A stretch of DNA of 63,590 nucleotides from a virus. The position numbers and the translations under genes were made by a program. Under the pieces are notes generated by a model. It saw nothing but the letters and a program-made list of their open reading frames with translations. It ran no database searches and was not told the DNA's origin. Below, one piece after another: positions 1 through 63,590 of the stretch. Each line of letters opens with the position of its first letter. Position 1 is the first letter of the stretch. The stretch lies in the IMG/VR virus record IMGVR_UViG_3300014501_000004, positions 1 to 63,590 of that record. The stretch is one strand, 5' to 3'.

Positions 1-123
1 GCGGACAACCTCGTTTGGTTCCAGAGGCTTGGCCAGTGACGCGATTGACAAAAATTGAAAGATTTCGTATGGAGGGCATCAGTTTTGAAAGAACGGTGCT
101 TATTTCTATGGAAATTAGCCGGA
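1..123. repeat. Terminal direct repeat, left copy
   Basis: These 123 bases are identical to 63468-63590. This is the pattern left by an assembler closing a circle, or by a terminally redundant genome. The unique sequence is therefore about 63,467 bp, and the leftward late genes continue across the joint. The repeat holds a plus-strand promoter-like pair and the start of the HTH gene at 108. Confidence 0.95.
45..73 (+). promoter_or_regulatory. Putative sigma70-like promoter
   Basis: TTGACA at 45-50 is followed after exactly 17 bases by TATGGA at 68-73. The -35 is a perfect consensus and the -10 is weak (TAT only). A transcript would start near 80, which fits the ATG at 108 better than the in-frame ATG at 69. 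Confidence 0.4.
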
Positions 124-320
124 CAACGCCTCGTCCATGGTTCACCGCCAAGGAAGCCGCCGAGTTCATCGGCGTCACCCCCGTCACCCTCTACTCCTAC
201 GTCAAGATGCGAAAAAACAAACCGCCCTGCTTCCGTCTCGCCGGAAAAACAAAGGGCATTCTTAGATTCCCGCGCGAAGAATTCATCCAGTGGGCCAACG
301 GCTCCGCAAAACAGGGATAA
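108..320 (+). CDS. Small helix-turn-helix DNA-binding protein
   Basis: A 70-residue protein with a MerR/excisionase-like helix-turn-helix: a segment WFTAKEAAEFIGVTPVTLYSY near the N-terminus, then a basic wing ending FPREEFIQW. That is the usual layout of HTH_17-type phage regulators and excisionases. The ATG at 108 is preferred over the in-frame ATG at 69 because 69 lies inside the -10 of the candidate promoter. The gene runs opposite to the flanking late genes, like a moron. Its target is unknown, and no integrase of usual size is seen that would pair with an excisionase. Confidence 0.65.
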   Translation: MEISRTTPRPWFTAKEAAEFIGVTPVTLYSYVKMRKNKPPCFRLAGKTKGILRFPREEFIQWANGSAKQG

Positions 321-325
321 GATTG

Positions 326-673
326 ATGTACAGCCTCTCGATTCATTTCGGCCCGAGCCCGGTGCCTGCGCAGTTTCTTTTCAAGGACAAGGAAAAGGCA
401 ACAGCCGCTTATGCCAAGGTGAAAGCAGGTGAGTTTTTTTACGTCGAAGACGACTTCGGGCAAACAGCTTCGTTCGTGAACCGAGAAATTCACGCCGTCA
501 TCCTCGAAGACATGGACCTCGGCGAGGAGTCTCGCATCCAACGCGGGTTGTCGCAAGCGCGCGGACAGGCAAAGGCCAACGAACGCGCCAAGACCGATCC
601 CGTTCTGCAACGCGCGATGACCCAGCGCGGGCCGGGCGTGCTGACGCCGTTCACAAACGGACAGTTCCAATAA
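326..673 (+). CDS. Hypothetical protein
   Basis: A 115-residue protein starting at an ATG with AGGGA seven bases upstream. It begins MYSLSIHFGPSP and has a helical charged middle that looks partly coiled (FKDKEKATAAYAKVKAG). It lies 5 bases after the HTH gene and ends base-to-base against the portal stop, so it is convergent with the late operon. I recognise no family. It probably forms a two-gene moron with the HTH gene. Confidence 0.6.
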   Translation: MYSLSIHFGPSPVPAQFLFKDKEKATAAYAKVKAGEFFYVEDDFGQTASFVNREIHAVILEDMDLGEESRIQRGLSQARGQAKANERAKTDPVLQRAMTQRGPGVLTPFTNGQFQ

Positions 674-2401
674 TCAGCGGTGATGCGCCGTCAACTGCTT
701 CTCGGCGACTTTCTCCTTGCCTTCGGGCGATAGCGCCTTCATTAAGTCTTCCTGCTTCTTCTGCCCGGCAGCCTGCCGGGTCTTGAGCGCCGCCTTGGCC
801 GACTCCTTATTCGGCAGCGGCAGGTTGTCGATCGTGTACTCGCCATCGACATCGCCGACCTTGCGCAACGCGAAGATCAACTGCTGCGCCTCGTCGGCAA
901 ATATCGGCGACGACGAATGGCTATCCACCGTGATGCGCCAGTCGGCCGGAATGTCAGTCAGCAGGAACGATGATTTCTCGATATCTGCCAGTTCGCCGGC
1001 ATTGGTCCAGAACTTCCGCGACTCCTTGGCCTCCATCAGCGCCGCGGTGAGATCCGCCGACGCCGCACATTGCCGCTCGACCGACAGCGCGCGATCGCGC
1101 AATGTCGGCGACGCCGTCTTCATCAATGTGCCCGCATGAGCGCCCGATCGCACACCCGCCTCGCCCTTGCCCTGCATGATGTCGGGGAAAGAGCCGAGCG
1201 TGTTGATGCTCTCGATCATGAACTTGACGGCAGGCAACAAAACTTCCGGAATTTTAGGCGTAATATCTTCCACGCCGCCGCCCATGCCGAGGTTCATGTA
1301 GCCGGAAGTGCGGAACTGGGCGTATGCCTCATCCAGGATCGTATTGTCGCCCTTGAACGCCAGCAACTTGTCGATCTGCTGCCCGACCAGGCGCTTGAAA
1401 TCGTCCATCCACTGCGCCAGCAGGCCCTGCGGCTCGATCAGATCGACCAACTCGCTCCGACCCCAGAACCAGTTCGACACTGGATTCGTCTGGATCAGGC
1501 GATACGGATGCGTGTCCTTGATCCCGAGCAGGTTCGACAGCTTGAACCTCGTGATCAAAATGTCCGGCTCGACCATCTGGATCGTGACGTAACCATCCTC
1601 GCCCTTGACCCATAGTTCGTGGAATTTGACGGTCGGGGCGCCGACGGTTGGTCCCATGATCGCATAATTAGGATCGTTGCCGATCTGGATGATGCCGCCG
1701 GGCAGCGGGCGCGTGCTTGACGAGATGCCGGTGTTGATCTGCGAGGTCGACAGTACCTGATGAAAAAAACTGTCCGGCGCGTTCGAGGCCTCGCCGGTCG
1801 ACGCATTGGTCATGATCTTGTCGTACAGCTTCCTGGCGTCGGGGAAGCGGTAGATGCGCTGCCAGATTTCAGGACCGGTCAGCGCCGAGGTCTCGCACAG
1901 CACTTCCTGCTCGTCGATATCGTTCTCGTCCTCACGGTAGACGCCGAAATTCCAGGGCAGCAGCAGCTTTTTCTTGTAGACCGGCTTCTTGTCGTCGCCA
2001 TCGGCGATTTCATCGGTCCATTGTTTCAAGACGGCAGCGCCGTACTTCAACGCTTCGAACACGCCTCGGCCGAACATCTCGTCGGTCGATGTCGACTCCC
2101 AGTGTCGGGTGACGTGCTTGGCGAATACTTCGGCGCGCTTGATGTCGTTGGTCGGATAGACGTTGGTGAAGTCCATCGAGAACTTCAGTTCGACCGGCGA
2201 GAACAGATGCGAGGAAGTGCGCTCAAGGTGCGTGTTCATCATGTTGATGAGCGACTTGGTGCCGTCGTAGCGGCCGGTTTCGGCGATGGTGTTAAGCAGG
2301 CGGTAGTAGGCCGCTCGCATGCCCCGGCTGACCCCGCATATCTCGACGAGTTCGTTCGCGAAGGGAACGAGGTCTTTCTCGCCTGTCGGGATCGGGATCA
2401 T
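674..2401 (-). CDS. Portal (head-tail connector) protein
   Basis: A 575-residue protein with the general make-up of podovirus head-to-tail connecting (portal) proteins: an N-terminal helical region that handles repeated 'NMMNTHLERTSSHLFSP' type sequence, a central 'LLPWNFGVYREDENDIDEQE' segment, and a long C-terminal helical part. It would form the dodecameric DNA channel and docking site for terminase. Its ATG overlaps the stop of the zinc-ribbon gene (ATGA), and TerL lies two genes upstream, the normal portal/terminase pairing. Assignment rests on size, composition and context. Confidence 0.8.
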   Translation of the reverse strand: MIPIPTGEKDLVPFANELVEICGVSRGMRAAYYRLLNTIAETGRYDGTKSLINMMNTHLERTSSHLFSPVELKFSMDFTNVYPTNDIKRAEVFAKHVTRHWESTSTDEMFGRGVFEALKYGAAVLKQWTDEIADGDDKKPVYKKKLLLPWNFGVYREDENDIDEQEVLCETSALTGPEIWQRIYRFPDARKLYDKIMTNASTGEASNAPDSFFHQVLSTSQINTGISSSTRPLPGGIIQIGNDPNYAIMGPTVGAPTVKFHELWVKGEDGYVTIQMVEPDILITRFKLSNLLGIKDTHPYRLIQTNPVSNWFWGRSELVDLIEPQGLLAQWMDDFKRLVGQQIDKLLAFKGDNTILDEAYAQFRTSGYMNLGMGGGVEDITPKIPEVLLPAVKFMIESINTLGSFPDIMQGKGEAGVRSGAHAGTLMKTASPTLRDRALSVERQCAASADLTAALMEAKESRKFWTNAGELADIEKSSFLLTDIPADWRITVDSHSSSPIFADEAQQLIFALRKVGDVDGEYTIDNLPLPNKESAKAALKTRQAAGQKKQEDLMKALSPEGKEKVAEKQLTAHHR

Positions 2402-2937
2402 CCGTGCTTGCTCCCAACCGTAATCTGACTTTGTAAGCCAGCGTGTCGACCGAGTATTTTGTTAAGCGCCCTTGCACCAGCCCGCGGTTCAAGTTTTTGT
2501 TCGACCACTCGCCCATTCGCCATAACCACGCCGGAAGCGCCGGAAGTATCCGCGCCCATGCCAAATCCGACCGGCATGCCGCGCGACTTCAGCGAATCCA
2601 TGTGCTGGGTTACGGCGTTATGCACCGGCATCACCGCCACTTCAGCGTCCCGACGATCGTTCAAGTCCGTAATTTTCAAAGCCGACATCTCGGACGCAGG
2701 CACGCCAGCCATCGCAGCGGCCATGTTGGCGCGGGTCTCGGAGCCGTCCATCATGTCGCGAACGACCTTATCGTTGGCCTTGGACTTCGGCGACAGGAAC
2801 GCAGGACAAACAATGTCGTCGTCGGCGCGCCGGTTGTTGATGTCGGTCTTGCAGAGCGGACAGAAATCCGGCCAGCCTTCGGTTACGTCGTACTTGAATT
2901 TTTCTCGGCAGGCGGGACAGCGGAGGATGACGGCCAT
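2398..2937 (-). CDS. Zinc-ribbon-containing phage protein
   Basis: A 179-residue protein opening with two Cys pairs, CPAC at residues 8-11 and CPLC at about 27-30, a typical zinc ribbon. The rest is helical with no motif I recognise. It lies between TerL and portal and overlaps the portal start by four bases, so it is co-translated with the packaging genes. It may help connector or terminase assembly, but that is inference from position only. Confidence 0.65.
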   Translation of the reverse strand: MAVILRCPACREKFKYDVTEGWPDFCPLCKTDINNRRADDDIVCPAFLSPKSKANDKVVRDMMDGSETRANMAAAMAGVPASEMSALKITDLNDRRDAEVAVMPVHNAVTQHMDSLKSRGMPVGFGMGADTSGASGVVMANGRVVEQKLEPRAGARALNKILGRHAGLQSQITVGSKHG

Positions 2938-2938
2938 T

Positions 2939-3121
2939 TCAAATATCCGAATTCATCGCACTGGCGATGTAGAAAGCAAAAGCGACCCATGCAACGCAGC
3001 CGACAATGCCGAGAACCACAAGTGCAGCGCCGAGTCCGCCTTTCAGCATCGCACCAGTAACGATTGCGCCGACGGGGATCGCCAAAAGACCAAAAATAAC
3101 AAACAATCCAAACCCGCTCAT
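2939..3121 (-). CDS. Small two-helix membrane protein
   Basis: A 60-residue protein that is almost entirely hydrophobic, with two predicted transmembrane segments (about residues 4-24 and 30-53) joined by a Gly-rich turn. It sits in a gap of three bases or less between TerL and the zinc-ribbon gene. Function unknown. A holin-like role is possible but a better holin candidate exists at 41580-41945. Confidence 0.6.
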   Translation of the reverse strand: MSGFGLFVIFGLLAIPVGAIVTGAMLKGGLGAALVVLGIVGCVAWVAFAFYIASAMNSDI

Positions 3122-3124
3122 CTG

Positions 3125-5071
3125 CTATCTCCGTCCGTACCGCCACGCCTGTTGCATCGCCAGCTGCCGCGCCTGCAACCTCGACTGCTGCTGCCGGCCC
3201 ATGAACTGACTCATCATATTCTGGTGGAATAGCGATGTCTGGTCAACGATTGACTTGTGCTTGCGGACCTTCTCGGCCTCCCGGGTGCGCTTGGCGACGA
3301 TCAAATTGCGGCGGACCCGGGTATCCCAATAATGCGCGCCCAAGGCCATCGCTACCACGCGATCGTCATGCTCGCCAGAGCCTTCGCCGGCAATCGTATC
3401 CCCGTCCCGCGCGATGGTCTGCATCTCTCCGATCAGGTCATGGCTTCGAATATGGAGGTGCCCGCTGCTGACAAAGCCTCGAAGCTCCTCCATGATCATG
3501 ATCTTGGTCGCAAGCTGAGTCTTGAAGTGCCACAGCCCCGCGCCGCCGGACAACAAATCAGGCCGGGTGTAGAGATATTGTTTTACATTGGCGAAGATGT
3601 TTTTAAGCCCTGCCTCTTGCAGCGGCGCGTAGCCGTTCTCGATTTGAAACTTCAGCGAGCGCAACTCCTGAAGCACCGATCCGCCGGGACCGTTTATTTC
3701 CAGGATGTAATGAATCTCGCAAAGCGGCTCGTTGCCGTACCAAGCCATGATGCCGGCGAGGATATGCGCCAGATGACGAGGTACCACCAACGAATAAGCA
3801 TACTCAGCAACCTGATCTATACCGTCAGCATAGCAACGAAGAACCTGAATGGCCGAGCGATCATTGTTCTCGTTCTCCCCGAACGCCGGATCGCACGCCA
3901 CGACGTAAACCGACTCGGGTTGCGGCGGCTCCCACACTTTCAATTCCAGCATTCGCGCGTTCTCGGCGCGATAGACCTTCATGTCACTGAACTCGGGTCC
4001 GCCCATGAACATATACGGCGTGAATTTATTCGAAACGTATTTGTCGGTTTGATCCTTCAGTTTTTCCCCAGCGAAAAACACGCTGCCGGTGATCTGGAAG
4101 GCTTCTTCTTCGTCCCACGGCTGTTCCTGTTTCTGATACGAACTGGCCTCGAACCCGGCATCGACTTCGCCAGCATCGATCGCAGCGGGGTCCATCGCCT
4201 TGCGGTACCATGCAAGCTGCTCCTGCGAGACATCGAAGTTATATAGCTTTTTAACAAGATCGATCTTGGCATGCTCCTCGCTCGACGGCGGCTGCACGCC
4301 GTAGAATTCCCAGTTGCGGTCGGTACGCTCGATGCGATGGCTTTCCTTGGCCCACCAGCCGATGAAAACGCAAACGGCGTTGCGAGTGTTGGAGCGCGCT
4401 TCCTTCCAGATACGCGACCACATATTCATGCCGCGCGCCGTGGACTCTCGGATGTAAAGTCGATTAGGATGGACGTCGGACAACGACTCCTGAAACGATA
4501 TCAAGCCTTCTTCGTTATCAAAACTGCACAACTCTGAAAGATGCGCCAAAGAAACACCCGCGGAACGCCCCAGCGTACCAGATGTTTTTGTTTTCTTAAT
4601 GCCTGCGGACTTAAAAAGAATTTTGGAAGCGTTCGACAGTGTCAGGCCGTCGCGATTGTCTTTAGCAATGCTGGGAAATTTTAAGCTGGCCGGTAGCGCC
4701 TTGATAACAGTCACCAGCTCATCACGAGCCAGGTTCTTGTTCTCATTAGTGTCGAACACCAAAGCGCCGGTTAGCCCGCGATGGACGCCGAGGAAGAAAG
4801 CGCACAGCGCGCGTATAATTGAAGTGATTCCAAGTTGCCTCGATTTAAGACAGTAAAAATCGTGAATGTCCTGCTCAAGCCCGTCGAAGATCGCAGTGAT
4901 AAAAACCTTCTGTCCGTACATCAAATGCTTACCGAGAATGATCGGCTCGCCATAATCTTTCGAATTTATTTCGTACTGATCCAGGTAGGCATAAAACGCT
5001 TCCTCAAACGCAACCCGCTTGGCGCGGCTCCAGCCTCGTGCCTTCTGACCTAATAGCTCACCGTCTGCCAT
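3125..5071 (-). CDS. terL: Terminase large subunit (TerL)
   Basis: A 648-residue DNA-packaging motor ATPase/nuclease. The ATPase half has the T4-gp17-like Walker A variant KSRQLGITS at residues 77-85 and a Walker B ending in Glu (VSLAHLSE, about 173-180). The nuclease half has ACDPAFGENEN near 392-402 with the first catalytic Asp, and a late acidic pair (EHDDRVVAMALG) near the C-terminus. It would translocate and cut DNA at the portal. It is the first gene of the packaging group, starting 56 bp from a divergent plus-strand gene, so the late promoter probably lies in that gap. No small terminase subunit was recognised. Confidence 0.93.
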   Translation of the reverse strand: MADGELLGQKARGWSRAKRVAFEEAFYAYLDQYEINSKDYGEPIILGKHLMYGQKVFITAIFDGLEQDIHDFYCLKSRQLGITSIIRALCAFFLGVHRGLTGALVFDTNENKNLARDELVTVIKALPASLKFPSIAKDNRDGLTLSNASKILFKSAGIKKTKTSGTLGRSAGVSLAHLSELCSFDNEEGLISFQESLSDVHPNRLYIRESTARGMNMWSRIWKEARSNTRNAVCVFIGWWAKESHRIERTDRNWEFYGVQPPSSEEHAKIDLVKKLYNFDVSQEQLAWYRKAMDPAAIDAGEVDAGFEASSYQKQEQPWDEEEAFQITGSVFFAGEKLKDQTDKYVSNKFTPYMFMGGPEFSDMKVYRAENARMLELKVWEPPQPESVYVVACDPAFGENENNDRSAIQVLRCYADGIDQVAEYAYSLVVPRHLAHILAGIMAWYGNEPLCEIHYILEINGPGGSVLQELRSLKFQIENGYAPLQEAGLKNIFANVKQYLYTRPDLLSGGAGLWHFKTQLATKIMIMEELRGFVSSGHLHIRSHDLIGEMQTIARDGDTIAGEGSGEHDDRVVAMALGAHYWDTRVRRNLIVAKRTREAEKVRKHKSIVDQTSLFHQNMMSQFMGRQQQSRLQARQLAMQQAWRYGRR

Positions 5072-5127
5072 TGGAACTTTATAACGGCTGTGCTATTAGC
5101 AGTCCACCCCTCCGGAGGAATTAGGCC

Positions 5128-5367
5128 ATGTGTTTCTCATTACAGTGGGCCGAACAGCTCTGCATCTTCATCGTGATCGTCATCGCGATATGGTCGGTTA
5201 TTCAGTTACTTCTCCCCTATCTCGTTCAATTTCTGCCTGCTCTGGTCGTCCAAATTATCCGGATCATTTGCTGGGCAGTCATCGCGATCATGTGCATCTA
5301 CGTCATCTTTGGATTGCTCTCGTGCCTGATCGGTGCCGGAGGTGGCCTCATGCATTTTTCCCACTGA
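5128..5367 (+). CDS. Small hydrophobic membrane protein
   Basis: A 79-residue protein, mostly hydrophobic, with two predicted membrane spans (about residues 11-40 and 44-70). It has a strong ribosome site: the palindrome CCTCCGGAGG ends about ten bases before the ATG. It is divergent from TerL and isolated on the plus strand. Short proteins of this kind are frequent in rhizobial phages and have no assigned job. Confidence 0.6.
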   Translation: MCFSLQWAEQLCIFIVIVIAIWSVIQLLLPYLVQFLPALVVQIIRIICWAVIAIMCIYVIFGLLSCLIGAGGGLMHFSH

Positions 5368-5620
5368 CCGTCAGTCGCAGGTAGATCCGCTCCCGCCCTA
5401 TCCGGCCGCTCCGCCGTCGATCTGCCGCGGCTGCTAACGATCGCGCATCCACAGGTGATAAAGCGCCATGGATGTAAACGCAACGTAGCCTCCAAAAGTG
5501 CGAGCAATAACTTCGGCCCCCGGCGCTAACCTACACGCGGTTGTGTAATCTGGCGCTTCCTAAAACGAAAAAAATAAAATGCCGGGCTCGTTTTCAAAAC
5601 TGTCTCTGGAAACGCCCATT

Positions 5621-5899
5621 CTAGCGAAAGCCGGGTTGCTGCCGCGACTGCTTCTCCATCTCGTTCATGGCGATCTGGACGATAGTCTGGATCGAGGCCC
5701 AGAAAATACCCGGCTGGTCCTGGTCGAGCATCAGCGAGCGGAACGCGGTAGACTCGTCGATCGTATTCGGAGACACCATGACGAAGGCACCGCCAAAGAC
5801 CGCATCCTTGTTGAGCCGGATCTGGGCGGCCATGGCCTCGAACAAAAGGGCGCGGGCTTCGGCTTGGCGGTGGGCGAGAGGAAGTTCTTCGTCGGTCAC
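5621..5899 (-). CDS. Hypothetical protein, last gene of accessory operon
   Basis: A 92-residue soluble protein opening MTDEELPLAHRQAEARALLF. It is mainly helical, with no recognisable motif. Its GTG/ATG start region overlaps the stop of the preceding small gene by four bases, so it belongs to the same translationally coupled chain. The roughly 250 bases beyond it (5368-5620) carry no gene I can support. Confidence 0.6.
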   Translation of the reverse strand: MTDEELPLAHRQAEARALLFEAMAAQIRLNKDAVFGGAFVMVSPNTIDESTAFRSLMLDQDQPGIFWASIQTIVQIAMNEMEKQSRQQPGFR

Positions 5900-6078
5900 A
5901 GTTCATCCAGTTCTACGATCTGAAACGGATACCCAGCCTCGATAACTGGTATCTTCTTCGATTGTGATATAGCCTCGTCTCGGTCTTTAAAAACAGCCGG
6001 ATCATCGCTATCGTCATCGCCAATAATGACAACTCTGCCGCTGCTGGGAATTCGGATGACGATAATGCAATCAGACAT
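5896..6078 (-). CDS. Hypothetical protein
   Basis: A 60-residue acidic protein starting MSDCIIVIRIPSSGRVV. An in-frame upstream start would overlap the KTSC gene much more, and this ATG overlaps it by only eight bases. The beta-strand pattern followed by DDDSDDP suggests a small alpha/beta fold. No function is assigned. Confidence 0.55.
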   Translation of the reverse strand: MSDCIIVIRIPSSGRVVIIGDDDSDDPAVFKDRDEAISQSKKIPVIEAGYPFQIVELDEL

Positions 6079-6292
6079 ATCTAAACCCCGCCGCGAACGG
6101 CTTGATCTCATCCAGAAACATTCCGCCGGCAGATAGCGCGGTCGACAGTGCGAGCGCCGTGCCCTCGTCGAACCCGGTGTAGGCGCCGGTCTTGCCTCCC
6201 TTGAGGAATTTCACCAGCACCTCCTGCGTCTCGTCGTCCCAACCGACTTCCTCGATCATGCTTGATAAAACGGGTTTCATCCAGCCGGCCAT
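6071..6292 (-). CDS. KTSC-domain protein
   Basis: A 73-residue protein that follows the KTSC pattern: a conserved SS pair, a strand plus Gly loop (LVKFLKGGKTGAYTGF), a helix with ALSAGGMF, and an aromatic C-terminus. KTSC is a small domain of unknown function common in phages and also found next to RNA enzymes. The ATG overlaps the stop of the upstream gene as TGATG; a GTG one codon earlier is also possible. The upstream gene is broken by a mobile cassette, so this gene may have lost its translational coupling. Confidence 0.7.
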   Translation of the reverse strand: MAGWMKPVLSSMIEEVGWDDETQEVLVKFLKGGKTGAYTGFDEGTALALSTALSAGGMFLDEIKPFAAGFRYV

Positions 6293-6449
6293 CACACAAG
6301 CTCCACGCGTAAACAGCCGCGGAAGAAATCCCGCGTGGAATACGAATTATTTGGTCCGTACATGATATCAACTGGATATTTTTCCAATGCAATGATGTCT
6401 TTCATGCTTATCCGGTTAAGACACACGGCCCTAGATGTTGTGGTCATGT

Positions 6450-6689
6450 TCAAGCCGCGTTCTCAGCCGGTTTGGGTGTCAATTCCCGGATGCGCTTGTC
6501 GATGATCCAAACCAAATCCTCGCCCATGCCGATGCTCGGGCGTGGCAGCAGGCCCAGCACGACAACGAGATTGTCGTAAGCGTCCGCTTTCGGCTTGAGG
6601 CGGTCGATTGTTGCGCGCATGCCGATAATCTCTTGCTTGCAGCGGTTCATCATTTCGATAGCTTCTTGGTTGCTGATCTCGGGCGGCAT
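6450..6689 (-). CDS. Cassette passenger gene, hypothetical
   Basis: A 79-residue protein inside the non-autonomous element, starting MPPEISNQEAIEMMNRCKQE with AGGGAG correctly spaced before the ATG. The middle helix (MRATIDRLKPKADAYDNL) looks coiled-coil. No enzyme motif is visible. It lies 11 bp after the other passenger gene and both run the same way. Confidence 0.6.
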   Translation of the reverse strand: MPPEISNQEAIEMMNRCKQEIIGMRATIDRLKPKADAYDNLVVVLGLLPRPSIGMGEDLVWIIDKRIRELTPKPAENAA

Positions 6690-6700
6690 TGCGGTTCTCC

Positions 6701-7036
6701 CTAGTTGTTCAGTTTCAGGCCAAAAATCTCGCGCATTTCCGGCGGCAGACGCTTCGCAGCGTCCTGACCGGATGGACTGCGCGCCCATTCGTCGCTTTCT
6801 TCTTTCGTGGCGTCGAACTCGCCGTTCGCTACGCGGGCGGCAAACTTGGCGAAGCCTGCGGCGGTCAGTTCCGAATAGAGTTGGGTGATCGGGCAGACAT
6901 AGGTGTCGGCATAGTCATCGAACTCGCCCGTCTCCGCGCGCTTCGCGAAAGCCTCATACTTCGCCGCATTGTCCGGCGAAGCTATCGCGGCAACCTTTCG
7001 AAGCTCGGCGGCCAACTTATCGCGCGTCCTCAACAT
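6701..7036 (-). CDS. Cassette passenger gene, hypothetical
   Basis: A 111-residue mainly helical protein starting MLRTRDKLAAELRKVAAIAS and ending EMREIFGLKLNN. The ATG follows directly on the TAG that ends the truncated phage gene (TAGATG), so read-through ribosomes could reinitiate here. It has no recognised domain. It may benefit host or phage, but nothing in the sequence shows how. Confidence 0.6.
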   Translation of the reverse strand: MLRTRDKLAAELRKVAAIASPDNAAKYEAFAKRAETGEFDDYADTYVCPITQLYSELTAAGFAKFAARVANGEFDATKEESDEWARSPSGQDAAKRLPPEMREIFGLKLNN

Positions 7037-7172
7037 CTAGTATGTCTCAGCGTTTGTGTGTTGGAACCGGATAAGCATGATGTCTTTCGCTTGAGTCACG
7101 CTGTTGGCTTCGACGATGCCATAATCTTCTTGGTCGGCATGCCCTTCCATCCCCGTTGCGAGATAGTAATAG

Positions 7173-8600
7173 CTAACCTTGAACTGCATCGACCTTCTCC
7201 CTCAACGCTTCGACGATTCGCTCGAACACCGGCTCCCATCGCATGTCGTCGGACTGTTGGAAAAACCTTGACTTTGGGGTCCAAAGACGTTGTCCATCGG
7301 CGCCGCTAACTCCTGCACGATAATCCCTTCCGAGGTAGCTATAACCAACCCAACATTCTCGATTTGATATTGAACATATGTGCCCGAGAGCTGATTCAAC
7401 TGTAATGACAAGGTCGAGGTTTTGAAGGATTGAGGTAGTGTCCGCAACATCTCGAATGTATCCCGATAAGTCCCTGATGACCGGCGCGCAACCCCACAAA
7501 TTCAGATCGGACTTTTTAGCATCGACCTGCAATGAGTACAATTGAATTCCCGGCACACGCAACAATTCCAGGAAATGATGAATCGGTATATTGCGGTGCT
7601 TGTCGATGTCGTTCATCGGCGAGCCCGACCACGCGATACCGATATGACACTTTCGATCCGGCACGCGCCAGTGGCTCGACATCGAGAATTTCGGCATGTC
7701 GATGTTGGGGGCGTTCCTGATCTCGTCGTCCGTCAGTCCCAGAGCGTAGGGCAGCGAGACGAAGGTAGACCAGCAGTCGGCATCTGGAGGAAAGTTCGAA
7801 GGCGAAGGCAGGAAGTGGAGATTGTCCATGTGCCGGAATGCGTGCTCAAACACGCGACGCAGTTCACTCTGCACGCACATCGAAATGTGTCGACAACGAC
7901 GTGCAGCCTGCTCGACAAAACGGGAATACGAGAGCGTGTCACCAAGACCCTGATCGGCCACCAGGAACAGCGTCTTGTCATTTTCTCCTCGCCACTTGGG
8001 ATACGGGTACATCGTGAAGTTCGGCAGCCGTGCCGCAAACCTCGACTCGAAATGCTTCAGCCCTAAAGCGTACTGTCCGTCGAACAACAGCGCGAACGCC
8101 AGCTGGAATTCGGCCGTGACGTCGCCGGGCGGACCGAGATCGACACACTTGCGGGCGCACTCGACGGCCGTCTTGGTCTGTCCGAGGATCGTGTGCACGA
8201 GGCCGAGGATCATCCATGGCAGCGACAGCTTTGGATTAAGCTCGATGGCGCGGTGACAGTGCTCGATGGTCTCGACCTGCCGGCCTACCTTGTGCAGCTC
8301 CCACGCGAGATTGGTTAAGAGCTTCGGAAGCTCGTCAGCATCCACTTCGGCTTCCAGCGCACGCCGGAAGATGGCGGCAGCCGCGTGCGGGCGCTGAAGA
8401 TCGGAGGTGGCGCAGCCGGCGGCGTAAAAGGCGTGGCCGTAAGACGGGTCCGCAAAACACGCGGAGGTGATGAGCTGGTATCCGTGGTCAAGATTGGTTG
8501 CCTGTGTTCGATCTTGCGCAGCCTGCTCGCCTTTGACCAACAGGTTGATCGCCTGCTGGCGCCGGGCGTCGTTGATCGGAAGTGGAACCGCTTTATTCAC
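7173..8600 (-). CDS. TPR-repeat glycosyltransferase (GT9/GT41-like)
   Basis: About 475 residues. The first half is a set of TPR repeats (for example WELHKVGRQVETIEHCHRAI then LNPKLSLPWMILGL). The second half is a glycosyltransferase-B domain with GIAWSGSP, a region LYSLQVDAKKSDL, DLVITVESALGH and a final FFQQ, as in TPR-plus-heptosyltransferase-like bacterial proteins. It would transfer a sugar to a protein or surface glycan. The native start is the GTG at 8600, inside the 8-bp target duplication of the IS. The insertion removed its ribosome site and supplied an in-frame ATG at 8624. It is grouped with other sugar enzymes in the operon. Confidence 0.78.
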   Translation of the reverse strand: MNKAVPLPINDARRQQAINLLVKGEQAAQDRTQATNLDHGYQLITSACFADPSYGHAFYAAGCATSDLQRPHAAAAIFRRALEAEVDADELPKLLTNLAWELHKVGRQVETIEHCHRAIELNPKLSLPWMILGLVHTILGQTKTAVECARKCVDLGPPGDVTAEFQLAFALLFDGQYALGLKHFESRFAARLPNFTMYPYPKWRGENDKTLFLVADQGLGDTLSYSRFVEQAARRCRHISMCVQSELRRVFEHAFRHMDNLHFLPSPSNFPPDADCWSTFVSLPYALGLTDDEIRNAPNIDMPKFSMSSHWRVPDRKCHIGIAWSGSPMNDIDKHRNIPIHHFLELLRVPGIQLYSLQVDAKKSDLNLWGCAPVIRDLSGYIRDVADTTSILQNLDLVITVESALGHICSISNRECWVGYSYLGRDYRAGVSGADGQRLWTPKSRFFQQSDDMRWEPVFERIVEALREKVDAVQG

Positions 8601-8615
8601 TTCATGCTTATCCGG

Positions 8616-8644
8616 TTGACACATACAAACCCCCGTGCTAGTGT
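8616..8644 (+). promoter_or_regulatory. Putative promoter of the IS operon
   Basis: TTGACA (8616-8621), a 17-base spacer and TAGTGT (8639-8644) sit just inside the left inverted repeat and point into the element. The first passenger gene starts 40 bases downstream. The transposase could bind over this promoter, as is usual for an end-proximal IS promoter. Confidence 0.5.
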
Positions 8645-8683
8645 TTCGTCATTGGACAAGCCCGCCCGGTAATGGAGAGACAG

Positions 8684-8869
8684 ATGACCAAGATCGCTTC
8701 CAACGAACAGGCCAAGCGGACGGTACAGGCCCTCGCAGAGACGACTGGCCTTATCGCCAAGGAGGAATCCTATCGCCTTGACCTTCAGCACGCTGGTTAC
8801 CTCGCCACGCTGAAGCAACACGCTGCGAAGCTTTTGCAGATGATTAGCAACTACAAGGCGGGGGTCTGA
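8684..8869 (+). CDS. IS passenger gene 1, hypothetical
   Basis: A 61-residue helical protein (MTKIASNEQAKRTVQALAET...). The second ATG at 8684 is chosen because GGAGAG lies about five bases before it; an ATG at 8672 is in frame. No domain is recognised. It is the first gene of the four-gene IS operon, followed after three bases by the next. Confidence 0.5.
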   Translation: MTKIASNEQAKRTVQALAETTGLIAKEESYRLDLQHAGYLATLKQHAAKLLQMISNYKAGV

Positions 8870-8872
8870 GCC

Positions 8873-9094
8873 ATGGCACACCTTAAAAATTGGTGCCCCG
8901 AAATGTCGCCCGCAGAATATGCGTGGTTCGACAAGTGCCCAAAGGCCGTATTGTTTGAAATTGCTCGCCAATTCGCTATGCGGCTCGGCGACAACTTCAC
9001 GGCCGAGTCTGCTTTTGCCGTTATGCAGACCGAATGGGAAGTGTTGCACGTTCAAGGGATTGTGCCGCAAAAAGCGCCACACGCGAGGGGTTGA
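8873..9094 (+). CDS. IS passenger gene 2, hypothetical
   Basis: A 73-residue protein, MAHLKNWCPEMSPAEYAWFD..., with helices and two Cys residues in the N-terminal third. It starts after TGAGCC, the same three-base spacing used before the next gene. That regular spacing suggests a compact, co-evolved operon. Function unknown. Confidence 0.5.
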   Translation: MAHLKNWCPEMSPAEYAWFDKCPKAVLFEIARQFAMRLGDNFTAESAFAVMQTEWEVLHVQGIVPQKAPHARG

Positions 9095-9097
9095 GCC

Positions 9098-9406
9098 ATG
9101 CCACGTGACTTCATCAGGGATATAAAGCTGGCGCTTTTCTTGGATAAGATGAGCGCCACTCTCGCCAACGATCTTGAATGGGCTCTCGCAATCATTGGTG
9201 AGAGTGGCCAACCACAAAGCATAAAAAATGCGAACCGCTACGTTTACGCATGGCAGCATCTTAGAATGAGGCGTGAATATGAGGCGGCCTGTTCCGGTGT
9301 TGGCGCGGGTGAGTTCCGTGGCGATGATCGTGATGAAAATGGCAATCTTACAACGCTCAAGGAACATCGTAAGGGTCCTTTGCCAAGTCGGCCGCGAGGG
9401 GATTGA
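9098..9406 (+). CDS. IS passenger gene 3, hypothetical
   Basis: A 102-residue protein starting MPRDFIRDIKLALFLDKMSA, with a helical N-terminal two thirds and a charged, Gly-rich tail (GEFRGDDRDENGNL). It lies three bases before the transposase gene. No motif is recognised. Some IS1595-family members are known to carry such unrelated small genes. Confidence 0.5.
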   Translation: MPRDFIRDIKLALFLDKMSATLANDLEWALAIIGESGQPQSIKNANRYVYAWQHLRMRREYEAACSGVGAGEFRGDDRDENGNLTTLKEHRKGPLPSRPRGD

Positions 9407-9409
9407 CGA

Positions 9410-10459
9410 ATGCCTCCCCACGCCGACGTACTCCAATGGGAACATTTGCCGTTTCCCAAGTCTCTCAGGGACTTCCAGCGGCTGTTCAAAGACGACGCCG
9501 CTTGCGCCCGATACTTGGAGGGCGCGAAGTGGCCCAAGGGTTTTGTCTGCCCACATTGCGAGGAAAAGGGCGAGCCGTTCCGCATGGCGACCCGGACCAG
9601 CGTGTTGACCTGCCGCGCCTGCCGCAAGCAAACGTCGCTGACGGTCGATACCGTGATGCAGCGCACGCATACGCCGCTGACGGTCTGGTTTTGGGCGGCC
9701 TATCTGGTTTCCAGCATGACGCCCGGCATGTCCGCCGTGCAGTTCCAGCGCCAGCTTGGCCTGACCCGATACGAAACCGCGTTCCAAATTCTGCACAAGC
9801 TGCGGGCTGGCATGGTCCGCCAAGGCCGGGATCGGATCGGCGGCAACCTTGGGCGCGGCGATCACGTCGAAGTCGATGAAACCTACATCGGCGGCGTGGT
9901 ACGCGGCGAAGGTCAAGGCCCCAAGCCAGATGATTCCGTTCTGGTTTCCGCCGCCGTCGAAGTCCGCACTAGACCGGCCAAGAAGGGCGACAAGCCTACC
10001 CGACGCGGCGGGCGCTACGCTGGCCGCCTGCGGCTGGAAATCGTCCCCAACCGCTCGGCTAAGGCGCTGGTAGGCTTTGTGGAAAACGCGGTCGAACCCG
10101 GCGCGATGGTCATCACGGACGCGGCCCCGGCCTACAACAAACTCGGCATGTCGGGCTACGCCCATCTGCCCGTGGTCGAGGCCGGGAACCCGGAAGTTGC
10201 CGAGGAATTTCTGCCCATCGTTCACCTCGTTTTCTCGAACCTCAAGGCGTGGCTGCAAGGGACGCATCACGGGCGCGTCGAGCCGCAACACCTGCAAGCC
10301 TACCTCAATGAGTTCACGTTCCGCTTTAACCGGCGCTTCTACCCGTTCAACGCCTTCCGTTCGCTGCTCGGCATCGGGACCAACGGCGAAGGCCCGACCT
10401 ATGCCGGGATTTATGAGGGAACTTGGAAGCATCCGACGATGGAAACCCATCATGATTAA
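9410..10459 (+). CDS. IS1595-family (ISXO2-like) transposase
   Basis: A 349-residue transposase. An N-terminal zinc ribbon (CPHC near residue 47 and CRAC about 25 residues later) is followed by a DDNK-type catalytic core: VEVDETYIGG with the first Asp, VITDAAPAYNKL with the second, and FSNLKAWLQGTHHG with the Asn-Lys pair, then EFTFRFNRRF. This is the complete order of the ISXO2/IS1595 family. It should cut at the CATGCTTATCC ends, and the smaller cassette at 6403 has the same ends. The gene looks intact. Confidence 0.93.
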   Translation: MPPHADVLQWEHLPFPKSLRDFQRLFKDDAACARYLEGAKWPKGFVCPHCEEKGEPFRMATRTSVLTCRACRKQTSLTVDTVMQRTHTPLTVWFWAAYLVSSMTPGMSAVQFQRQLGLTRYETAFQILHKLRAGMVRQGRDRIGGNLGRGDHVEVDETYIGGVVRGEGQGPKPDDSVLVSAAVEVRTRPAKKGDKPTRRGGRYAGRLRLEIVPNRSAKALVGFVENAVEPGAMVITDAAPAYNKLGMSGYAHLPVVEAGNPEVAEEFLPIVHLVFSNLKAWLQGTHHGRVEPQHLQAYLNEFTFRFNRRFYPFNAFRSLLGIGTNGEGPTYAGIYEGTWKHPTMETHHD

Positions 10460-10686
10460 TCAACCTTTGGGGGCTGTATGTTCAAACCGGATAAGCATGA
10501 TTCACTTAAATGTCCCTGCCATTTATTTCGGAAATGAGTGGCGAGACAAATGCCATGACTGATCGCGGTGCCGCGGAAGATGTCGTGAACCCATTCCGAC
10601 GTGTCCTCGCGCTGTCGCACCTTGATGCCGATCTTGCAATGCGGGCAAACATCGTAAACGGTTTTGTCGAATTCTTCTCGGGTCAC
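10456..10686 (-). CDS. Small zinc-binding protein extended into the IS
   Basis: A 76-residue protein. Residues 1-62 are phage sequence with CPHC at 14-17 and a later H-x-H-x-C set (near 34, 44 and 47), a likely zinc site. The native protein would end ...GHLSE at a TAA shared with the next gene. The IS replaced that stop, and 14 residues encoded by the IS end are now added. It starts at a GTG overlapping the recombinase stop (GTGA). Function unknown. Confidence 0.65.
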   Translation of the reverse strand: MTREEFDKTVYDVCPHCKIGIKVRQREDTSEWVHDIFRGTAISHGICLATHFRNKWQGHLSESCLSGLNIQPPKVD

Positions 10687-11360
10687 GTCGTCATCCTCCT
10701 GACCGCTTCCGGCGAGTAAGGCGTCCCGGCGCGAGAGACAAAGCCCTCCGCCGCCAGTTGTCGGCCGATCGCCCTTAAGGAAGCAGTCCGTGCCAGCACG
10801 CGCATGCGCGCCGCCGCCTGAACTTCCTGCTCATTAATCTCAAGCGTAGCCGACCGGCCCTCTCCAACCTTACGGAACCCGAACGGGATCTCGCCGACCG
10901 CGCCGCCGCGATCCTTCTTGGCCTTGCGGCCGGCCGCGGTGCGCTCCAGGATGCGCTGGCGCTCCATGTCGGCCACGGCGGCAAGGATGGTCAGGGTCAT
11001 CTTGCCGACGGCGGAGGACAGCGGCTCGGCGGAGATGTCATAGAGAATCAGGTCGACGCCCGCGGCCTTGAACTCCTCGAACATGGTGACGGCATCGCCG
11101 GCCGAACGGAACATGCGGTCGAGCTTGGACGAAATCACGACATCGCCGGGCTTCATGGCGCGAAGGAGATCGGCACCGGCCGGACGGAACGACAGCTTGG
11201 TCGCCCCGGACACGCCTGCATCGGTATAAATCTGGACGTCGAACTTGTCGGCACCGCGGACCCGGGCAATGCCTTCGATGACGTCGGTCTGGACCTGCAG
11301 GCTGGACCGGTCGTCCTTGGCCTGATCGAGCGAACTTACCCTGCAATATCCGAGTATCAT
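10683..11360 (-). CDS. Small serine recombinase (resolvase/invertase type)
   Basis: A 225-residue serine recombinase. YCRVSS at residues 5-10 includes the nucleophilic Ser, and SKLDRMFRS carries the conserved Arg pair. The interface helix (ILAAVADMERQRILERTAAG) and a short C-terminal HTH follow. Its length matches resolvases and invertases, not the large phage integrases of over 400 residues. It could resolve dimers or invert a segment. No obvious inverted crossover sites were seen near it. It heads the zinc-protein and glycosyltransferase genes. Confidence 0.85.
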   Translation of the reverse strand: MILGYCRVSSLDQAKDDRSSLQVQTDVIEGIARVRGADKFDVQIYTDAGVSGATKLSFRPAGADLLRAMKPGDVVISSKLDRMFRSAGDAVTMFEEFKAAGVDLILYDISAEPLSSAVGKMTLTILAAVADMERQRILERTAAGRKAKKDRGGAVGEIPFGFRKVGEGRSATLEINEQEVQAAARMRVLARTASLRAIGRQLAAEGFVSRAGTPYSPEAVRRMTT

Positions 11361-11374
11361 TTTAGTCGCCCCCG

Positions 11375-11491
11375 TTAATCTTGAAATGTTTTATTGCGAT
11401 CTTTATACGTCTGCACGCACGCCGCGCCCATCAACAATACAACAGCCGTACACATCACCGACAAAACAACGATCGCCAAAACATCGCACAT
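11375..11491 (-). CDS. 38-residue single-span membrane protein
   Basis: Starts MCDVLAIVVLSVMCTAVV after a good ribosome site (AAGGAG seven bases before the ATG). One hydrophobic span is followed by a basic tail ending DRNKTFQD. It fills the gap between the epimerase and recombinase genes. Function unknown. Confidence 0.6.
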   Translation of the reverse strand: MCDVLAIVVLSVMCTAVVLLMGAACVQTYKDRNKTFQD

Positions 11492-11526
11492 AGTAATTCT
11501 CCTTCGCGCGGCTACCTATGACTACC

Positions 11527-12528
11527 TCAAGCCGATTGCTTCGTCAAGGCCTGATCGCGTATCCACGGATAAGTGATGGCGAGCCCGTTCCACAAACTGG
11601 TCGAAGGCTCCCAGTCGAGGACTTTGCGGCACAAAGTATTATCCGATCCTCTCGCCGTCACCCCAACCGGACCGTCCACCCACCGATGCACCAGTACCTT
11701 GTTGGCGACGCGCAACACGGTCTCGAACAGTTCCATGATCGTGACAGTCTCGGCATTGGCAATGTTGAGCGGCTGGGTGTAGTCGGAGTCCATCAGACGC
11801 TGGATGCCGTCGATCACGTCGTCGACGTAGGTGAAGGATCGGCGGACACCACCATTACCCCAGAGATCGACAGTTCCAGCATAACTGGCTTGGGCGACCT
11901 TGCGGCAGATCGCTGCAGGAGCCTTAGCTCGATCACCATCCCACGTAGAGTAAGGACCGTAGGTGTTCCCGAGACGTCCAATACAACAGTCAATCCCGTA
12001 ATTGCGTCGGTAGGCGTCATACAATTTCTCCGCAAACATTTTCTCCTGCCCGAAAGCGAAGGTGTCGAAGTGGGCATCGGTCTCGCGATGGGCCGCGTTG
12101 TCGACGATGCCCCCGAAGCGTTCGGCGGCAAACGGATCGATCTCGAATTTGTCGGGATAGACGCACTGCGAGGAGGCAAAGAAAATCTTGCCGACGCTCT
12201 CGGTCTTCCGGATCGCCTCCAGGGTGTGAAGGTTGATCTTTACTGAATTAGTGAGAATAGCAGCGTCGTTAGCAGAATTGCCGATATAGCCAAGACCGCC
12301 AACCTCGGACGCGAATTGATACACCCGATCAAACTGATGGCGGAAATAATGGTGGTGAAACTCAGGAGGGTTAGCAAGATCCAGAATGTTAAGCTCATCG
12401 GCAACGCTCCTTCGATACAGCGGCGGGTGACGGGCTACGCTGACGACATGCCAGCCTTCTTCTTTTAGTCTGTACTCCATATGACCGCCAAGCATGCCGG
12501 AAGCGCCGAGCACGAGAGCTTTTTTCAT
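11527..12528 (-). CDS. GDP-mannose 3,5-epimerase-like NAD-dependent enzyme
   Basis: A 333-residue short-chain dehydrogenase/epimerase. GASGMLGGH near the start is the NAD site. The body follows plant GDP-mannose 3,5-epimerase closely: SSQCVYP, then GRLGNTYGPYSTWDG, KAPAAICRK, RSFTYVDDV and a final ITYPWIRDQ. It would make a GDP-linked hexose (galactose or gulose type) for the neighbouring transferases. The usual catalytic Tyr of YxxxK is Phe here (AFGQEK; codon TTC), which is unexpected for an active enzyme. The ATG at 12528 overlaps the methyltransferase stop. Confidence 0.82.
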   Translation of the reverse strand: MKKALVLGASGMLGGHMEYRLKEEGWHVVSVARHPPLYRRSVADELNILDLANPPEFHHHYFRHQFDRVYQFASEVGGLGYIGNSANDAAILTNSVKINLHTLEAIRKTESVGKIFFASSQCVYPDKFEIDPFAAERFGGIVDNAAHRETDAHFDTFAFGQEKMFAEKLYDAYRRNYGIDCCIGRLGNTYGPYSTWDGDRAKAPAAICRKVAQASYAGTVDLWGNGGVRRSFTYVDDVIDGIQRLMDSDYTQPLNIANAETVTIMELFETVLRVANKVLVHRWVDGPVGVTARGSDNTLCRKVLDWEPSTSLWNGLAITYPWIRDQALTKQSA

Positions 12529-13010
12529 TTCCACTCCGTTACAATGTTCATAGCTATGCTGGACTCAGCCAACCGCATTGTTGCGCCGATCCCGAACGCC
12601 GCGAGCACGGCAGGCGCTCCACTATTTGCTTCGGCCCTCCGCCCATCGGGGTAGTGAAAATAAAGCCTATCCTTCAAAAATCCAATTGCGTCGGCACGTT
12701 CCCAAATCGGTTCAAACCATTCAGCTTCGGTCCGCGCGTGTACCAAAGCGATGCCGCCCGGCTTATGTCGCGATAGTCTATCAATCCATAAACCGACCTT
12801 ATAACGATGAAAAGGCGGGTTGAGCCAAACAAATCCATTCCACGGCATGTTCAGTCCGCGTGATGTAAACTGGAACGTCGCACACGGCCATGGCTGCGTT
12901 ACCGATGCACACGGATCTAAATCGAATGGGCCAAGATCGTCGATGATTAATTTCGGCGTGATCCAGTCTTGCGAATCGCCGATCGTTTTCTGGTGACTGC
13001 CTAGTGTCAT
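12525..13010 (-). CDS. Phage Dam-type N6-adenine DNA methyltransferase
   Basis: A 161-residue protein with the pattern of phage D12-class adenine methyltransferases: DWITPKLIIDDLGPFDLDPCA near the start and the catalytic NPPF at about residue 68, followed by the ALVHARTE strand. It would methylate adenine in phage DNA and may block host restriction. A GGAGG precedes the ATG, and both ends overlap neighbouring genes by four bases. It sits between sugar enzymes, so a link with DNA or virion modification is possible. Confidence 0.85.
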   Translation of the reverse strand: MTLGSHQKTIGDSQDWITPKLIIDDLGPFDLDPCASVTQPWPCATFQFTSRGLNMPWNGFVWLNPPFHRYKVGLWIDRLSRHKPGGIALVHARTEAEWFEPIWERADAIGFLKDRLYFHYPDGRRAEANSGAPAVLAAFGIGATMRLAESSIAMNIVTEWK

Positions 13011-14254
13011 ATCGCCTCCGGCAATTGCGACCAGTCGAACCTGAATGTCGTATCCAGCACCTGCGCATCGGCGGTCTGCAGCCCGTAGAATACCGCGCCC
13101 TCGGCCATCTTCAACTCGATCGTCCGCGGCACCGGCCCGCCCGGCACGTCGATATTGACAAAGTGGCCCGTCACGCCGGGCGGCAACGGCGGCTCGGCCT
13201 TAAATCCAGAGCGGGTGTCGGTCAGGGTCACGCCCGCGCCGGCCGAGCCGCCAGAGAGGAGGAATGAAGACGAACCAGAAATACGCAACGAAAGAGATGC
13301 GCCGCCCGGACCAGCACGGTAGGCGAACGGGCCGAAGCCTTGACTCCATTGCAATTCCAAATTGCCTTGCCATGCGGACTCCCGCAGATGCCCGAGCTGG
13401 TGAGGGAAGATGAGCATGCCACCGTTCTGCCGATGAATGATGTTCGGCCCGTCCAGTTTGTACTGCTTTGCTCTAATTCCGGCAAGGCTGTTGCGATAGC
13501 GCTCGAATGCAAGATTGTCGCGCTGCTTCTCGACCGGGCCGGTGGTCAGGTTCAACATCGTAGACAGACTAAGATCCTCCCAAGGCATCTGCGCTTTCGA
13601 CGGCGTCAGCGCGAGACTGGCCAGTCCGTGCCGGGCAAGTTGGGCTTCCCATCCCCAGTCGGTCGTGGTCCACTCGCGGAAGCCGATCCAGGTGTTGAGG
13701 TCGATGCCGCTGAGCTGGGCGAACAGCCAGCGATTGGATGGATACCATGTGGTTCGGAAAGATCGCAGCACGATCTCGGCAGCTTCGCGGGTAAATATGA
13801 TGAACCCTGCTCCGATGTTGTGCATGACAGCCCAGCCATCACGCTGTATAAGAACTCGGTCGGTATAGGATCGAGCAGAGACCGCGCCCACTTCAAGTCC
13901 ATCTGCTTTCCCTTTCTCGAACAGCGCCATCGTCGGTTCGAACCAGTCTTCGTCGAGCAAGACGTCGTTTTCGATGATGCCGATGTGGGTGTACGGTAGC
14001 TTCAAAAGCTCGGTCAGCTTGAACGCGATGGCGCTGTCTGCCCCGCCTCGGATGTTGCGGTGGACTTGATACACTTCACCCTTGGAGGCTTCGAGATAAG
14101 CAAGCGCGGCGGAGTCGGTCGAACCGTCAACCCAGTGAAGATCGTACTTCCCGGTGTATCCTGAAACGCGCGGCAAAGTACGCTGTGTCAACTCAAGCTG
14201 ATTTTTTGTAGAGTAAACAAGCCCCAACTTCACGGTGCGAACTCCCCTGGTCAT
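13007..14254 (-). CDS. GT-A type glycosyltransferase with C-terminal beta domain
   Basis: About 415 residues. The first 230 look like a GT2-style GT-A fold: LGLVYSTKNQLELT, then HWVDGSTD, GGADSAIAF and the acidic IIENDVLLDEDW motif that would bind nucleotide-sugar and metal. The last 150 are Gly/Ser-rich beta sequence, perhaps a carbohydrate-binding or assembly domain. The ATG at 14254 overlaps the upstream stop; a GTG at 14233 has a better ribosome site (AGGGGAG) and may be used. It probably acts with the epimerase and the next gene. Confidence 0.7.
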   Translation of the reverse strand: MTRGVRTVKLGLVYSTKNQLELTQRTLPRVSGYTGKYDLHWVDGSTDSAALAYLEASKGEVYQVHRNIRGGADSAIAFKLTELLKLPYTHIGIIENDVLLDEDWFEPTMALFEKGKADGLEVGAVSARSYTDRVLIQRDGWAVMHNIGAGFIIFTREAAEIVLRSFRTTWYPSNRWLFAQLSGIDLNTWIGFREWTTTDWGWEAQLARHGLASLALTPSKAQMPWEDLSLSTMLNLTTGPVEKQRDNLAFERYRNSLAGIRAKQYKLDGPNIIHRQNGGMLIFPHQLGHLRESAWQGNLELQWSQGFGPFAYRAGPGGASLSLRISGSSSFLLSGGSAGAGVTLTDTRSGFKAEPPLPPGVTGHFVNIDVPGGPVPRTIELKMAEGAVFYGLQTADAQVLDTTFRFDWSQLPEAI

Positions 14255-15282
14255 AGGACAGACTCGCAATCTTCGAGCCACGCCAATGCTGCAGGCACGG
14301 CTTGCTTAGGATACCAGTCGGCGTGTGCCAGCGCGTTGTATATGATTCGCGTGTCGTCGATCACGGACTTTAGCGGAAGCGGGATGCTGTCCAGCAGTTC
14401 GGCCATCTTTGTGACGTTGCTCATTCCATCTATCTCAGCGCGAAGATCAACCATTAAGTCGTGCGGGTTTCGCTGCTGTAAGGTGAATGGAGGTCCGAAA
14501 TGCGCATGGTACCCGCGCTCCCGCATCACTCGCTGCACAACAAGCGCAGCAAAAATATCATCGTGGCGGCCACATCCCGGCGCCATGAACCATGCAGGAA
14601 TGAGTTCTCGAATCACCGCGGTATTCTGACTATTGAACACGGTCCACGTATTCGGATCGACAACCACGCCGGTCTGCCCAAGCAAGTGAACGCCGCCGAT
14701 GTCGGGGCGATGCTCCATGCGGGTGACGGCATCGACGTCAGGATCACCGATCACGAGGCCAGCGGCTACTCCGATCTTGGCGTCGGTGACGGGCTCGGCG
14801 TGTTTCGTACGCGGCGTGACGTGGGGGAAGCCGCGGTGGCGGGTCGGAGGAACGAGAAGCGTGCCGGGGTCGAACCAACCGTTGAGTCCGCTGACTTTGA
14901 TGCCGTTCCATAGATGTCTTTGTTCGAACACCACGGCTGTTTTGAACGCCCACTCGATATGCGCGAAGTGATTACGATCTATGTTCAGATTGTCGTCATC
15001 CCAACTGTAGATAACATCCGCTCCCCATTTGAGCGCTTCGAGGAAAGCAATGTTGCGGCGGGCGATGGTGTTAAATCCGATGGCATCAGCACATTTCCAC
15101 CGCTCCCACGCATCGAAATATACGACCTGCGTATGGCTCACGTCGTAAGTGCAAAAGTTAGCGGCGGCCTCGGGTGTCTTTTTATCGATCGCCACGAAAA
15201 ACCGGACGTCCTCGCTGCACTTCCGAAGCAGCTTGAGAGCGTGGGGGACGTGGATTACCGTGGTGCAAAGTGCAGTCTTCAT
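14251..15282 (-). CDS. STELLO/DUF288-like glycosyltransferase
   Basis: A 343-residue protein. The core ARRNIAFLEALKWGADVIYS followed at once by WDDDN is the hallmark of STELLO/DUF288 and reversibly-glycosylated-polypeptide-like transferases, where the Asp cluster binds the nucleotide-sugar. Later AWFMAPGCGRHDDIFAALVV fits the acceptor side. It is the first sugar enzyme of the chain. Its start overlaps a 23-codon gene. Substrate unknown; a GDP- or UDP-sugar is likely from context. Confidence 0.65.
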   Translation of the reverse strand: MKTALCTTVIHVPHALKLLRKCSEDVRFFVAIDKKTPEAAANFCTYDVSHTQVVYFDAWERWKCADAIGFNTIARRNIAFLEALKWGADVIYSWDDDNLNIDRNHFAHIEWAFKTAVVFEQRHLWNGIKVSGLNGWFDPGTLLVPPTRHRGFPHVTPRTKHAEPVTDAKIGVAAGLVIGDPDVDAVTRMEHRPDIGGVHLLGQTGVVVDPNTWTVFNSQNTAVIRELIPAWFMAPGCGRHDDIFAALVVQRVMRERGYHAHFGPPFTLQQRNPHDLMVDLRAEIDGMSNVTKMAELLDSIPLPLKSVIDDTRIIYNALAHADWYPKQAVPAALAWLEDCESVL

Positions 15283-15350
15283 CTATTAAACCACCATACC
15301 AGTGCTACTAAAATAAAAGCTATTGCGCATCCTATTGCGAACGCTGTCAT
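15279..15350 (-). CDS. 23-residue membrane peptide
   Basis: Starts MTAFAIGCAIAFILVALVWW and is one membrane span followed by a short basic end. Both its start and stop form ATGA overlaps with flanking genes, which is the main reason to accept so short a frame. No function is known. Confidence 0.55.
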   Translation of the reverse strand: MTAFAIGCAIAFILVALVWWFNR

Positions 15351-16006
15351 TTTATATTTTTCCTCCGCCGATTCAGTCCGTACAACCTGCGCAGCGCCTT
15401 GGCGTCGTACTCATGTGAGTTATCGATCGTCTTGATCGCCGCCTTCGAAGCGCGATACCCGCGCTCGTGCTCGTAAACCTCGCCCCACAGTTCGACGGTA
15501 CCGGTTACGACGATATCACCGCCTGTCTGTGCGCCGTATTCGGCCATCAGCAACACGCTCTTGAAAGCATGAATGCCGTCACCTCCAGCTGCATCGCCCT
15601 CGACAATCTCGCCCGGCATCCAGCGAAATGTTCGCTGGAACACGCTATGCAGAATACCGTCTTTCAAAATCCAGTTGCGATAAGCCACGACCTCGCCAGC
15701 GCGGATTCCGGCATCCTCGAATACGGGAGGCGGGAAGCCCGGTGGTTGCGTTATTCCGCCGGAACTGGTTGCGGGCTGGCCGGTACCGGCGAAGCCGGTG
15801 TTGAAGGTGAACTGGGCAACGGGCTGACCCGCGGCTCCGGAGCCTCCACCGGATGCCGGGTCGGGATCGCTACGAACTTTTTTAAAGGGCTGCCAATATC
15901 TGCCACGGGCGAATTCTCCTGCCAGTTTGAAGATTCGTATATAAGGCTCGGTCGCGCGCCGCCAACGCTCGGTAAACAAAATCCACTTCACCCGACGATC
16001 GGTCAC
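15347..16006 (-). CDS. Conserved phage protein of unknown function
   Basis: A 219-residue protein. The first 100 residues are basic and then Gly/Pro-rich. The last 100 contain the pattern AGEVVAYRNW ... LWGEVYEHERGYRASKA, which recurs in actinobacterial and alphaproteobacterial phage proteins that have no assigned function. The GTG start overlaps the upstream stop. The C-terminal domain and the linker suggest a two-domain soluble protein. Confidence 0.6.
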   Translation of the reverse strand: MTDRRVKWILFTERWRRATEPYIRIFKLAGEFARGRYWQPFKKVRSDPDPASGGGSGAAGQPVAQFTFNTGFAGTGQPATSSGGITQPPGFPPPVFEDAGIRAGEVVAYRNWILKDGILHSVFQRTFRWMPGEIVEGDAAGGDGIHAFKSVLLMAEYGAQTGGDIVVTGTVELWGEVYEHERGYRASKAAIKTIDNSHEYDAKALRRLYGLNRRRKNIK

Positions 16007-16125
16007 GCGGTCACGCGGTCAAGCGCGTTGGCATCGAACGGCTTGAGCATCACGTCGGCAAAATCGTCGCCCATCGGATTGCGCAGCATGCGCTTGATGA
16101 TCCATGTCGGAAGGTACAAGCTCAT
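16003..16125 (-). CDS. 40-residue hypothetical protein
   Basis: Starts MSLYLPTWIIKRMLRNPMGD and ends ANALDRVTA. Both ends overlap neighbours by three to four bases (ATGA and GTGA), which supports it as a real coupled gene. No motif is recognised. Confidence 0.5.
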   Translation of the reverse strand: MSLYLPTWIIKRMLRNPMGDDFADVMLKPFDANALDRVTA

Positions 16126-16325
16126 TCGGTCCTCGCATTCAAAAACGTGATCTGCCCCTGCAGCGTCCGCCTGATCCAGTCCGACTGGGTTCGACCCTCC
16201 TTCCTCGCAGCCGCCTTGATCGCCCGGTCGAGAACGCGCGGGATCTTGACCGAGGTCACAACCGTCATCGTCGGGCGCTTCTTTCGAAGCCGGGCGATCG
16301 TGCGTAGGGGGAGGAGGCGGTTCAT
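16122..16325 (-). CDS. Ribbon-helix-helix-like DNA-binding protein
   Basis: A 67-residue basic protein. The segment TVVTSVKIPRVLDRAIKAAA followed by RKEGRTQSDWIRRTL is a strand plus two helices as in Arc/CopG repressors. It would bind operator DNA as a dimer. It stands directly after the Acb2-like gene and could autoregulate this early operon. A candidate site is the TTGACA-containing repeats at 16700-16778. Confidence 0.6.
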   Translation of the reverse strand: MNRLLPLRTIARLRKKRPTMTVVTSVKIPRVLDRAIKAAARKEGRTQSDWIRRTLQGQITFLNARTE

Positions 16326-16326
16326 C

Positions 16327-16575
16327 TCAGGAAGTGAGTTCCTTGACGATCCACATCACGGCATTTTCGAGCGACGTGATGGCAAGAGCGTTGTAGCGGC
16401 CGGGCTTGACCTGACCGAACAGCGTCTCCAGCTCAGACGCCTTGGTCTTGAGCGCATCGTGCAGCGCCTTCTCGTCATCACTCAGCGCGCGATAAGTGGG
16501 ACGGAAGCGGCTGACCTTCAACTTCGGATCGTCGGACTGCCGGGAATCGGGCTTGCCTTCGTAAACATTGGCCAT
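16327..16575 (-). CDS. Acb2/Tad1-like putative anti-CBASS cyclic-nucleotide sponge
   Basis: An 82-residue helical protein. The pattern YRALSDDEKALHDALKTKAS then LETLF ... ALAITSLENAVMWIVKEL matches, as I recall it, the helical hairpin of the Acb2/Tad1 family, small phage proteins that sequester cyclic di- and trinucleotides made by CBASS, Thoeris-type and related defences. It is the first gene after a long structured leader with possible promoters, so it is probably expressed early. It has a good ribosome site (AAAGGAG). Assignment rests on pattern only; a small structural protein is the alternative. Confidence 0.6.
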   Translation of the reverse strand: MANVYEGKPDSRQSDDPKLKVSRFRPTYRALSDDEKALHDALKTKASELETLFGQVKPGRYNALAITSLENAVMWIVKELTS

Positions 16576-16600
16576 GTCAATCTCCTTTGATGAATGAAAA

Positions 16601-16644
16601 CGAGGCGCCGCTACTCAAAGATGGGGGTTGAGAACGGCGCCTCG
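16601..16644 (-). promoter_or_regulatory. Long hairpin in the leader of the Acb2-like gene
   Basis: CGAGGCGCCG at 16601-16610 pairs perfectly with CGGCGCCTCG at 16635-16644, and inside it CTCAA (16614-16618) pairs with TTGAG (16628-16632). In the leftward transcript it ends 25 bases before the ATG. No U-run follows, so it is more likely a leader structure or operator than a terminator. Confidence 0.55.
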
Positions 16645-16699
16645 CGCCCGGTGGCCTAGGGGGGCTGGGCCGCGAGCTTCGGGAGTGTTGACTACCTTT

Positions 16700-16778
16700 G
16701 GCTACTTGTCAACAGCGGAAAGCTTTAGCTTTTCGTTTTTTATTGGGGCTCCCGCTGAAAGCGGGGGCTACTTGTCAA
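16700..16778 (-). promoter_or_regulatory. Paired TTGACA repeats, probable leftward promoters
   Basis: The 13-mer GGCTACTTGTCAA occurs at 16700-16712 and 16766-16778. On the minus strand each reads TTGACAAGTAGCC and so supplies a perfect -35 box 66 bp apart. Clear -10 boxes are lacking, so an activator may be needed. A hairpin (CCCGCT-GAA-AGCGGG) lies between them. The 250-bp gap 16576-16826 contains no gene. Confidence 0.45.
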
Positions 16779-16826
16779 GCGCCTCGCGTGTGATCGACGA
16801 TAAATTTCACCGGCTCCCAGCGCTGC

Positions 16827-17213
16827 TCAAAGGTCAGGGAGTACGGGCGCGGAGTCAGCAATATCGTCAGCAGGAACGCCAGTACCGCCGCTATCAACAG
16901 GATTGCCCACAGTTTTCTTTGGTCGACCATTTCGCTTCACCTTCCCCGCATAAGCGGCTTTCCGTTTCAATTTCGGCCGCAGCCGGCCTTCCTTGCGTAA
17001 TTGTTCGACCACGGCCTTCTCCGCGATCGAGTTGACCTTGTGGCGCTCCAACAGGCCCCGAACGGCGACCTCCACGAGATGAGGAATATCTTCCCGCTTG
17101 CCCATGCGCCAGATCGTGGAGACGTTGAGCCCCAGATTAAGCGCGAGTTGGGAACGCCAGCGATGCGGGCCGTACATTTTTTTGCCGATGCGTTCGAACT
17201 CTAGCGGGGTCAT
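16827..17213 (-). CDS. Helix-turn-helix regulator with basic tail
   Basis: About 128 residues. Residues 1-60 hold an HTH (RSQLALNLGLNVSTIWRMGK) of a type common in phage and plasmid regulators. The C-terminal half is strongly basic (LRPKLKRKAAYAGKVKRNG). It would bind DNA and may control the leftward operon. The ATG at 17213 is chosen; a TTG at 17222 overlapping the upstream stop is the alternative. Confidence 0.65.
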   Translation of the reverse strand: MTPLEFERIGKKMYGPHRWRSQLALNLGLNVSTIWRMGKREDIPHLVEVAVRGLLERHKVNSIAEKAVVEQLRKEGRLRPKLKRKAAYAGKVKRNGRPKKTVGNPVDSGGTGVPADDIADSAPVLPDL

Positions 17214-17218
17214 GGCTT

Positions 17219-17323
17219 TCAATCTATCTCGATGCCGCGCAGCCAGCCAATGAAATCGCAGATGCCAATGGCGAGCAGAATTGCCACTGCATAAAATATA
17301 ACGGTTGCGATAACGTCGATCAT
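17219..17323 (-). CDS. 34-residue membrane protein
   Basis: Starts MIDVIATVIFYAVAILLAIG and is one hydrophobic span followed by FIGWLRGIEID. The ATG overlaps the stop of the upstream gene (ATGA). A much longer in-frame reading without hydrophobic character is rejected as out of phase with that neighbour. Function unknown. Confidence 0.55.
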   Translation of the reverse strand: MIDVIATVIFYAVAILLAIGICDFIGWLRGIEID

Positions 17324-17529
17324 ATATCCACCGCTTCCAGAACGTCGTCGATCAGCGGAACGAGGTGCCTGGCATCCGCGCGCAACGGCTCGTGGCTGAT
17401 CGGCCAGCGGCGCCCGGTCAGCTCGTTCCATAATCCCGGATTCTCCGCCGCCATGTTGCCGAGCACCGTGCGACAACGCCGAAGTAAAGCAACGAGATCG
17501 TCTGTCGCCTCTTTGCAAACGAGAGCCAT
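17320..17529 (-). CDS. Hypothetical protein
   Basis: A 69-residue helical protein starting MALVCKEATDDLVALLRRCR and ending DDVLEAVDI. The start forms TGATG with the upstream stop. It contains a WNELTGRRWPISHEP stretch that looks structured. No family is recognised. Confidence 0.5.
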   Translation of the reverse strand: MALVCKEATDDLVALLRRCRTVLGNMAAENPGLWNELTGRRWPISHEPLRADARHLVPLIDDVLEAVDI

Positions 17530-17711
17530 CAGATCAACTCCTTGTCGATCGCCAGCCACTCAGGCAGCGTCACGATGCTCGGGCCTCGCGTCTCCGTCAC
17601 CTCGACTTGCGATTTAGGGAGCCAGACATCCCGGACGCCATCGTGAACCAGGAAGGCTTTGAGCGTTTCAGCGCGGATCTCGACAGCAAGGTCGATGAGG
17701 TCGCTTTTCAT
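17529..17711 (-). CDS. Hypothetical protein
   Basis: A 60-residue protein starting MKSDLIDLAVEIRAETLKAF with a WLPKSQVEV strand, a pattern seen in small phage proteins that modulate nucleic-acid functions but have no assigned role. The start overlaps the upstream stop (ATGA). Confidence 0.5.
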   Translation of the reverse strand: MKSDLIDLAVEIRAETLKAFLVHDGVRDVWLPKSQVEVTETRGPSIVTLPEWLAIDKELI

Positions 17712-17860
17712 ACCCAGCGCCTGAAGCCTTTGGTCGGATGCCACTCGTACTTGCGGCCGGTGGCGGGATCAACGCGAATCGAAATGCGACGCGCCATCGT
17801 ACCAGGCTTGCCCTTCTCGGCACGGGACTTGGGCGTGCGGCCCCAGCGGCGGATGCTCAT
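17708..17860 (-). CDS. 50-residue basic protein
   Basis: Starts MSIRRWGRTPKSRAEKGKPG and is very rich in Arg and Lys, ending KYEWHPTKGFRRWV. It is likely nucleic-acid binding. AAGGA lies ten bases upstream of the ATG, and the stop overlaps the next start. A second frame with a strong ribosome site starts nearby at a GTG (17909), see rejected items. Confidence 0.5.
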   Translation of the reverse strand: MSIRRWGRTPKSRAEKGKPGTMARRISIRVDPATGRKYEWHPTKGFRRWV

Positions 17861-17946
17861 AAGCGGATTTTCCTTCGATGTTTTTCGGGTCGGGGGTGTG
17901 GAAACTCACTACGAACCTCCGCAGGCTCGGCGGCGGGTGTTTTAAA

Positions 17947-18054
17947 CTATACGGTGGGGTCGTGCGGGATGCAATAGACGTTTTCGGATTTTTGAAATTT
18001 TTTTGGGGGACGTGCGGTTAGGCCTACCCAAGATTTTAATTCGCCGCGGGCCAT
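17947..18054 (-). CDS. Possible 35-residue first gene of the leftward operon
   Basis: A short frame starting MARGELKSWVGLTARPPKKF and ending CIPHDPTV. It lies just downstream of the palindromic operator candidate and would be the first gene of this transcript. Codon choice looks coding, but the ribosome site is poor, so support is modest. Confidence 0.35.
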   Translation of the reverse strand: MARGELKSWVGLTARPPKKFQKSENVYCIPHDPTV

Positions 18055-18080
18055 CGCTTTGCGCGAGTGGTCACGCGATT

Positions 18081-18101
18081 GTGATGTATACAATACACCA
18101 C
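18081..18101. promoter_or_regulatory. Palindromic operator candidate
   Basis: A 21-bp imperfect palindrome, half-sites GTG-n-TGTAT and ATACA-n-CAC around a four-base centre. It lies in the 500-bp gap between the leftward operon (17860 and below) and the plus-strand HTH gene at 18374. Dyads of this size are typical repressor sites. It would allow one HTH protein to govern both directions. Confidence 0.5.
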
Positions 18102-18210
18102 GGGCTAGCCTGGTCGAGGTCGAAAGTGTGCGGAGCCTCGCACTACCTTTAACGATTGCGGTTAAGCCTTTGAATTGATTAGTGTTTAGCGTTTGATCTC
18201 GCTGGCGTCT

Positions 18211-18234
18211 GTCTCTCACTCTTGAGTGTGAGAC
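18211..18234 (+). promoter_or_regulatory. Hairpin upstream of the HTH gene
   Basis: GTCTCTCAC and GTGTGAGAC pair with one mismatch around a six-base loop. No T-run follows. It could be an operator or a leader structure for the HTH gene about 140 bases downstream. The remaining bases to 18360 show no gene. Confidence 0.35.
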
Positions 18235-18373
18235 GGCTGGCGCTACGGCCTGACGGTTGGCGACCGATTAAATACCCTTTTCGGCTTGATGTGGTTCGCG
18301 TTTCGTGCTAGGCGCCTGAATGTTATAACATTACATCTAGCAAGCGCCCCTCGGGTATGGCGTGTTTTTCGTC

Positions 18374-18640
18374 ATGGCACCTGAAACGGCTTTCGAGCGT
18401 ACTATCCGCCGGCTAGGCGAGACTAACCTGGTCGCGCTATTCGGTCACCGCGTCGCACGCACCACAATTGCTAATTGGCGTGCCGGCCGGCGCAATGTCC
18501 CGCCCTGGGCGATCGACCTGTTACGCAACAAAATCCGCGCGGCTCATGAAAGCGAACTGGCGGATCTGTCACAGGTTAAAGCTGGTCCGGGATTGCGCGC
18601 TGGCGCCAAAAACCTAGCGGCGTATCTGGCGCGGCGTTAG
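18374..18640 (+). CDS. Small regulator with helix-turn-helix-like fold
   Basis: An 88-residue basic protein. LVALFGHRVARTTIANWRAG followed by RRNVPPWAIDLL resembles the HTH of Cro/YdaS-like proteins, where TIANW is the recognition helix. The ATG at 18374 is preferred; a GTG at 18362 is in frame. It is divergent from the leftward operon with operator-like dyads between, a repressor/antirepressor arrangement. Its stop directly abuts a convergent gene. Confidence 0.6.
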   Translation: MAPETAFERTIRRLGETNLVALFGHRVARTTIANWRAGRRNVPPWAIDLLRNKIRAAHESELADLSQVKAGPGLRAGAKNLAAYLARR

Positions 18641-18889
18641 CTATTTAACCCGCGCCCAAAGCGCTTGCTCCCGTTCTCGCATCAACTCGCCAGCGCGGTC
18701 ATAGGACTCGTCGGCTGTAAAACTCTCGCTACCCTCGTTCCAAAGCGTTAGCTTTTTGTTATGGCCTAGCCGCACGCTTGCGCCGTCCCCATAACTCGCA
18801 ACAAGGCAAGCCGCATCTTCATAATGCTTCACGCATCCAATATACTCGCCTTGCGCGTTGTAGACCTTAAGGTGCGGCGATCCGGCCAT
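18641..18889 (-). CDS. Conserved hypothetical phage protein
   Basis: An 82-residue protein of alternating strands and loops: HLKVYNAQGEYIGCVKHYED, then CLVASYGDGASVRLGH and LWNEG. That order recurs in alphaproteobacterial phages and genomic islands without an assigned function. It is convergent with the HTH gene. Confidence 0.6.
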   Translation of the reverse strand: MAGSPHLKVYNAQGEYIGCVKHYEDAACLVASYGDGASVRLGHNKKLTLWNEGSESFTADESYDRAGELMREREQALWARVK

Positions 18890-18937
18890 GACTCCAACCT
18901 CCTCTAATTCTCCCCCGCACCATTGCGAGGGGATAGC

Positions 18938-19099
18938 TTACCCGTTCGGAAACGCTTCCCGCATCGCCTTCTGCGCCGCGCTACACGCTTCTAAATCGCC
19001 TCGGCGCAGCGCATCCACTATAGCGTCACAGTAAGCGCGTCGCGCGTCAAGAATAGCGCGTAACTCCAATACCGTCTTCGGTCGGTGCGCTTTCAACAT
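18938..19099 (-). CDS. Hypothetical helical protein
   Basis: A 53-residue protein starting MLKAHRPKTVLELRAILDAR. The ATG at 19099 is chosen because AAGGAG lies eight bases upstream. It contains three short helices and two Cys. It stands next to the candidate origin, so it would be one of the first genes on a leftward transcript from there. Confidence 0.55.
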   Translation of the reverse strand: MLKAHRPKTVLELRAILDARRAYCDAIVDALRRGDLEACSAAQKAMREAFPNG

Positions 19100-19217
19100 T
19101 TTCTGCTCCTTATAAATTATTCCGACGCATTTCCGCGTCAACAATCGCACCTTATAAACAAAAACTCTGCAAGTCAACGCCTAATTTCGTACATCGTAAA
19201 GAAAACACGCTAAATCC

Positions 19218-19451
19218 GTCACCATGTGTCACCAGCTTTTCACGCTAACCCCTTGATTTTGCTTGTCACCATACAGTGTCACCATAGGTACCCCCTTTCC
19301 GGCATCAGATGGTATAAAAATATACTAATAATACTAATGCTATTTATTGCTATTATTATACCATCCTACAAAGGAATAGAAAGAATCAATGGTGACATGG
19401 TGCTAGTGACTGCGGCACAAGGCGCACCATAGCGTCACCATAGCGTCACCA
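19218..19451. repeat. GTCACCA repeat cluster, candidate replication origin
   Basis: Seven exact copies of GTCACCA lie in 234 bp: direct at 19218, 19228, 19265, 19278, 19434 and 19445, inverted at 19390. Most come in pairs 10-13 bp apart, about one helical turn. They flank an AT-rich segment (19308-19370) with a perfect 10-bp inverted repeat. Iterons around an AT-rich unwinding region are the plan of many phage and plasmid origins. The 353-bp gap 19100-19452 has no gene I accept. Confidence 0.55.
19308..19365. repeat. AT-rich perfect inverted repeat
   Basis: GATGGTATAA at 19308-19317 is the exact inverse of TTATACCATC at 19356-19365, with a 38-base loop made almost only of A and T. It lies at the centre of the GTCACCA cluster and would melt or extrude easily. 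Confidence 0.7.
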
Positions 19452-19452
19452 G

Positions 19453-19689
19453 TCACCGGACGCGGTATATCCGCCAGTAGGGCCTTTCATATGCGCCTTG
19501 CACACGTATCCCAAGCCGCTTGTTCGCATACCCGCACGCGCGCCACATCCGCATCGCGTCCCGCTCGTGCACCACAAACGAATCGCCTACTTGCATCTGC
19601 CGGAAAGGGTAACGCGCCGGGCGCCCTCTGGGACGCTCCTGGAGCGCAACGCCTGCCGGCATAGGCCCGTCATGAATCTCATATGGCAA
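19453..19689 (-). CDS. Phage protein of the DUF7303-like type
   Basis: About 79 residues. ARYPFRQMQVGDSFVVHERD, then a helix with MWRACGYANKRLG and a final YWRIYRVR, follow a recurrent small phage family in which a protein 'sets' short basic strands. No function is known. The likely start is a TTG at 19689 with GGGAG seven bases upstream; a longer Cys-rich N-terminus from 19722 is less likely. Confidence 0.5.
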   Translation of the reverse strand: MPYEIHDGPMPAGVALQERPRGRPARYPFRQMQVGDSFVVHERDAMRMWRACGYANKRLGIRVQGAYERPYWRIYRVR

Positions 19690-19832
19690 AACACTTCTCC
19701 CTTGCTTGGAACAAGCGAACAACCTAAAATGACCGATAATAAAAACAAATCACAAAAACGTGACCAAAATACCCCTTGCCCCGTTCTGTAAACCGTGCAA
19801 TAAGAGGCAATCGACAAACAAGGGGAAAGCAA

Positions 19833-20279
19833 ATGCCGGAATTTCAGCTTAACGCGGACCGCTACGGCAAGCATCCATATTATCAGCTCTCTGACTTCGC
19901 CAAGGGCTACGTCGAAGCCATGTTCTTTACCAATGGCGACACGGGCGATGAGCGCGAAAATCTGCTCAATGATCTTGGCGTCGAAAAGCTGACGCGCGAA
20001 GCGGTCAAAGACATTGCATCGGTTTGCGACTCGTTTGTCGGCTCGATCATGCCAGATGGTCGATTTTGTCGGCAGTGGTTAGATGAGATCGCCGGGCAAT
20101 GCGCCTATGACGACGCGCGGGCGGGCAACGATTTTTGGTTTACGCGGCAGGGTCATGGCGTTGGATACTGGGACCGCAATGAGTTGTACGACGAACAAAA
20201 GCAGGCACTAAGCGACCTCGCGCACAAGTTCGGTGAAGCGTACCCGGAAGCCTGGCGCGGCTGGATTTACCATCGTTAG
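19833..20279 (+). CDS. Conserved phage protein
   Basis: A 148-residue protein starting MPEFQLNADRYGKHPYYQLS after AAGGGGAAAG. It has helices with FAKGYVEAMFFTN and a conserved NDFWFTRQGHGVGYWDR segment that recurs in many phage early proteins. No enzymatic role is known. It is the first gene of the rightward small-gene operon downstream of the candidate origin. Confidence 0.65.
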   Translation: MPEFQLNADRYGKHPYYQLSDFAKGYVEAMFFTNGDTGDERENLLNDLGVEKLTREAVKDIASVCDSFVGSIMPDGRFCRQWLDEIAGQCAYDDARAGNDFWFTRQGHGVGYWDRNELYDEQKQALSDLAHKFGEAYPEAWRGWIYHR

Positions 20280-20365
20280 GAAGGAGACCAACTCCCTCAG
20301 GCCCGGCTCCGAAAGGATACCGGGCTTGGGGCGGTAGAAGACCCTCAAACCTTGGAGCGACGGAT

Positions 20366-20572
20366 ATGCGTAACACTCTCATGATGTACGTCGACCAGTA
20401 CGGCGATAAGATTTGGGCGCGATCGGTCAAGGAGCTGAAAGCGCAAGCCGGGCCTGGTCGCGTGTTCAAGATTTACTGCGACATGAAGCCCGACGGCAAG
20501 TCGTATCATGTTGGCTATGGTGTTGGCCGGCGTTGGTTCAATGCGTTCCAGCCGCTCAAGGTGCCGGCATGA
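20366..20572 (+). CDS. Hypothetical protein
   Basis: A 68-residue protein, MRNTLMMYVDQYGDKIWARS..., with a strand pattern ending VGYGVGRRWFNAFQPL. GGAG lies eight bases before the ATG. Its stop overlaps the next start. Function unknown. Confidence 0.55.
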   Translation: MRNTLMMYVDQYGDKIWARSVKELKAQAGPGRVFKIYCDMKPDGKSYHVGYGVGRRWFNAFQPLKVPA

Positions 20573-20751
20573 ACCCGGAATATAAAATTCACGTCACGTT
20601 CTTTCGCAACCTTGGTGATGATGCGGACGTGATCGGCAAGAGCAAGCCGACAAATAGCCAGCTCGCGCAGCAATTCCGCAAAGAACTGCAAGAGGCTTAC
20701 AAGCTGTCTGCCATGGCCGGACGCTTCAAAATCGGAATCATTGAAACTTAA
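20569..20751 (+). CDS. Hypothetical protein
   Basis: A 60-residue protein with a first strand MNPEYKIHVTFFRNL and a helix SQLAQQFRKELQEAYKLSAM. The ATG overlaps the previous stop (ATGA). No family is recognised. Confidence 0.5.
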   Translation: MNPEYKIHVTFFRNLGDDADVIGKSKPTNSQLAQQFRKELQEAYKLSAMAGRFKIGIIET

Positions 20752-20776
20752 CCCCCAACTCCGAAAGCCCAATATC

Positions 20777-21301
20777 ATGAACCCGACAATGACGCTGCAA
20801 TCCATCCGCGACAAGTCACCTTGCGCCGACGGTTGGAAAAAACTGCTTGCCTCGCTCGGTTATTCGAACGGCGCATTCGATCCCGCGCGCCTGGTCTCGC
20901 TTGGCGACATCGCCAGATCCAACGACGCGGCCGACGCGCTATGGTGCATTCGCGCGCTAGACTGGAAAGACATCGCGGTTAGGCGCGCGGTCATTGCCGG
21001 CGCGGTTTTGCCGGCGGTCAAGCGCGCGGCGGCGCACACAAAAGACAAACGAGTATTTGAAGCGATCGACATTATCGAACGCTGGTGCGCGGGAGACGTT
21101 AAGGCTGATCTTGATAAGGCGCGCAAGTTAGCTCGTGCCTACGCCGTCGACGCCGTCTACGCCGTCGACGCCGTCTACGCCGTCTACGCCGTCTACGCCG
21201 TCGCCGCCGACGTCGCCGTCTACGCCGCCGACGTCGCCCGCAAGCGCAAAAGGGAACAACAGCGCCTGGATATCATCGCGGCATTTCCTCCAATCAATTA
21301 A
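20777..21301 (+). CDS. Imm-5-like phage protein with Ala/Val/Tyr repeat tail
   Basis: A 174-residue protein. The first 120 residues (SPCADGWKKLLASLGYSNGA and DAADALWCIRALDW) match a small family of 'putative immunity protein'-like phage proteins. The last 50 contain a tandem repeat of VDAVYA units encoded by nine-base repeats. Such repeat tails vary in number between relatives. A role in DNA or protein binding is unproven. The ribosome site is weak; an ATG at 20789 is in frame. Confidence 0.55.
   Translation: MNPTMTLQSIRDKSPCADGWKKLLASLGYSNGAFDPARLVSLGDIARSNDAADALWCIRALDWKDIAVRRAVIAGAVLPAVKRAAAHTKDKRVFEAIDIIERWCAGDVKADLDKARKLARAYAVDAVYAVDAVYAVYAVYAVAADVAVYAADVARKRKREQQRLDIIAAFPPIN
21137..21238 (+). 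repeat. Nine-base tandem repeats
   Basis: Repeats of the type GTCTACGCC / GTCGACGCC run about eleven times, interrupted by GCCGCCGAC units. They encode the Val-Tyr-Ala / Val-Asp-Ala tail. Slippage would change copy number without a frameshift. Confidence 0.8.
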
Positions 21302-21403
21302 CCCCAACAAAAGAGCACCCAAAGCAAAACAGGACTTGCAATCCGTTCTTTACTATGTACAATAATCCACGCAATCTTGCAGTCCCACACAGGAGCGACG
21401 CAA

Positions 21404-21787
21404 ATGAAAATATCTAAAACCGAACGCGAGCGTTGTCTCGCCGAACTTCACAAGATTCTCAAACCTGGCGATACCGTCCACACAATCTTGGATCACGTGA
21501 GCCGGTCCGGCATGTCGCGAGATATTCGCGTTATCGTGATGAAAACCGACGACAAGGGCGAGCCCTACATTCTGCACCCCAATTACCTTGTCTCGCAAGT
21601 TCTAGGCGTGCCGCAGGCCAAGCGTGATGGCCTCAAGATGGGCGGTTGCGGGATGGATATGGGCTTTCAGCTCGTTTATTGCCTCGGTGCCGCGATGTGG
21701 CCCAAAGGCACGGCTAAGCCGCACGGCACGCGCAACGGCGAGCCGGACAGTGATGGTGGTTACGCGCTCAAGCAACGATGGCTGTGA
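21404..21787 (+). CDS. Conserved phage protein with SRSGMSR motif
   Basis: A 127-residue protein. LKPGDTVHTILDHVSRSGMS, a central beta region and MGGCGMDMGFQLVYCLG recur in many phages of several host groups without a known role. AGGAG lies nine bases upstream of the ATG. It ends DGGYALKQRWL and overlaps the next gene by ten bases. Confidence 0.65.
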   Translation: MKISKTERERCLAELHKILKPGDTVHTILDHVSRSGMSRDIRVIVMKTDDKGEPYILHPNYLVSQVLGVPQAKRDGLKMGGCGMDMGFQLVYCLGAAMWPKGTAKPHGTRNGEPDSDGGYALKQRWL

Positions 21788-22011
21788 TGGTACGCCTAAC
21801 CCTCTCCGGCCTCCCCTGGATCGCCTACAGCCCGTCCGTGTACGAGCTGCAAGGCTATCCCGTCCGCCTCGCCTACGACGGCGCGGCCTGGTATCTCTCG
21901 ATCGACAACGCCTGGGACGGCGCCCGCCCCTGGCCCTCCCGTGACGCAGCCGCGGCAGCAATCGCCGCCGCATTTTTGGAACATCAGATGCAGGAGCAAG
22001 GTTTGATATGA
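21778..22011 (+). CDS. Hypothetical protein
   Basis: A 77-residue protein of short strands (LPWIAYSPSVYELQGYPVRL) and a C-terminal Ala-rich helix. It overlaps both neighbours. No motif is recognised. Confidence 0.5.
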   Translation: MAVMVRLTLSGLPWIAYSPSVYELQGYPVRLAYDGAAWYLSIDNAWDGARPWPSRDAAAAAIAAAFLEHQMQEQGLI

Positions 22012-22346
22012 GCGACTTCAAACAGGACGACAACGAAACGCCCGTAGTATTCCGCGCCGATCGCGAAGCCGGCGTGCTCTGGATAACAGCGGTATTCCCC
22101 TGCGAACCTGCCGACATCTTTGGCGACAAGTTCACAATCTACCAACACGTCGGGCAGCACGGCGCTGGCGCCGCGCAATGGTATTGGCGCACGCGCGCTG
22201 CCAGGCCCGACGAATATGCGGACCTCAAGCGTGAACTGGAGTCCGCGCCTTACGGTTACCGACTCAAGGTCTACAAGCGCGTGCAGCCCTGGATGCGCGA
22301 CGCCCGGCACGCTGAGGCCAAACGGTTGCGCGAGTGCGCGGCATGA
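22008..22346 (+). CDS. Hypothetical protein
   Basis: A 112-residue acidic protein starting MSDFKQDDNETPVVFRADRE. A beta-rich first half with VLWITAVFP is followed by helices. ATGA overlaps occur at both ends. No domain is recognised. Confidence 0.55.
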   Translation: MSDFKQDDNETPVVFRADREAGVLWITAVFPCEPADIFGDKFTIYQHVGQHGAGAAQWYWRTRAARPDEYADLKRELESAPYGYRLKVYKRVQPWMRDARHAEAKRLRECAA

Positions 22347-22540
22347 AGCGCAGCGCCAAGGCTTGGCGCGGCATGGCGCTATGGGCCGAACGCAAGGCTG
22401 ACGAGGCCGCAGTATCCAACGAACCTTGGGCGCTGGGCAACCTGCGCACCTATCAGAACTACGCTTCGAAGTGGTGGAGCGAACATTACAAAGCGGCGCG
22501 GGAGGAACCGGAATGCCCGACAACAACAACAAAGAACTAA
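22343..22540 (+). CDS. Hypothetical protein
   Basis: A 65-residue protein starting MKRSAKAWRGMALWAERKAD, helical and basic at the start, rich in Trp. The ATG overlaps the upstream stop. Function unknown. Confidence 0.5.
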   Translation: MKRSAKAWRGMALWAERKADEAAVSNEPWALGNLRTYQNYASKWWSEHYKAAREEPECPTTTTKN

Positions 22541-22842
22541 AACGTCTCACGCGGGCGTTCGCTGCACGACGCGGCAATCAGGAACGCGAGCAGCCGCCGC
22601 TACAATTCAAGGGATATGATTTGACGTTCGATGGGGGATTCCCAATGCCAAAAAAGCGCAGGCGAGTTTTGTATAAATTGCACGTATCGCTATTTTTGGC
22701 TAACTTCAGCAATAAACGCATTTACGATAGTACCGCGCAGAACGCAAATCTCGCAATGTTCGATGCACTGCAGATCGCGGTGAACCTTTGCGCGCAGTTT
22801 CCCATTGTCGAGCGTTTTGAAATTGAGGTAAAATCAAAATGA
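22513..22842 (+). CDS. Hypothetical protein
   Basis: A 109-residue protein starting MPDNNNKELKRLTRAFAARR after GGAGGAACCGGA. The basic N-terminus is followed by a strand-helix-strand part (YKLHVSLFLANFSNKRIYDS ... FPIVERFEIEV). It overlaps the preceding gene by 28 bases. No family is recognised. Confidence 0.5.
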   Translation: MPDNNNKELKRLTRAFAARRGNQEREQPPLQFKGYDLTFDGGFPMPKKRRRVLYKLHVSLFLANFSNKRIYDSTAQNANLAMFDALQIAVNLCAQFPIVERFEIEVKSK

Positions 22843-23039
22843 GCACGAGCTACGGCACTATTAAACTGCGTGACGGCAGTACCCTAGAAGTCGAGGCGTT
22901 TGGCGTATCGGGATGCGTCAAATTATTACCCGATGTTTTCGCAAGTGGCGGGGGGATCGCTATTGACGACCCCGCGCAAATAGACGCGCTTATATCGCTG
23001 TTGGAGATCGCACGCGACCACGTGTGGGAACGGACGTGA
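22839..23039 (+). CDS. Hypothetical protein
   Basis: A 66-residue protein with strands TIKLRDGSTLEVEAFG and a helix DALISLLEIARDHV. The start overlaps the upstream stop (ATGA), and its stop overlaps the GTG of the next gene. Function unknown. Confidence 0.5.
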   Translation: MSTSYGTIKLRDGSTLEVEAFGVSGCVKLLPDVFASGGGIAIDDPAQIDALISLLEIARDHVWERT

Positions 23040-23143
23040 CCTCCTTCCTCGCCCACCTCTCCCTCGGCCTCGGCCTGGGATGGCTGACCTGGCGGCTGGC
23101 ACCCCGATGGCTGAGTGGGAGGATTCCAAAGCGAAAGCCCTAG
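23036..23143 (+). CDS. 35-residue membrane peptide
   Basis: Starts MTSFLAHLSLGLGLGWLTWR from a GTG overlapping the upstream stop. One short hydrophobic segment is followed by a basic tail (SGRIPKRKP). The next 56 bases hold a hairpin (GCGGGA / TCCCGT arms) and no gene. Confidence 0.45.
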   Translation: MTSFLAHLSLGLGLGWLTWRLAPRWLSGRIPKRKP

Positions 23144-23199
23144 CGCGGGAACCAATCCCGTGCTAAGGCGTTTCCCGCACCTACCCCCGGAAACCGAGC

Positions 23200-23412
23200 A
23201 TGGGCAGCCGATTCGATCCCAGCGACCGCCACAACGACGATATTGTCGCAGCGGTTGATCGCGCGTCCCGTCATATCGCCCAGACCCTCAACGCAGGGTT
23301 TCACCTGCTGGTCGCGGCAGCAAGCCCGCAAACCGACAACTCAGCCGAGATCGAGGCCGCTGCCAAAAAGCTCAACGACCTCACCGCCACGTTAACCAAG
23401 TCCACAACCTGA
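23200..23412 (+). CDS. Hypothetical helical protein
   Basis: A 70-residue protein with a long helical region (DIVAAVDRASRHIAQTLNAG and AEIEAAAKKLNDLTATL) suited to oligomerisation. It lies 16 bases before the IPT/TIG-domain gene and may be its partner. Function unknown. Confidence 0.5.
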   Translation: MGSRFDPSDRHNDDIVAAVDRASRHIAQTLNAGFHLLVAAASPQTDNSAEIEAAAKKLNDLTATLTKSTT

Positions 23413-23428
23413 GAGAAGGAATCCCCCA

Positions 23429-23899
23429 ATGGCCGGCCCCGTCGACCCCGAGACCCAGGCAATCGCCGATCTCAATTCCGCCGTCACCGACATCGGTACC
23501 GCGATCGCCGCTGAAATTACCGCACTGCAAAACGCCATGAACGCGCAAGGCGTCAACAACACCCCGGCGATCGAGGCCAGCGTATCCAATTTGCGCAGCC
23601 TCGTCAGTGCGCTCAAGCAGTCCGCGGGCGCCCCCGTCGTCACCCCGGCCTCGCCCATCGTCAGTTCGATCTCGCCGAGTGCCGGCCCGATCGCAGGCGG
23701 CACCTCGGTCACTGTCACCGGCACGGGCCTCACAGGCGCCACGGGCGTCACCGTTGGTGGAACGCCGGCCACCGCCGTCCTGGCAGGTTCCGACACGTCC
23801 CTGACCTTCACAACCCCGGCAAGCGCCGCCGGACCCGCCTCGGTGATCGTCACGACCCCGAACGGGGCCAGCTCGCCCCAGGTGTTCACCTACTCCTGA
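23429..23899 (+). CDS. IPT/TIG-domain protein
   Basis: A 156-residue protein. Residues 1-65 are a helical, coiled-coil-like region with Ala/Asn-rich heptads. Residues 75-156 form one IPT/TIG Ig-like domain (ISPSAGPIAGGTSVTVTGTG, then GVTVGGTPA and a last VIVTTPNGASSP). Such domains occur on virion surfaces and as decoration proteins that bind glycans. It lies outside the structural operon, and its 3' end overlaps the primase stop by ten bases, convergently. Confidence 0.7.
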   Translation: MAGPVDPETQAIADLNSAVTDIGTAIAAEITALQNAMNAQGVNNTPAIEASVSNLRSLVSALKQSAGAPVVTPASPIVSSISPSAGPIAGGTSVTVTGTGLTGATGVTVGGTPATAVLAGSDTSLTFTTPASAAGPASVIVTTPNGASSPQVFTYS

Positions 23900-26103
23900 T
23901 CCACCGCGGAGCGACGGTACCGCCAGATCCTGGTGCCGTCGCTCTCGCGCTTCTGGTAGCGCATAAATTTAAGCTGATGCAGCACGCGGCCGGCCTTGAT
24001 CGTGTCCGACTGCTTCATGGCATCGGGGCGCATCTGGATAAACTGGTTATCGCAAAGCACCTCATGAACCGACACGTCCGTTTTGATTTTGTCGGGCATG
24101 TTGAGATATTTGTGAATCAGCTCGTGCCAGCCTTCGGTTTGCATCCTCTTTTCCTGTTCCTCGGCAGCTGCTTTCCACAAGCGTTCAGGCAGGAAGTGCG
24201 ACACGCCGCTGGTCTCCAGCCACGACGCCTCGGCCCATAACTGGTCTCGGTCCCGCCGCAGGCTGCCCAGGTCGATGCTGCGCACGCTCACGGGCCAGAA
24301 CCGCCGGTTGCCGGTATCGTCCTGCAGATATTCGCCCTGATTGGTCGAGCCGAAGAAAATGGTGCGACGCGGCTGGCTGATGCTGTAGCGGCCGTAGGCG
24401 GGTCTCGCGCGGTCCGATTTGCGTGAGGCGAACGACTTGACGTGTTCCAGATCGGCCTTGCGCATTCCATTCAATTCGCCGATTTCGTACAGCCACACGC
24501 CTTCGGTCAATTCCTGCTGCTTGCGGTCGTCGACGCCCAGGATCGACTGGTCGCTGAAGTTCTCAGTGCCGGCCAGTATCTCGATCGCCTCGGACTTGCC
24601 TAGTCCCTGCTTGCCTTCGAGCACGATGATCTGGTCGAACTTGGTTCCGGGGTTGCGCGCCCGTCTCACCGCGGCCACCAGCGTCAGTCGGCCGATCGCC
24701 GAGTTCAGCTCGTTGTCGTCGGCGCCGAGATAGGCCGCAAGCCAGCGGTCGAGCCGCGGCACGCCGTCCCATCTCACGCTGTCCAGATAGTCGAGCACCG
24801 GATCGAACCGCCGCGCGAGACATAAAATTTCACAGGCATCGCTGACGTTCTGCTTGTTCGGATCGAACCCCCAGCGGTATCGGATGACGTCGCGGATGAT
24901 GGATACCACATGGTCCGACAGCTCCGCCGAGTTCCATTTGTTGATCAGCTCGCCCCCGACCAGCATCCGGTTATGGAACAAATCGTACCGGCATTGCAGG
25001 CCGAGCGCGCCGATGGCGACCTTGGCGTTGGTCATGGTCGAGCGGATCTTGCCCTCCTCGGTCATATCCGGAAAAAATATGGCCTGCGACGGGGCGGTAA
25101 AGGCCGCTGGGAGCGCGGGCTCGGCGTGATGGCCGTTGAGGGTGGGCTGCGGCCTCGGCGTTGCCGGCGGGCTTGCCAGAGGCGGTACGCCGCCATTCCA
25201 GCCCGCTTGTCGGGCGAGGTGATAGATCGTCCCCGCGGTCACGCCCGAGCGTCTGAACGAGTGCCATTTTTCTTCGAGCACGGCGAGCGCATATTTATCC
25301 GGGCATAATTGCGACCACTCATCCCAGAGCTGGAACCCGAGGTCGGTGCCGTCGCCACGCTCCCAGCCTAAGTCTTTCAGCGCCATGCCGACCTGGAACC
25401 AGGTCTCATACTGATTCGCCGGGATGGCCTGCAAGGCGCTGGTTAGCCGGGCTTGCTCGGATGCGGACCAAACCGTTTTTAGAGCTTCCGACGCTATCTC
25501 GCTGACGTTGTTGGACGATCCTCGAAGATATGCAGGCACAGGACCGAGATGAGCAAAACTTTCGATCCTATTTTTATTCGCATTGTCATCAGCTTGCACC
25601 AAACTGTTAAGAAGCCATAGAGGTAAATCGGCAATTGGTAATGGACTCAGCCACTTGTACGTAAACTTTGACCTAGCATTCACACTCGGCGGCAGCACGG
25701 TCCAGCCGCCATGTGCCTTGATGTCAATCCCGTCGTCGCCCGACTTTTGCCGCGGCTCGTTGTGGGTCCGGATGTGGCTTCCAGCCGGCGCCCGGAAATA
25801 AAAATGAAGCCCTCTGGCCGTTTGCGCGACCGCGGTGCGCGGGGCGCCGCCGTGCGCGGCCATGATGCCTTGCAGCCGCGCCAGCGCGCTCGGGCCGTCG
25901 GCGTCGATCACCACGATATCGCCCAGCGCTACGGCGAGGTTGGCTGTGGGTCGCTCGGTCCACCACGCCTCGATCGTCGCTGGGTCCGCGGTGGCGTCCA
26001 GGTGGCCGTGAGAGCCCTTCAGCGGCGTCTTGTAGCCGGTGATCCGGAAGACAGGCCAGCCGAGCTTCGCGTAGGCCAAGGCCCAGACCTTCATGTTCGA
26101 CAT
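23890..26103 (-). CDS. Primase-polymerase / VapE-type helicase fusion
   Basis: About 737 residues. The N-terminal AEP primase-polymerase domain has NLAVALGDIVVIDADG (catalytic Asp-x-Asp near 67-69), then HFYF and the IDIKAHGGWTVLPPS segment. A linker is followed by a VapE/D5-like P-loop ATPase with EGKQGLGKSEA (Walker A, near residue 500) and an arginine-rich sensor region (GNRRFWP). It should prime and unwind DNA at the origin. The start MSNMKVWALAYAKLG is chosen; a longer N-terminus from 26208 is unlike the family. It is the only leftward gene in the replication region. Confidence 0.88.
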   Translation of the reverse strand: MSNMKVWALAYAKLGWPVFRITGYKTPLKGSHGHLDATADPATIEAWWTERPTANLAVALGDIVVIDADGPSALARLQGIMAAHGGAPRTAVAQTARGLHFYFRAPAGSHIRTHNEPRQKSGDDGIDIKAHGGWTVLPPSVNARSKFTYKWLSPLPIADLPLWLLNSLVQADDNANKNRIESFAHLGPVPAYLRGSSNNVSEIASEALKTVWSASEQARLTSALQAIPANQYETWFQVGMALKDLGWERGDGTDLGFQLWDEWSQLCPDKYALAVLEEKWHSFRRSGVTAGTIYHLARQAGWNGGVPPLASPPATPRPQPTLNGHHAEPALPAAFTAPSQAIFFPDMTEEGKIRSTMTNAKVAIGALGLQCRYDLFHNRMLVGGELINKWNSAELSDHVVSIIRDVIRYRWGFDPNKQNVSDACEILCLARRFDPVLDYLDSVRWDGVPRLDRWLAAYLGADDNELNSAIGRLTLVAAVRRARNPGTKFDQIIVLEGKQGLGKSEAIEILAGTENFSDQSILGVDDRKQQELTEGVWLYEIGELNGMRKADLEHVKSFASRKSDRARPAYGRYSISQPRRTIFFGSTNQGEYLQDDTGNRRFWPVSVRSIDLGSLRRDRDQLWAEASWLETSGVSHFLPERLWKAAAEEQEKRMQTEGWHELIHKYLNMPDKIKTDVSVHEVLCDNQFIQMRPDAMKQSDTIKAGRVLHQLKFMRYQKRESDGTRIWRYRRSAVDQE

Positions 26104-26175
26104 GAGAAGCCCGTGTGCACCGTGTTGAATTGGTTTGGCAAAAGCTGCCCCTTGCAATCTTCCCGGAAGTCGGTA

Positions 26176-26201
26176 GAGTGGGGCCGTCAATCTTCCCACT
26201 C
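26176..26201 (+). ncRNA. Hairpin of a possible small RNA
   Basis: GAGTGGG at 26176-26182 pairs with CCCACTC at 26195-26201. It precedes the terminator at 26215-26245 on the same strand in a gap (26104-26391) with no plus-strand gene before it. Together they look like the body and end of a small RNA starting within the previous 60-100 bases. A leader attenuator for the gene at 26392 is the alternative. Confidence 0.35.
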
Positions 26202-26214
26202 GGATCAAACTTCG

Positions 26215-26245
26215 CCCTCGGCCTTACACGCCGGGGGTTTTTCTT
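26215..26245 (+). terminator. Rho-independent terminator
   Basis: CCTCGGC (26216-26222) pairs with GCCGGGG (26230-26236) around a seven-base loop and is followed by G and TTTTTCTT. It is the clearest intrinsic terminator I see. It points right and lies 147 bases before the TOPRIM gene start, so it ends antisense or small-RNA transcription, or acts as an attenuator. Confidence 0.75.
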
Positions 26246-26391
26246 GTGCTATGGTTGCTCGCAAGGCGCTGGCTCGTCAAGCACAATTTTTCGAACCCCC
26301 TCGCGCAACAATATTTTTTCGCCCGTTCGTAGTTTTTACTATTTACAATCGCAAAAATTAGCGCATATTGGCGGGAACAAGGAGATTGACA

Positions 26392-27291
26392 GTGCGCGAG
26401 AAATTCATCGACCGAAAATTTAGTGTTGCAAGCTCGGCAATCATCGTCACCGCGAACGACATCTTGTCCGAGTACGAAGCCCAGGGTCTCGTGCTCACGC
26501 TGCGCCAGCTTTATTATCAATTCGTCGCCCGCGGCCTCATCCCCAACAAACAGAGTGAGTACAAGCGCCTCGGCTCGATCATCAACGACGCGCGGCTCGC
26601 CGGCTTGATCGACTGGAACATGATGGAAGATCGGACACGCACATTGCGCACCATCTCGTCGTGGGACTCGCCAGCTTCGATCGTTGAGGTTGTCGCCAAG
26701 CAGTATCAAGAAGATCTCTGGGCTTCGCAGGCATACCGGCCGGAGGTGTGGATCGAGAAGGACGCGCTGGTCGGTGTGATCGAGCGCGCGTGCCGCGAAT
26801 TGCGTGTCGAATTCTTTGCTTGCCGTGGTTACTCGTCGCAATCTGCGCAATACGAAGCAGGACATCGTTTTCGGCGGTACATTGAAGCCGGGCAGACGCC
26901 CGTGGTGTTTCACTTCGGCGATCACGATCCCAGCGGTATCGACATGACACGCGATAACGCAGATCGGCTCTCGATGTTTGCAATAGAAGAAGTCGATGTC
27001 CGGCGCCTGGCGCTGACTTTCGAACAGGTCGAGCAATATAGTCCGCCGCCCAATCCTGCGAAGGAGAGCGACAGCCGGCACGAGGCTTATGCTGCGAAGT
27101 ATGGCAACGAGTCCTGGGAGCTAGATGCCTTGGAGCCGACGGTGATCGACAACCTCATCCGAACCAACGTCGAGTCGTTAATCGACCGCAAGAAATGGAA
27201 AGCGGCACAGCGCTCGGAAAAAGAAAATCGTGACAAGCTCGTTCTCGTCAGCAATAAATGGGACGACGTCGCCGAGTTTGTGTCGGAGTAA
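26392..27291 (+). CDS. TOPRIM (TopoVI-A/Spo11-like) phage protein
   Basis: A 299-residue protein. The N-terminal region LTLRQLYYQFVARGLIPN then RLAGLIDWNMMEDRTR resembles a winged-helix domain of TopoVI-A/Spo11 relatives. The C-terminal part has the TOPRIM signature: PEVWIEKDALVGVIERAC with the acidic residue, and FHFGDHDPSGIDM with the Asp-x-Asp pair. It may cleave or bind DNA like a topoisomerase subunit. No B subunit is seen. A GTG start at 26392 has a perfect AAGGAG seven bases upstream. It is the first gene of the replication operon. Confidence 0.72.
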   Translation: MREKFIDRKFSVASSAIIVTANDILSEYEAQGLVLTLRQLYYQFVARGLIPNKQSEYKRLGSIINDARLAGLIDWNMMEDRTRTLRTISSWDSPASIVEVVAKQYQEDLWASQAYRPEVWIEKDALVGVIERACRELRVEFFACRGYSSQSAQYEAGHRFRRYIEAGQTPVVFHFGDHDPSGIDMTRDNADRLSMFAIEEVDVRRLALTFEQVEQYSPPPNPAKESDSRHEAYAAKYGNESWELDALEPTVIDNLIRTNVESLIDRKKWKAAQRSEKENRDKLVLVSNKWDDVAEFVSE

Positions 27292-27298
27292 AAACGCA

Positions 27299-27493
27299 AT
27301 GATATTTCACTCCGACCCCGAACGCCCGGCCCTTCTCGACATGGCGAAGCTGCGTCTCGACCAATGCTGGCGGCGCAAGGAGATCGGCGATACGACCTAT
27401 GTTCGCAGCCTGTTTTGTCTCGACGGCCGACGCTATACCGCCGACGTCGCAACCTCGGAACTGAACCTTCTCAAGATGGAGCGCCGACAATGA
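27299..27493 (+). CDS. Hypothetical protein
   Basis: A 64-residue protein starting MIFHSDPERPALLDMAKLRL and ending in an RRQ tail. It overlaps the next gene by four bases. Longer in-frame starts would run back into the TOPRIM gene. No motif is recognised. Confidence 0.5.
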   Translation: MIFHSDPERPALLDMAKLRLDQCWRRKEIGDTTYVRSLFCLDGRRYTADVATSELNLLKMERRQ

Positions 27494-27669
27494 ACTGGAT
27501 TTGCATCGGAATTCTGGCCGGCTCGCTGATCACCAGCCTGCACGACAACAGGGAAGCCTGCGAGGGACGAGCGGTGACGCTGCGCGAAGCCAAGGCTGTC
27601 GTGAAGTGCGTCGAGATGCCAAGCGCGACTATTAGCTTCAGCACTACTTGCTGCGCGCTAGGTCGGTAA
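27490..27669 (+). CDS. Small Cys-rich, probably exported protein
   Basis: A 59-residue protein with a short hydrophobic N-terminus (MNWICIGILAGSLITSL) that could be a signal anchor, and five Cys residues in all, two of them adjacent near the C-terminus. ATGA overlap at the start, TAATG at the end. Function unknown. Confidence 0.45.
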   Translation: MNWICIGILAGSLITSLHDNREACEGRAVTLREAKAVVKCVEMPSATISFSTTCCALGR

Positions 27670-27914
27670 TGGGCCGTAACCGGACCGACTCGACCCCTCA
27701 AGGCAAGCGCGCCAAGGCCTGGCGCGAGCGGGTCAAGCTGTCCCCGCAGGATCTGGCCGACGCCACCGGGTACAGCCTGGAAGCCGTGTACCAGTACGAG
27801 CGAGGCATCCGGGCCGACGGGAGCAAGTTGAGCGACTGGGCATGGCAGCGCTACCAGATGGCCTGCGCTGCGGTCGATCATCAGAAGCGGAGCGGGAGGG
27901 AGTTCGCGTGGTGA
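27669..27914 (+). CDS. XRE-family HTH regulator
   Basis: An 81-residue protein. WRERVKLSPQDLADATGYSL followed by EAVYQYERGIR is a Cro/C1-type HTH. It would bind operators in the replication region. The start overlaps the preceding TAA. It is followed by two winged-helix-like proteins, so this stretch is a small regulatory block. Confidence 0.75.
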   Translation: MGRNRTDSTPQGKRAKAWRERVKLSPQDLADATGYSLEAVYQYERGIRADGSKLSDWAWQRYQMACAAVDHQKRSGREFAW

Positions 27915-28201
27915 AAATCTGCGAATGCTGTGGGCATCCGGTGCCGGAGTACGACGCGCTGTCCGGCATGACGCGCGGGCAACAGGCGATCTTCGAGGCC
28001 GTGGAAAAAGCCGGGACAGCCGGTATTCGTCGTACTGCCTTGATGAACGCGATATACAGTCACGATCCCAACGGTGGTCCCGAGTACATGGGTGTGCTCA
28101 ATGTCCAGCGCGCCAAAATGAAACCCGTTTTGGAAAAGCACGGGCTTAAAATCGTGACAGTCAATTCGGGCGGCACACGCTGGAGACTGGAAAAACTATG
28201 A
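27911..28201 (+). CDS. Zinc-knuckle winged-helix protein
   Basis: A 96-residue protein starting MKICECCGHPVPEYDALSGM from a GTG overlapping the upstream stop. A Cys cluster is followed by a winged-helix pattern (RGQQAIFEAVEKAGTAGIRR ... YMGVLNVQRAKMKPVL). Proteins of this plan are common in phage early regions and probably bind DNA. Confidence 0.6.
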   Translation: MKICECCGHPVPEYDALSGMTRGQQAIFEAVEKAGTAGIRRTALMNAIYSHDPNGGPEYMGVLNVQRAKMKPVLEKHGLKIVTVNSGGTRWRLEKL

Positions 28202-28614
28202 ACATCACCCCCGACGAAACAACCGTCCTGCTGATTGCCGCCAAGGGCGAGCCGATGATGCCGATAGGCCGATGGGCGGAGCCGACCAAGGCGTTGATCG
28301 CCAAGGGCCTGCTGGTCGCTCGCGGCCATCCCGGCGATCCCACCGGCCATTTCAACAACTACATCACGCCCGCCGGCATGGCTGCTGCCGAAGACCTCGA
28401 CAAGCAGGAAGATCAGGCGCTGGCCGACGTCATCAATCTGTCCCGCGGGGTCACTCACGCCCAGAACAAGGCAGCGGCCAGCGCCGAGCAGATCGCCGTG
28501 CAGCTGGTCGACCTCGCCGAGCTGTCGTCCAAAACGATCGGCGATGCCAAGATCGAGGCGCTGCGCAACTGGGCGCGAGTGATTCTTGAACGGGCGCTGG
28601 AGATGATGAAGTGA
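28198..28614 (+). CDS. Winged-helix-like regulator, hypothetical
   Basis: A 138-residue protein. Residues 1-60 read like a winged helix (TKALIAKGLLVARGHPGD, then FNNYITPAGM), and the rest is helical with AAASAEQIAVQLVDLAELSS, perhaps a dimerisation coil. ATGA overlap with the previous gene. No family is certain. Confidence 0.55.
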   Translation: MNITPDETTVLLIAAKGEPMMPIGRWAEPTKALIAKGLLVARGHPGDPTGHFNNYITPAGMAAAEDLDKQEDQALADVINLSRGVTHAQNKAAASAEQIAVQLVDLAELSSKTIGDAKIEALRNWARVILERALEMMK

Positions 28615-28805
28615 GCGACATTGACAATCCAGCGGATGATCGCATCGAGCCTGTATATCGTTGCATGCCGTTCTGGGACCGAGGATTCGAAGTAGCGAAG
28701 CGTTGGTACCACGAGGAATGGGACGGTTCGTATATTCAGCTCACCCTAGCGCGCGATATCGCGCAAGCTATCGAAGTCGAAGTCGAACGAGCGCTGACAA
28801 AATGA
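28611..28805 (+). CDS. Hypothetical acidic protein
   Basis: A 64-residue protein with GFEVAKRWYHEEWDGSYIQL and a last helix EVEVERALTK. GTGA and ATGA overlaps at the two ends. Function unknown. Confidence 0.5.
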   Translation: MSDIDNPADDRIEPVYRCMPFWDRGFEVAKRWYHEEWDGSYIQLTLARDIAQAIEVEVERALTK

Positions 28806-29125
28806 TCGACCCGGACGCCCAGTTCTTTATCCAGCATCCGGACCGTCAGGTCCGCATCCGCCTGCCGGTTAAGACCGCGCATCGTGACCAGCAACGCGCC
28901 GTGCGTTATCTGAACGAGTGCGAGATCGAATTCCGTCACCTCGGCGGCCACGATCCCAGGCGCCGCCGGATCATCGCCGTTCGGCTGCCCGCCGACCACG
29001 CCACGCATCCCAACACGATCATGAAAATTCCATTCCTGGCGTTCGCCGACGAGACGATCGAGGACAGGGACGACGTGCTGTTGCCGTTGTTGCAGGCGAT
29101 CATGGTGCAGGAGGCGCAGTCATGA
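28802..29125 (+). CDS. Hypothetical protein
   Basis: A 107-residue protein starting MIDPDAQFFIQHPDRQVRIR, a basic strand-rich fold with RRRRIIAVRLPA, then an acidic helical end. The ATG overlaps the upstream stop. No family is recognised. Confidence 0.5.
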   Translation: MIDPDAQFFIQHPDRQVRIRLPVKTAHRDQQRAVRYLNECEIEFRHLGGHDPRRRRIIAVRLPADHATHPNTIMKIPFLAFADETIEDRDDVLLPLLQAIMVQEAQS

Positions 29126-29364
29126 AAAAAGTATATTATGTTGATCCGAGAGGCGTTAAGCGCTTTACTGTGCCCCTTGGATGCAATGAAGGCACTCACA
29201 AAATAACCGCGACGCAAAAAGAAAGAGGAGCTTGCAACAAAGCATGGTCAAGCGTTTCTGAAACACATAATGGAACGCACCGCTGTTGCTTACCTCCCGG
29301 CCACGAAGAACGATGTCGATGTATTTGTGGATGGCCAACTCATTTCGTTACGAGATATTTTTAA
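29122..29364 (+). CDS. Cys-rich zinc-binding protein
   Basis: An 80-residue protein. The C-terminal part contains CCLPPGHEERCRCICGW, which offers a Cys/His cluster for zinc. The N-terminal half is basic. ATGA overlap at the start and TAATG at the end. Function unknown; a nucleic-acid binder is likely. Confidence 0.55.
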   Translation: MKKVYYVDPRGVKRFTVPLGCNEGTHKITATQKERGACNKAWSSVSETHNGTHRCCLPPGHEERCRCICGWPTHFVTRYF

Positions 29365-29699
29365 TGATTGCTTCGAAAGAATTCGACCCGCGCAAGCAAC
29401 GGCTGAGCTACAAATCGGGAAGCCCGAAGCCATACACGCTTCGCAAGTTGACTGAATTGCAGTTGGCGGTACTTGCTTGCGCTCGTGACGATTTGATTCG
29501 AGGGCCGTTTACAAAGTATGCGGCCGGACAGTCGTTCCAGGTTTTTACGGTTTTTAATCGGTTCGATGTCACGGGGCAAATAAAGTCGTTACGCAAGCGC
29601 AAGCTGATAAGATATCCGACGCGAGACCAGCGGCACGACGCTCATTTTCCGCTGACCGAATGGGGTCTCGCCGAACTCGCACAACATCCGGAGTTCTGA
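29364..29699 (+). CDS. Winged-helix-like protein
   Basis: A 111-residue basic protein. LTELQLAVLACARDDLIRGP followed by FNRFDVTGQIKSLRKRKLIR is a helix-turn-helix plus wing pattern. It starts at an ATG overlapping the upstream TAA and ends overlapping the polymerase start. It may regulate the polymerase operon. Confidence 0.6.
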   Translation: MIASKEFDPRKQRLSYKSGSPKPYTLRKLTELQLAVLACARDDLIRGPFTKYAAGQSFQVFTVFNRFDVTGQIKSLRKRKLIRYPTRDQRHDAHFPLTEWGLAELAQHPEF

Positions 29700-30985
29700 T
29701 GCGTCCCGTCGTGCTCGACTTCGAGACGTACTTCGCTGACGACTATACGCTGTCGAAGATGACCCAAGAGGCGTACACGCGCGACCCGCGTTTCGAAGCC
29801 CACGGTGCCGCGATCAAATGGGATGCCAACACGTCGGCACAATGGTACGATCAGCGCGAGCTTGCCTACATCCTGAAAGAAGAGGACTGGTCCGATGTTT
29901 TTCTTATCCATCATCATGCTCAATTTGACGGGTTCATCCTTAGTCAGCATTACGATGTTCATCCTGCCATGTTCGGCTGTACGCTCTCGATGGCTCGTCT
30001 TTTGCTTGGGAATCATCTCTCGGTCTCCCTCGATTCGGTCCGTAAACATTTCGGAATTCCTGCCAAGACAACGCCTTACAATTTGTTTCGCGGAAAACAC
30101 TGGAACGAATTGACACCACAGGTTCAACAACAAATAGGCGAAGGCGCCATCGACGAAGTCGAGTCGATCTGGAAAATTTTTGGACTTCTGATGAAAGCAG
30201 GCTTTCCGCCCGCCGAACTCGAAGTCGTTGATTCCATCGTCAAAATGTTTTGCGAGCCCGTCCTCGAACTCGATACCGCCATGCTTGCCCAACTCTGGGA
30301 GTCGGAAGCGACTCGCAAGATCAATGGCGTCAAAGCGCTAGGCATTGACAATGGTCAATTGTCGTCGTCCAATCTGTTCACTGAACTACTGGAAGCCGAA
30401 GGCATCGAGATCGAATACAAGGACGGAAAGAATGGACCCATCCCCGCTTTCGCCAAGAACGACCCGTTCATGCGGGACTTCCTCTGTGAGCACGACAACC
30501 CTCGCGTTCGTGCGCTGGCGGAAGCGCGCCTTGCGGAAAAATCCACTCTCTTGCAAACACGAGCCGCGACGCTGGGCTGGGTGGCGTCACGCGGACCTGC
30601 ACCTGTTTACCTATTTTACTCTGGAGCTGGCACGTTACGACCGTCTGGAGGAGATGGGTGTCTTACTGCTCAAACGCAGATATTGACACTTGACATCTCC
30701 GGCACACCAAAATACAAAAACATCGTAGACGTGCTTATCACCGACTTGGTGTGGGACGGCGAGGAATTCGTCGAGCACAACGGTGTAGCTTTCCAAGGCT
30801 ATAGAGAGGTCGTTAGTTGGGATGGGATCAACGGCACATCTGATCACCAAGTCCTCGCTGGTGAAACGTGGCAAGACCTTGGGGAGGCTATACGCACAAA
30901 AACGCCTATCGTGGATTGTCGCGAACCCACGCCTTGGGAAGTGGAGGCTGGTCGCGCCCGCCAACGCTCGCGCGCTATGGGTTAA
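29699..30985 (+). CDS. Family-A DNA polymerase, N-terminal part, fused to an N-intein
   Basis: A 428-residue protein. Residues 1-320 are the start of a phage family-A polymerase: LDFETYFADD (exonuclease motif I), HHHAQFDGFIL (motif II), and the palm approach ending GTLRPSGGDG, the conserved SGGD site. From Cys 321 (base 30659) the sequence becomes an N-terminal splicing domain: CLTAQTQILT (block A) and GTSDHQVLA (block B, TxxH). The frame stops at 30985, 108 residues in. It would trans-splice to the C-part at 31319. Confidence 0.85.
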   Translation: MRPVVLDFETYFADDYTLSKMTQEAYTRDPRFEAHGAAIKWDANTSAQWYDQRELAYILKEEDWSDVFLIHHHAQFDGFILSQHYDVHPAMFGCTLSMARLLLGNHLSVSLDSVRKHFGIPAKTTPYNLFRGKHWNELTPQVQQQIGEGAIDEVESIWKIFGLLMKAGFPPAELEVVDSIVKMFCEPVLELDTAMLAQLWESEATRKINGVKALGIDNGQLSSSNLFTELLEAEGIEIEYKDGKNGPIPAFAKNDPFMRDFLCEHDNPRVRALAEARLAEKSTLLQTRAATLGWVASRGPAPVYLFYSGAGTLRPSGGDGCLTAQTQILTLDISGTPKYKNIVDVLITDLVWDGEEFVEHNGVAFQGYREVVSWDGINGTSDHQVLAGETWQDLGEAIRTKTPIVDCREPTPWEVEAGRARQRSRAMG

Positions 30986-31373
30986 GTGTGAATGTGATTG
31001 CGGAACACGAAGAAAGGTTCTGCTAAAGGATTTGAAGGCAGGAAAATCTACGCAGTGCGGACTTTGTATCGAACAACCTTCGTTCTACCCCACTGTGCAA
31101 GACAAAAAATTGGCGCGCGCAATCAATCAGTGGAAAGTAAGATGTTGCTGGCCAAAGGCTTCAAACTACAAAGACTACGGCGGACGGGGAATAGAATTTA
31201 GATTCGCATCAGTCCAAGAAGCATTTGCATGGGTAGTTGAAAATATAGGATATCCGCCGCCAGGATTAAGCATCGATCGTATCGACAACGAGAGACACTA
31301 TGAACCAGGCAATCTCCGATGGGCAACTCGATCAGAACAAATGTTCAACCGTCGCGCTTGGAAAATGGTGTAA
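30822..31373 (+). CDS. HNH homing endonuclease gene inside the split intein
   Basis: The frame (0) differs from both polymerase parts (frame 2). It overlaps the N-intein by 164 bases and the C-intein by 55. The body starts near LGKWRLVAPANA: a zinc-knuckle (CECDCGTR, then STQCGLC), a 'YKDYGGRGIEF' segment and the HNH-type end SIDRIDNERHYEPGNLRWAT. Such proteins cut at cognate intein-free sites. The likely start is inside the region; ATG 30822 is the upstream limit. Being intact in its own frame argues against simple decay. Confidence 0.8.
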   Translation: MGSTAHLITKSSLVKRGKTLGRLYAQKRLSWIVANPRLGKWRLVAPANARALWVKCECDCGTRRKVLLKDLKAGKSTQCGLCIEQPSFYPTVQDKKLARAINQWKVRCCWPKASNYKDYGGRGIEFRFASVQEAFAWVVENIGYPPPGLSIDRIDNERHYEPGNLRWATRSEQMFNRRAWKMV

Positions 31374-32356
31374 AGCTGCCCGTTTACGACATTATAAATT
31401 GCGGACCGCGAAATCGGTTCGGAGCAAACGGAAAGTTAGTTCATAATTGCAACTGGCTTAACTTCAAACGTGGTTCCCCTATTCGTCGAGCAATCAAGGC
31501 GCCGACTGGATTTTATCTAGCGCCGGTAGATTCGTCCCAACTTGAATGCCGGATCGCGCATTATCTCGCCGGCGGCGCCGATGAACCGGTGGTTCGGGAT
31601 TTCAGGGCCGGTAAGGATCCCTACGTTGGCGTGGCGTCACATTTTTACCAGGAAGAAATTTACAAGGCCGAAGTCGGCGATCCGCGCTACGACGAAATGA
31701 CCGCCAAGCGCGGCATGGGCAAGCAAGGGAGGCTCATGTGCGCTTTCGGTGCGTCCGGCAAGCAGTTCAAGGCGACCGCGGCATCCGGCACATACGGCCC
31801 GCGTGTCGACATGACGCTGGATGAAGCTGACAAGTTCGTTGCATTGTACCGGCAGGACAATCCGTCGATCTGCGCCCGCGGCACCGGCTACTGGGCGCAA
31901 TGTGAGCGGATGCTGGCGCGGCTGGCTGGGGGCGATCCCATCGATTACGGTCCTGTCCACATCGAAAATCATCGAATCTATCTACAAGGACGTCCGATGA
32001 TTTATGACACCATCGAGTACCACACGCCGCAATCGGACGAGGAAAACCCCAGGCGAGGCTGGCGCGTCAAGAAGCGCGATGGCTGGCGCTTCATCTGGGG
32101 CTCGAAACTTCTGCAAAATTTGTGCGAAGGTATCGAGACAGTAATTATCTCGCAGGCTATGACCCGCATCAAGAAAAAATATGGTATCCGGACCTTGAAC
32201 TGGCCTTATGATGAGTTACTGTTGCTGATACCTCGTAATGGCCGGGAAGAAGAAATGCTGGCGTTGTGCAAGGCCGAGATGGTCGTCGAGCCTTCGTGGC
32301 TGCCGGGATTGCCGCTGGCGTGTGATGGGAGTTTGTCAGATCGCTATGAGAAGTAG
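31319..32356 (+). CDS. C-intein fused to family-A DNA polymerase C-terminal part
   Basis: A 345-residue protein. Residues 1-43 are a C-terminal splicing domain: VYDIINCGPRNRFG (block F) and ANGKLVHN ending in the Asn-Cys junction at base 31447/31448. Then the C-extein starts CNWLNFKRGSPIRRAI and has the palm motif APVDSSQLECRIA, the fingers GKQGRLMCAFGASGKQF and the late WPYDELLLLIP. Spliced with the N-part it gives about 622 residues, a normal size. The catalytic HDE is YDE here. The ATG at 31319 has only a weak ribosome site. Confidence 0.85.
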   Translation: MGNSIRTNVQPSRLENGVKLPVYDIINCGPRNRFGANGKLVHNCNWLNFKRGSPIRRAIKAPTGFYLAPVDSSQLECRIAHYLAGGADEPVVRDFRAGKDPYVGVASHFYQEEIYKAEVGDPRYDEMTAKRGMGKQGRLMCAFGASGKQFKATAASGTYGPRVDMTLDEADKFVALYRQDNPSICARGTGYWAQCERMLARLAGGDPIDYGPVHIENHRIYLQGRPMIYDTIEYHTPQSDEENPRRGWRVKKRDGWRFIWGSKLLQNLCEGIETVIISQAMTRIKKKYGIRTLNWPYDELLLLIPRNGREEEMLALCKAEMVVEPSWLPGLPLACDGSLSDRYEK

Positions 32357-32453
32357 AGCACTCATTGTCCGCGACTCGTTTTCCAACCCCTACACCTGGG
32401 GCTGGCACCGGTTTCTGATCTGGGAACGCTTGCGCAGAGGATTGTCGATATGA
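32346..32453 (+). CDS. 35-residue hypothetical protein
   Basis: Starts MRSRALIVRDSFSNPYTWGW, a basic, Trp-rich peptide. Its ATG overlaps the polymerase stop, and its stop overlaps the next gene (ATGA), which supports it. Function unknown. Confidence 0.45.
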   Translation: MRSRALIVRDSFSNPYTWGWHRFLIWERLRRGLSI

Positions 32454-32632
32454 CGACAATCACTGCCGAATACAACAACAGCAGGGACGGAATTATGACT
32501 TGGACCGTAGTCGATGATGGACCGATGATTCAGGTGCGAGCCATGATCAACCCGATCACTGATGCTGACGAACTGAAAAAGTTGATCATCGCTTTGGTTA
32601 AGCGACATCCGCAGATGGCGGGCCATGTCTGA
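32450..32632 (+). CDS. Hypothetical protein
   Basis: A 60-residue strand-rich protein starting MTTITAEYNNSRDGIMTWTV and ending with a helix DELKKLIIALVKRH. ATGA overlap with the upstream gene. Function unknown. Confidence 0.5.
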   Translation: MTTITAEYNNSRDGIMTWTVVDDGPMIQVRAMINPITDADELKKLIIALVKRHPQMAGHV

Positions 32633-32667
32633 ATTGCGAATTACACAACTGGAAAAGGAAAACGCTG

Positions 32668-32973
32668 ATGGACAGCACCTTGCCTGATTTCGAACAGCCC
32701 CCTGCATCGATCGAACCGGCGCCGAAGAAGCCGAGGCGCAAGCCGACCAAGCGCAAGAGACCAGTGAAAAAGGCTGCGGTTCGCGTTGCGGCTCCCAAGC
32801 GACCGAGGAAGGTTCGGCCGGCGAGGAAGCGCGTCGTCACGCCAATGAACACCAAGAATACGAACCATGGCGGGCGATTCACAGTCGAAGCCTATCGGTT
32901 GATCGGGTTGCTGCTGGAACAGGACGTTCCTAATCGCAATCTGATCATGGCGATCGTCAAGGGAATGTCATGA
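32668..32973 (+). CDS. Basic, low-complexity protein
   Basis: A 101-residue protein. Residues 10-60 are mostly Lys, Arg, Pro and Ala (KKPRRKPTKRKRPVKKAAVR), like a histone-type tail. A C-terminal helix has VEAYRLIGLLLEQD. It probably binds DNA non-specifically. AAGGAAAACG precedes the ATG. Confidence 0.55.
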   Translation: MDSTLPDFEQPPASIEPAPKKPRRKPTKRKRPVKKAAVRVAAPKRPRKVRPARKRVVTPMNTKNTNHGGRFTVEAYRLIGLLLEQDVPNRNLIMAIVKGMS

Positions 32974-33101
32974 CCGATTTCGCTGCCGAGCTGAAGGAAC
33001 TGATCGACCGGTGGCGGCAGCATCCCGACGTCTACGACGAGGATTTAGTGCTGGCGCTGGCAGAAGCCATCAACGAGCTTGACCCCGATGACGACGATTG
33101 A
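32970..33101 (+). CDS. 43-residue acidic helical protein
   Basis: Starts MTDFAAELKELIDRWRQHPD and ends in DDDD. The ATG overlaps the stop of the basic protein, and its C-terminal end overlaps the start region of the nuclease gene. The acid/base pair with the previous protein suggests a complex, which is only inference. Confidence 0.5.
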   Translation: MTDFAAELKELIDRWRQHPDVYDEDLVLALAEAINELDPDDDD

Positions 33102-33813
33102 CCTTACGATTCCTGATTACCTGCGGCGAGACAAGGACAATAAGATGCCGGAAATTTCGAAGCCGCTGGTGTACAGCTTCACCATGCTGAACACGGCGGA
33201 CACCTGCCTGCATCGTTGCTATCGCCAGTACGTCAAGCGCGATATTCCATACGTGCCGACGCCTGAGATGGAGTTCGGTAACGAAGTCCACACCGCGATG
33301 GAGCATCGGGTCGGCGGTAAGCCGCTGCCAGAAAAAATGCGGCACTGGGAGCCGATCGCTGCGACCTTCGCCCGCCCCGGCGCGCGTTCGGAAATGAAGA
33401 TGGGCGTTACCCGCGACGCAAAACCGGCCGAGTTTTTCGGCAAGGACGTTTTTTTGCGGGGCAAGATCGACGTCACGCTGATCGAGGGCACGTCGGCGTT
33501 TCTTCCGGATTGGAAGACGGGAGGTAGCCGCTACGAAGATCCGTTTGAGTTGGAAATCCAGGCGCTGATGCTCAAGATCGCCAATCCTTATTTGACCAAA
33601 ATTGGCGGGTGTTACGTGTGGCTCAAGGAAAACCGAATTGGCAAGCCTTACGATCTGACCGACGTCAATTCGACGTGGGCGAAGGTTCACAACAAGGTCG
33701 AGGTGATCGAGGACGCGATGAAGGCGGGCGAATGGCCGAAGACCAAGGGGCTGTTGTGCGGATTCTGCGGCGTCAAGGACTGCGAGAACTGGTTCGAGGC
33801 GAGGCCGAAATGA
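33088..33813 (+). CDS. RecB/Cas4-type PD-(D/E)XK nuclease
   Basis: About 241 residues. YSFTMLNTADTCLHRCYRQY is the start helix of PD-(D/E)XK RecB-family proteins. GNEVHTAMEHRV, then RGKIDVTLI and FLPDWKTG supply the acidic-Lys core, and EIQALML follows. The C-terminal LLCGFCGVKDCENW could bind an iron-sulfur cluster as in Cas4. It may process DNA ends in recombination. The exact start is uncertain (33088 or 33145). Confidence 0.78.
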   Translation: MTTIDLTIPDYLRRDKDNKMPEISKPLVYSFTMLNTADTCLHRCYRQYVKRDIPYVPTPEMEFGNEVHTAMEHRVGGKPLPEKMRHWEPIAATFARPGARSEMKMGVTRDAKPAEFFGKDVFLRGKIDVTLIEGTSAFLPDWKTGGSRYEDPFELEIQALMLKIANPYLTKIGGCYVWLKENRIGKPYDLTDVNSTWAKVHNKVEVIEDAMKAGEWPKTKGLLCGFCGVKDCENWFEARPK

Positions 33814-34124
33814 TCCACACTCCTGAATGGTACGAAAAACGCGATATAGGACTGTTTCTCGACCGGCTCGGGCCTGATATCTGTTCTTATGTCAAACATA
33901 CGACCGGCGGCTTCGGAAAATCCGGTAACGGCGACTTCACGGTAAATCTCATGGGCGCGTACTGGAATGTTGAGGCGAAGCGGCCTGGGAAAGAACCAAC
34001 TGGAGTTCAGGAGCGTCGGGCCAACGAGGTCAGGCGCGCCCGAGGGCATTCGGTAGCCGGCACCGCCGAGGTGGTGATCGCTGCCATGCGCGAGTGGCTG
34101 GCTGTCAGGGGCGTGGTGGTGTGA
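33810..34124 (+). CDS. VRR-NUC-like nuclease
   Basis: A 104-residue protein. WNVEAKRPGKEPTGVQERRA followed by NEVRRARGHSVAGTAEVV matches the small stand-alone VRR-NUC/Hjc-like nuclease pattern, in which the Glu-x-Lys and Gln residues make the active site. It lies between the RecB-type nuclease and the PP-loop gene and overlaps both by four bases. It could cut branched DNA. Confidence 0.68.
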   Translation: MIHTPEWYEKRDIGLFLDRLGPDICSYVKHTTGGFGKSGNGDFTVNLMGAYWNVEAKRPGKEPTGVQERRANEVRRARGHSVAGTAEVVIAAMREWLAVRGVVV

Positions 34125-34882
34125 CCACAATCATCTCCTACGGCATCGGCACGGATTCGACCGCGTGCATTCTGCTCATGATGGCGAAGCGCGAGCCCCC
34201 ACCGCACGCGATCTTGTCAGCGGATACCGGCGGGGAACGCAGCTACACTTACGACTACTTAAAAATGTTTTCGGCGTTCATCCAGCGTTATGGTTGGCCC
34301 GCGATCACGGTTGTTCGTCGTCAACGCCGCGACAAGTCGTGGAAGTCACTGGAGCAAGATTGCCTGGATCGCAACGCGCTGCCCTCGGTCGCCTACGGAT
34401 GGAAGACGTGCAGCCAGAGTTATAAAGTGGCGCCGCAGGATAAATGGGCCAACAGCGACGCACATTGCAAAGTCGAGTGGAAGGCCGGGCGCAAGATCAC
34501 AAAAATCATCGGGTATAATTTTGACGAGACCAAGCGCGCCAGTTTCGGCGAGGACAAAAAATATATTCGGCGCTATCCGCTGATCGAGTGGGAAATCGGA
34601 AAAGAAAAAGCGAAGTGGGTTATCGAACGCGCCGGTCTCCCACTTCCCGGCAAGTCGGCTTGTTTTTTCTGTCCGCATGCCAAGGTGCCCGAGATAAAAA
34701 AGCTCGCCGTCGAGTACCCCGATCTCGCGCAGCGCGCACTGGCAATCGAGGCGGGCGCGAAATTGACTAAAATCAAGGGACTCGGCCGTCGCTTTGCCTG
34801 GGCCGATGTTTTACGCGATCACAACTTCGCTCCTGTAGAAGACCCGTTCGACGAAGAACCTTGCGGCTGTTACGATGGCTGA
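34121..34882 (+). CDS. PAPS-reductase-family PP-loop ATPase
   Basis: A 253-residue protein. SYGIGTDSTACILL is the ATP-binding PP-loop (SGGxDS type). YGWKTCSQSYKVAPQDKW and the late SACFFCPHAKVPEI give Cys residues of a likely metal or sulfur centre. The family activates sulfur or nucleic-acid substrates with ATP. In phages its job is unproven; DNA modification is one idea. It is co-transcribed with two nucleases and a helicase. It starts at a GTG overlapping the upstream stop. Confidence 0.72.
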   Translation: MTTIISYGIGTDSTACILLMMAKREPPPHAILSADTGGERSYTYDYLKMFSAFIQRYGWPAITVVRRQRRDKSWKSLEQDCLDRNALPSVAYGWKTCSQSYKVAPQDKWANSDAHCKVEWKAGRKITKIIGYNFDETKRASFGEDKKYIRRYPLIEWEIGKEKAKWVIERAGLPLPGKSACFFCPHAKVPEIKKLAVEYPDLAQRALAIEAGAKLTKIKGLGRRFAWADVLRDHNFAPVEDPFDEEPCGCYDG

Positions 34883-36542
34883 ATTCTGGCTCGACGACTC
34901 CCGCAACCTCGTCATCTACGCAGGCCAGCCCGGCACTCTCACGCAATACATCCCCGACCTCATCACGCTCAGCCCCACTCACTTCGCCGTCAAGCGCACG
35001 CTACAGAACCTGCAGGTGCTGGCGTATTATAATTGGTCCGTGCCCCCGGTCATGACGGATTCGAATTACGACTGGCCGATCGAGCCCGGCAAGACGCCGC
35101 TGCCACACCAGAAGGTCTACGCCAATTTTACCGTGTTGCATCCGAGGATGATGAATCTCGGGGAGCCCGGAACAATGAAAACCATCGCCACTTTGTGGGC
35201 AATGGACTATCTATTGCTGCAGGCGAAAGAACGCTTTCGGTGTATCGTGGTCGCCCCCCTGACCATCCTGGAAACGACATGGGCCAAGACGATTTATCGC
35301 AATTTCCTCGGACGTCGTTCGTTCGAGATTTTAACCGGTACGCCAGAGCGTCGACTAAAGCGACTGGAATCTGATGTCGACATATTTTTAATCAATCACG
35401 ACGGCATCAAAGTCGGCGCCCATATTCGTCGCAAGGTCGATCCTCGTAATCCTCGTCAGAAGCGCATTGAACTGGATGGCTTTTCCGCGGCGCTCGCTGC
35501 CCGTGACGATATAAAACTGGTTGTGATTGACGAGGCGCATGGTTTTGGCGACCCGTCGTCCGCGCGCTCGGGCGTCGCCAATATGCTGTTCGGCGTTGGC
35601 AAACGACCGATGTTGAAGCAGCTCACGGGTACGCCGACAGCTACCGCGCCGACCGACGCCTACGGTATCGCAAAATTATCGAATAATGCTTACGGCAAAT
35701 CGTGGACCGGGTTCAGACTTGAAACGATGATAAAAGTCAGCGAGTTCCGCTGGATTCCCAAGAAAGAAGGCTATGACGCCGCACGGCGCCTTTTGACACC
35801 TGCGATCCGATTTGGGCTCGATGAAATATGGACCGAAGGCGTTGACCTGCCGATGACCTTTCAGCGCCGCAAGGTCGAGTTGACCGAGGCCCAGAAGCAG
35901 GAGATGAAGCGGCTCAAGAACGAGTTGCAGGTAATCTCGGCCTCGGGTCACGCCATCAGCGCCGCCAACGAGTCGGCGGCCCGCCAGAAACTAATTCAGC
36001 TTTCTCTCGGCGCGATATACGACGGCGACCACGTCGCGCACCTGCTCGACGCCGCGCCTCGTTACCGCGAGCTGGAAGAAATAGTCGAGTCTACCGAGCG
36101 CAAAGTCGTGGTGTTCGTGCCGATCACCTCAGCCCTGCATCTCGTTGTCAAATATCTGCGGGAAACCTGGAAGCGCAAGAAACGACCGTGGAAGTGCGAC
36201 TTCATCAATGGCGAGGTAGCAGCGGGGAAAGAACGCGACGCGGTGATCAACAACTTTGTCAGCGATCCCGACTTCAAACTGGTGGTAGCCGACCCGCAGA
36301 CCGCCACCGAAGGCATAAATGAATTCGTGATTGCCGACACGGTTGTCTGGTTCGGCGCCACCGACCGGGCCAAGGCGTGGATACAGGGCAACGCGCGGGT
36401 TCGGCGCCCGGGGCAGTTGTATCCGTCTACCTGCTTCCAGCTGGTATCGACCAAGCTGGAGGAAGAAATCTTCGATAGATTGGAGAATAATACCAGCATG
36501 CAAGGACTAATGTTGTCGGCGATAAGGCGGGGTGATTTTTAG
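34875..36542 (+). CDS. SF2 DNA helicase (SNF2-like)
   Basis: A 555-residue helicase. A Q-like motif (LPHQKVYAN) precedes Walker A GEPGTMKT at residues 96-103, with Met replacing the usual Gly. Next come VVAPLTILETTW (Ia), VVIDEAHGFG (DEAH, near 214), QLTGTPTA (III), and in the second lobe LVVADPQTATEGI and QGNARVRRPGQ (V and VI). It would remodel forks or protein-DNA complexes. The last gene before a 160-bp structured gap. Confidence 0.85.
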   Translation: MAEFWLDDSRNLVIYAGQPGTLTQYIPDLITLSPTHFAVKRTLQNLQVLAYYNWSVPPVMTDSNYDWPIEPGKTPLPHQKVYANFTVLHPRMMNLGEPGTMKTIATLWAMDYLLLQAKERFRCIVVAPLTILETTWAKTIYRNFLGRRSFEILTGTPERRLKRLESDVDIFLINHDGIKVGAHIRRKVDPRNPRQKRIELDGFSAALAARDDIKLVVIDEAHGFGDPSSARSGVANMLFGVGKRPMLKQLTGTPTATAPTDAYGIAKLSNNAYGKSWTGFRLETMIKVSEFRWIPKKEGYDAARRLLTPAIRFGLDEIWTEGVDLPMTFQRRKVELTEAQKQEMKRLKNELQVISASGHAISAANESAARQKLIQLSLGAIYDGDHVAHLLDAAPRYRELEEIVESTERKVVVFVPITSALHLVVKYLRETWKRKKRPWKCDFINGEVAAGKERDAVINNFVSDPDFKLVVADPQTATEGINEFVIADTVVWFGATDRAKAWIQGNARVRRPGQLYPSTCFQLVSTKLEEEIFDRLENNTSMQGLMLSAIRRGDF

Positions 36543-36582
36543 TACTTGACAATGATTCTAATCTCGTAGAAATTACGAACGA

Positions 36583-36689
36583 AGTTATTTCGGAGATACG
36601 GATAGATGTTGTAGTGGCGTTGAAAAGCATCGTTGAAGGTGGCGGCCACTACCGGTTCCTGAGATGCCTGCCGTATCTGCGAAATAACT
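36583..36689 (+). ncRNA. Highly structured intergenic element
   Basis: AGTTATTTCGGAGATACGG (36583-36601) is inverted at 36671-36689 with one mismatch in 19. Inside, GTAGTGGC (36611-36618) pairs exactly with GCCACTAC. A TTGACA box lies at 36546-36551, and the gene at 36705 starts 15 bases after the outer arm with AAGGA in between. It may be a leader RNA that controls the next gene, a stable small RNA or a replication/packaging site. No coding frame is credible in 36543-36704. Confidence 0.65.
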
Positions 36690-36704
36690 ATCAAAAGGAA
36701 CAAC

Positions 36705-37187
36705 ATGCCCCCTCGCCATCGCTCCGCTCCCACGCCGCAAGCCAGAGATCGATTAGCTGCAGTCGAACCCCCGCCCCCCGCCGGCCACAACTCGGAAGCA
36801 ACCGACGACGCCTTGATCGCCGAGAACTTCCGGATCGAGGAGCAGATCAAGGCCGCCAGTGCCAAGCTCGACGAGTGGGCTGCCCCGCACAAGGCGCGAA
36901 TCAAGGAAATCGAGGATCAGTTGTTCGCCCGCCTCACGGAACGCAAGGCTGACTCCACCAAGACCGACAGCGGCACGGCTTACATCTCGACTGTCGGCTC
37001 GGTGAAGATCGAAGATCAGGAAAAACTGTTCGACTTCGCCGCGGACAATTGGGAAGCCTTCAAGGGCGAGATCAAGCTGGCCATCGGCATCAAGGCCGTG
37101 CGTCGGTACATGGAAGAACACGAGGGCAACGAGCCGCCCGGCACCAAACTCAGCAATTTTAACAGGCTTAATATCAACAGGAGCTAA
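36705..37187 (+). CDS. Conserved phage protein near recombination genes
   Basis: A 160-residue protein. A basic Pro-rich start, a long helix (EEQIKAASAKLDEWAAPHKA), then GTAYISTVGSVKIEDQEKLF and a last PPGTKLSNFNRLNINRS. That order recurs beside ssDNA-binding and recombination genes in many phages. It may interact with the next protein; the two are separated by only one base. Preceded by the structured leader. Confidence 0.62.
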   Translation: MPPRHRSAPTPQARDRLAAVEPPPPAGHNSEATDDALIAENFRIEEQIKAASAKLDEWAAPHKARIKEIEDQLFARLTERKADSTKTDSGTAYISTVGSVKIEDQEKLFDFAADNWEAFKGEIKLAIGIKAVRRYMEEHEGNEPPGTKLSNFNRLNINRS

Positions 37188-37188
37188 C

Positions 37189-38394
37189 ATGAATTTGCCA
37201 GCCCATCTTCAGCAATATCAAGCCCCCGATATCAACGCCGCGCTCGGCCAGAACCTCGGCAGCGCGATGCCGCCGCACGTCTCGATCGAGGGTGGCCGGT
37301 TCACCCTGGTCGACGCCTCGAACAACGAGATACCGGTCCCGACGTTCGATCCGAAGATCGGCGTCTATCTCGACGGCGCATTGATCGACGTCAATGAGCA
37401 CATGAGCCGGATGTATTACATCAAGGATTATGACCCGTCGGCTGCGGGCGCCCCGCCGGACTGCTGGTCCGACAACGGCGTCGCCGCCTCGATCGGCGCC
37501 ACGTCAGTCCCGCTGCTGCAGCCTCCGCACCCGCGCGCCGGCCAGCCGGCTGCGACCTGCGCGGAATGTTCGATGGCGGTGTGGGGATCGAAGATATCGA
37601 ACCTCGGCAGCAAAATTCCGGCTTGCAGCCAGAAGCAGAAGGTTGCGCTGCTGGTTCCGGGGTTCCCGACGTTGTTCTTGCTGGCGGTGCCGCCGAACAG
37701 CCACAAGTTCCTGCGCGAGTACGTGGAGAAGTGCCGGGGCAGCGGTATCAACATGGCCGACGTCATCACTCGCATCTCGTTCGTGCCGGGCGTGCAAGGC
37801 ACCTTGCAGTTCTCCGGCGTCAATTACATCGACGAGCCGACCGCCAAATTGCGTCAGGCTGCATACGCCGAGAAGAAGACCGACGCCCTGGTGGGGCGGA
37901 ACGACGTGCCGCGGCAAGGCACCGCCCAGATCGTGCAACAGAACACGCCGGGGATGACCCACGGGCAGGCCGCACAGCTTGAGCATCAGTTGCAGGCTCC
38001 GGCCCAGCAGGCGCAACAGCCCACCCCTTTTGTCCCGTCTGCGGCTACGGCCCTCTTCCCGACCCAGCAATCGTCGGGTCAGCCCCTTGTCCAGTCTGCG
38101 AACAATCCTGAACCCGCCCCCGCGACCCGCAGGCGACGCAGGACGGCGGCGGAGATGACGGCGGCCAATGAAGTGGCCGGTGCCAATCAGCTCCCCCAGC
38201 AGCCCGCCGCAGCCCCGCAGGCCCCCTTCCCGCACCCCGGACAACAGACGCAGCCGCAAGGAACCCAGGCGTTCATTACCAACGCCCCCAGCCAGCAGGC
38301 TCCGCAAGGCAGCTTCGGCATCGCGGCCGGCACGCCTGCAGCTGCGGATCCGGCGGTCAGCACCATGCTTGACAACTTCTTCGGAAAGAGCTGA
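37189..38394 (+). CDS. Putative ssDNA-binding/recombination-associated protein
   Basis: A 401-residue protein. The first 240 residues form a domain with YIKDYDPSAAGAPPDCWSDN, then CAECSMAVWGSKISN, KVALLVPG and ISFVPGVQGTLQFSG, a pattern common next to polA-type replication genes and often called ssDNA-binding. The last 160 residues are Gln/Pro/Ala-rich and flexible, like the acidic tail of such proteins but without its charge. It probably coats DNA during replication. Role inferred from context. Confidence 0.58.
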   Translation: MNLPAHLQQYQAPDINAALGQNLGSAMPPHVSIEGGRFTLVDASNNEIPVPTFDPKIGVYLDGALIDVNEHMSRMYYIKDYDPSAAGAPPDCWSDNGVAASIGATSVPLLQPPHPRAGQPAATCAECSMAVWGSKISNLGSKIPACSQKQKVALLVPGFPTLFLLAVPPNSHKFLREYVEKCRGSGINMADVITRISFVPGVQGTLQFSGVNYIDEPTAKLRQAAYAEKKTDALVGRNDVPRQGTAQIVQQNTPGMTHGQAAQLEHQLQAPAQQAQQPTPFVPSAATALFPTQQSSGQPLVQSANNPEPAPATRRRRRTAAEMTAANEVAGANQLPQQPAAAPQAPFPHPGQQTQPQGTQAFITNAPSQQAPQGSFGIAAGTPAAADPAVSTMLDNFFGKS

Positions 38395-38397
38395 CCG

Positions 38398-38574
38398 ATG
38401 AGCTTTCAGTCCCGACTGAAAAAGTGCATGCGGCGACGCAACATGCGCGTCGCCGATCTCGCTCGCTGGTTCGATCGCCCGTACACCACCGTTCGCGAGT
38501 GGGTGCTGTACGGGCGCGAACCGGGGGAAGACAAGTATATTGCGAGACGGATGGTGGCGCTGGAACGGGCATGA
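38398..38574 (+). CDS. Small helix-turn-helix protein
   Basis: A 58-residue basic protein, MSFQSRLKKCMRRRNMRVAD..., with an HTH LARWFDRPYTTVREW. It is likely a regulator. It ends with an ATGA overlap to the next gene. The Arg-rich start suits DNA contact. Confidence 0.6.
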   Translation: MSFQSRLKKCMRRRNMRVADLARWFDRPYTTVREWVLYGREPGEDKYIARRMVALERA

Positions 38575-38939
38575 CCAACCCCACGGACAACACGGCAGCA
38601 ATGCTGCCGATAACAATTGTTGAACCAATGAGAATAGCAAATGGTGGATGGATCAAGTTGTCGTCTGGCCGTGGTATCTTGTTATCAAAGGTAGATGCTT
38701 CCACTCTCCGCACCCCCACCTCGGTCATCAAGGGAGACCAGCGGGAGGCGATTGCGTGGGCATTGGTCCGTCGCCGTTTTCCGTTGGACAATCTGGAGCG
38801 ACTATTCAATCGGTTCAATGATAATCCTGCGCACGTTCCGGCAATTCATCGGCGCTGCATTGAAAATGCTTATGCCGACGCTGACGCCATCCTCGCCCTC
38901 GCCTCCCCCGACCATCGCGATAGCGGGGAGGCTTCTTAA
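38571..38939 (+). CDS. Hypothetical protein
   Basis: A 122-residue protein with strands (GGWIKLSSGRGILLSK) and helices (LDNLERLFNRFNDN). It is the last gene of the rightward operon, and its stop overlaps the stop of the convergent secreted-protein gene by four bases. No family is recognised. Confidence 0.55.
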   Translation: MTNPTDNTAAMLPITIVEPMRIANGGWIKLSSGRGILLSKVDASTLRTPTSVIKGDQREAIAWALVRRRFPLDNLERLFNRFNDNPAHVPAIHRRCIENAYADADAILALASPDHRDSGEAS

Positions 38940-39511
38940 GATCTCGGATTGACTATTGTGTAAGGCGAGATATCGATAACGTGCAGGCGCGTGGCGCGGC
39001 CTCCACTGTTCGCGTCGTACACCATCCACATATTACCCGACACCTGATATTCCAGAGCGATGACATGATGCGGTCGAACGCCGGCCATGTGCGGGGCAGC
39101 TACCGTTCTTTTGAAAGCATACCACGCTCGCGCCAGCCACGGAGCTGCACGAGCACTGCCCAACAGGCGAACCGCGGCGCCGCAGGCGCAGAATGCCGAG
39201 CGCGGACAGCCGGCCGGATGCTCGACGATCGTGGCTTCGCGCTGCACGACAGGAACTGCTCTGCGGGTGACCGGCGCGGATCGCAGGGCGTGGCGTTTCG
39301 GCGCTACCCCGCCGATTCCAAGCTCTCTCGCGACGTACTTACCGCGCGCCACGCGCTGATTCTCGCGTACCGCGGAAGGCGAAGTAGGCGCTATGCAAGG
39401 CCACAGGATGTTGCACATCGGATGCAGGCCGGTCGAGACGTGCCGCTGTCGGGCTTCAACGCCGCTTGAAAAAAGTCCGAGGAAGATCGCCGTCAGAACG
39501 AGATACTTCAT
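38936..39511 (-). CDS. Exported conserved protein, NlpC/CHAP-like
   Basis: A 191-residue protein with a signal peptide (MKYLVLTAIFLGLFSSGVEA). The C-terminal domain has CACGAAVRLLGSARAAPWLA, then MAGVRPHHVIALEY and YDANSGGRATRLH, as in a small alphaproteobacterial secreted family with Cys and His in papain-like places. It could be a peptidoglycan peptidase or a lysis accessory. It is the last gene of the late operon. Confidence 0.6.
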   Translation of the reverse strand: MKYLVLTAIFLGLFSSGVEARQRHVSTGLHPMCNILWPCIAPTSPSAVRENQRVARGKYVARELGIGGVAPKRHALRSAPVTRRAVPVVQREATIVEHPAGCPRSAFCACGAAVRLLGSARAAPWLARAWYAFKRTVAAPHMAGVRPHHVIALEYQVSGNMWMVYDANSGGRATRLHVIDISPYTIVNPRS

Positions 39512-39523
39512 GTGATGCTCCTG

Positions 39524-39700
39524 TCAGATTTCTTCGATCGTCACGCGATAGGTTTTGTCCCGCTTTAATTCGCCGCGGGACCGTAAAAGGTTCAGTAAAA
39601 TGTGTTCATCTTGTGAATTGGGTGCCGATTCGACGGTCAGCAATATCTTGGAAATACCGTTGCGGGGCACCACCGCGGCAGCTTTTGCTTCGAACCGCAT
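39524..39700 (-). CDS. 58-residue hypothetical protein
   Basis: Starts MRFEAKAAAVVPRNGISKIL and ends KTYRVTIEEI, a small beta/alpha domain. It lies between lysis-region genes. Function unknown. Confidence 0.5.
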   Translation of the reverse strand: MRFEAKAAAVVPRNGISKILLTVESAPNSQDEHILLNLLRSRGELKRDKTYRVTIEEI

Positions 39701-39701
39701 G

Positions 39702-40016
39702 TCAGTGCTTCGGCACGTTGGCGAGCTTCAACTCGGCGACGCCTTGACTGATGTACTTGGTTTCCTGTTCCAGGATCGTAATCGAATTTGTCATCGCATC
39801 TTGCCGACTCACTACCATTTTATTGTCGATACGAATGCTCTCCAGTTGCTCAGTCAGGGTAGCCATCTTACTTGTCGCCAACATGTAACCCGAAATGAAA
39901 CCGCCTGTAGCCACCACCACCGTGACAATGGACGAGATTGACCCGATCGCCACGAGGCTAAATCTGGCAAAGCGCTTGCCATTGGACGAGACCTCTACTG
40001 TTTTATCGTCGAGCAT
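39702..40016 (-). CDS. Membrane-anchored coiled-coil protein
   Basis: A 104-residue protein. One hydrophobic span (LVAIGSISSIVTVVVATGGF) is followed by a helical coil rich in Gln and Ser. It looks like a spanin-type or membrane-tethering protein of a late lysis region. It overlaps the preceding gene by about 20 bases. Confidence 0.5.
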   Translation of the reverse strand: MLDDKTVEVSSNGKRFARFSLVAIGSISSIVTVVVATGGFISGYMLATSKMATLTEQLESIRIDNKMVVSRQDAMTNSITILEQETKYISQGVAELKLANVPKH

Positions 40017-40255
40017 TTGGCGATCGTCTCCCGTTGCACATCGTTAGACAAACGCAGCGCTCGTTCCAAATGTTGCCCATCCAGCGCCTTCACCGCTTCA
40101 TTGATCTGATCGCAGTTCGGCGGCGGGACGGGCTCGGTTTTGTTGTGCCTGTGATGAGGGCGATAGTGTGGCTCCCACGGCCAGCGAAACGTCGAGGCAT
40201 CTGCCGTCGAGGCGGCCACCAAGATCAAAAGCGTGATCGCAAAAGGGCGCATCAT
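39995..40255 (-). CDS. Small exported protein
   Basis: An 86-residue protein with a signal peptide (MMRPFAITLLILVAASTADA) and a His/Pro-rich then helical mature part (NEAVKALDGQHLERALRL). The ATG forms TGATG with the upstream stop. Could be an outer-membrane or periplasmic lysis factor. Function unknown. Confidence 0.5.
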   Translation of the reverse strand: MMRPFAITLLILVAASTADASTFRWPWEPHYRPHHRHNKTEPVPPPNCDQINEAVKALDGQHLERALRLSNDVQRETIAKCSTIKQ

Positions 40256-40656
40256 CACCGCCTCGGCAGGCTATCAACCTGCGCCTGCAGACGATGGAGT
40301 TGATCGGATGTATTCGCCACCTGCACGGATAGGCCGCTCTGGATCGCATTTGTTCTGGACTGCTCGTCCACCATTTTGCTGATCTGGACCCAGACTTTTA
40401 CCTGTCCGTCCTTCAATTCGGCCAATCCGTCGTGCTGGTTTATTTGAAGTGCGGCCAAACCATCCCGTTGCCCGGTTCTCAGATCATTGATGACCCAGCC
40501 CAGTCCTCCAATCGTAATCGTAAAGAGAGCAGGCATCACGAAACGGGCAACCGAGATCATGACCGTGGAGTCGATGATCTTTCGGAACGGCGCATCGCTA
40601 GCCGGTACGTTTACGGTATCCTGCGGAGCGTGGTTATCTGGCATTCCATCGGCCAC
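40255..40656 (-). CDS. Membrane-anchored coiled-coil protein
   Basis: A 133-residue protein. A hydrophobic span (MPALFTITIGGLGWVIN) lies near residue 45, followed by a long helix with QVQISKM-like and QLHRLQAQVDSL heptads. Same architecture as 39702-40016, so the two could be partners in the envelope. Start is a GTG with GGGAG about ten bases upstream. Confidence 0.5.
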   Translation of the reverse strand: MADGMPDNHAPQDTVNVPASDAPFRKIIDSTVMISVARFVMPALFTITIGGLGWVINDLRTGQRDGLAALQINQHDGLAELKDGQVKVWVQISKMVDEQSRTNAIQSGLSVQVANTSDQLHRLQAQVDSLPRR

Positions 40657-40659
40657 AAT

Positions 40660-40959
40660 TCACCCGCTCCCGACGTTGCTGTTTTCCTGAGACGGATCGT
40701 TGTGCGACGTGGCGCGATCAAGCCACTTTTGCGTTTCTGCGTCGCTCCAGCCGGGAACAGCGAAGCCCTCGGTCGCAAGCGCGCTCGCCGCCTCGCTATG
40801 GCTCATGCCGGTCGCCATCTTGGCGCCAATGGCCGAGGCTACCTGCCCGACGATGTTGCCGACAACCCCGCCGACCTGAATTAGCGACGGGATGAGCGAC
40901 AGCAGCAGGCTCCATTCGGCCGGCGACATCGCTGCAATGAGGCCGAGCAGCCCGATCAT
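40660..40959 (-). CDS. Hypothetical membrane-associated protein
   Basis: A 99-residue protein with a hydrophobic first half (MIGLLGLIAAMSPAEWSLLL and GVVGNIVGQVASAIG) and a soluble C-terminal half. It lies in the lysis block. It might be a holin or antiholin. No family assignment. Confidence 0.45.
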   Translation of the reverse strand: MIGLLGLIAAMSPAEWSLLLSLIPSLIQVGGVVGNIVGQVASAIGAKMATGMSHSEAASALATEGFAVPGWSDAETQKWLDRATSHNDPSQENSNVGSG

Positions 40960-40960
40960 A

Positions 40961-41293
40961 TCAGCCGCCCTGCTTGATCAGCTGCTCGATTTCGAGCACG
41001 CGGGAGGGGATGTCAGTACCGGGAGCGGTCAAGGTCATGGCGAGTGCCGCGGCCGACTGCGGCAGACCTTGCTCGGTGACAAGTTTCATCACGAGTTCGT
41101 TTTCTACCGCGGGGTTGCCAGTGAACTGCAGGAGTTGCGAGCAGATTGCCATTTCCGCCGACTGGTTCGGATTCGACGCGAGGCCGATGCTTTGCAAGAT
41201 GCTCGGCATGGAGGTAGACGAGACGCCAGCGGCAGTCAGTGCCGTGGTAAGGCCGGATAAGGTTGATCCGACAGAAGTCCAATTGATAGCCAT
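40961..41293 (-). CDS. Hypothetical protein of the lysis region
   Basis: A 110-residue helical protein starting MAINWTSVGSTLSGLTTALT after AAGGAAATAA. A longer N-terminus from 41410 is low-complexity and is probably not translated. It has no recognised domain. It is adjacent to the holin. Confidence 0.5.
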   Translation of the reverse strand: MAINWTSVGSTLSGLTTALTAAGVSSTSMPSILQSIGLASNPNQSAEMAICSQLLQFTGNPAVENELVMKLVTEQGLPQSAAALAMTLTAPGTDIPSRVLEIEQLIKQGG

Positions 41294-41409
41294 ATTCTTA
41301 TTTCCTTGCGGCGGTTGAAATTGCCCGGCAACCGGCAGGCTCGGGTTTAGCGATTGGTGATGGAAGCGCGAATCATCATGGCGGGGACCGTCGCGATCGA
41401 AGCCCGGCA

Positions 41410-41583
41410 TCACGGCGTTTTCTGCTGCGCACTGACCACCGCAAACGCGGCATTGAGTGCGTCGAGGACAACTTTCGCCAGTGCCTCGTCCGGCACCATG
41501 GAGCTATCGAACGAGCTGTAATCGTTGATAGCGACTCGTGCCGCGGCAACAGCCGCGTCGATAGCTTCCTGGCTTGGAGTCAT
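41410..41583 (-). CDS. 57-residue helical protein
   Basis: Starts MTPSQEAIDAAVAAARVAIN and is Ala-rich and helical. It overlaps the holin stop by four bases. The 116 bases that follow (41294-41409) hold no gene. Function unknown. Confidence 0.5.
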   Translation of the reverse strand: MTPSQEAIDAAVAAARVAINDYSSFDSSMVPDEALAKVVLDALNAAFAVVSAQQKTP

Positions 41584-41945
41584 TTGGTTACCTCGTTGGC
41601 TGCGGCGACGATCGCGGTTTTGGTTTCGGGCGGGATCGGGGTGTTCGGATCTTTGACGGCAGCGAGTACCGCTGGGGCCTGATTGGTGACCTTGGCCGAA
41701 TTACTGGCGAATCGGGCCATGACCGCGCCGATGATCGGAAAGGCAACCACGAGGATTTGCCACATCGACGTCGCACCGTGAACGACCTGGCTGAGTCCGT
41801 TGAAAATCTCGTTCAGGGCGTCGGTGAAGCCCTTTTGCTGCGCGGCCGACATCAGGCCGATGCCACCGACGAACCCTGCGGCGATACTGGCATAGTTCCG
41901 TCCCGAGGCCAGAAGCCTGCCGACCGTCTCGCTTGATAGCGCCAT
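41580..41945 (-). CDS. Putative holin
   Basis: A 121-residue protein with membrane-like spans around YASIAAGFVGGIGLMSAAQQ and QILVVAFPIIGAVMARFA, and a polar middle (LNEIFNGLSQVVHGATS). Its plan resembles a class of small phage holins known from alphaproteobacterial phages. It would form the inner-membrane lesion for the endolysin beside it. AAGGAG precedes the ATG. Confidence 0.65.
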   Translation of the reverse strand: MALSSETVGRLLASGRNYASIAAGFVGGIGLMSAAQQKGFTDALNEIFNGLSQVVHGATSMWQILVVAFPIIGAVMARFASNSAKVTNQAPAVLAAVKDPNTPIPPETKTAIVAAANEVTK

Positions 41946-41997
41946 GTGATGCTCCTTACGGTTGCGGAAACTGCCACATTTACCGGAACCCGGCAAG

Positions 41998-42624
41998 TCA
42001 GAAGGCCAGGTAGACCGCCTTCCAGCGCCGCAGCCACGTAATCCGGTCGGAAAGGCCCGTGTAGCCGCCGTTCAAGTGCTTGGTAACCATGGCGATATTG
42101 TCGGCCTTGGCCCACGGCAGGCAGCCGCACAGGATGAAATCGGCCACCCCACATTCGAGGAACCAGTGGGGGTCGTTGACGAGATCCGGGGTCTTGAGAA
42201 GGTCGAGGTTCAGCTTCGCGCCAAGAGCCTTGTAGCCGTCGTGCCCGGTGGTCTGGGTCGCGCCCCGGCCGCGGTAATTCCAGCCGTCGTTCGAGTTGGC
42301 CGCGTTGCCCATTCTACCCCCATAGACCTTGTTGGCGAGCAGTTGCGGGTTGTGGGCGTAGGGGATCGCAGCGTTGACGTTCGGGAAGCGCGAAGGCCAC
42401 ACCTCGCACATCCTGGGCGCCGAGTAGTTCAGGTTCTCGACCACCTCCATCCCGGCGTTACATTCGAGACTAATCTGCGCCATCAAGTGCGCGATCACCA
42501 GCGAAGGCTCGATTCCGTATTTCGAAAATACAGTCGGCGCGGCCCGGGCGATGCCGTCGCGCAGGCCGGGGATCAGCCGGTCGCCCTCGGGCCAGAGGTT
42601 GTAAAGGGAGTTGATGAAGGCCAT
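41998..42624 (-). CDS. GH19 endolysin (chitinase-like muramidase)
   Basis: A 208-residue protein. SKYGIEPSLVIAHLMAQISL followed by ECNAGM contains the first catalytic Glu of family GH19. A second part, VYGGRMGNAANSNDGWNYRG, then RGATQTTGHDGY and the C-terminal VTKHLNGGY, follow the family. It would cut the peptidoglycan glycan chain. It starts at an ATG overlapping the upstream TAA. It lacks a signal peptide, so it needs the holin. Confidence 0.88.
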   Translation of the reverse strand: MAFINSLYNLWPEGDRLIPGLRDGIARAAPTVFSKYGIEPSLVIAHLMAQISLECNAGMEVVENLNYSAPRMCEVWPSRFPNVNAAIPYAHNPQLLANKVYGGRMGNAANSNDGWNYRGRGATQTTGHDGYKALGAKLNLDLLKTPDLVNDPHWFLECGVADFILCGCLPWAKADNIAMVTKHLNGGYTGLSDRITWLRRWKAVYLAF

Positions 42625-42845
42625 TATTTTTTCTCCGGTTCGTCCTTCGGCTTTTCCAGTTCCTTGATCTTGGCGTTCGCCTTGGCGAGTTCGGCCTGCA
42701 CGCCGATCAGGCTGGCGCTGCAGTTCAACCCGCCTTGGATTTCCTGCATCAGCTTTGCGCCGAGGGCTTGCTCGCTTGGCGTTTGTTGCTGGGCCAGCGC
42801 GGATGTTGCCGTCAACAAAGCTAGCCCGATGATAAATGCTCTCAC
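42624..42845 (-). CDS. Small exported coiled-coil protein, copy B
   Basis: A 73-residue protein from a GTG. Signal peptide MRAFIIGLALLTATSALAQQ, then a helix with ALGAKLMQEIQGGL, and a Lys/Glu-rich tail. It is a paralogue of 43030-43260 and lies in a tandem duplication. It may act as a periplasmic lysis factor or Rz-like protein. No lipobox is seen. Confidence 0.55.
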   Translation of the reverse strand: MRAFIIGLALLTATSALAQQQTPSEQALGAKLMQEIQGGLNCSASLIGVQAELAKANAKIKELEKPKDEPEKK

Positions 42846-42871
42846 TTGCGGTTCTCCATAATTTTAATCCG

Positions 42872-43033
42872 TTACCCAAGTTGTTCCGTTGCAATAGACC
42901 GACCCGTGAACCGCCCCACCGCCTGTTGCGTTAGTGAGAAAGGTTGGGGCCAACAAATCGGCAGTCCCGGCGTCAGTTTTACCGTCTCGGACGGATTGCG
43001 GCAGAACTCGCCATAGGTGCGGGGCTGGGTCAT
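42872..43033 (-). CDS. Small gene with an internal frameshift
   Basis: A 53-residue frame starting MTQPRTYGEFCRNPSETVKL. A different frame 3' of about residue 17 reads GGAVHGSVYCNGTTWVTD and stops at 42864, and that looks more like real coding sequence of the tail-protein kind. A slip at the run GTAAAAC would join them. So it is either a broken gene, a sequencing error or programmed frameshifting. Confidence 0.4.
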   Translation of the reverse strand: MTQPRTYGEFCRNPSETVKLTPGLPICWPQPFSLTQQAVGRFTGRSIATEQLG

Positions 43034-43260
43034 TCCTTTTTCTCCGTCGGCTTGGTTTCCAGTTCGCTGATCTTCTTTTGGGCGTCCGCGAGTTGCTTCT
43101 GTAAGCTCTCGATCACCCTGCCCTGCTGCACCAGCGTCTGTGCCCATGTGCCGATCACGCCGTTGATTTGCAGCGCGGTTTCGGGAGGGGAAGGCTGGCC
43201 CTGTTGGGCGAGCGCAGGAAGTGGCAGCAGGAGGATCAGGCCGGCGATGAATGCTCTCAC
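43030..43260 (-). CDS. Small exported coiled-coil protein, copy A
   Basis: A 76-residue protein from a GTG. Signal peptide [20 protein letters not shown], then VIGTWAQTLVQQGRVIESLQ and a helical KQLADAQKKISELE coil with an acidic-basic end. Its sequence and its 24-base upstream repeat match copy B at 42624. The GTG overlaps a 21-codon upstream frame. Confidence 0.55.
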   Translation of the reverse strand: MRAFIAGLILLLPLPALAQQGQPSPPETALQINGVIGTWAQTLVQQGRVIESLQKQLADAQKKISELETKPTEKKE

Positions 43261-43322
43261 TTGCGGTTCTCCAGCTTTGCGATGCGGGTTTCAAAATTGT
43301 CGTTTTCGCCTTTTAGCTGCAT
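43257..43322 (-). CDS. 21-residue coiled-coil peptide
   Basis: Starts [20 protein letters not shown]. The ATG overlaps the tail-spike stop, and the TGA overlaps the next GTG. A degenerate remnant (MENRK) occupies the same place before copy B, which shows the unit was duplicated. Confidence 0.4.
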
Positions 43323-46300
43323 GTACCACCTGTTCCTGTTGCTGCCGTGATGATTCCACCCTTGATCGTGATACTAGCGATAACTGTTAACGCGCCAGAG
43401 CATGTCACGCCCTTTGTGCCGCCAGCATAGAATACCGTACCAGCAGAGATTTCCGCGCCGCCGTAGATTGCGCCAAGTGCACCCAATCCACCACTTAATG
43501 TTATAGAACCCGTCGAAGTTGATGTAGAAGCCACCGTTGAACCAAATTGTATGGAGCTATCGACATATTTGATATTGATCGCATTGCCGACTGCAAAGTT
43601 ATATAATGAAAAATCGGTGGAGGCATTACTACCGCCGATCAGCGAAGAAAGTTCGCCGACACCCCAACGCGCGGTGCCATTGCGGTAAAAGGTTAATGCA
43701 CTGCCACTGCCTGTACCGCTTGAACCGTACAAGTTTATATTATTATTTTGGCTATTCGCAGTTCCACCGGGACCCATGTTAAAAGCATTCCCGTAGCCCG
43801 TCAGTGTCACAACACCAGAAGCACTGAGCGACGTAAACGATCCTGCCAGTGGCGTTGTGGCACCGATGATGACATTGTTGATATTGTTACCGCCTCCCGA
43901 AATTGTTCCGCCAAGCGTGAAGGCAGGGATAGTACCGGCAGATGAGGGTGAACCAAGCGCGCCACCGTTGACGACGAATGATCCGGCAGTCCCGACATTT
44001 ATGCCGAGCGCGGTCAAAGTCCCGGTGCCGGTCGTTATTGTAGACGACGCTTGCAAACCGCCGCCAATCACAAGGGCATTGGAGGTTAGAGCAGCGGCGC
44101 TGGTAACGCAGGTAGCGCACCCGATGGTGCCGGTGGTCGTGATTGTGCCACCAGTGATCGGGCTTGTGGTCGCGATGCTGGTTACGCCCGTCCCGGTAGG
44201 TGTGCCCCACGTCCCATCGCCGCGCCAGAACGTCGAAGATGACGCGGATGTGCCGCTGTTCAGATTGGTCACGGGAAGATTGCCGGTGACGTCGGCCGAG
44301 AGGGAAACCGCGGTAAAGGATGGGATGCCCGCAGCATTGCCATGTAGAACCGTCGTGGTCGTTCCGAGCGAGCCTAGCGTAGCTGGTGTCGTTCCAGCGC
44401 CGCCGCCAACCATAAGCTGATTTGCGGCCAGTAGTGCCGAGGATGCAATCGTGGTCGCGCCGCTAAAATAGGGAATGCCGCCGCTGGTGCCGGAAGCAAT
44501 ACCCGTGCCCCCGCGCCCGACAGCAAGCGTACCTGTCCATCCCGCAGTGATCGACGCTGCTGCAAGCAATGCCGTGCTTGGCGATCCACCAAGCGTCAGC
44601 GTGACGTTGGTGTCGTCAGTTTTGGTAAGCGCTGCGCCGCTGGTGATCGCCGATGCCGGGCACGAAAGCGCCCCCGCCGCCGTCAGCGCGCATCCGGTGA
44701 TCGACTTCGGTAGCGGATCGGCGCCAGTCTGTCCAACTACCAGTTGCCCATCGGTCATCGCGGCCGTCGCATTGAGTGCGGCGGTGCCTTCGCCAATCAA
44801 AATGCCGCCTAAAAGTATTGTCCTGCGCCCTGTCCCCCCCTGGTTAACAGGCAACGCATTCCCAAGCGCGAGAGAGTCGATATATTGCCCGCCCCAATAT
44901 GCACCCTCGGTGCCGGACAGAACACTGTTGGCATCGGAGTACATGGTGCCGCTGCCATCTGCGATCAGGTTCTGGAACGAATAGGTATCGCCAGCTGCTG
45001 GAAAGGTGCTTTCCAGCCTAATCATGGAACGGCTATAGCCGTTCGTCGCCGCTAACTTGGATGTTAGCGTGCCGTTGACTGTAACGCTGCGCGCAGCAAC
45101 TACCTTAAGCCAGTCGCGCTGATAAAGCGTGCCGTTTCCAAGGCCCCAAGCGTTACCGCCGATAATCTGAAGATTACCGAATTTGTAGGTGGCTCCGACG
45201 AGAAAATCCGCGCCGGTGTTGGTGGTGTTCCAGTTGCTCTCGCCGTGCGGCGCAACAAACGTCACCGAACCGACAGGCGTTCCGGTGCTCGGACCGTCAA
45301 GCGTGACTGATCCGGCCTGGGTGCCGCCTTCGGATGCATACTGCACATTGTTGAACTGGACCGAAAGCGGGTCGCCTTGAATCTGGATCGCTGTGCCGAC
45401 CGATATAAATTGCCCATCATCCATCACGATAGGGCCGGAGTTGGTCAGTGATCCACCACCATTTCCGATTGCCAGTGCAGGCGCTACTTGAGCGTTACCA
45501 TAGTTGTTAATACCAACAATCTGCCCGCTGCCTTGAATTGAGTACGCGGACCCCGTACCGAGTGCAAAAGCAATGGTGTTTTCGAGCGTGCAGAAGATGC
45601 AATTCCAAATGCGAATGCCGATGCCAGTGCCGTTGGCATCGGCACGAAGATTCTTGATGATGATGTTGTTGACGCTGCCGCTACCGATGTTGGAGAAAAT
45701 GTCGATGGCGTTGACGTTGTTGGGGGACGTTATTACCGATCCGGGCTGCGTAAAAGATGGAGTGCCAGAGCCATCTCCAAGCAATGTCAGCCCTGCAACA
45801 TCCTGCACGATAACGTTGCCTGCATATCCACCTGTCGTGGTACAAGCGGGAAAATAAACAATACCTTTAGACGGGGCGGCGGCGGCAATTGCTGCAGAAA
45901 ACGCAGTGGTATTGGCCGCGGCAGAGGCCGCGCATGACGCACCGTAGCCGACGACGTTAAACACATTTTGTGCGTTTGTCCCCGGCGGCAGCACGTTTGT
46001 ATTTCCAAGCACGCCGTTGTTGTTATAAAATAGGTACTGATTGATGCCACCTCCTATCGTCGTGACGCCAACCTGAAGGCCCGCGATCGTGCCGCCCGGC
46101 GTGTAGCAGGTGCCGTTGGCACATAGTTGCAAGGGTTGCGGAGTATCTGTTCCGTAATTTTGCAGCGTGATCCTGCCGCCGCCGGTATCGGTGACGCCCA
46201 TGCACAACGTCTGTCGGCCCGCCGCCGTGATCCGTTGGGAGTTAGTGCAGATGCCGTTGAATCCGTTGTTCGTCACCCCGAACGACGAGATCGGGCTGTC

Positions 46301-46450
46301 GGCCGACGTCACGCCGCCGCCGATCACGCCGGACGAGATGTACCACGGCACGGTGTTCGGCGTGACGTTGCCCGACTGCACGACAGATTTCTGCTGCGCG
46401 AACGCCGCGGTCGACAACAGCGCAAATACAAGAGCAAGGCGCAGACGCAT
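43313..46450 (-). CDS. Long tail spike/fibre with Sec-type signal peptide
   Basis: A 1045-residue protein. It opens [20 protein letters not shown], a clear signal peptide with an AFA-QQ cleavage site, unusual for a virion protein. Then comes a motif VVQSGNVTP shared with 46453-46941, a right-handed beta-helix-like middle ([21 protein letters not shown]), and a repetitive Gly/Thr-rich C-terminus. It would bind or degrade a host surface sugar. No catalytic residues are obvious by eye. Confidence 0.75.
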
Positions 46451-46452
46451 GA

Positions 46453-46941
46453 TTACGATCCTATCGAGAGGTCGATTCCGACAGCATAAATGTCAGCCGT
46501 CGCAGGCACGCCCTGCGGCGTCGTCAGCGAGAAGATGATCTGACTGGTCGGCAGCAACGCGGTCGAAAATCGCGCCGACAAAGCAAACGCCGTCAGCGTC
46601 GCGTTCAGCAACAGGTTCGCAGTCGTCAGCGCCGAGTACACCTGCCCGGCCGCCACGATGGCGCTTCCCGCTTTCGAGAACTGCGGATAAAACCCGCCGA
46701 CCGCCGTCGTCAGCGAGACCGAGGCATTGGTGATGATCAGCCCGGTAAGCTGGAAAGCAGTGATGGTATTCGGGATATTGATCGGCTGATCGCCCGTGTT
46801 GTTGAAGTCGGCGCCTTGCAGGACGGCCAGCACGCGCTGGGACGCAATCTGCGGGCCGGCGTCGGCGATCACACCGGACGTGATCCACTTCGCCAGATGA
46901 CCGGGAGTGACGTTGCCTGACTGCTGTACGGTGCCGCCCAC
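46453..46941 (-). CDS. Tail-spike-associated protein
   Basis: A 162-residue protein starting [19 protein letters not shown] from a GTG that overlaps the upstream TAG. The QSGNVTP...W..SGVI motif is shared with the spike N-terminus, so both may use it to join the same tail site. The rest is a beta-sandwich-like region ([20 protein letters not shown]). Probably an adaptor or short fibre. Confidence 0.55.
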
Positions 46942-47234
46942 TATTTTCTCCGAACGATCCAGTTGATGGCCAGGATGAGAATTCCGTACAGCGTCAGCGA
47001 CGTGATCTGGTACACGTCGGGTTTCGGCGTCAGGAACCAAAGGTAGAAACACGAAGCGATTGTCAGCAGGCTGAACAGGTCGGTCGCCGCCGTCAGCGCC
47101 CGCTGCGACAGCGCCTTCAGCCCGATGGTCAGCATGGCGATCGCCACGCCGTTATCGGGTGCGGGCGGAGGTTTTACCGCTTCAGTTTCCGTTCCGCCGA
47201 CTATCTCGAAGCCCGGGTTCGTCGCTGCCATCAT
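46941..47234 (-). CDS. Two-span membrane protein in the tail region
   Basis: A 97-residue protein with two membrane spans (DLFSLLTIASCFYLWFL and SLTLYGILILAINWIV). GGAG lies a few bases before the tandem ATG codons (47234 and 47231). It is unusual between structural genes; it may be a tail-site membrane factor or a lysis protein. Confidence 0.5.
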   Translation of the reverse strand: MMAATNPGFEIVGGTETEAVKPPPAPDNGVAIAMLTIGLKALSQRALTAATDLFSLLTIASCFYLWFLTPKPDVYQITSLTLYGILILAINWIVRRK

Positions 47235-47448
47235 GGTTCTCCGCGGTCGTGATCCGGTCGGCAAAATTGCCGAAATTGGGTAGTCCGTCGTCAGAGTCGT
47301 CCTTGCCGAGCCCCTTCATCTTCTGGACGTAATAGGGCACCAGCGCCTTGAAGGCGTCGATCTTGATGTCGAGGTCGGTCGCTTCGTTCCGCGCACCCTT
47401 GGCGATCTCGGTGGCGAGAGCGTCCATTTCCTCGATGAAGGCGGTCAC
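47182..47448 (-). CDS. Hypothetical protein near the ejection proteins
   Basis: An 88-residue helical, acidic protein starting MTAFIEEMDALATEIAKGAR. The last third is polar and may be disordered. It overlaps the membrane protein by about 50 bases and the next gene by four. Function unknown. Confidence 0.5.
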   Translation of the reverse strand: MTAFIEEMDALATEIAKGARNEATDLDIKIDAFKALVPYYVQKMKGLGKDDSDDGLPNFGNFADRITTAENHDGSDEPGLRDSRRNGN

Positions 47449-49571
47449 GGTCCTTGCCTCTGATCCATCGCCTCGCCTGCGGATTGCCCGCCCATAGCCC
47501 CCAGTCTAGCACTCATGCCTGCGATATTGCCAGCTTGGTCCGCTTTCGGGTTGACTCGGGGCGAAATCACGCCGCTTCGCAGCATTTTAGCGGCATCTTC
47601 AGGTACGTTCGTCGTGAACAATATTTGGGAAATTCGCTCGTTCAATTTTGGATTTTCCTTGGTATCAAGGGTTCGCATGAACGACCACGCTCCCTTGAGA
47701 ACTCCCATCATATTGCCGCTTGCCACTTGCCCGGCCATCTTGCCCATGTGCAACATGGCCTCGTCATTCGAAGCGGATTCTTCAGCAAGCCGCCCTGCTG
47801 TTGGGGACATGCCGACCATCCGCACTCCTCGATCAAACATTTGTCGTTCGGTCGTTACTGCATCCACGAAATGGTCGTAGTCAGACCTGTTCTCGAAAAC
47901 TGGACGCAACAGTTTTTCGGTCCAGTTGTTTCGCACCAGTAGTTTCGCCTCGTCGGCGTTGAAGCCTGCACGGCCAATTTTCTCGCGCATAATGTCAGCG
48001 ACGCCCATGCGAAAGAACTCACGATCGCCTGGAGACATTGTTTTTATTTCTGCAGCCATTTCTTCGGGGTTCGCTTTGAAAACGGCTTTCCCCATCTTAA
48101 CCGCATCCATAGCAGAGGAATACCCCGCCCACGTCTGGCGAGCCTTTTTATAAAGACCAGAAGTATCGGCTTGGTCGATGGCTTCGACATACGCTTTTCG
48201 TAATCCGTTGAGCGAAACGCCTTCTTCGCTTAATCGCCCGGTAATAGGATCGCGCGCAGCCGAGACCGCCGCGTCCAATCCCTTCTTCGCCATGTTAAGT
48301 AGGCGCATGTTCGGGACACCTAGTATTTTGGTGCTTCCGTCAATACCGATATCGACACCCATCTGACTCGCAGTAATAGGATGCCCTTCGGCAAGCGAAT
48401 CCCGGCTTTCCAGTTCGTAGCCTTTCTGCAACCCCTTTTTAAGATCGGGATGATCGAAGAACTGTTGCAGTCGCGGGCTCCACACGTTCTGCAACTTGTT
48501 GACTTCTTCGTAAAGCGGGCGTGACGCTGTTGTCCGCGCTTCCAAAAGCCCTTGAGTAGCCTGAAAAGCGGTCGGGCCAGATGTAACGTATTGGGAAATA
48601 TCCTGATCCAGTCGAGCGGCAGCCTGCGGGTCTCTGCCCTCTTTGCCGCGCAAAAACGCTTGCGCTACCGCACGTGAATCTCCCGGCTGCCGAGCAACGT
48701 GCCCGGCCAGCCCCTCCACGTTGCCGCCTTCGATGCCGGTGTCGAATAACGCAATCGGCTTGCTGGCGGCGTTAACGAGATCGAGTGCATCAGCCGCTGA
48801 CGGCCCGCCCGCCTTGGCATCCTGCTTGAACTGCTTGAGAATATTGACCACCGCATCTGACGTCAAATTGTCGGGATGGGTTCGTGCGAGATAACTGCCC
48901 CAGCCGGTCAGCGCGCCCGCCGCAGCGCCGCCCGCGCCGCCAATCGCACCGCCTAGCATGCTGCCGAGGCCTAACTCAGCCAGCTTCTTCTTAGCAAACT
49001 GTTCAGGATTGGATTCGGGCATCAACACGCCCGCAACGCCGCCACCCATTGTCCCGGCTGCCGTTGTCTCAGTGGCCAACTTCAGCCCCGGACTAAGCAC
49101 GCGACGTGCAAGGGGCTCGACAATTACTTCGCCAGTTTTAGCGCCGAGCCCGCCCATCAGGAAATTAGCGGGGCTCAATATCTCGCCGGTCATGCGCGCC
49201 CAATCGACATTCTTGCTACCACCGCGTTCTTTCTGGATTTGCTCCTCGCGTTCTCTGGTAAATTGATCGATCTGATCCGTTGTCGGAGGGGTATGAACAT
49301 GTTCCCCACGCGATTCGCGTTTTGCTCGTATTTTTGCATCGCCGGGAGTATCGCCCGGCAAGACGTGCGCGCCCAATTGCCCCAAGCCGATCAACGGATC
49401 TTCCATGCCGCGGCCAAATTGCTGCATCGTTGTAGTTTTATCGCGATGCTCTTCGGCGTAAGACTTCATCGCCTTGTCTACGGCAGTCATGGGGGTGCCT
49501 GCGGGGAACTCGTGTTTCACCCCGTCGGCAGTTATGATGGGTGCGTTTCCGTCGTAGACGTCATCCGCCAT
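47445..49571 (-). CDS. Large internal/ejection-type virion protein A
   Basis: A 708-residue protein with a Gly/Ala-rich, membrane-like central stretch (GLGSMLGGAIGGAGGAAAGA) flanked by long helical regions. This composition is typical of podovirus core/ejection proteins that form the trans-envelope channel. It stands in a row of three such genes and overlaps the next by eleven bases. It has no lysozyme motif. Confidence 0.65.
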   Translation of the reverse strand: MADDVYDGNAPIITADGVKHEFPAGTPMTAVDKAMKSYAEEHRDKTTTMQQFGRGMEDPLIGLGQLGAHVLPGDTPGDAKIRAKRESRGEHVHTPPTTDQIDQFTREREEQIQKERGGSKNVDWARMTGEILSPANFLMGGLGAKTGEVIVEPLARRVLSPGLKLATETTAAGTMGGGVAGVLMPESNPEQFAKKKLAELGLGSMLGGAIGGAGGAAAGALTGWGSYLARTHPDNLTSDAVVNILKQFKQDAKAGGPSAADALDLVNAASKPIALFDTGIEGGNVEGLAGHVARQPGDSRAVAQAFLRGKEGRDPQAAARLDQDISQYVTSGPTAFQATQGLLEARTTASRPLYEEVNKLQNVWSPRLQQFFDHPDLKKGLQKGYELESRDSLAEGHPITASQMGVDIGIDGSTKILGVPNMRLLNMAKKGLDAAVSAARDPITGRLSEEGVSLNGLRKAYVEAIDQADTSGLYKKARQTWAGYSSAMDAVKMGKAVFKANPEEMAAEIKTMSPGDREFFRMGVADIMREKIGRAGFNADEAKLLVRNNWTEKLLRPVFENRSDYDHFVDAVTTERQMFDRGVRMVGMSPTAGRLAEESASNDEAMLHMGKMAGQVASGNMMGVLKGAWSFMRTLDTKENPKLNERISQILFTTNVPEDAAKMLRSGVISPRVNPKADQAGNIAGMSARLGAMGGQSAGEAMDQRQGP

Positions 49572-51639
49572 CTTTTATTCTATTTCCTTCTTTGTCGTAC
49601 CTGATGGTCTGCCCCTCGAAAGACTTCGGAGTTTCCATGGTAGTGCTTATGTCTTTGGCGGAACCCATGACCATCGCGCGCACCGCGTCTGGCGACGCAA
49701 TCGCTGCTTCCATTTCCTTGTTCATGATATTAAGCACGCGCTTATAGGCTTCAGGACCATCTACCGTTCCTAACAAACTATAGGCATGCCTGCGAATATC
49801 GTCGGTCGGCACACCCGTTGGCATAATGGCGCGTGAATACTGTTGAACCAAAGCGTTGTTAGCCACCGCAAACTCTTTCAGATCCGGATCGGATGTACCG
49901 TGCTCGACCATTTGCACAAACTCATTGAACTTGACGATTTTGGTGCGCGGCACTTTATCGGAAGCATCCTGCGCGATCTTCATGAATTTTTGCGCTTCGA
50001 CCGCGGCCTGTTTGATTGCGACTGATCGAAGGGACAACGATCGTAACGCCGTGCGCGTTCCCTGATAATCAGCACTCGACAATGCTAACGTTTTTCCAAG
50101 CTGATCTGTGGATATCGTAGCAGCATTATCGACCATCTCATCATCCCAATCGGGATGTTGCTTTTTAATATCCGCTCGCGATGTCGTTTTCGCAGCTTCA
50201 ACCATGGAATCAGCAACTTCCTGCCGCACAGCAATTCGATTAGCCGGGTTAAGCCCGACCATTCCGGAATTGTCACCCGCTTTGACTTGCCCGGCAATTA
50301 CCTTGCGTGCCTTGTCGTCGAGCAAGCCTCCGGTACGAGCAGCGGCAACGCCGGTACGCGCGACATCAAATATTTTGTCCTCGCTCCAGTCGGGATGTTC
50401 TTTTCGCAATTCTTCCTTGCGCCGATTAACCTCGGCGCTATCAATCCGCGTCAAAGAACCGCGGCCTTCCTGCTGTGCAGCTTTAACGCCCTTCATTGCC
50501 TTGTCAAAAGCTTCGCTGGGGTCCATACCCGCATCGATATCCTTCTGCGCGCGCCTGCTTATTTCCTGTCCTGCCAATTTCGACTCGGTAATCATCCCTC
50601 CGGTCGTTCCGTGCACTCCGGTCAATCCCGCCTGTTGCAGCATCTTCGCGTCTTCTTCCGGAGGAGGCTCCTGCCCGTCGTGCGAGTCTCGCCAAGACTG
50701 TTTTGCAGCCTGATACATCTCGGTATTCGGCCCCTTCGGCGAGAACTGCTGATAAATATCCACGAGCCCGTCGACAAATCCCGGCTCCTTCGGACTGTGC
50801 TGGGTCCAGTAGGTGCCCATCGCCGTCTGCAATGGCGTGCCGGTTTCCTTGCCTCCCGAGAGCGCCTGATGCACTTTCGTAGCTAAAATCATCTTGTCGT
50901 GCGCTTCGTCGCCCGTGTTCGGCGGGTCGGCAACGATTGCTTTTATCGCCGCGCGTTGGAAGCTGCTATCCGTGATCGTATCGAGCGACTTCTGCATCTG
51001 CTCGGCAGCGTTTGCCCGCGCCGTCTGCAACTCGAACAATTCCTTGACCATGCCGTGCTCGGCCAGCATCAGGGTTTGCGAGTCGCCAAAGCGCGTAGCC
51101 GAGTTGCGCAGTTTTGCGGTTGCCGCCGCCTGGTCGTGATCCATCAAGCCGAGCGCGTCCTGATAAAGATCATGCTGCATCTTCCAGCGGTCGATCGCGA
51201 GCTTGGTGTTGTCCTTCCACGACTCGTGTGCGCGCTGGTAAGCCGCTTCATCGCCCGCCTTGATCGAGTTGATCGCGCCCGCCATGCCGTTGATGGCGTT
51301 TTCCATCGGCGCCTTGGTGAAAGCGGACGCCACCATGGCGAACAGGCCGCCGACGCTGCCGAAGCCTTCGATCGGGTTTTCCTCGAACTTCTTGTGTTCC
51401 TTGTCGGCGTCCCATGGCTTCAACTCGTCGTGGCCGACACCCTCGGCAGTATAAGCGCGTTCGACCCGCGCCTGATCGCGGTCCAACTGAACATCAGCCT
51501 TGCGGGTGATTGCGAAGTCTTCCGCGGTGCGCGCCCGTTGCGAGGCAACGAGGTCAGAAATAGACGACTGATCGCTACCGACGATCGAGCCGATGTCGGG
51601 CGAGGGGCTTGAAGTATCTTGCGGCTGGGTGTCAGGCAT
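49561..51639 (-). CDS. Large internal/ejection-type virion protein B
   Basis: A 692-residue protein, largely helical, with many Gln, Lys and Glu residues (DQARVERAYTAEGVGHDELK) and a short hydrophobic part GSVGGLFAMVASAFTKA. It would be packed inside the head and ejected with DNA. No enzymatic motif is visible. Position, size and composition support the call. Confidence 0.65.
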   Translation of the reverse strand: MPDTQPQDTSSPSPDIGSIVGSDQSSISDLVASQRARTAEDFAITRKADVQLDRDQARVERAYTAEGVGHDELKPWDADKEHKKFEENPIEGFGSVGGLFAMVASAFTKAPMENAINGMAGAINSIKAGDEAAYQRAHESWKDNTKLAIDRWKMQHDLYQDALGLMDHDQAAATAKLRNSATRFGDSQTLMLAEHGMVKELFELQTARANAAEQMQKSLDTITDSSFQRAAIKAIVADPPNTGDEAHDKMILATKVHQALSGGKETGTPLQTAMGTYWTQHSPKEPGFVDGLVDIYQQFSPKGPNTEMYQAAKQSWRDSHDGQEPPPEEDAKMLQQAGLTGVHGTTGGMITESKLAGQEISRRAQKDIDAGMDPSEAFDKAMKGVKAAQQEGRGSLTRIDSAEVNRRKEELRKEHPDWSEDKIFDVARTGVAAARTGGLLDDKARKVIAGQVKAGDNSGMVGLNPANRIAVRQEVADSMVEAAKTTSRADIKKQHPDWDDEMVDNAATISTDQLGKTLALSSADYQGTRTALRSLSLRSVAIKQAAVEAQKFMKIAQDASDKVPRTKIVKFNEFVQMVEHGTSDPDLKEFAVANNALVQQYSRAIMPTGVPTDDIRRHAYSLLGTVDGPEAYKRVLNIMNKEMEAAIASPDAVRAMVMGSAKDISTTMETPKSFEGQTIRYDKEGNRIKDGG

Positions 51640-51642
51640 TCA

Positions 51643-52992
51643 TCAGCCCTGACTGAGCTGAATATTGGTGCCGCCGACATTGGCGTTGGTCTTCCCGTTC
51701 AACGCCGCCGCCAGCGTGGCGATGGCCTTGCCGGTGTTCGCCGCCTGCGTCGTGTCGTTGGCCACCAGCGCCTGATAAAGCTGCCCGGAGAGCCCGGCCG
51801 CGCTCTGGCCGGCGCTGACGAGGCTGGAGCCGGACGAGAACAGCTGCGAGGCCACCTGCGAGATCATCTGCGGCTCGGAAGCATCGATCTTGGCCAATGT
51901 CGTGGCGAGCGCGGTATTCTTGGTCGGGTCGGTCGGCAGGCCCTGCGCCGCGGCGTTGGCAATTGCCGAGGTTTTTGCGTCCGCGATGGCCTGCTGCACT
52001 TGCGTCATATACTGAGGTGGCAGCGTGCCGCTGGTCAAATACTGCTGCAACGCCTCGCCGGAAGCCACCATATTATTCGAGTTGGCGGTCGCGGTCGCGG
52101 CGTCAGCGGACAGCGCTTTCTGGTTGGCCGTATCCTGCGTACCTTTATAGATATTGTACCCGAGCCCGGCGGCACCAAGAGCGACGGGAATCGGGTTCTT
52201 GGTCAGAGAATCGATAGCGCCGGAACCGGCGTTGCCAAGCAGGCTGCTGATCGAGGTGCTGCCGGATGCTGCGCCGGTTCCCGTCGCGCTGCCGCCGCCT
52301 GCCACATTGGCGGCCCCGCCCGCCGCGGTTGGATCGACACCCGTAGCCGGAGCCACACCTGCGGGAGCCGAGACGGATGGCGCACCGGCAGCTGCCGGCT
52401 GCGCCGCCGAACCCGCAATCGGGGTAGTTCCGGTGTTGAATACCGAGTTGGGGTTCCCGGTAACCGCCGTGGTCCCCGGACCGACAGACGGATTGAACCC
52501 GGTTGTTCCGGTCGCCCCAACTAACGCATTGAGCGGGCTTTCCGGGCTTACGATCCCGCTAATGCCGCTGGCAAGGCCGGAAGAAGCTGCCTGACTGGCC
52601 GCAACATCCGCCCCGCTGGCCGCCGCACCCGTGCCCAGCAGCTGTCCGCCTGTGCTGGCAGCGCCGCCCAGAAGCGATGCATCCGGAGCAGCCAGGAACG
52701 ACCCCGCCGTGTCCAGAGCCGTGCCGCCGGTCCCGACCAGTGAGCTGATCCCTGTTCCGGCGCCCGCAGCCAAGCCTGTACCTTCGAGGCCAGTAGCACC
52801 GCCCGCAAGGCCAGCCCCCGTGCCCACGAGATCAGCCAGCCCGCCAGCTCCTGCACCAGCACCGCCGACAGCCGAACCCAATCCAGCCCCGGCTTCCCCG
52901 AGGCCAGCCCCAAGGTCAGCCCCTCCCGCTTCGGCAGCCGGGGCGATAAGATCCCCAAGCCATGAAAGTCCTGCGGCGACGACATCACCCAC
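51643..52992 (-). CDS. Gly/Ala-rich internal virion protein C
   Basis: A 449-residue protein. The first 280 residues are almost wholly Gly, Ala, Ser and Thr. The last 150 are helical (LQQYLTSGTLPPQYMTQVQQ). Such proteins form part of the ejection apparatus in podoviruses. Low complexity makes homology hard to judge by eye. Confidence 0.6.
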   Translation of the reverse strand: MGDVVAAGLSWLGDLIAPAAEAGGADLGAGLGEAGAGLGSAVGGAGAGAGGLADLVGTGAGLAGGATGLEGTGLAAGAGTGISSLVGTGGTALDTAGSFLAAPDASLLGGAASTGGQLLGTGAAASGADVAASQAASSGLASGISGIVSPESPLNALVGATGTTGFNPSVGPGTTAVTGNPNSVFNTGTTPIAGSAAQPAAAGAPSVSAPAGVAPATGVDPTAAGGAANVAGGGSATGTGAASGSTSISSLLGNAGSGAIDSLTKNPIPVALGAAGLGYNIYKGTQDTANQKALSADAATATANSNNMVASGEALQQYLTSGTLPPQYMTQVQQAIADAKTSAIANAAAQGLPTDPTKNTALATTLAKIDASEPQMISQVASQLFSSGSSLVSAGQSAAGLSGQLYQALVANDTTQAANTGKAIATLAAALNGKTNANVGGTNIQLSQG

Positions 52993-53002
52993 GGCCTATC
53001 TC

Positions 53003-53449
53003 CTACAAGACGATTGTATACACCAGATCGTGTAAAACGCCACCCAGCCGCTCGAACAGCACCCCGTGATCCTGCCCCGCCTTGGTCCGGAAAGTAACGG
53101 TATGTGCTCCCTTTTCTTTCATCGCCGCCTTGACCTTCTTGAGCATATTGTAACCAGTCCAGCCCTTGCGATATTCGGGAAGCAGGAAGTGAATATCCTC
53201 GGTCGCGCGCATCAGCTTCCGGTAATGCAGATCATTGGACAAAAACATCACGATGTACCCAACCAACCTGCTTTCGTCCCGTGCCGTCATCACCCACAGC
53301 TTGCCGGTTGCTTCCAACCGGTCATAGGCTTCGAAGTCGGGGTCGAGCACCTGCACTTCCTTGAACTGAGCGATCTCCTCGTAATGCCTGCGCACCACCT
53401 CCATGTTCGCCCAGAGTGCGCCGATATTTTCCACCGCGAATTCGGCCAT
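53003..53449 (-). CDS. GNAT-family acetyltransferase
   Basis: A 148-residue protein. LVGYIVMFLSNDLHYRKLMR followed by IHFLLPEYRKGWTGYNML is the acetyl-CoA-binding segment of GNAT enzymes (RkGW-type loop). It lies in the late operon beside the tail genes. It may acetylate a virion or host protein. It overlaps the neighbour by one stop/start overlap. Confidence 0.72.
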   Translation of the reverse strand: MAEFAVENIGALWANMEVVRRHYEEIAQFKEVQVLDPDFEAYDRLEATGKLWVMTARDESRLVGYIVMFLSNDLHYRKLMRATEDIHFLLPEYRKGWTGYNMLKKVKAAMKEKGAHTVTFRTKAGQDHGVLFERLGGVLHDLVYTIVL

Positions 53450-53916
53450 CACAACCTCGCATGCGTGACCTTGGTGTCGAACAGCCGGCCCAGCCGCTCC
53501 TCGATCTTGGACTTCGGCACATCAGTGCTCTCGCAGACGATGATGCGCTCGGCGCGCAGCCCGTTGCCCCACGATACGGCAACGTCGTAGAAATCGGCCG
53601 CCAGCTCAGCCTGCTCCTTGTCGTTCTTGTCCTCGACCCAGACGAATCGCTCCTGGATCATCTTGCCGGGCTTCAAGCCCGGCACGTTGACGATCTGGAA
53701 CAATGCCACCGCGTGCGGCTGGTAGAGAAACAGATGCTCGTTATTGGCGATCAGCCCGCGCATCCAGCCGCCGATCCACTGCTCGCTCATGTCGGGGAAA
53801 AGCAATTGCAGACGTTTGAGCACCCAGCCGCCGTGTTGCGACAGGTCGGCAGTGGAAAACCGGCGAACGATAACGGGGACGTGCGGGGCTTGTTCAACGA
53901 GGGCTGCTTCGGTCAT
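53449..53916 (-). CDS. Possible GNAT-like partner, hypothetical
   Basis: A 155-residue protein with a strand-helix arrangement similar in order to acetyltransferases (FQIVNVPGLKPGKMIQERFV, then AERIIVCESTD). It ends in the start of the GNAT gene. It may be a divergent paralogue without a clear cofactor loop. Function unknown. Confidence 0.5.
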   Translation of the reverse strand: MTEAALVEQAPHVPVIVRRFSTADLSQHGGWVLKRLQLLFPDMSEQWIGGWMRGLIANNEHLFLYQPHAVALFQIVNVPGLKPGKMIQERFVWVEDKNDKEQAELAADFYDVAVSWGNGLRAERIIVCESTDVPKSKIEERLGRLFDTKVTHARL

Positions 53917-54258
53917 TTACCCGATCTCCAAAATATCTGCGGCTTGAAGGTGCTCGCTCGCGTTGAGAAAGACCCACCCGGCCAATTCGTTCTGATCTTT
54001 CCAGTTCACTTCCGACAAATCGAACCCGCTGATACCGAGCAACAGATTTTGTGCGTTGTGCATCTGCTGATGCTGGTACTCCCATTGCCCGACATTGTCG
54101 ACGTCTACGGGATCGAGACCATACTCCGGAAGCGAGACCGCTACCAGTTCATAAAGCCGCCGGTTGATGTCCCGGTGATGCGCCATGTGCGCGAACGCCC
54201 ACTGCGCCCGCTCGGCGTCGGTGGACGGCACGTTGTAGAGATCGGCAATCGCTGACAT
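53917..54258 (-). CDS. Hypothetical protein
   Basis: A 113-residue helical protein starting MSAIADLYNVPSTDAERAQW. It contains MAHHRDINRRLYELVAV and many polar residues, a typical small structural or connector protein of a late region. It lies directly after the tail protein. No family is recognised. Confidence 0.5.
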   Translation of the reverse strand: MSAIADLYNVPSTDAERAQWAFAHMAHHRDINRRLYELVAVSLPEYGLDPVDVDNVGQWEYQHQQMHNAQNLLLGISGFDLSEVNWKDQNELAGWVFLNASEHLQAADILEIG

Positions 54259-54259
54259 C

Positions 54260-55465
54260 TCAGCCCCCCGCCGCCGAGCAGTAGTCCACCCACCCGAGGC
54301 AGCCGATCGCAGCACCGGCCGCGCTCGATGTCCAATAGATGTTCGAGCTTTCAAGGCCCATCGGTGCAAACCATGAAGTCGTAGAACCTATGTCTTCGTT
54401 AAACGGCCACATCAATCCGTTCGAACCGGTCGGCCCGTTATTGGCGCCTCCGTAGGAGGCGTTGGGTGCAATCAAGACGTTCGAATTGGTCCCGGCCTTC
54501 CATGTGTTCGTAATCATCGTGTTGATGATCGACGCGGTTGGCGGAACAACGGTGGATATCGAGACCGCTGCCAGCGTGGGACTTGTGGCGCTGTAAGTGC
54601 CGGCAACGCCGCTCGCCATCACCGGAAGCGTCGCCGTGTTGCTGGACGCGTTGACAATGTACTGCGCGTCGCACCCTCTTTGCCGCGAACGCAACAAATT
54701 CGACGACCCGTCGCAAAACATCGCTCCGACGTAAGCATAATACGAATATCCTGCCGGCAAATTAGGAGCGCCGGCTGTCGGCGACGTCAAAGTTCCTAAT
54801 CCTGCGCCGCCCGAACCGGTAGAAATAATATAGAAATAAACCCACCCCCCAGCAGGCCGCGACTCGCCGTCCATGCCATTCGCTGTCGGCGTCACCGTGC
54901 CCGTAGTCAGGTCTACATTGTAAGCTCCGTTAGTTACGAAAACCGGAGCGCCGACCGCCGATACCATGCACGCTTGCAAGAAATTTATATTTGCACTGGT
55001 GCTAGGATTAACTGCGTCGTTAATGATTCTCAACCCGCTTACTGAAGCGTTGGCAGCCGCTGTCAAACCGGTCGCGGGCTGATACGACGACAGCACCCAC
55101 GCGCCGTTTCCTGAGTTATAAGACGCGCCGGTTGTCCATGTGACCTCGTAATACTGCCCCGACGACAGCGTGCCGGAAGTCGCCTGAGATCCAGCCGGCA
55201 CGTAGACCTGGAAAAATCCGAGCGCGAGAACTTCGAGCGTGACCGATCCCGTAGTAGCAGCCGGAGCGAGAAATCCGAACTTCAGTGGGTTGGGCAGGCC
55301 ATACCCGGTGATCGCCGGCTGGTTCGCCGCTGGCGTCAACACAATTTGATTAGTACCGGTCGCCGTGCATAACAACGTCGTCAACGCGCCAACCGCGGCG
55401 AAATTGCCGTCCAGCTGCGCCATCGAGGCGGCGGTCAGGGGGCCGAATGTGGTGGGAAGCGCCAT
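54260..55465 (-). CDS. Tail fibre-like protein
   Basis: A 401-residue protein rich in Gly, Ser, Thr and Asn with strand-rich repeats (LTPAANQPAITGYGLPNP, TGSVTLEVLALGFFQVYVP). It ends in a Cys pair, CLGWVDYC. Composition and position, next to the nozzle-like protein, suggest a fibre or receptor-binding protein. No catalytic motif is visible. Confidence 0.55.
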   Translation of the reverse strand: MALPTTFGPLTAASMAQLDGNFAAVGALTTLLCTATGTNQIVLTPAANQPAITGYGLPNPLKFGFLAPAATTGSVTLEVLALGFFQVYVPAGSQATSGTLSSGQYYEVTWTTGASYNSGNGAWVLSSYQPATGLTAAANASVSGLRIINDAVNPSTSANINFLQACMVSAVGAPVFVTNGAYNVDLTTGTVTPTANGMDGESRPAGGWVYFYIISTGSGGAGLGTLTSPTAGAPNLPAGYSYYAYVGAMFCDGSSNLLRSRQRGCDAQYIVNASSNTATLPVMASGVAGTYSATSPTLAAVSISTVVPPTASIINTMITNTWKAGTNSNVLIAPNASYGGANNGPTGSNGLMWPFNEDIGSTTSWFAPMGLESSNIYWTSSAAGAAIGCLGWVDYCSAAGG

Positions 55466-55468
55466 GCT

Positions 55469-57082
55469 CTATCCTCTGTAAGCCGGAATAGTGTCGCTTA
55501 TCATCGACGAGATCAACGCCATATCGGCGGCATTGGTCGTAATGGTGAACCCCGTCAAGGCCCCGGTATTGCCGATCGCGTCGGGCGCCGACAGCGCAAA
55601 CGACGTGCCTGACGTGTACCACGTCACCGGTTGCGCCGAGTTGTTGGTCCACGGCACCACGGCGTTCGAGTTATTAGTCCAGATTACTTGCGTCGGACCG
55701 ACCGTGATCGTCACGGTTTCGGAATTGACCAGCGGCTTTTCGGTGTCGATCGAGACCGTCAGATTTGCGGACAAGAAGCTGTAATACGCTACCAGTGCCC
55801 AGAACCGGTTTGCTGTCTTGTAGAATTGATAGCCGCCGGGGCTGTCCCACAGCCGCGACTGCATGATCTTGGTTAGCGCTATAGACGGCTGCTGAAACAT
55901 CGGATAGATCGACGTGCCGTCGGTGCCCCACGCCGTCAGCACCGAGTCGATTTCCTGGAACTGAATAAATATGAGCCCAACATCCTGTGTTGCCGGGAAC
56001 CATTGTTTGCCGTTCCACATCAGGAGCTTGTTGGCCTGCAAGCCCGTGATCGGATCGATGATCGGCAGCAGCATCATCCACACTTTCTTGCCGAAGATGA
56101 TAGCCTTGGCCGCGCTCGGGATCAGGTTGCCGAAATTCGGCACCGTGTTGTAAACGCCGTCCAGCATCTCGCTTATTTTAGTCACCGCCCCGCCATAGGA
56201 GACATGCGCGCCGAACGAATTAGCGAACAGGATGTTGCGATTGAACACGTCGACCGTATTGGGCCATGGAGATCCCACTTCGGGGTCAGCATTTTGGTTG
56301 GTGAACGTCGTGACCGGCGGTGAGCCCGAAGTCTGCACGCCCGAGATATAATTGACTGACGAGTCGCCGATCAGATACAGGAAGCCGTTGGTTTGCTTCA
56401 GTTGTACGAAGCGAGTCCGAAGGAAGCTGTCGGTCGAAGTGAAATTTCCACCGCCATCGCCCGACGAAAAATCGGTCACCGAGCCCGGCGCGCTGAATGT
56501 AACCGTCGCGCCATTGACGATCCACACCCGGCCCGCATAATTCTCGATTGCAGTGCCGCCGATAGCCAGCGGCATTGTGCCGTAGCCCGGCACTGCGGCC
56601 CCCGGTCCGTAGAATGTCGCGCCGTCCCACAGGAAATAGCCGTTGGTCTGCTTCGCAACGATCTGGATGAACTGATCGCCGTACTGCGAAATGCCGACAT
56701 TGAGTTGCGACGGTGAGATGATTGTACCTGCACCGGCCATCAAGGTGCGGACGTAGGTCGTCGTGTTGAACTGATAAATACTGCCGTCGCTCAGCACCAC
56801 GACCGCAATAGGTGTCGTTCCGATGTTGCCGAACTGATAGAACACCACGCCCGCGCCGGGAGTCGTGAAGCCTGCCGGTCCCACGCCCCAGAGGGTGCGC
56901 AAGTTGCGCCGGGGGCCGAGCGGGATGAAGTTCTGGCTCCACGCCATCTGCTTGTCGTCGACGCCCGGGCGTGTGGTCGCGGTGTTGATACCTTCGAAAC
57001 CTTCGCAGATCAAAGGTTCGGGCGGCCCTGCGGGAAGATAGGGATTCGCTTGTTCGGCTGCTGGTTGGGGGGCGTCAAGCAT
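55469..57082 (-). CDS. Tail nozzle/stabilisation-like protein
   Basis: A 537-residue strand-rich protein with beta-propeller-like repeats (YQFGNIGTTPIAVVVLSDGS, then IYQFNTTT). ENYAGRVWIVNGATVTF and NRNILFANSFGAHVS resemble podovirus tail proteins of the gp12/nozzle type that close the portal. It lies between adaptors and fibre. The first residues are Pro/Ala-rich. Confidence 0.65.
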   Translation of the reverse strand: MLDAPQPAAEQANPYLPAGPPEPLICEGFEGINTATTRPGVDDKQMAWSQNFIPLGPRRNLRTLWGVGPAGFTTPGAGVVFYQFGNIGTTPIAVVVLSDGSIYQFNTTTYVRTLMAGAGTIISPSQLNVGISQYGDQFIQIVAKQTNGYFLWDGATFYGPGAAVPGYGTMPLAIGGTAIENYAGRVWIVNGATVTFSAPGSVTDFSSGDGGGNFTSTDSFLRTRFVQLKQTNGFLYLIGDSSVNYISGVQTSGSPPVTTFTNQNADPEVGSPWPNTVDVFNRNILFANSFGAHVSYGGAVTKISEMLDGVYNTVPNFGNLIPSAAKAIIFGKKVWMMLLPIIDPITGLQANKLLMWNGKQWFPATQDVGLIFIQFQEIDSVLTAWGTDGTSIYPMFQQPSIALTKIMQSRLWDSPGGYQFYKTANRFWALVAYYSFLSANLTVSIDTEKPLVNSETVTITVGPTQVIWTNNSNAVVPWTNNSAQPVTWYTSGTSFALSAPDAIGNTGALTGFTITTNAADMALISSMISDTIPAYRG

Positions 57083-57085
57083 TTC

Positions 57086-58024
57086 TCAATATCTACCATA
57101 GGGGTTCGTGGAACGCCCTGGGCGTGCCATTTTTGAATACCCTAGCGTGCGCAAGTCAAACTCGTTCTCGTAAAATTTCGCTGCGTTCCAGTTCTGAAGT
57201 TCCATATAGCATAACTGCGCCGCCATATACGGCACGGCATCGGTCCACGGTTGCGGGATCACTTCCGGAATTGAATTATCCAGCAGCATATCTTGCGGCA
57301 GGCAGAAGCAGTCGTATTCTAGCTGGTACAATTGTGATGGAGGTGGGTAGAAAAAAAATGTGCCAGAATTTCCCTGCCCAAACTGAGAACCGAAGCTCGG
57401 CACGTACTGATAAGTCGCCGATGGGTATTGCCGAATTTGACTCTGATAAGTCGTGAAACTGTAGACTGGAATTGAATACCGATATTCCGAATATATGATT
57501 GACACCCCATGAATAAGGTGAACTGTATCCACCCCCGGCCACGCGCCAAGGTAGATGTCGGAAAAAGCGTACTGCTCCTGCCCCGGATTGAGCGTGTTGA
57601 TCGGTGACAAATTAGCTGTCGCTGACGCACCGACTCCAGGACCGATATCCGTGATCGTAATCAGCGGCTGGAAATATCCGTCGCCGCCATCGAGGATGAT
57701 GACGTCGGTGATCACGCCGCCACTCATCAGCGCCGCAGCGGTTGCCTGCCGTCCTTGCGGATTGGGCAACGCGCCCGACGGCCAGTCCGGTGTGGTGATC
57801 GTCACCTGCGGATTGACATAGCCGCTGCCGCCGCTCACGAGGTTGGTCGAGATGATCTGTCCGGAGATCGGCGTCAGGCGGCGCACCGACTGCGTGCGGC
57901 CGGCGACTTCCCGACGAGCGCGGTTGATGTAAACCAGCAAGTCAGCCGGATTCAAGAACTCCTGCTTCTGCTCGCGAAGGAAGCGCTGGGTTTGCTGGAG
58001 GTATTGAAAAGCATCGACGATCAT
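57086..58024 (-). CDS. Head-tail adaptor-like protein with GxGY module
   Basis: A 312-residue protein starting MIVDAFQYLQQTQRFLREQK. The ends (helices at the start; IPQPWTDAVPYMAAQLCYME and FYENEFDL at the end) match the adaptor in the next gene. Between them is an inserted module with GGSGYVNPQVTITTPDWPSG and ILDGGDGYFQPLITIT, which also recurs in 59050-60246. So it is an adaptor with an extra surface domain. ATGA overlap with the next start. Confidence 0.65.
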   Translation of the reverse strand: MIVDAFQYLQQTQRFLREQKQEFLNPADLLVYINRARREVAGRTQSVRRLTPISGQIISTNLVSGGSGYVNPQVTITTPDWPSGALPNPQGRQATAAALMSGGVITDVIILDGGDGYFQPLITITDIGPGVGASATANLSPINTLNPGQEQYAFSDIYLGAWPGVDTVHLIHGVSIIYSEYRYSIPVYSFTTYQSQIRQYPSATYQYVPSFGSQFGQGNSGTFFFYPPPSQLYQLEYDCFCLPQDMLLDNSIPEVIPQPWTDAVPYMAAQLCYMELQNWNAAKFYENEFDLRTLGYSKMARPGRSTNPYGRY

Positions 58025-58767
58025 GCGGCGCCCGCCTTGCCCGAAATACCCATCTTCGGTCCTTGCGCCGGATCGCCAGCCTGCTGATACATCCAGCGGA
58101 GAGTATCCGGGTTCGACGCCTTGCGCGCCCGATCCGAAAACTCCTCGTACATCTTGTAATAATTCAAGGCGTCCGCCATCCGCGCCTGCGTTTGCGACGA
58201 CAGCAACGCCCAGTAAGCCGCAAAGAACGGAATGCAGTCGGTCCACGGGTAAGGAATCGCCTCGACCGTCGTATCGTCGACCAGCGGAATCGGATAACAA
58301 ACCGCGTTGCAGCTCAACACGTAAGCCAGATCCGGCAGCGGCGAAACATAGAAACTGCCGCCCGCACCTTGCGCGAACTGCGCCCATTCCCGTGGCGGAC
58401 CGCTGTCCGGCACGACATTATTCAACTCATACAACGAGAACCACGGCCATGTCCGGGGCGACATCCAGAGCGCGCCGCTCGATCCGGGAACCGCGTAGCT
58501 CAGGCTGCGGATATTCATCACGCCTGCAATGCCGGTGGTCGCCGACACGCCCGTATTGATGTTCGAGAATAAATAAGGTTGCTGGCCAATCACCGTCGAG
58601 ATCGAGCCGAGCGCCCGGATGCAGGAATTCTGCGGCTCGATCGACATCTGTCCGCGCGCCAGGTTGATGTAGCGCGTCAGGTCGGTGTCGCTGTACAGGC
58701 TGGTCGAGGCCGAACCAGGATTTTGCAGCAAGGAGCGAGTTTGTGTCAGATACGCAGTCAAGGCCAA
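58021..58767 (-). CDS. Head-tail adaptor-like protein
   Basis: A 248-residue protein. LTAYLTQTRSLLQNPGSAST, then DTDLTRYINLARGQMSIEPQ and a late IPYPWTDCIPFFAAYWALLS are the pattern of phage adaptor proteins joining portal and tail. It lacks the extra domain of its paralogue at 57086-58024. It would sit in a ring under the portal. Confidence 0.68.
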   Translation of the reverse strand: MALTAYLTQTRSLLQNPGSASTSLYSDTDLTRYINLARGQMSIEPQNSCIRALGSISTVIGQQPYLFSNINTGVSATTGIAGVMNIRSLSYAVPGSSGALWMSPRTWPWFSLYELNNVVPDSGPPREWAQFAQGAGGSFYVSPLPDLAYVLSCNAVCYPIPLVDDTTVEAIPYPWTDCIPFFAAYWALLSSQTQARMADALNYYKMYEEFSDRARKASNPDTLRWMYQQAGDPAQGPKMGISGKAGAA

Positions 58768-58799
58768 GGCAAAGCACTCCTTTGCCGATCAACCTACGG

Positions 58800-59048
58800 C
58801 TACACCTTCATCATCACAAGCGACACGCCCGGAATCGAGCGGATGGGATCAGGCACATAGTAGGCGAGCGAGCCATCCGGCTGCTTGCACAACACCTGCC
58901 CGCCCCGGCTCATGAGCCCGGCCTGCGCGCCTGCAAGCGGCCCCACGACGTTGCTCGCGATGTCGGTATCACCGACCTGCAACGTCTTCGGCGTGTAACG
59001 GGTATTCGAGTCGATACCCGTCACGCTGAGGCTGAAGGTCTCCGCCAT
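58800..59048 (-). CDS. Small virion-type protein
   Basis: An 82-residue strand-rich protein (MAETFSLSVTGIDSNTRYTP...). It lies between an adaptor and the GxGY-type structural protein. It could be a minor head or decoration protein. No clear family. Confidence 0.5.
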   Translation of the reverse strand: MAETFSLSVTGIDSNTRYTPKTLQVGDTDIASNVVGPLAGAQAGLMSRGGQVLCKQPDGSLAYYVPDPIRSIPGVSLVMMKV

Positions 59049-59049
59049 G

Positions 59050-60246
59050 TTACGGAGCCGCCTGCAGATCGACCTTGTCGATGCGGCTTCCCATCACGGC
59101 TGCGACCGAAGCAACCGTGCTCGGGGCTGCGAGGTTCGCCGGCAGCAGGATATTGAGGCTGGGCGCCGACAGGAACAGGCCGCCGTCGTAGATCGTGCCG
59201 GGCGAGCCAACCGAGACCGAGGTGTTGGCCGGGGTGAGGCCGATCTGGGCCTGCCGCGGCAACCACGCCAGTCGAAGCGCTTCCGGATTGTTGGTGATGC
59301 TGCCTGCCACAGGCGCGCCGCCCATGGTGGCGAACGGCAATTCCGCCGTGCCGAACCCGACGCCGGGGCCGGTCACGGTGGCCGCCACCACGGTCTGCAT
59401 CACGTTCGCCGTCAGCGAGCCGGACGAACCGGCACCGCCGATCGACAGCGTGACGCTGGCGAGCGAGCCGTTGTTGAGCGGCGAGCCGTTGTTGGTCACG
59501 AGCGCGCCCATGATCACGCCGGCCGAAGTCAGCGACATCGTCACCGAGGCCACGGTAATGCCGGTATTGATGTTCGGGTCGAACGGGTTGGTCACGACCG
59601 CGATCGTCGGAACCGACGGATAACCGGCGCCGGGGTTGATGACCGAGATCGAGGAAATCGAGCCGCCCGAGCCGAGCACCGCCACGGCCTGCGCCGGGAT
59701 ACCGCCGACGCCGTTGGCATTGGCGTAGGACGGAGGCGGCGGGGGGATCATGATCAGCGGCGGGACGCCGTAGCCCGCGCCTTTGGTCGGGACGTCGATG
59801 GTAAACGTGCCGGTCAGGGCGAGCGCGCCGCCAACGATCGGCACCAGGGTCGGTGCCGCACCGTTGCCGAATGTGCCAATCGCGGTGATCGTGGTCGTGG
59901 CCTGCACGTAATTGGTACCGCCGACGACGACAGAAGTGCTGTAAACGCAACCGGTGAGGTTGGCGACGCGGACGTTGAAGCCGTCACCCTTGATGAACAC
60001 CTGCCCGCGCGTCCACGCGGCACCCGCGCCCGCCGTCCAGATGCCAGTGACGGGATCGAGATACTGGATGATGCAGTAGAGCCCGAGATTGATGAACCAG
60101 TCGCCGGCCGGAATGACGAACACATCGCCGGGGGCAAGCGGGATACGGTTGCTCGAACAATCCTGCGGCGCGTTCGCTAATTCGCTAGGATAGTTGTTCT
60201 GAGGAAACGGGAGCCCAAGGCCGGGACCGCTCAAAGGACTGGGCAT
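59050..60246 (-). CDS. Structural/decoration protein with GxGY repeats
   Basis: A 398-residue Gly/Pro/Ala-rich protein with repeated strands (VVGGTNYVQATTTITAIGT, TKGAGYGVPPLIMIPPP, NPGAGYPSVPTIAVVT). Modules of this sort occur on virion surfaces. It lies beside the coat gene and may be a head decoration or a tail protein. It shares its GxGY modules with the adaptor at 57086. Confidence 0.58.
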   Translation of the reverse strand: MPSPLSGPGLGLPFPQNNYPSELANAPQDCSSNRIPLAPGDVFVIPAGDWFINLGLYCIIQYLDPVTGIWTAGAGAAWTRGQVFIKGDGFNVRVANLTGCVYSTSVVVGGTNYVQATTTITAIGTFGNGAAPTLVPIVGGALALTGTFTIDVPTKGAGYGVPPLIMIPPPPPSYANANGVGGIPAQAVAVLGSGGSISSISVINPGAGYPSVPTIAVVTNPFDPNINTGITVASVTMSLTSAGVIMGALVTNNGSPLNNGSLASVTLSIGGAGSSGSLTANVMQTVVAATVTGPGVGFGTAELPFATMGGAPVAGSITNNPEALRLAWLPRQAQIGLTPANTSVSVGSPGTIYDGGLFLSAPSLNILLPANLAAPSTVASVAAVMGSRIDKVDLQAAP

Positions 60247-60277
60247 TGATTAGCTCCTAACAACTGAGAGGTGGACA

Positions 60278-60982
60278 TTGACCAAGAACCCAAGATTTCG
60301 CGTAGGCGATTCGCACATTTGCCCGGCGTGTCAAACGCCGTTCGCAGTAACGTGTAGCTCTCATCGGTACTGCACTCCCGATTGCGCGAAGAAAGTGAAA
60401 TCCTCGCGACCTCGTAAGCCTCGCGACCCCGAAGAAAGAGCCGCGTACAGCAGACGCTGGCGCGACACCAATTACGTCGAACTGGTAAAAAAGCGCCGTC
60501 GCTACTACGAAGAAAACCGAGAAGAAATTCTGGCCCGTCAGCGCGAACGAAAACGCGCGATGCCACGCGAAAAACTTCTCGCCCAGCGAGCAAAAGAATA
60601 CGAACAGAATAAAGCGCGAGGACGCCGACACTATCACGTAACACGTGCGTGGCTCCCGTGGTTGAACGCATGGCAGGGATCAAAGCAACGCGCCAAGAAA
60701 CGCGGCACGCCGTTCACCATCACCAAAGATTGGTGCGAAGCGCGCTGGACCGGTCGTTGCGAAGTCTCGAACATCGAATTTATCCTGAGCACTAAACGTA
60801 GTCCGTATCTGTTTTCGCCTAGCCTAGATCAAATCATCCCTGGGCTCGGCTATACCCCGGAAAACAGCCGCTTCGTCCTTCACGCCGTCAACGCTCTCAA
60901 AGGCGAGGGCACCGACGAAAACATGCTCGCTATTGCCGAAGCAATTATCTCTGCCTCGGGCCTAAAACGCCGAACCTTGTAA
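60278..60982 (+). CDS. Free-standing HNH-type homing endonuclease
   Basis: A 234-residue protein on the strand opposite to the late genes. A zinc knuckle (CPACQTPFAVTC, then RYCTPDC) is followed by a long basic coil (RRWRDTNYVELVKKRRRYYE) and a C-terminal nuclease motif: SPSLDQIIPGLGYTPENSRF then VLHAVNALKG. It is inserted between the coat gene and the GxGY protein and its stop overlaps the coat stop by about 20 bases. Similar in its end motif to the intein HNH. AGGTGG-type ribosome site upstream. Confidence 0.75.
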   Translation: MTKNPRFRVGDSHICPACQTPFAVTCSSHRYCTPDCAKKVKSSRPRKPRDPEERAAYSRRWRDTNYVELVKKRRRYYEENREEILARQRERKRAMPREKLLAQRAKEYEQNKARGRRHYHVTRAWLPWLNAWQGSKQRAKKRGTPFTITKDWCEARWTGRCEVSNIEFILSTKRSPYLFSPSLDQIIPGLGYTPENSRFVLHAVNALKGEGTDENMLAIAEAIISASGLKRRTL

Positions 60983-62008
60983 ATTATAGCCGTGAAACCC
61001 GGAAACAGATTTGGCACTCAGCACGTCGTAGCCGCAAACGACCACACCTTGCTGACCGATCTGTCCGAGCGGCACCAGTGAATAGAAGCCCGAGAAGTCG
61101 AGCGCTGCGTCCTCGCTCATGTACATCGAGGTGTACTTGACGTTGACGCCGTAGCAGTTGCCCTTCGGACAAAAATGATCGGCGAAAATCGGCACGCCCG
61201 ATACCACGAGGTTCGGGAACGAGGTTCGAACCGCGGTTTCCATCGAGCCGACGCCCGCCATCTGCGGGATCTGGTGAATCTGCTCGATCGAGATGAAGGT
61301 ATTGTTGAGCGTCGCGTAATCGCCCGGGTTCATCACGACGAAGGTCGGCGCCTCGCCGCCGGCAGCATCAGTGACGCCGGCCAATAACGTCGCCATACCG
61401 GCGCGCGTGAAGCCCGCGGCACCCTGGCTGTAGGTACCGGAGTTCAGATTGATGTACTGGCCCTTGAAATTGGAGTTGCCGGCCGCGTTGCGGTTGATGC
61501 CGCCGTAGGTCGGAACGTTGGTGCCATCATCGAAGGCGTTGTAGAACGAATCCGGCTGCTGCGGGCTCGCCGAGTTGTTGGTGAACAGCAGCCCTGCCAT
61601 ATTCTGGCGCGTAACGGCGTAGACGTCGTTCATGCGCGCCTTGAGAATACTGATCTCGCGGTCGGTCGCCTGAATGATGGTCTCGCCGAACGGCAACGGG
61701 ACCGGGACCACCCAATAAGCGAGATTCCACTGGCCGTTCTGTATGCCGGGGGTGATGACGGGCGAATTGAAGCCGCCGCCATACCCGGTCCATTGTCCTT
61801 GAACCATGCTCGCGCCCTGCATGGGCACGGTCACCTGATTGAGCCCGCCTGCGGCCCGCTGCGCGTTTCCGAGCATGTAGAACAGGCACGGGCTGCCAAA
61901 GTATAGCTGGACGAACAATTTTGGCACAAAAGCGCGCCTTGTGACGCTCGCCAGCTCAGAAAAAATAGCGCCTGACTGCGGGGCAACGCCTAAACCGGGA
62001 AGTGGCAT
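60962..62008 (-). CDS. Major coat protein (HK97-like fold)
   Basis: A 348-residue protein. A helical start (SELASVTRRAFVPKLFVQLY), then TGYGGGFNSPVITPG, ILKARMNDVYAVTRQNMAGL, a late FVVMNPGDYATLNNTFISI and VSGVPIFADHFCPKG are of the type of P22/HK97-like coat proteins. Size fits. It lies next to a scaffold-like gene and head genes. It would be the most abundant virion protein. Confidence 0.82.
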   Translation of the reverse strand: MPLPGLGVAPQSGAIFSELASVTRRAFVPKLFVQLYFGSPCLFYMLGNAQRAAGGLNQVTVPMQGASMVQGQWTGYGGGFNSPVITPGIQNGQWNLAYWVVPVPLPFGETIIQATDREISILKARMNDVYAVTRQNMAGLLFTNNSASPQQPDSFYNAFDDGTNVPTYGGINRNAAGNSNFKGQYINLNSGTYSQGAAGFTRAGMATLLAGVTDAAGGEAPTFVVMNPGDYATLNNTFISIEQIHQIPQMAGVGSMETAVRTSFPNLVVSGVPIFADHFCPKGNCYGVNVKYTSMYMSEDAALDFSGFYSLVPLGQIGQQGVVVCGYDVLSAKSVSGFHGYNLQGSAF

Positions 62009-62022
62009 CTCAAACTCCTAGA

Positions 62023-62616
62023 TTAGCGGTGCTGCCCGCGAAATTCCTTGAGCGCGTCGATCGCCATGCGATCCACGATGGCGTTGTCCTCGCCCTTGCT
62101 CTTGATCAGCGCCTCGATGGACTTGTCAGCTTGCGCGTCGGCCGCGGTGAGGTCGGCAAAGCCCCACGAACCGATGCCGCCGGGCGTCACGGGTGTCTGC
62201 GGCGGATGATTGCGCTCGAAAATGGCCACGGCGTCGTCGACGTCGAGCAGGCCCTTGTCGTCCATCAGCTTCTGGACGGCGGCAACGCCTTCGTCGGTAT
62301 AACCGGCACGGCGCAACTTCGCGAGACCTTCGGTCTGTTTCAGAGCGATCCCGTCGAGCGTGCGCTGCTTCTTCTCGTCCTCGCGCTCTTTCTTCATCGC
62401 CGCGATCTCCTCGGATAGCTCCGACTTGATCTTGTTGATGGGCTCAAGGTGCTGCGCTTCGGCATCGAGCGTCGGCGTCGCCGCGTTGGGATCGATGAGC
62501 TTCTGCGCCTGCTCCAGGAGCTTGCGCGATTCCGGCTTGGCGACGATCTTCTGCGCTACCTGGCGCAACGCCACCATCTGGTTGTACTCGCCCTCGTCGA
62601 CTTCAATCTTCGCCAT
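62023..62616 (-). CDS. Putative scaffold protein
   Basis: A 197-residue, highly charged helical protein (MAKIEVDEGEYNQMVALRQV) with long coil segments (KIKSELSEEIAAMKKEREDE). Such a protein directly upstream of the coat gene in order of transcription is usually the scaffold. The C-terminal end is basic (LKEFRGQHR), as scaffolds need to contact coat. Confidence 0.65.
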   Translation of the reverse strand: MAKIEVDEGEYNQMVALRQVAQKIVAKPESRKLLEQAQKLIDPNAATPTLDAEAQHLEPINKIKSELSEEIAAMKKEREDEKKQRTLDGIALKQTEGLAKLRRAGYTDEGVAAVQKLMDDKGLLDVDDAVAIFERNHPPQTPVTPGGIGSWGFADLTAADAQADKSIEALIKSKGEDNAIVDRMAIDALKEFRGQHR

Positions 62617-62619
62617 GAC

Positions 62620-62805
62620 TTATTTCCCCGGGGTCGAGCCGGCATTCGGCACATGGCTGATGTTCATGGCGCCGGACTTCTCCTGCATCGGCAAGTGCGA
62701 GGTCCGACCGCCGATATCGATCTGCTTCATGCTGACGCGCACGATCTGCTCATCGCTCTCGGGGATCGATTTTGCCGAATTCTGAAAGATATTCAAATTG
62801 GACAT
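62620..62805 (-). CDS. Small head-region protein
   Basis: A 61-residue polar protein starting MSNLNIFQNSAKSIPESDEQ. It lies between head genes. No motif is recognised; a minor capsid or a head assembly factor is possible. Confidence 0.5.
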   Translation of the reverse strand: MSNLNIFQNSAKSIPESDEQIVRVSMKQIDIGGRTSHLPMQEKSGAMNISHVPNAGSTPGK

Positions 62806-62815
62806 GGTGGCTCCT

Positions 62816-62995
62816 TCAATAGCCGTGGCCGCGGCGGGGCCGCTCGACGCTCTTGACGCCGTGATTCTGCGGGGACAGTGCCAGCGCGTGATCGGTGATG
62901 ATCAATTCGGCCGGGGTGAGCGCCGTGCGCACGACATCCGGACTGTTGGACTTCGGCGGCATCTCGATCTCGGTGTGGAAAATGGTGTTCTTCAT
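62816..62995 (-). CDS. 59-residue head-region protein
   Basis: Starts MKNTIFHTEIEMPPKSNSPD and ends in a basic RPRRGHGY tail. The ATG overlaps the upstream stop (ATGA). The order suggests a minor head component. Function unknown. Confidence 0.55.
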   Translation of the reverse strand: MKNTIFHTEIEMPPKSNSPDVVRTALTPAELIITDHALALSPQNHGVKSVERPRRGHGY

Positions 62996-63381
62996 GCCGC
63001 CCTCGCCTGTGGGGGCTGGCCGCCACCGGGAGCGCCGCCACCGGGCGCACCTTGGCGCATCTGCTGCACGGCCTGCATCTGCTGATTATTCTGAGCGGCC
63101 TGGCGCATCTGGGCTTCGATATTGTTTTTCTGGGCTGCCGGGGTGTGTGAACCGGCGGGTACGAATTTCACGAGTTTGTTGAGGCATTCGAGAACGACCT
63201 TGCCGATGTCGGAGCTGGCTCCTACCTCGGGGATCAAGCCTTCGAGCACCTTGACGACGCCTCCCAGCTTCTGCAGTCCGGCAGCCTCGTAGCCTTTGTT
63301 CGGTGTCGTGCCTGTCGCAGGCGTTGAGCCGAAGGGCTGTTGAGGCTGTCCACCCGGAGCTGCAGGAGCCGGAATTGGCAT
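62992..63381 (-). CDS. Hypothetical structural-region protein
   Basis: A 129-residue protein. An Ala/Pro/Gly/Gln-rich start and end flank a helical centre (LQKLGGVVKVLEGLIPEVGA, then IGKVVLECLNKLVKFVPAG). The plan resembles small scaffolding or linker proteins of podoviruses. It is near the circle joint and precedes the head genes in transcription. Confidence 0.55.
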   Translation of the reverse strand: MPIPAPAAPGGQPQQPFGSTPATGTTPNKGYEAAGLQKLGGVVKVLEGLIPEVGASSDIGKVVLECLNKLVKFVPAGSHTPAAQKNNIEAQMRQAAQNNQQMQAVQQMRQGAPGGGAPGGGQPPQARAA

Positions 63382-63382
63382 C

Positions 63383-63475
63383 TTACTTGCGGTGCTTCCG
63401 CTTGCCTTTGCGATTGCGTTCGATCATTGCCCGAAATCCTTCTGGCTGAATGACGCGGTTTGCGCCCGCGGACAA
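63383..63475 (-). CDS. Possible 30-residue basic protein
   Basis: A short frame from a TTG, reading ...VIQPEGFRAMIERNRKGKRK and ending at 63383, strongly basic. It lies between the circle joint and the previous gene. No good ribosome site is seen, so a start could lie across the joint. Confidence 0.3.
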   Translation of the reverse strand: MSAGANRVIQPEGFRAMIERNRKGKRKHRK

Positions 63476-63590
63476 CCTCGTTTGGTTCCAGAGGCTTGGC
63501 CAGTGACGCGATTGACAAAAATTGAAAGATTTCGTATGGAGGGCATCAGTTTTGAAAGAACGGTGCTTATTTCTATGGAAATTAGCCGGA
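63468..63590. repeat. Terminal direct repeat, right copy
   Basis: Exact copy of bases 1-123. It carries the same promoter-like pair and the first codons of the HTH gene. It marks the contig overlap rather than a second gene copy if the molecule is circular. Confidence 0.95.

What the first reader, a model, noticed from the sequence alone, without database searches (positions are those of the whole stretch)
29699..32356. Fractured DNA polymerase with split intein and HNH gene between the halves
Seen: the polymerase frame reaches SGGDG at 30658, then turns into an N-intein (CLTAQT..., TSDH) that stops at 30985. An HNH endonuclease follows in another frame. Then a C-intein (VYDIIN..., VHN) leads into CNWLNFKRGSP, the continuation of the same polymerase motif. 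Extein halves join exactly at the conserved SGGD/N-x-LN site and give about 622 residues. Three overlapping genes keep polymerase function only if the two parts trans-splice. Environmental 'fractured genes' with split inteins and an endonuclease gene between the halves are known. Alternative: a 263-codon cis-intein hit by two compensating frameshifts around the HNH.
Basis: partly seen in the sequence, partly recalled or inferred. Interest (0 to 1): 0.92.

Follow-up and report, generated by a model that had tools for sequence, protein, structure and literature searches.

The report
Split phage polymerase with endonuclease inside
In this phage the DNA polymerase gene is broken in two by a split intein (a protein piece that can stitch the two halves together), with a probable homing-endonuclease gene in another reading frame between the halves; about 50 distinct related loci show the split is a real, selected arrangement and not a sequencing error.

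Summary
PolA residues 1-320 run into an N-intein that stops at 30985, an HNH ORF follows in the +1 frame, and a C-intein leads into PolA residues 321-622. Intein-free relatives are continuous exactly at this junction. The 'compensating frameshifts' alternative is rejected. I found 51 distinct split PolA-intein regions, 46 with an HNH gene. The HNH is in the +1 frame in 45 of 46. The C-part frame varies, and nearly all C-parts have their own Shine-Dalgarno (SD) and start codon. Ten split regions recur letter for letter in different metagenomes. HNH and N-intein are dual-coding: synonymous differences are 0.40 in their overlap and 0.78 outside. The window's polymerase sits among intein-free relatives, while its intein is closest to one in a more distant polymerase (L034), which suggests horizontal acquisition. 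In all 75 long cis inteins of the family the HNH is also out of frame, inside an intein ORF kept free of stops (0 seen, about 5 expected). Split loci have lost that constraint. This suggests how split inteins arise. Weak point: the window's C-part lacks the strong SD of its relatives, so its expression is uncertain. Fractured genes are a known kind; this is a new variant.

The parts
29699..30658 (+). N-extein: PolA residues 1-320 (exonuclease part and start of the polymerase domain, ends SGGDG)
   Evidence: 71-83% identical to full-length intein-free relatives; PHROG DNA polymerase phrog_17
30659..30985 (+). N-intein, 108 codons plus stop: Cys1 at 30659-30661, block B TSDH at 30836-30847
   Evidence: family folds as HINT
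30822..31373 (+). HNH endonuclease ORF in the +1 frame (183 codons). ATG 30822 is the likely start, inside the N-intein. Zinc Cys 58/60/79/82; HNH core about 31269-31355
   Evidence: phrog_374, 2e-30; invariant residues; dN/dS 0.13; SD-like AGAGAGG, -7.1
31319..32356 (+). Downstream ORF: C-intein plus C-extein. Start uncertain: ATG 31319 (weak SD) or TTG 31358
31376..31447 (+). C-intein core LPVYDIINCGPRNRFGANGKLVHN
31448..32353 (+). C-extein: PolA residues 321-622, begins with Cys+1, holds polymerase motifs A, B and C
   Evidence: 74-84% identical to close intein-free relatives
30983..31303 (+). Stretch in which the intein/polymerase frame has six stops, so no continuous cis intein can be read

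Best explanation
This is a fractured polA gene. A split intein sits just upstream of polymerase motif A. The upstream gene makes PolA(1-320)-IntN and the downstream gene makes IntC-PolA(321-622). The halves associate through the HINT fold: Cys1 attacks, with block B TxxH assisting, then transesterification to Cys+1 and Asn cyclisation (HN) release a continuous 622-residue polymerase. The HNH gene between them is a separate protein in the +1 frame, sharing coding DNA with the intein tail. It most likely cuts intein-free polA alleles at the site, so that the whole IntN-HNH-IntC cassette is copied by recombination. In this family the HNH is always encoded out of frame. In cis relatives the intein frame is kept open through it. 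In split loci that constraint is gone and the C-part is translated from its own start. Shown: architecture, exact junction, conservation of splicing residues, selection on all three ORFs, recurrence, horizontal pattern. Inferred: trans-splicing, HNH cutting, and translation of the C-part in this particular phage.
For: Intein-free relatives continuous at the exact junction. 51 distinct split regions, 46 with HNH, HNH +1 in 45 of 46, C-part offset variable. Ten split regions identical in contigs of different metagenomes. C-part starts with strong SD in relatives. First residue Cys in 49 of 51, HN end in 47 of 51, +1 Ser or Cys in 51 of 51. Dual coding and purifying selection. HNH-less split loci L038 and L025/L185. 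HINT fold. Window polymerase nested among intein-free ones while its intein is nearest L034. HNH found only with the intein in the records tested.
Against: The window's C-part has no strong SD and its frame to the ancestral-type start is broken by a net 7-nt difference from L034, so this copy could be poorly expressed or decaying. No reads, no protein data. The exact window junctions are not seen in a second assembly. HNH activity is unproven and its model matches no solved structure.
Confidence: 0.8

Rival explanations
1. A contiguous cis intein with an in-frame HNH, broken by two compensating indels (sequencing error or recent mutation).
For: N- and C-intein are in the same frame here (789 nt = 263 codons).
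Against: Six stops in that frame. No relative has an in-frame HNH: 0 of 75 cis loci. Closest relative L034 is split with another C-frame. Dozens of split loci, ten of them replicated across metagenomes. The N-intein/HNH overlap is dual-coding.
Confidence: 0.03
2. Programmed ribosomal frameshifting joins N-intein, HNH and C-intein into one cis-splicing chain.
For: The N-to-HNH offset is +1 in 45 of 46 split loci.
Against: The HNH-to-C offset varies between loci, and between the window and L034. C-parts have their own SD and ATG. A +1-frame ATG is conserved in block B. I saw no slippery heptamer near 31340-31375 by eye. HNH-less split loci exist.
Confidence: 0.03
3. A genuine split-intein family, but this copy is decaying: the C-part is no longer translated well, so the polymerase is lost or made at a low level.
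For: Background-level SD at the only in-frame ATG, no ATG at the C-intein, net 7-nt difference from L034.
Against: Both exteins intact with dN/dS 0.11-0.19 against L003-L006; all splicing residues present; no stops. A very recent loss would leave no trace in these numbers.
Confidence: 0.14

Closest known systems
Fractured genes with split inteins (Dassa et al. 2009, NAR 37:2560; not held in the library, recalled from knowledge)
   Same: Conserved phage DNA-synthesis enzyme broken by a split intein with a free-standing endonuclease gene between the halves
   Different: Here PolA and an HNH endonuclease; as I recall, the new endonuclease family there is Vsr-like. Here the HNH overlaps the N-intein in another frame, and cis relatives carry the same HNH out of frame
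Split PolB intein of Pseudomonas phage MIJ3 (PMC6892783)
   Same: DNA polymerase in two ORFs with a split intein and an HNH ORF between them
   Different: Family B polymerase, single phage, overlap and cis relatives not described in the passages read
[quoted passage not shown]
   Same: HNH encoded out of frame in an insertion that is stop-free in the host gene's frame
   Different: No intein or splicing there; here the out-of-frame HNH lies inside an intein
Npu DnaE and gp41-1 type split inteins
   Same: HINT fold, split near the usual endonuclease insertion site, long IntN and short IntC
   Different: IntC here begins at the VYDI block (about 24-27 aa in the family)
phrog_374 / phrog_3377 HNH endonucleases
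   Same: Same HNH and zinc-finger sequence family; free-standing copies in many phages
   Different: Here nested in a polymerase intein

Membership tests
Naturally split intein (class 1) | Cys or Ser at position 1, TxxH in block B, C-terminal HN, Cys/Ser/Thr at +1 | tested here: met
   C1, TSDH, HN, C+1 in the window; conserved in relatives
Naturally split intein (class 1) | HINT fold | tested here: met
   Mini-intein relative folds with pLDDT 92.5 and matches Mtu RecA and Npu DnaE inteins; the window's own halves were not folded together
Naturally split intein (class 1) | Two separately translated parts | tested here: inconclusive
   Separate ORFs with six stops between; relatives have own SD and ATG, the window's C-part start is weak
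Naturally split intein (class 1) | Trans-splicing activity | not testable with these tools
   Needs expression
Fractured gene (Dassa-type locus) | Conserved enzyme gene broken by a split intein, intact uninterrupted homologs exist | tested here: met
Fractured gene (Dassa-type locus) | Free-standing endonuclease gene between the halves | tested here: met
   HNH ORF 30822-31373 under purifying selection
HNH homing endonuclease | HNH core and zinc ligands | tested here: met
   phrog_374 2e-30; invariant C58, C60, C79, C82, D152, N156, N164, N176
HNH homing endonuclease | Cuts the empty site and spreads the insert | not testable with these tools
   Only indirect: patchy distribution
Cis intein with in-frame endonuclease domain | Endonuclease in the same frame as the intein | tested here: not met
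   0 of 75 cis relatives, and not in the window
Group I / II intron | Conserved intron RNA structure in the insert | tested here: not met
   No Rfam match in the insert

The most novel reading that the evidence does not exclude
In this phage PolA intein family the homing endonuclease is never part of the intein protein: it is always an overlapping out-of-frame gene. Cis inteins pay for this by keeping the intein frame free of stops through the HNH. Split inteins arise when that frame closes and the C-half has its own ribosome-binding site, so an overlapping endonuclease gene is the direct route from cis to split inteins.
Probability: 0.7. Interest if true: 0.78.

Novelty: new variant of a known kind. 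Interest (0 to 1): 0.65.

Why it matters
How split inteins arise is an open question. This family holds cis mini, cis with out-of-frame HNH, split with HNH and split without HNH in related polymerases, so the order of steps can be tested on trees and at the bench. It also adds some fifty distinct natural split inteins with unusually short C-parts, potentially useful for protein engineering. HNH genes inside annotated polymerases of cultured phages were missed because they lie in another frame.

Tried and rejected
Megablast of the central 24 kb against phage records: no match. Pfam and NCBIfam gave no useful hit for the three ORFs; PHROGs did. Rfam: nothing in the insert, so an intron is unlikely. 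Programmed frameshifting considered and rejected because the frame offsets vary. Compensating frameshifts rejected. Folding the HNH gave a confident local model but no PDB match. One alignment call failed on wrong coordinates. In one search the line comparing the window's N-extein with L034 used a wrong L034 frame and is not used. The Dassa 2009 paper is not held, so its details are from memory.

Full report
WHAT IS THERE. The window is a linear 63,590-base virus record. ATG 29699, preceded by an SD-like CCGGAG, opens a frame of 428 codons: 320 residues of a family A DNA polymerase ending SGGDG, then an N-intein CLTAQT...TSDH... that stops at 30983-30985. An ORF of 183 codons (30822-31373) lies in the +1 frame and encodes an HNH endonuclease (phrog_374, 2e-30). 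A third ORF, in the frame of the first, carries a C-intein ...PVYDIINCGPRNRFGANGKLVHN and continues as 302 residues of polymerase from Cys 31448. The polymerase frame of the insert holds six stops.

JUNCTION. Five relatives (70-85% identical in the exteins) have no intein. L003-L006 read SGGDG-CNWLNFKRG across the site. The site lies just before polymerase motif A, so neither half has a complete polymerase domain. Extein dN/dS between the window and L003-L006 is 0.11-0.19.

RELATIVES. Profiles of the two intein parts were used to scan viral contigs, and all fetched loci were classified by frame. There are 51 distinct split regions and 94 cis regions. The sample was seeded with split inteins, so these are not population frequencies. 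Ten split regions occur letter for letter in contigs of different metagenomes (for example L009/L010 and L071/L072/L073), which rules out assembly error for them. In 45 of 46 split loci with an HNH the HNH is +1 to the N-part. The C-part is +2 to the N-part in 38 of these and 0 in seven, the window among them. The closest relative, L034 (N-intein and HNH both 69% identical, same insertion site), has its C-part in another frame than the window. So the parts are translated independently. Most C-parts begin with a start codon right at the C-intein behind a strong SD (mean duplex energy -6.7; background -2.1).

NATURAL EXPERIMENTS. L038 has lost most of the HNH and is still split, with its C-part SD at the N-part stop. 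L025 and L185 (identical in this region; L185 is Aggregatibacter kilianii PN_528) have a 58-residue unrelated ORF between the parts, with overlapping start and stop codons. The split persists without an endonuclease.

OVERLAPPING GENES. Among split relatives (363 pairs) synonymous differences in the N-intein are 0.78 outside the HNH overlap and 0.40 inside, lower in 99% of pairs. In 31 of 49 split loci a +1-frame ATG is formed by the codon of the catalytic block B histidine followed by G. Where His is followed by Val the codon is CAT in 28 of 28, against 34% CAT in the same phages' N-exteins. This looks like the HNH start in the main group. Pairs and loci are related, so these numbers are descriptive, not significance tests. 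The window and L034 lack this ATG and share one 24 bases further upstream (ATG 30822 in the window).

CIS RELATIVES. All 75 long cis inteins carry the HNH out of frame: +1 in 47, +2 in 28, never in frame. All 19 without HNH are short, at most 507 nt. Independent PHROG models confirm the out-of-frame HNH in phages MR14, EBPR siphovirus 2, Gardnerella AB1 and Javan113. Shuffling synonymous codons of the HNH gives 5.2 expected stops per locus in the intein frame; 0 are seen. In the third frame 10.8 are seen and 10.8 expected. In split loci 16.0 are seen and 14.7 expected. Selection acts on the HNH frame in both kinds (pN/pS about 0.4), while the intein frame through it shows 1.2-1.4. So cis inteins are held open across a foreign gene, and split inteins are released from this.

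MOVEMENT. In a tree of N-exteins the window lies with five intein-free polymerases (support 100), with L034 as the next branch and intein-free L008 outside (quick method). The window's intein is nearer to L034's than their polymerases are to each other (69% against 58% and 40%, the last over a C-extein interrupted by a second intein). No HNH copy was found in intein-free L002, L004, L005 or L006. This fits horizontal acquisition, but repeated loss is not excluded.

FOLD. A mini-intein of the family is a confident HINT fold (pLDDT 92.5) matching Mtu RecA, Npu DnaE and gp41-1 inteins. The HNH model is confident in its core but matches no solved structure.

WEAK POINT. In the window the C-part has no strong start: ATG 31319 scores -2.5 and TTG 31358 +1.2, against -7.2 for L034's start. 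A net difference of 7 nt from L034 puts the homologous start out of frame. Either a weak or translation-coupled start is used, or this copy is failing. The intact exteins favour the first.

KNOWN OR NEW. The layout is a fractured gene (Dassa 2009, from memory; paper not held). A split PolB with an HNH between the halves was reported in phage MIJ3 (PMC6892783), and an out-of-frame HNH without intein in phage methylases (PMC11855218). I found no report of out-of-frame HNH genes inside inteins in the searched library, which lacks most subscription papers. Hence: new variant of a known kind.

Noticed in passing
L014, L015, L016, L017, L022, L023, L024, L086, L098 and 66 other cis loci: Cis PolA inteins whose HNH lies out of frame inside the continuous intein ORF, including cultured phages whose polymerase is annotated as one gene and the HNH is missed.
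   Followed up: partly
L025 2969-3572; L185 3969-4572 (Aggregatibacter kilianii PN_528): Split PolA intein in a bacterial genome (likely prophage) with a 58-residue non-HNH ORF between the halves, start and stop codons overlapping.
   Followed up: partly
L038 3166-3575: Split PolA intein with the HNH almost wholly deleted; the C-part SD sits at the N-part stop codon.
   Followed up: partly
L025, L031, L032, L033, L034, L039, L057, L076, L081, L134, L142: Polymerases with two inteins: one split, and a cis one further downstream, most of the cis ones with their own out-of-frame HNH.
   Followed up: no
L002 4996-6903 against window 29699-32356: L002 is 71% identical to the window before the intein site and 85% after it, unlike the other relatives: possible recombination near the site.
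   Followed up: no
L012 2731-3663 (Moraxella phage Mcat20): A short 310-residue gene annotated hypothetical that holds a complete mini-intein of this family; the polymerase around it seems fragmentary.
   Followed up: no
window 17946-19775: No ORF of 100 residues or more on either strand over about 1.8 kb; not examined.
   Followed up: no
window 34094-34882: A phosphoadenosine phosphosulfate reductase-like gene (phrog_424, 3e-27) downstream of the polymerase; possible sulfur-metabolism or DNA-modification gene.
   Followed up: no
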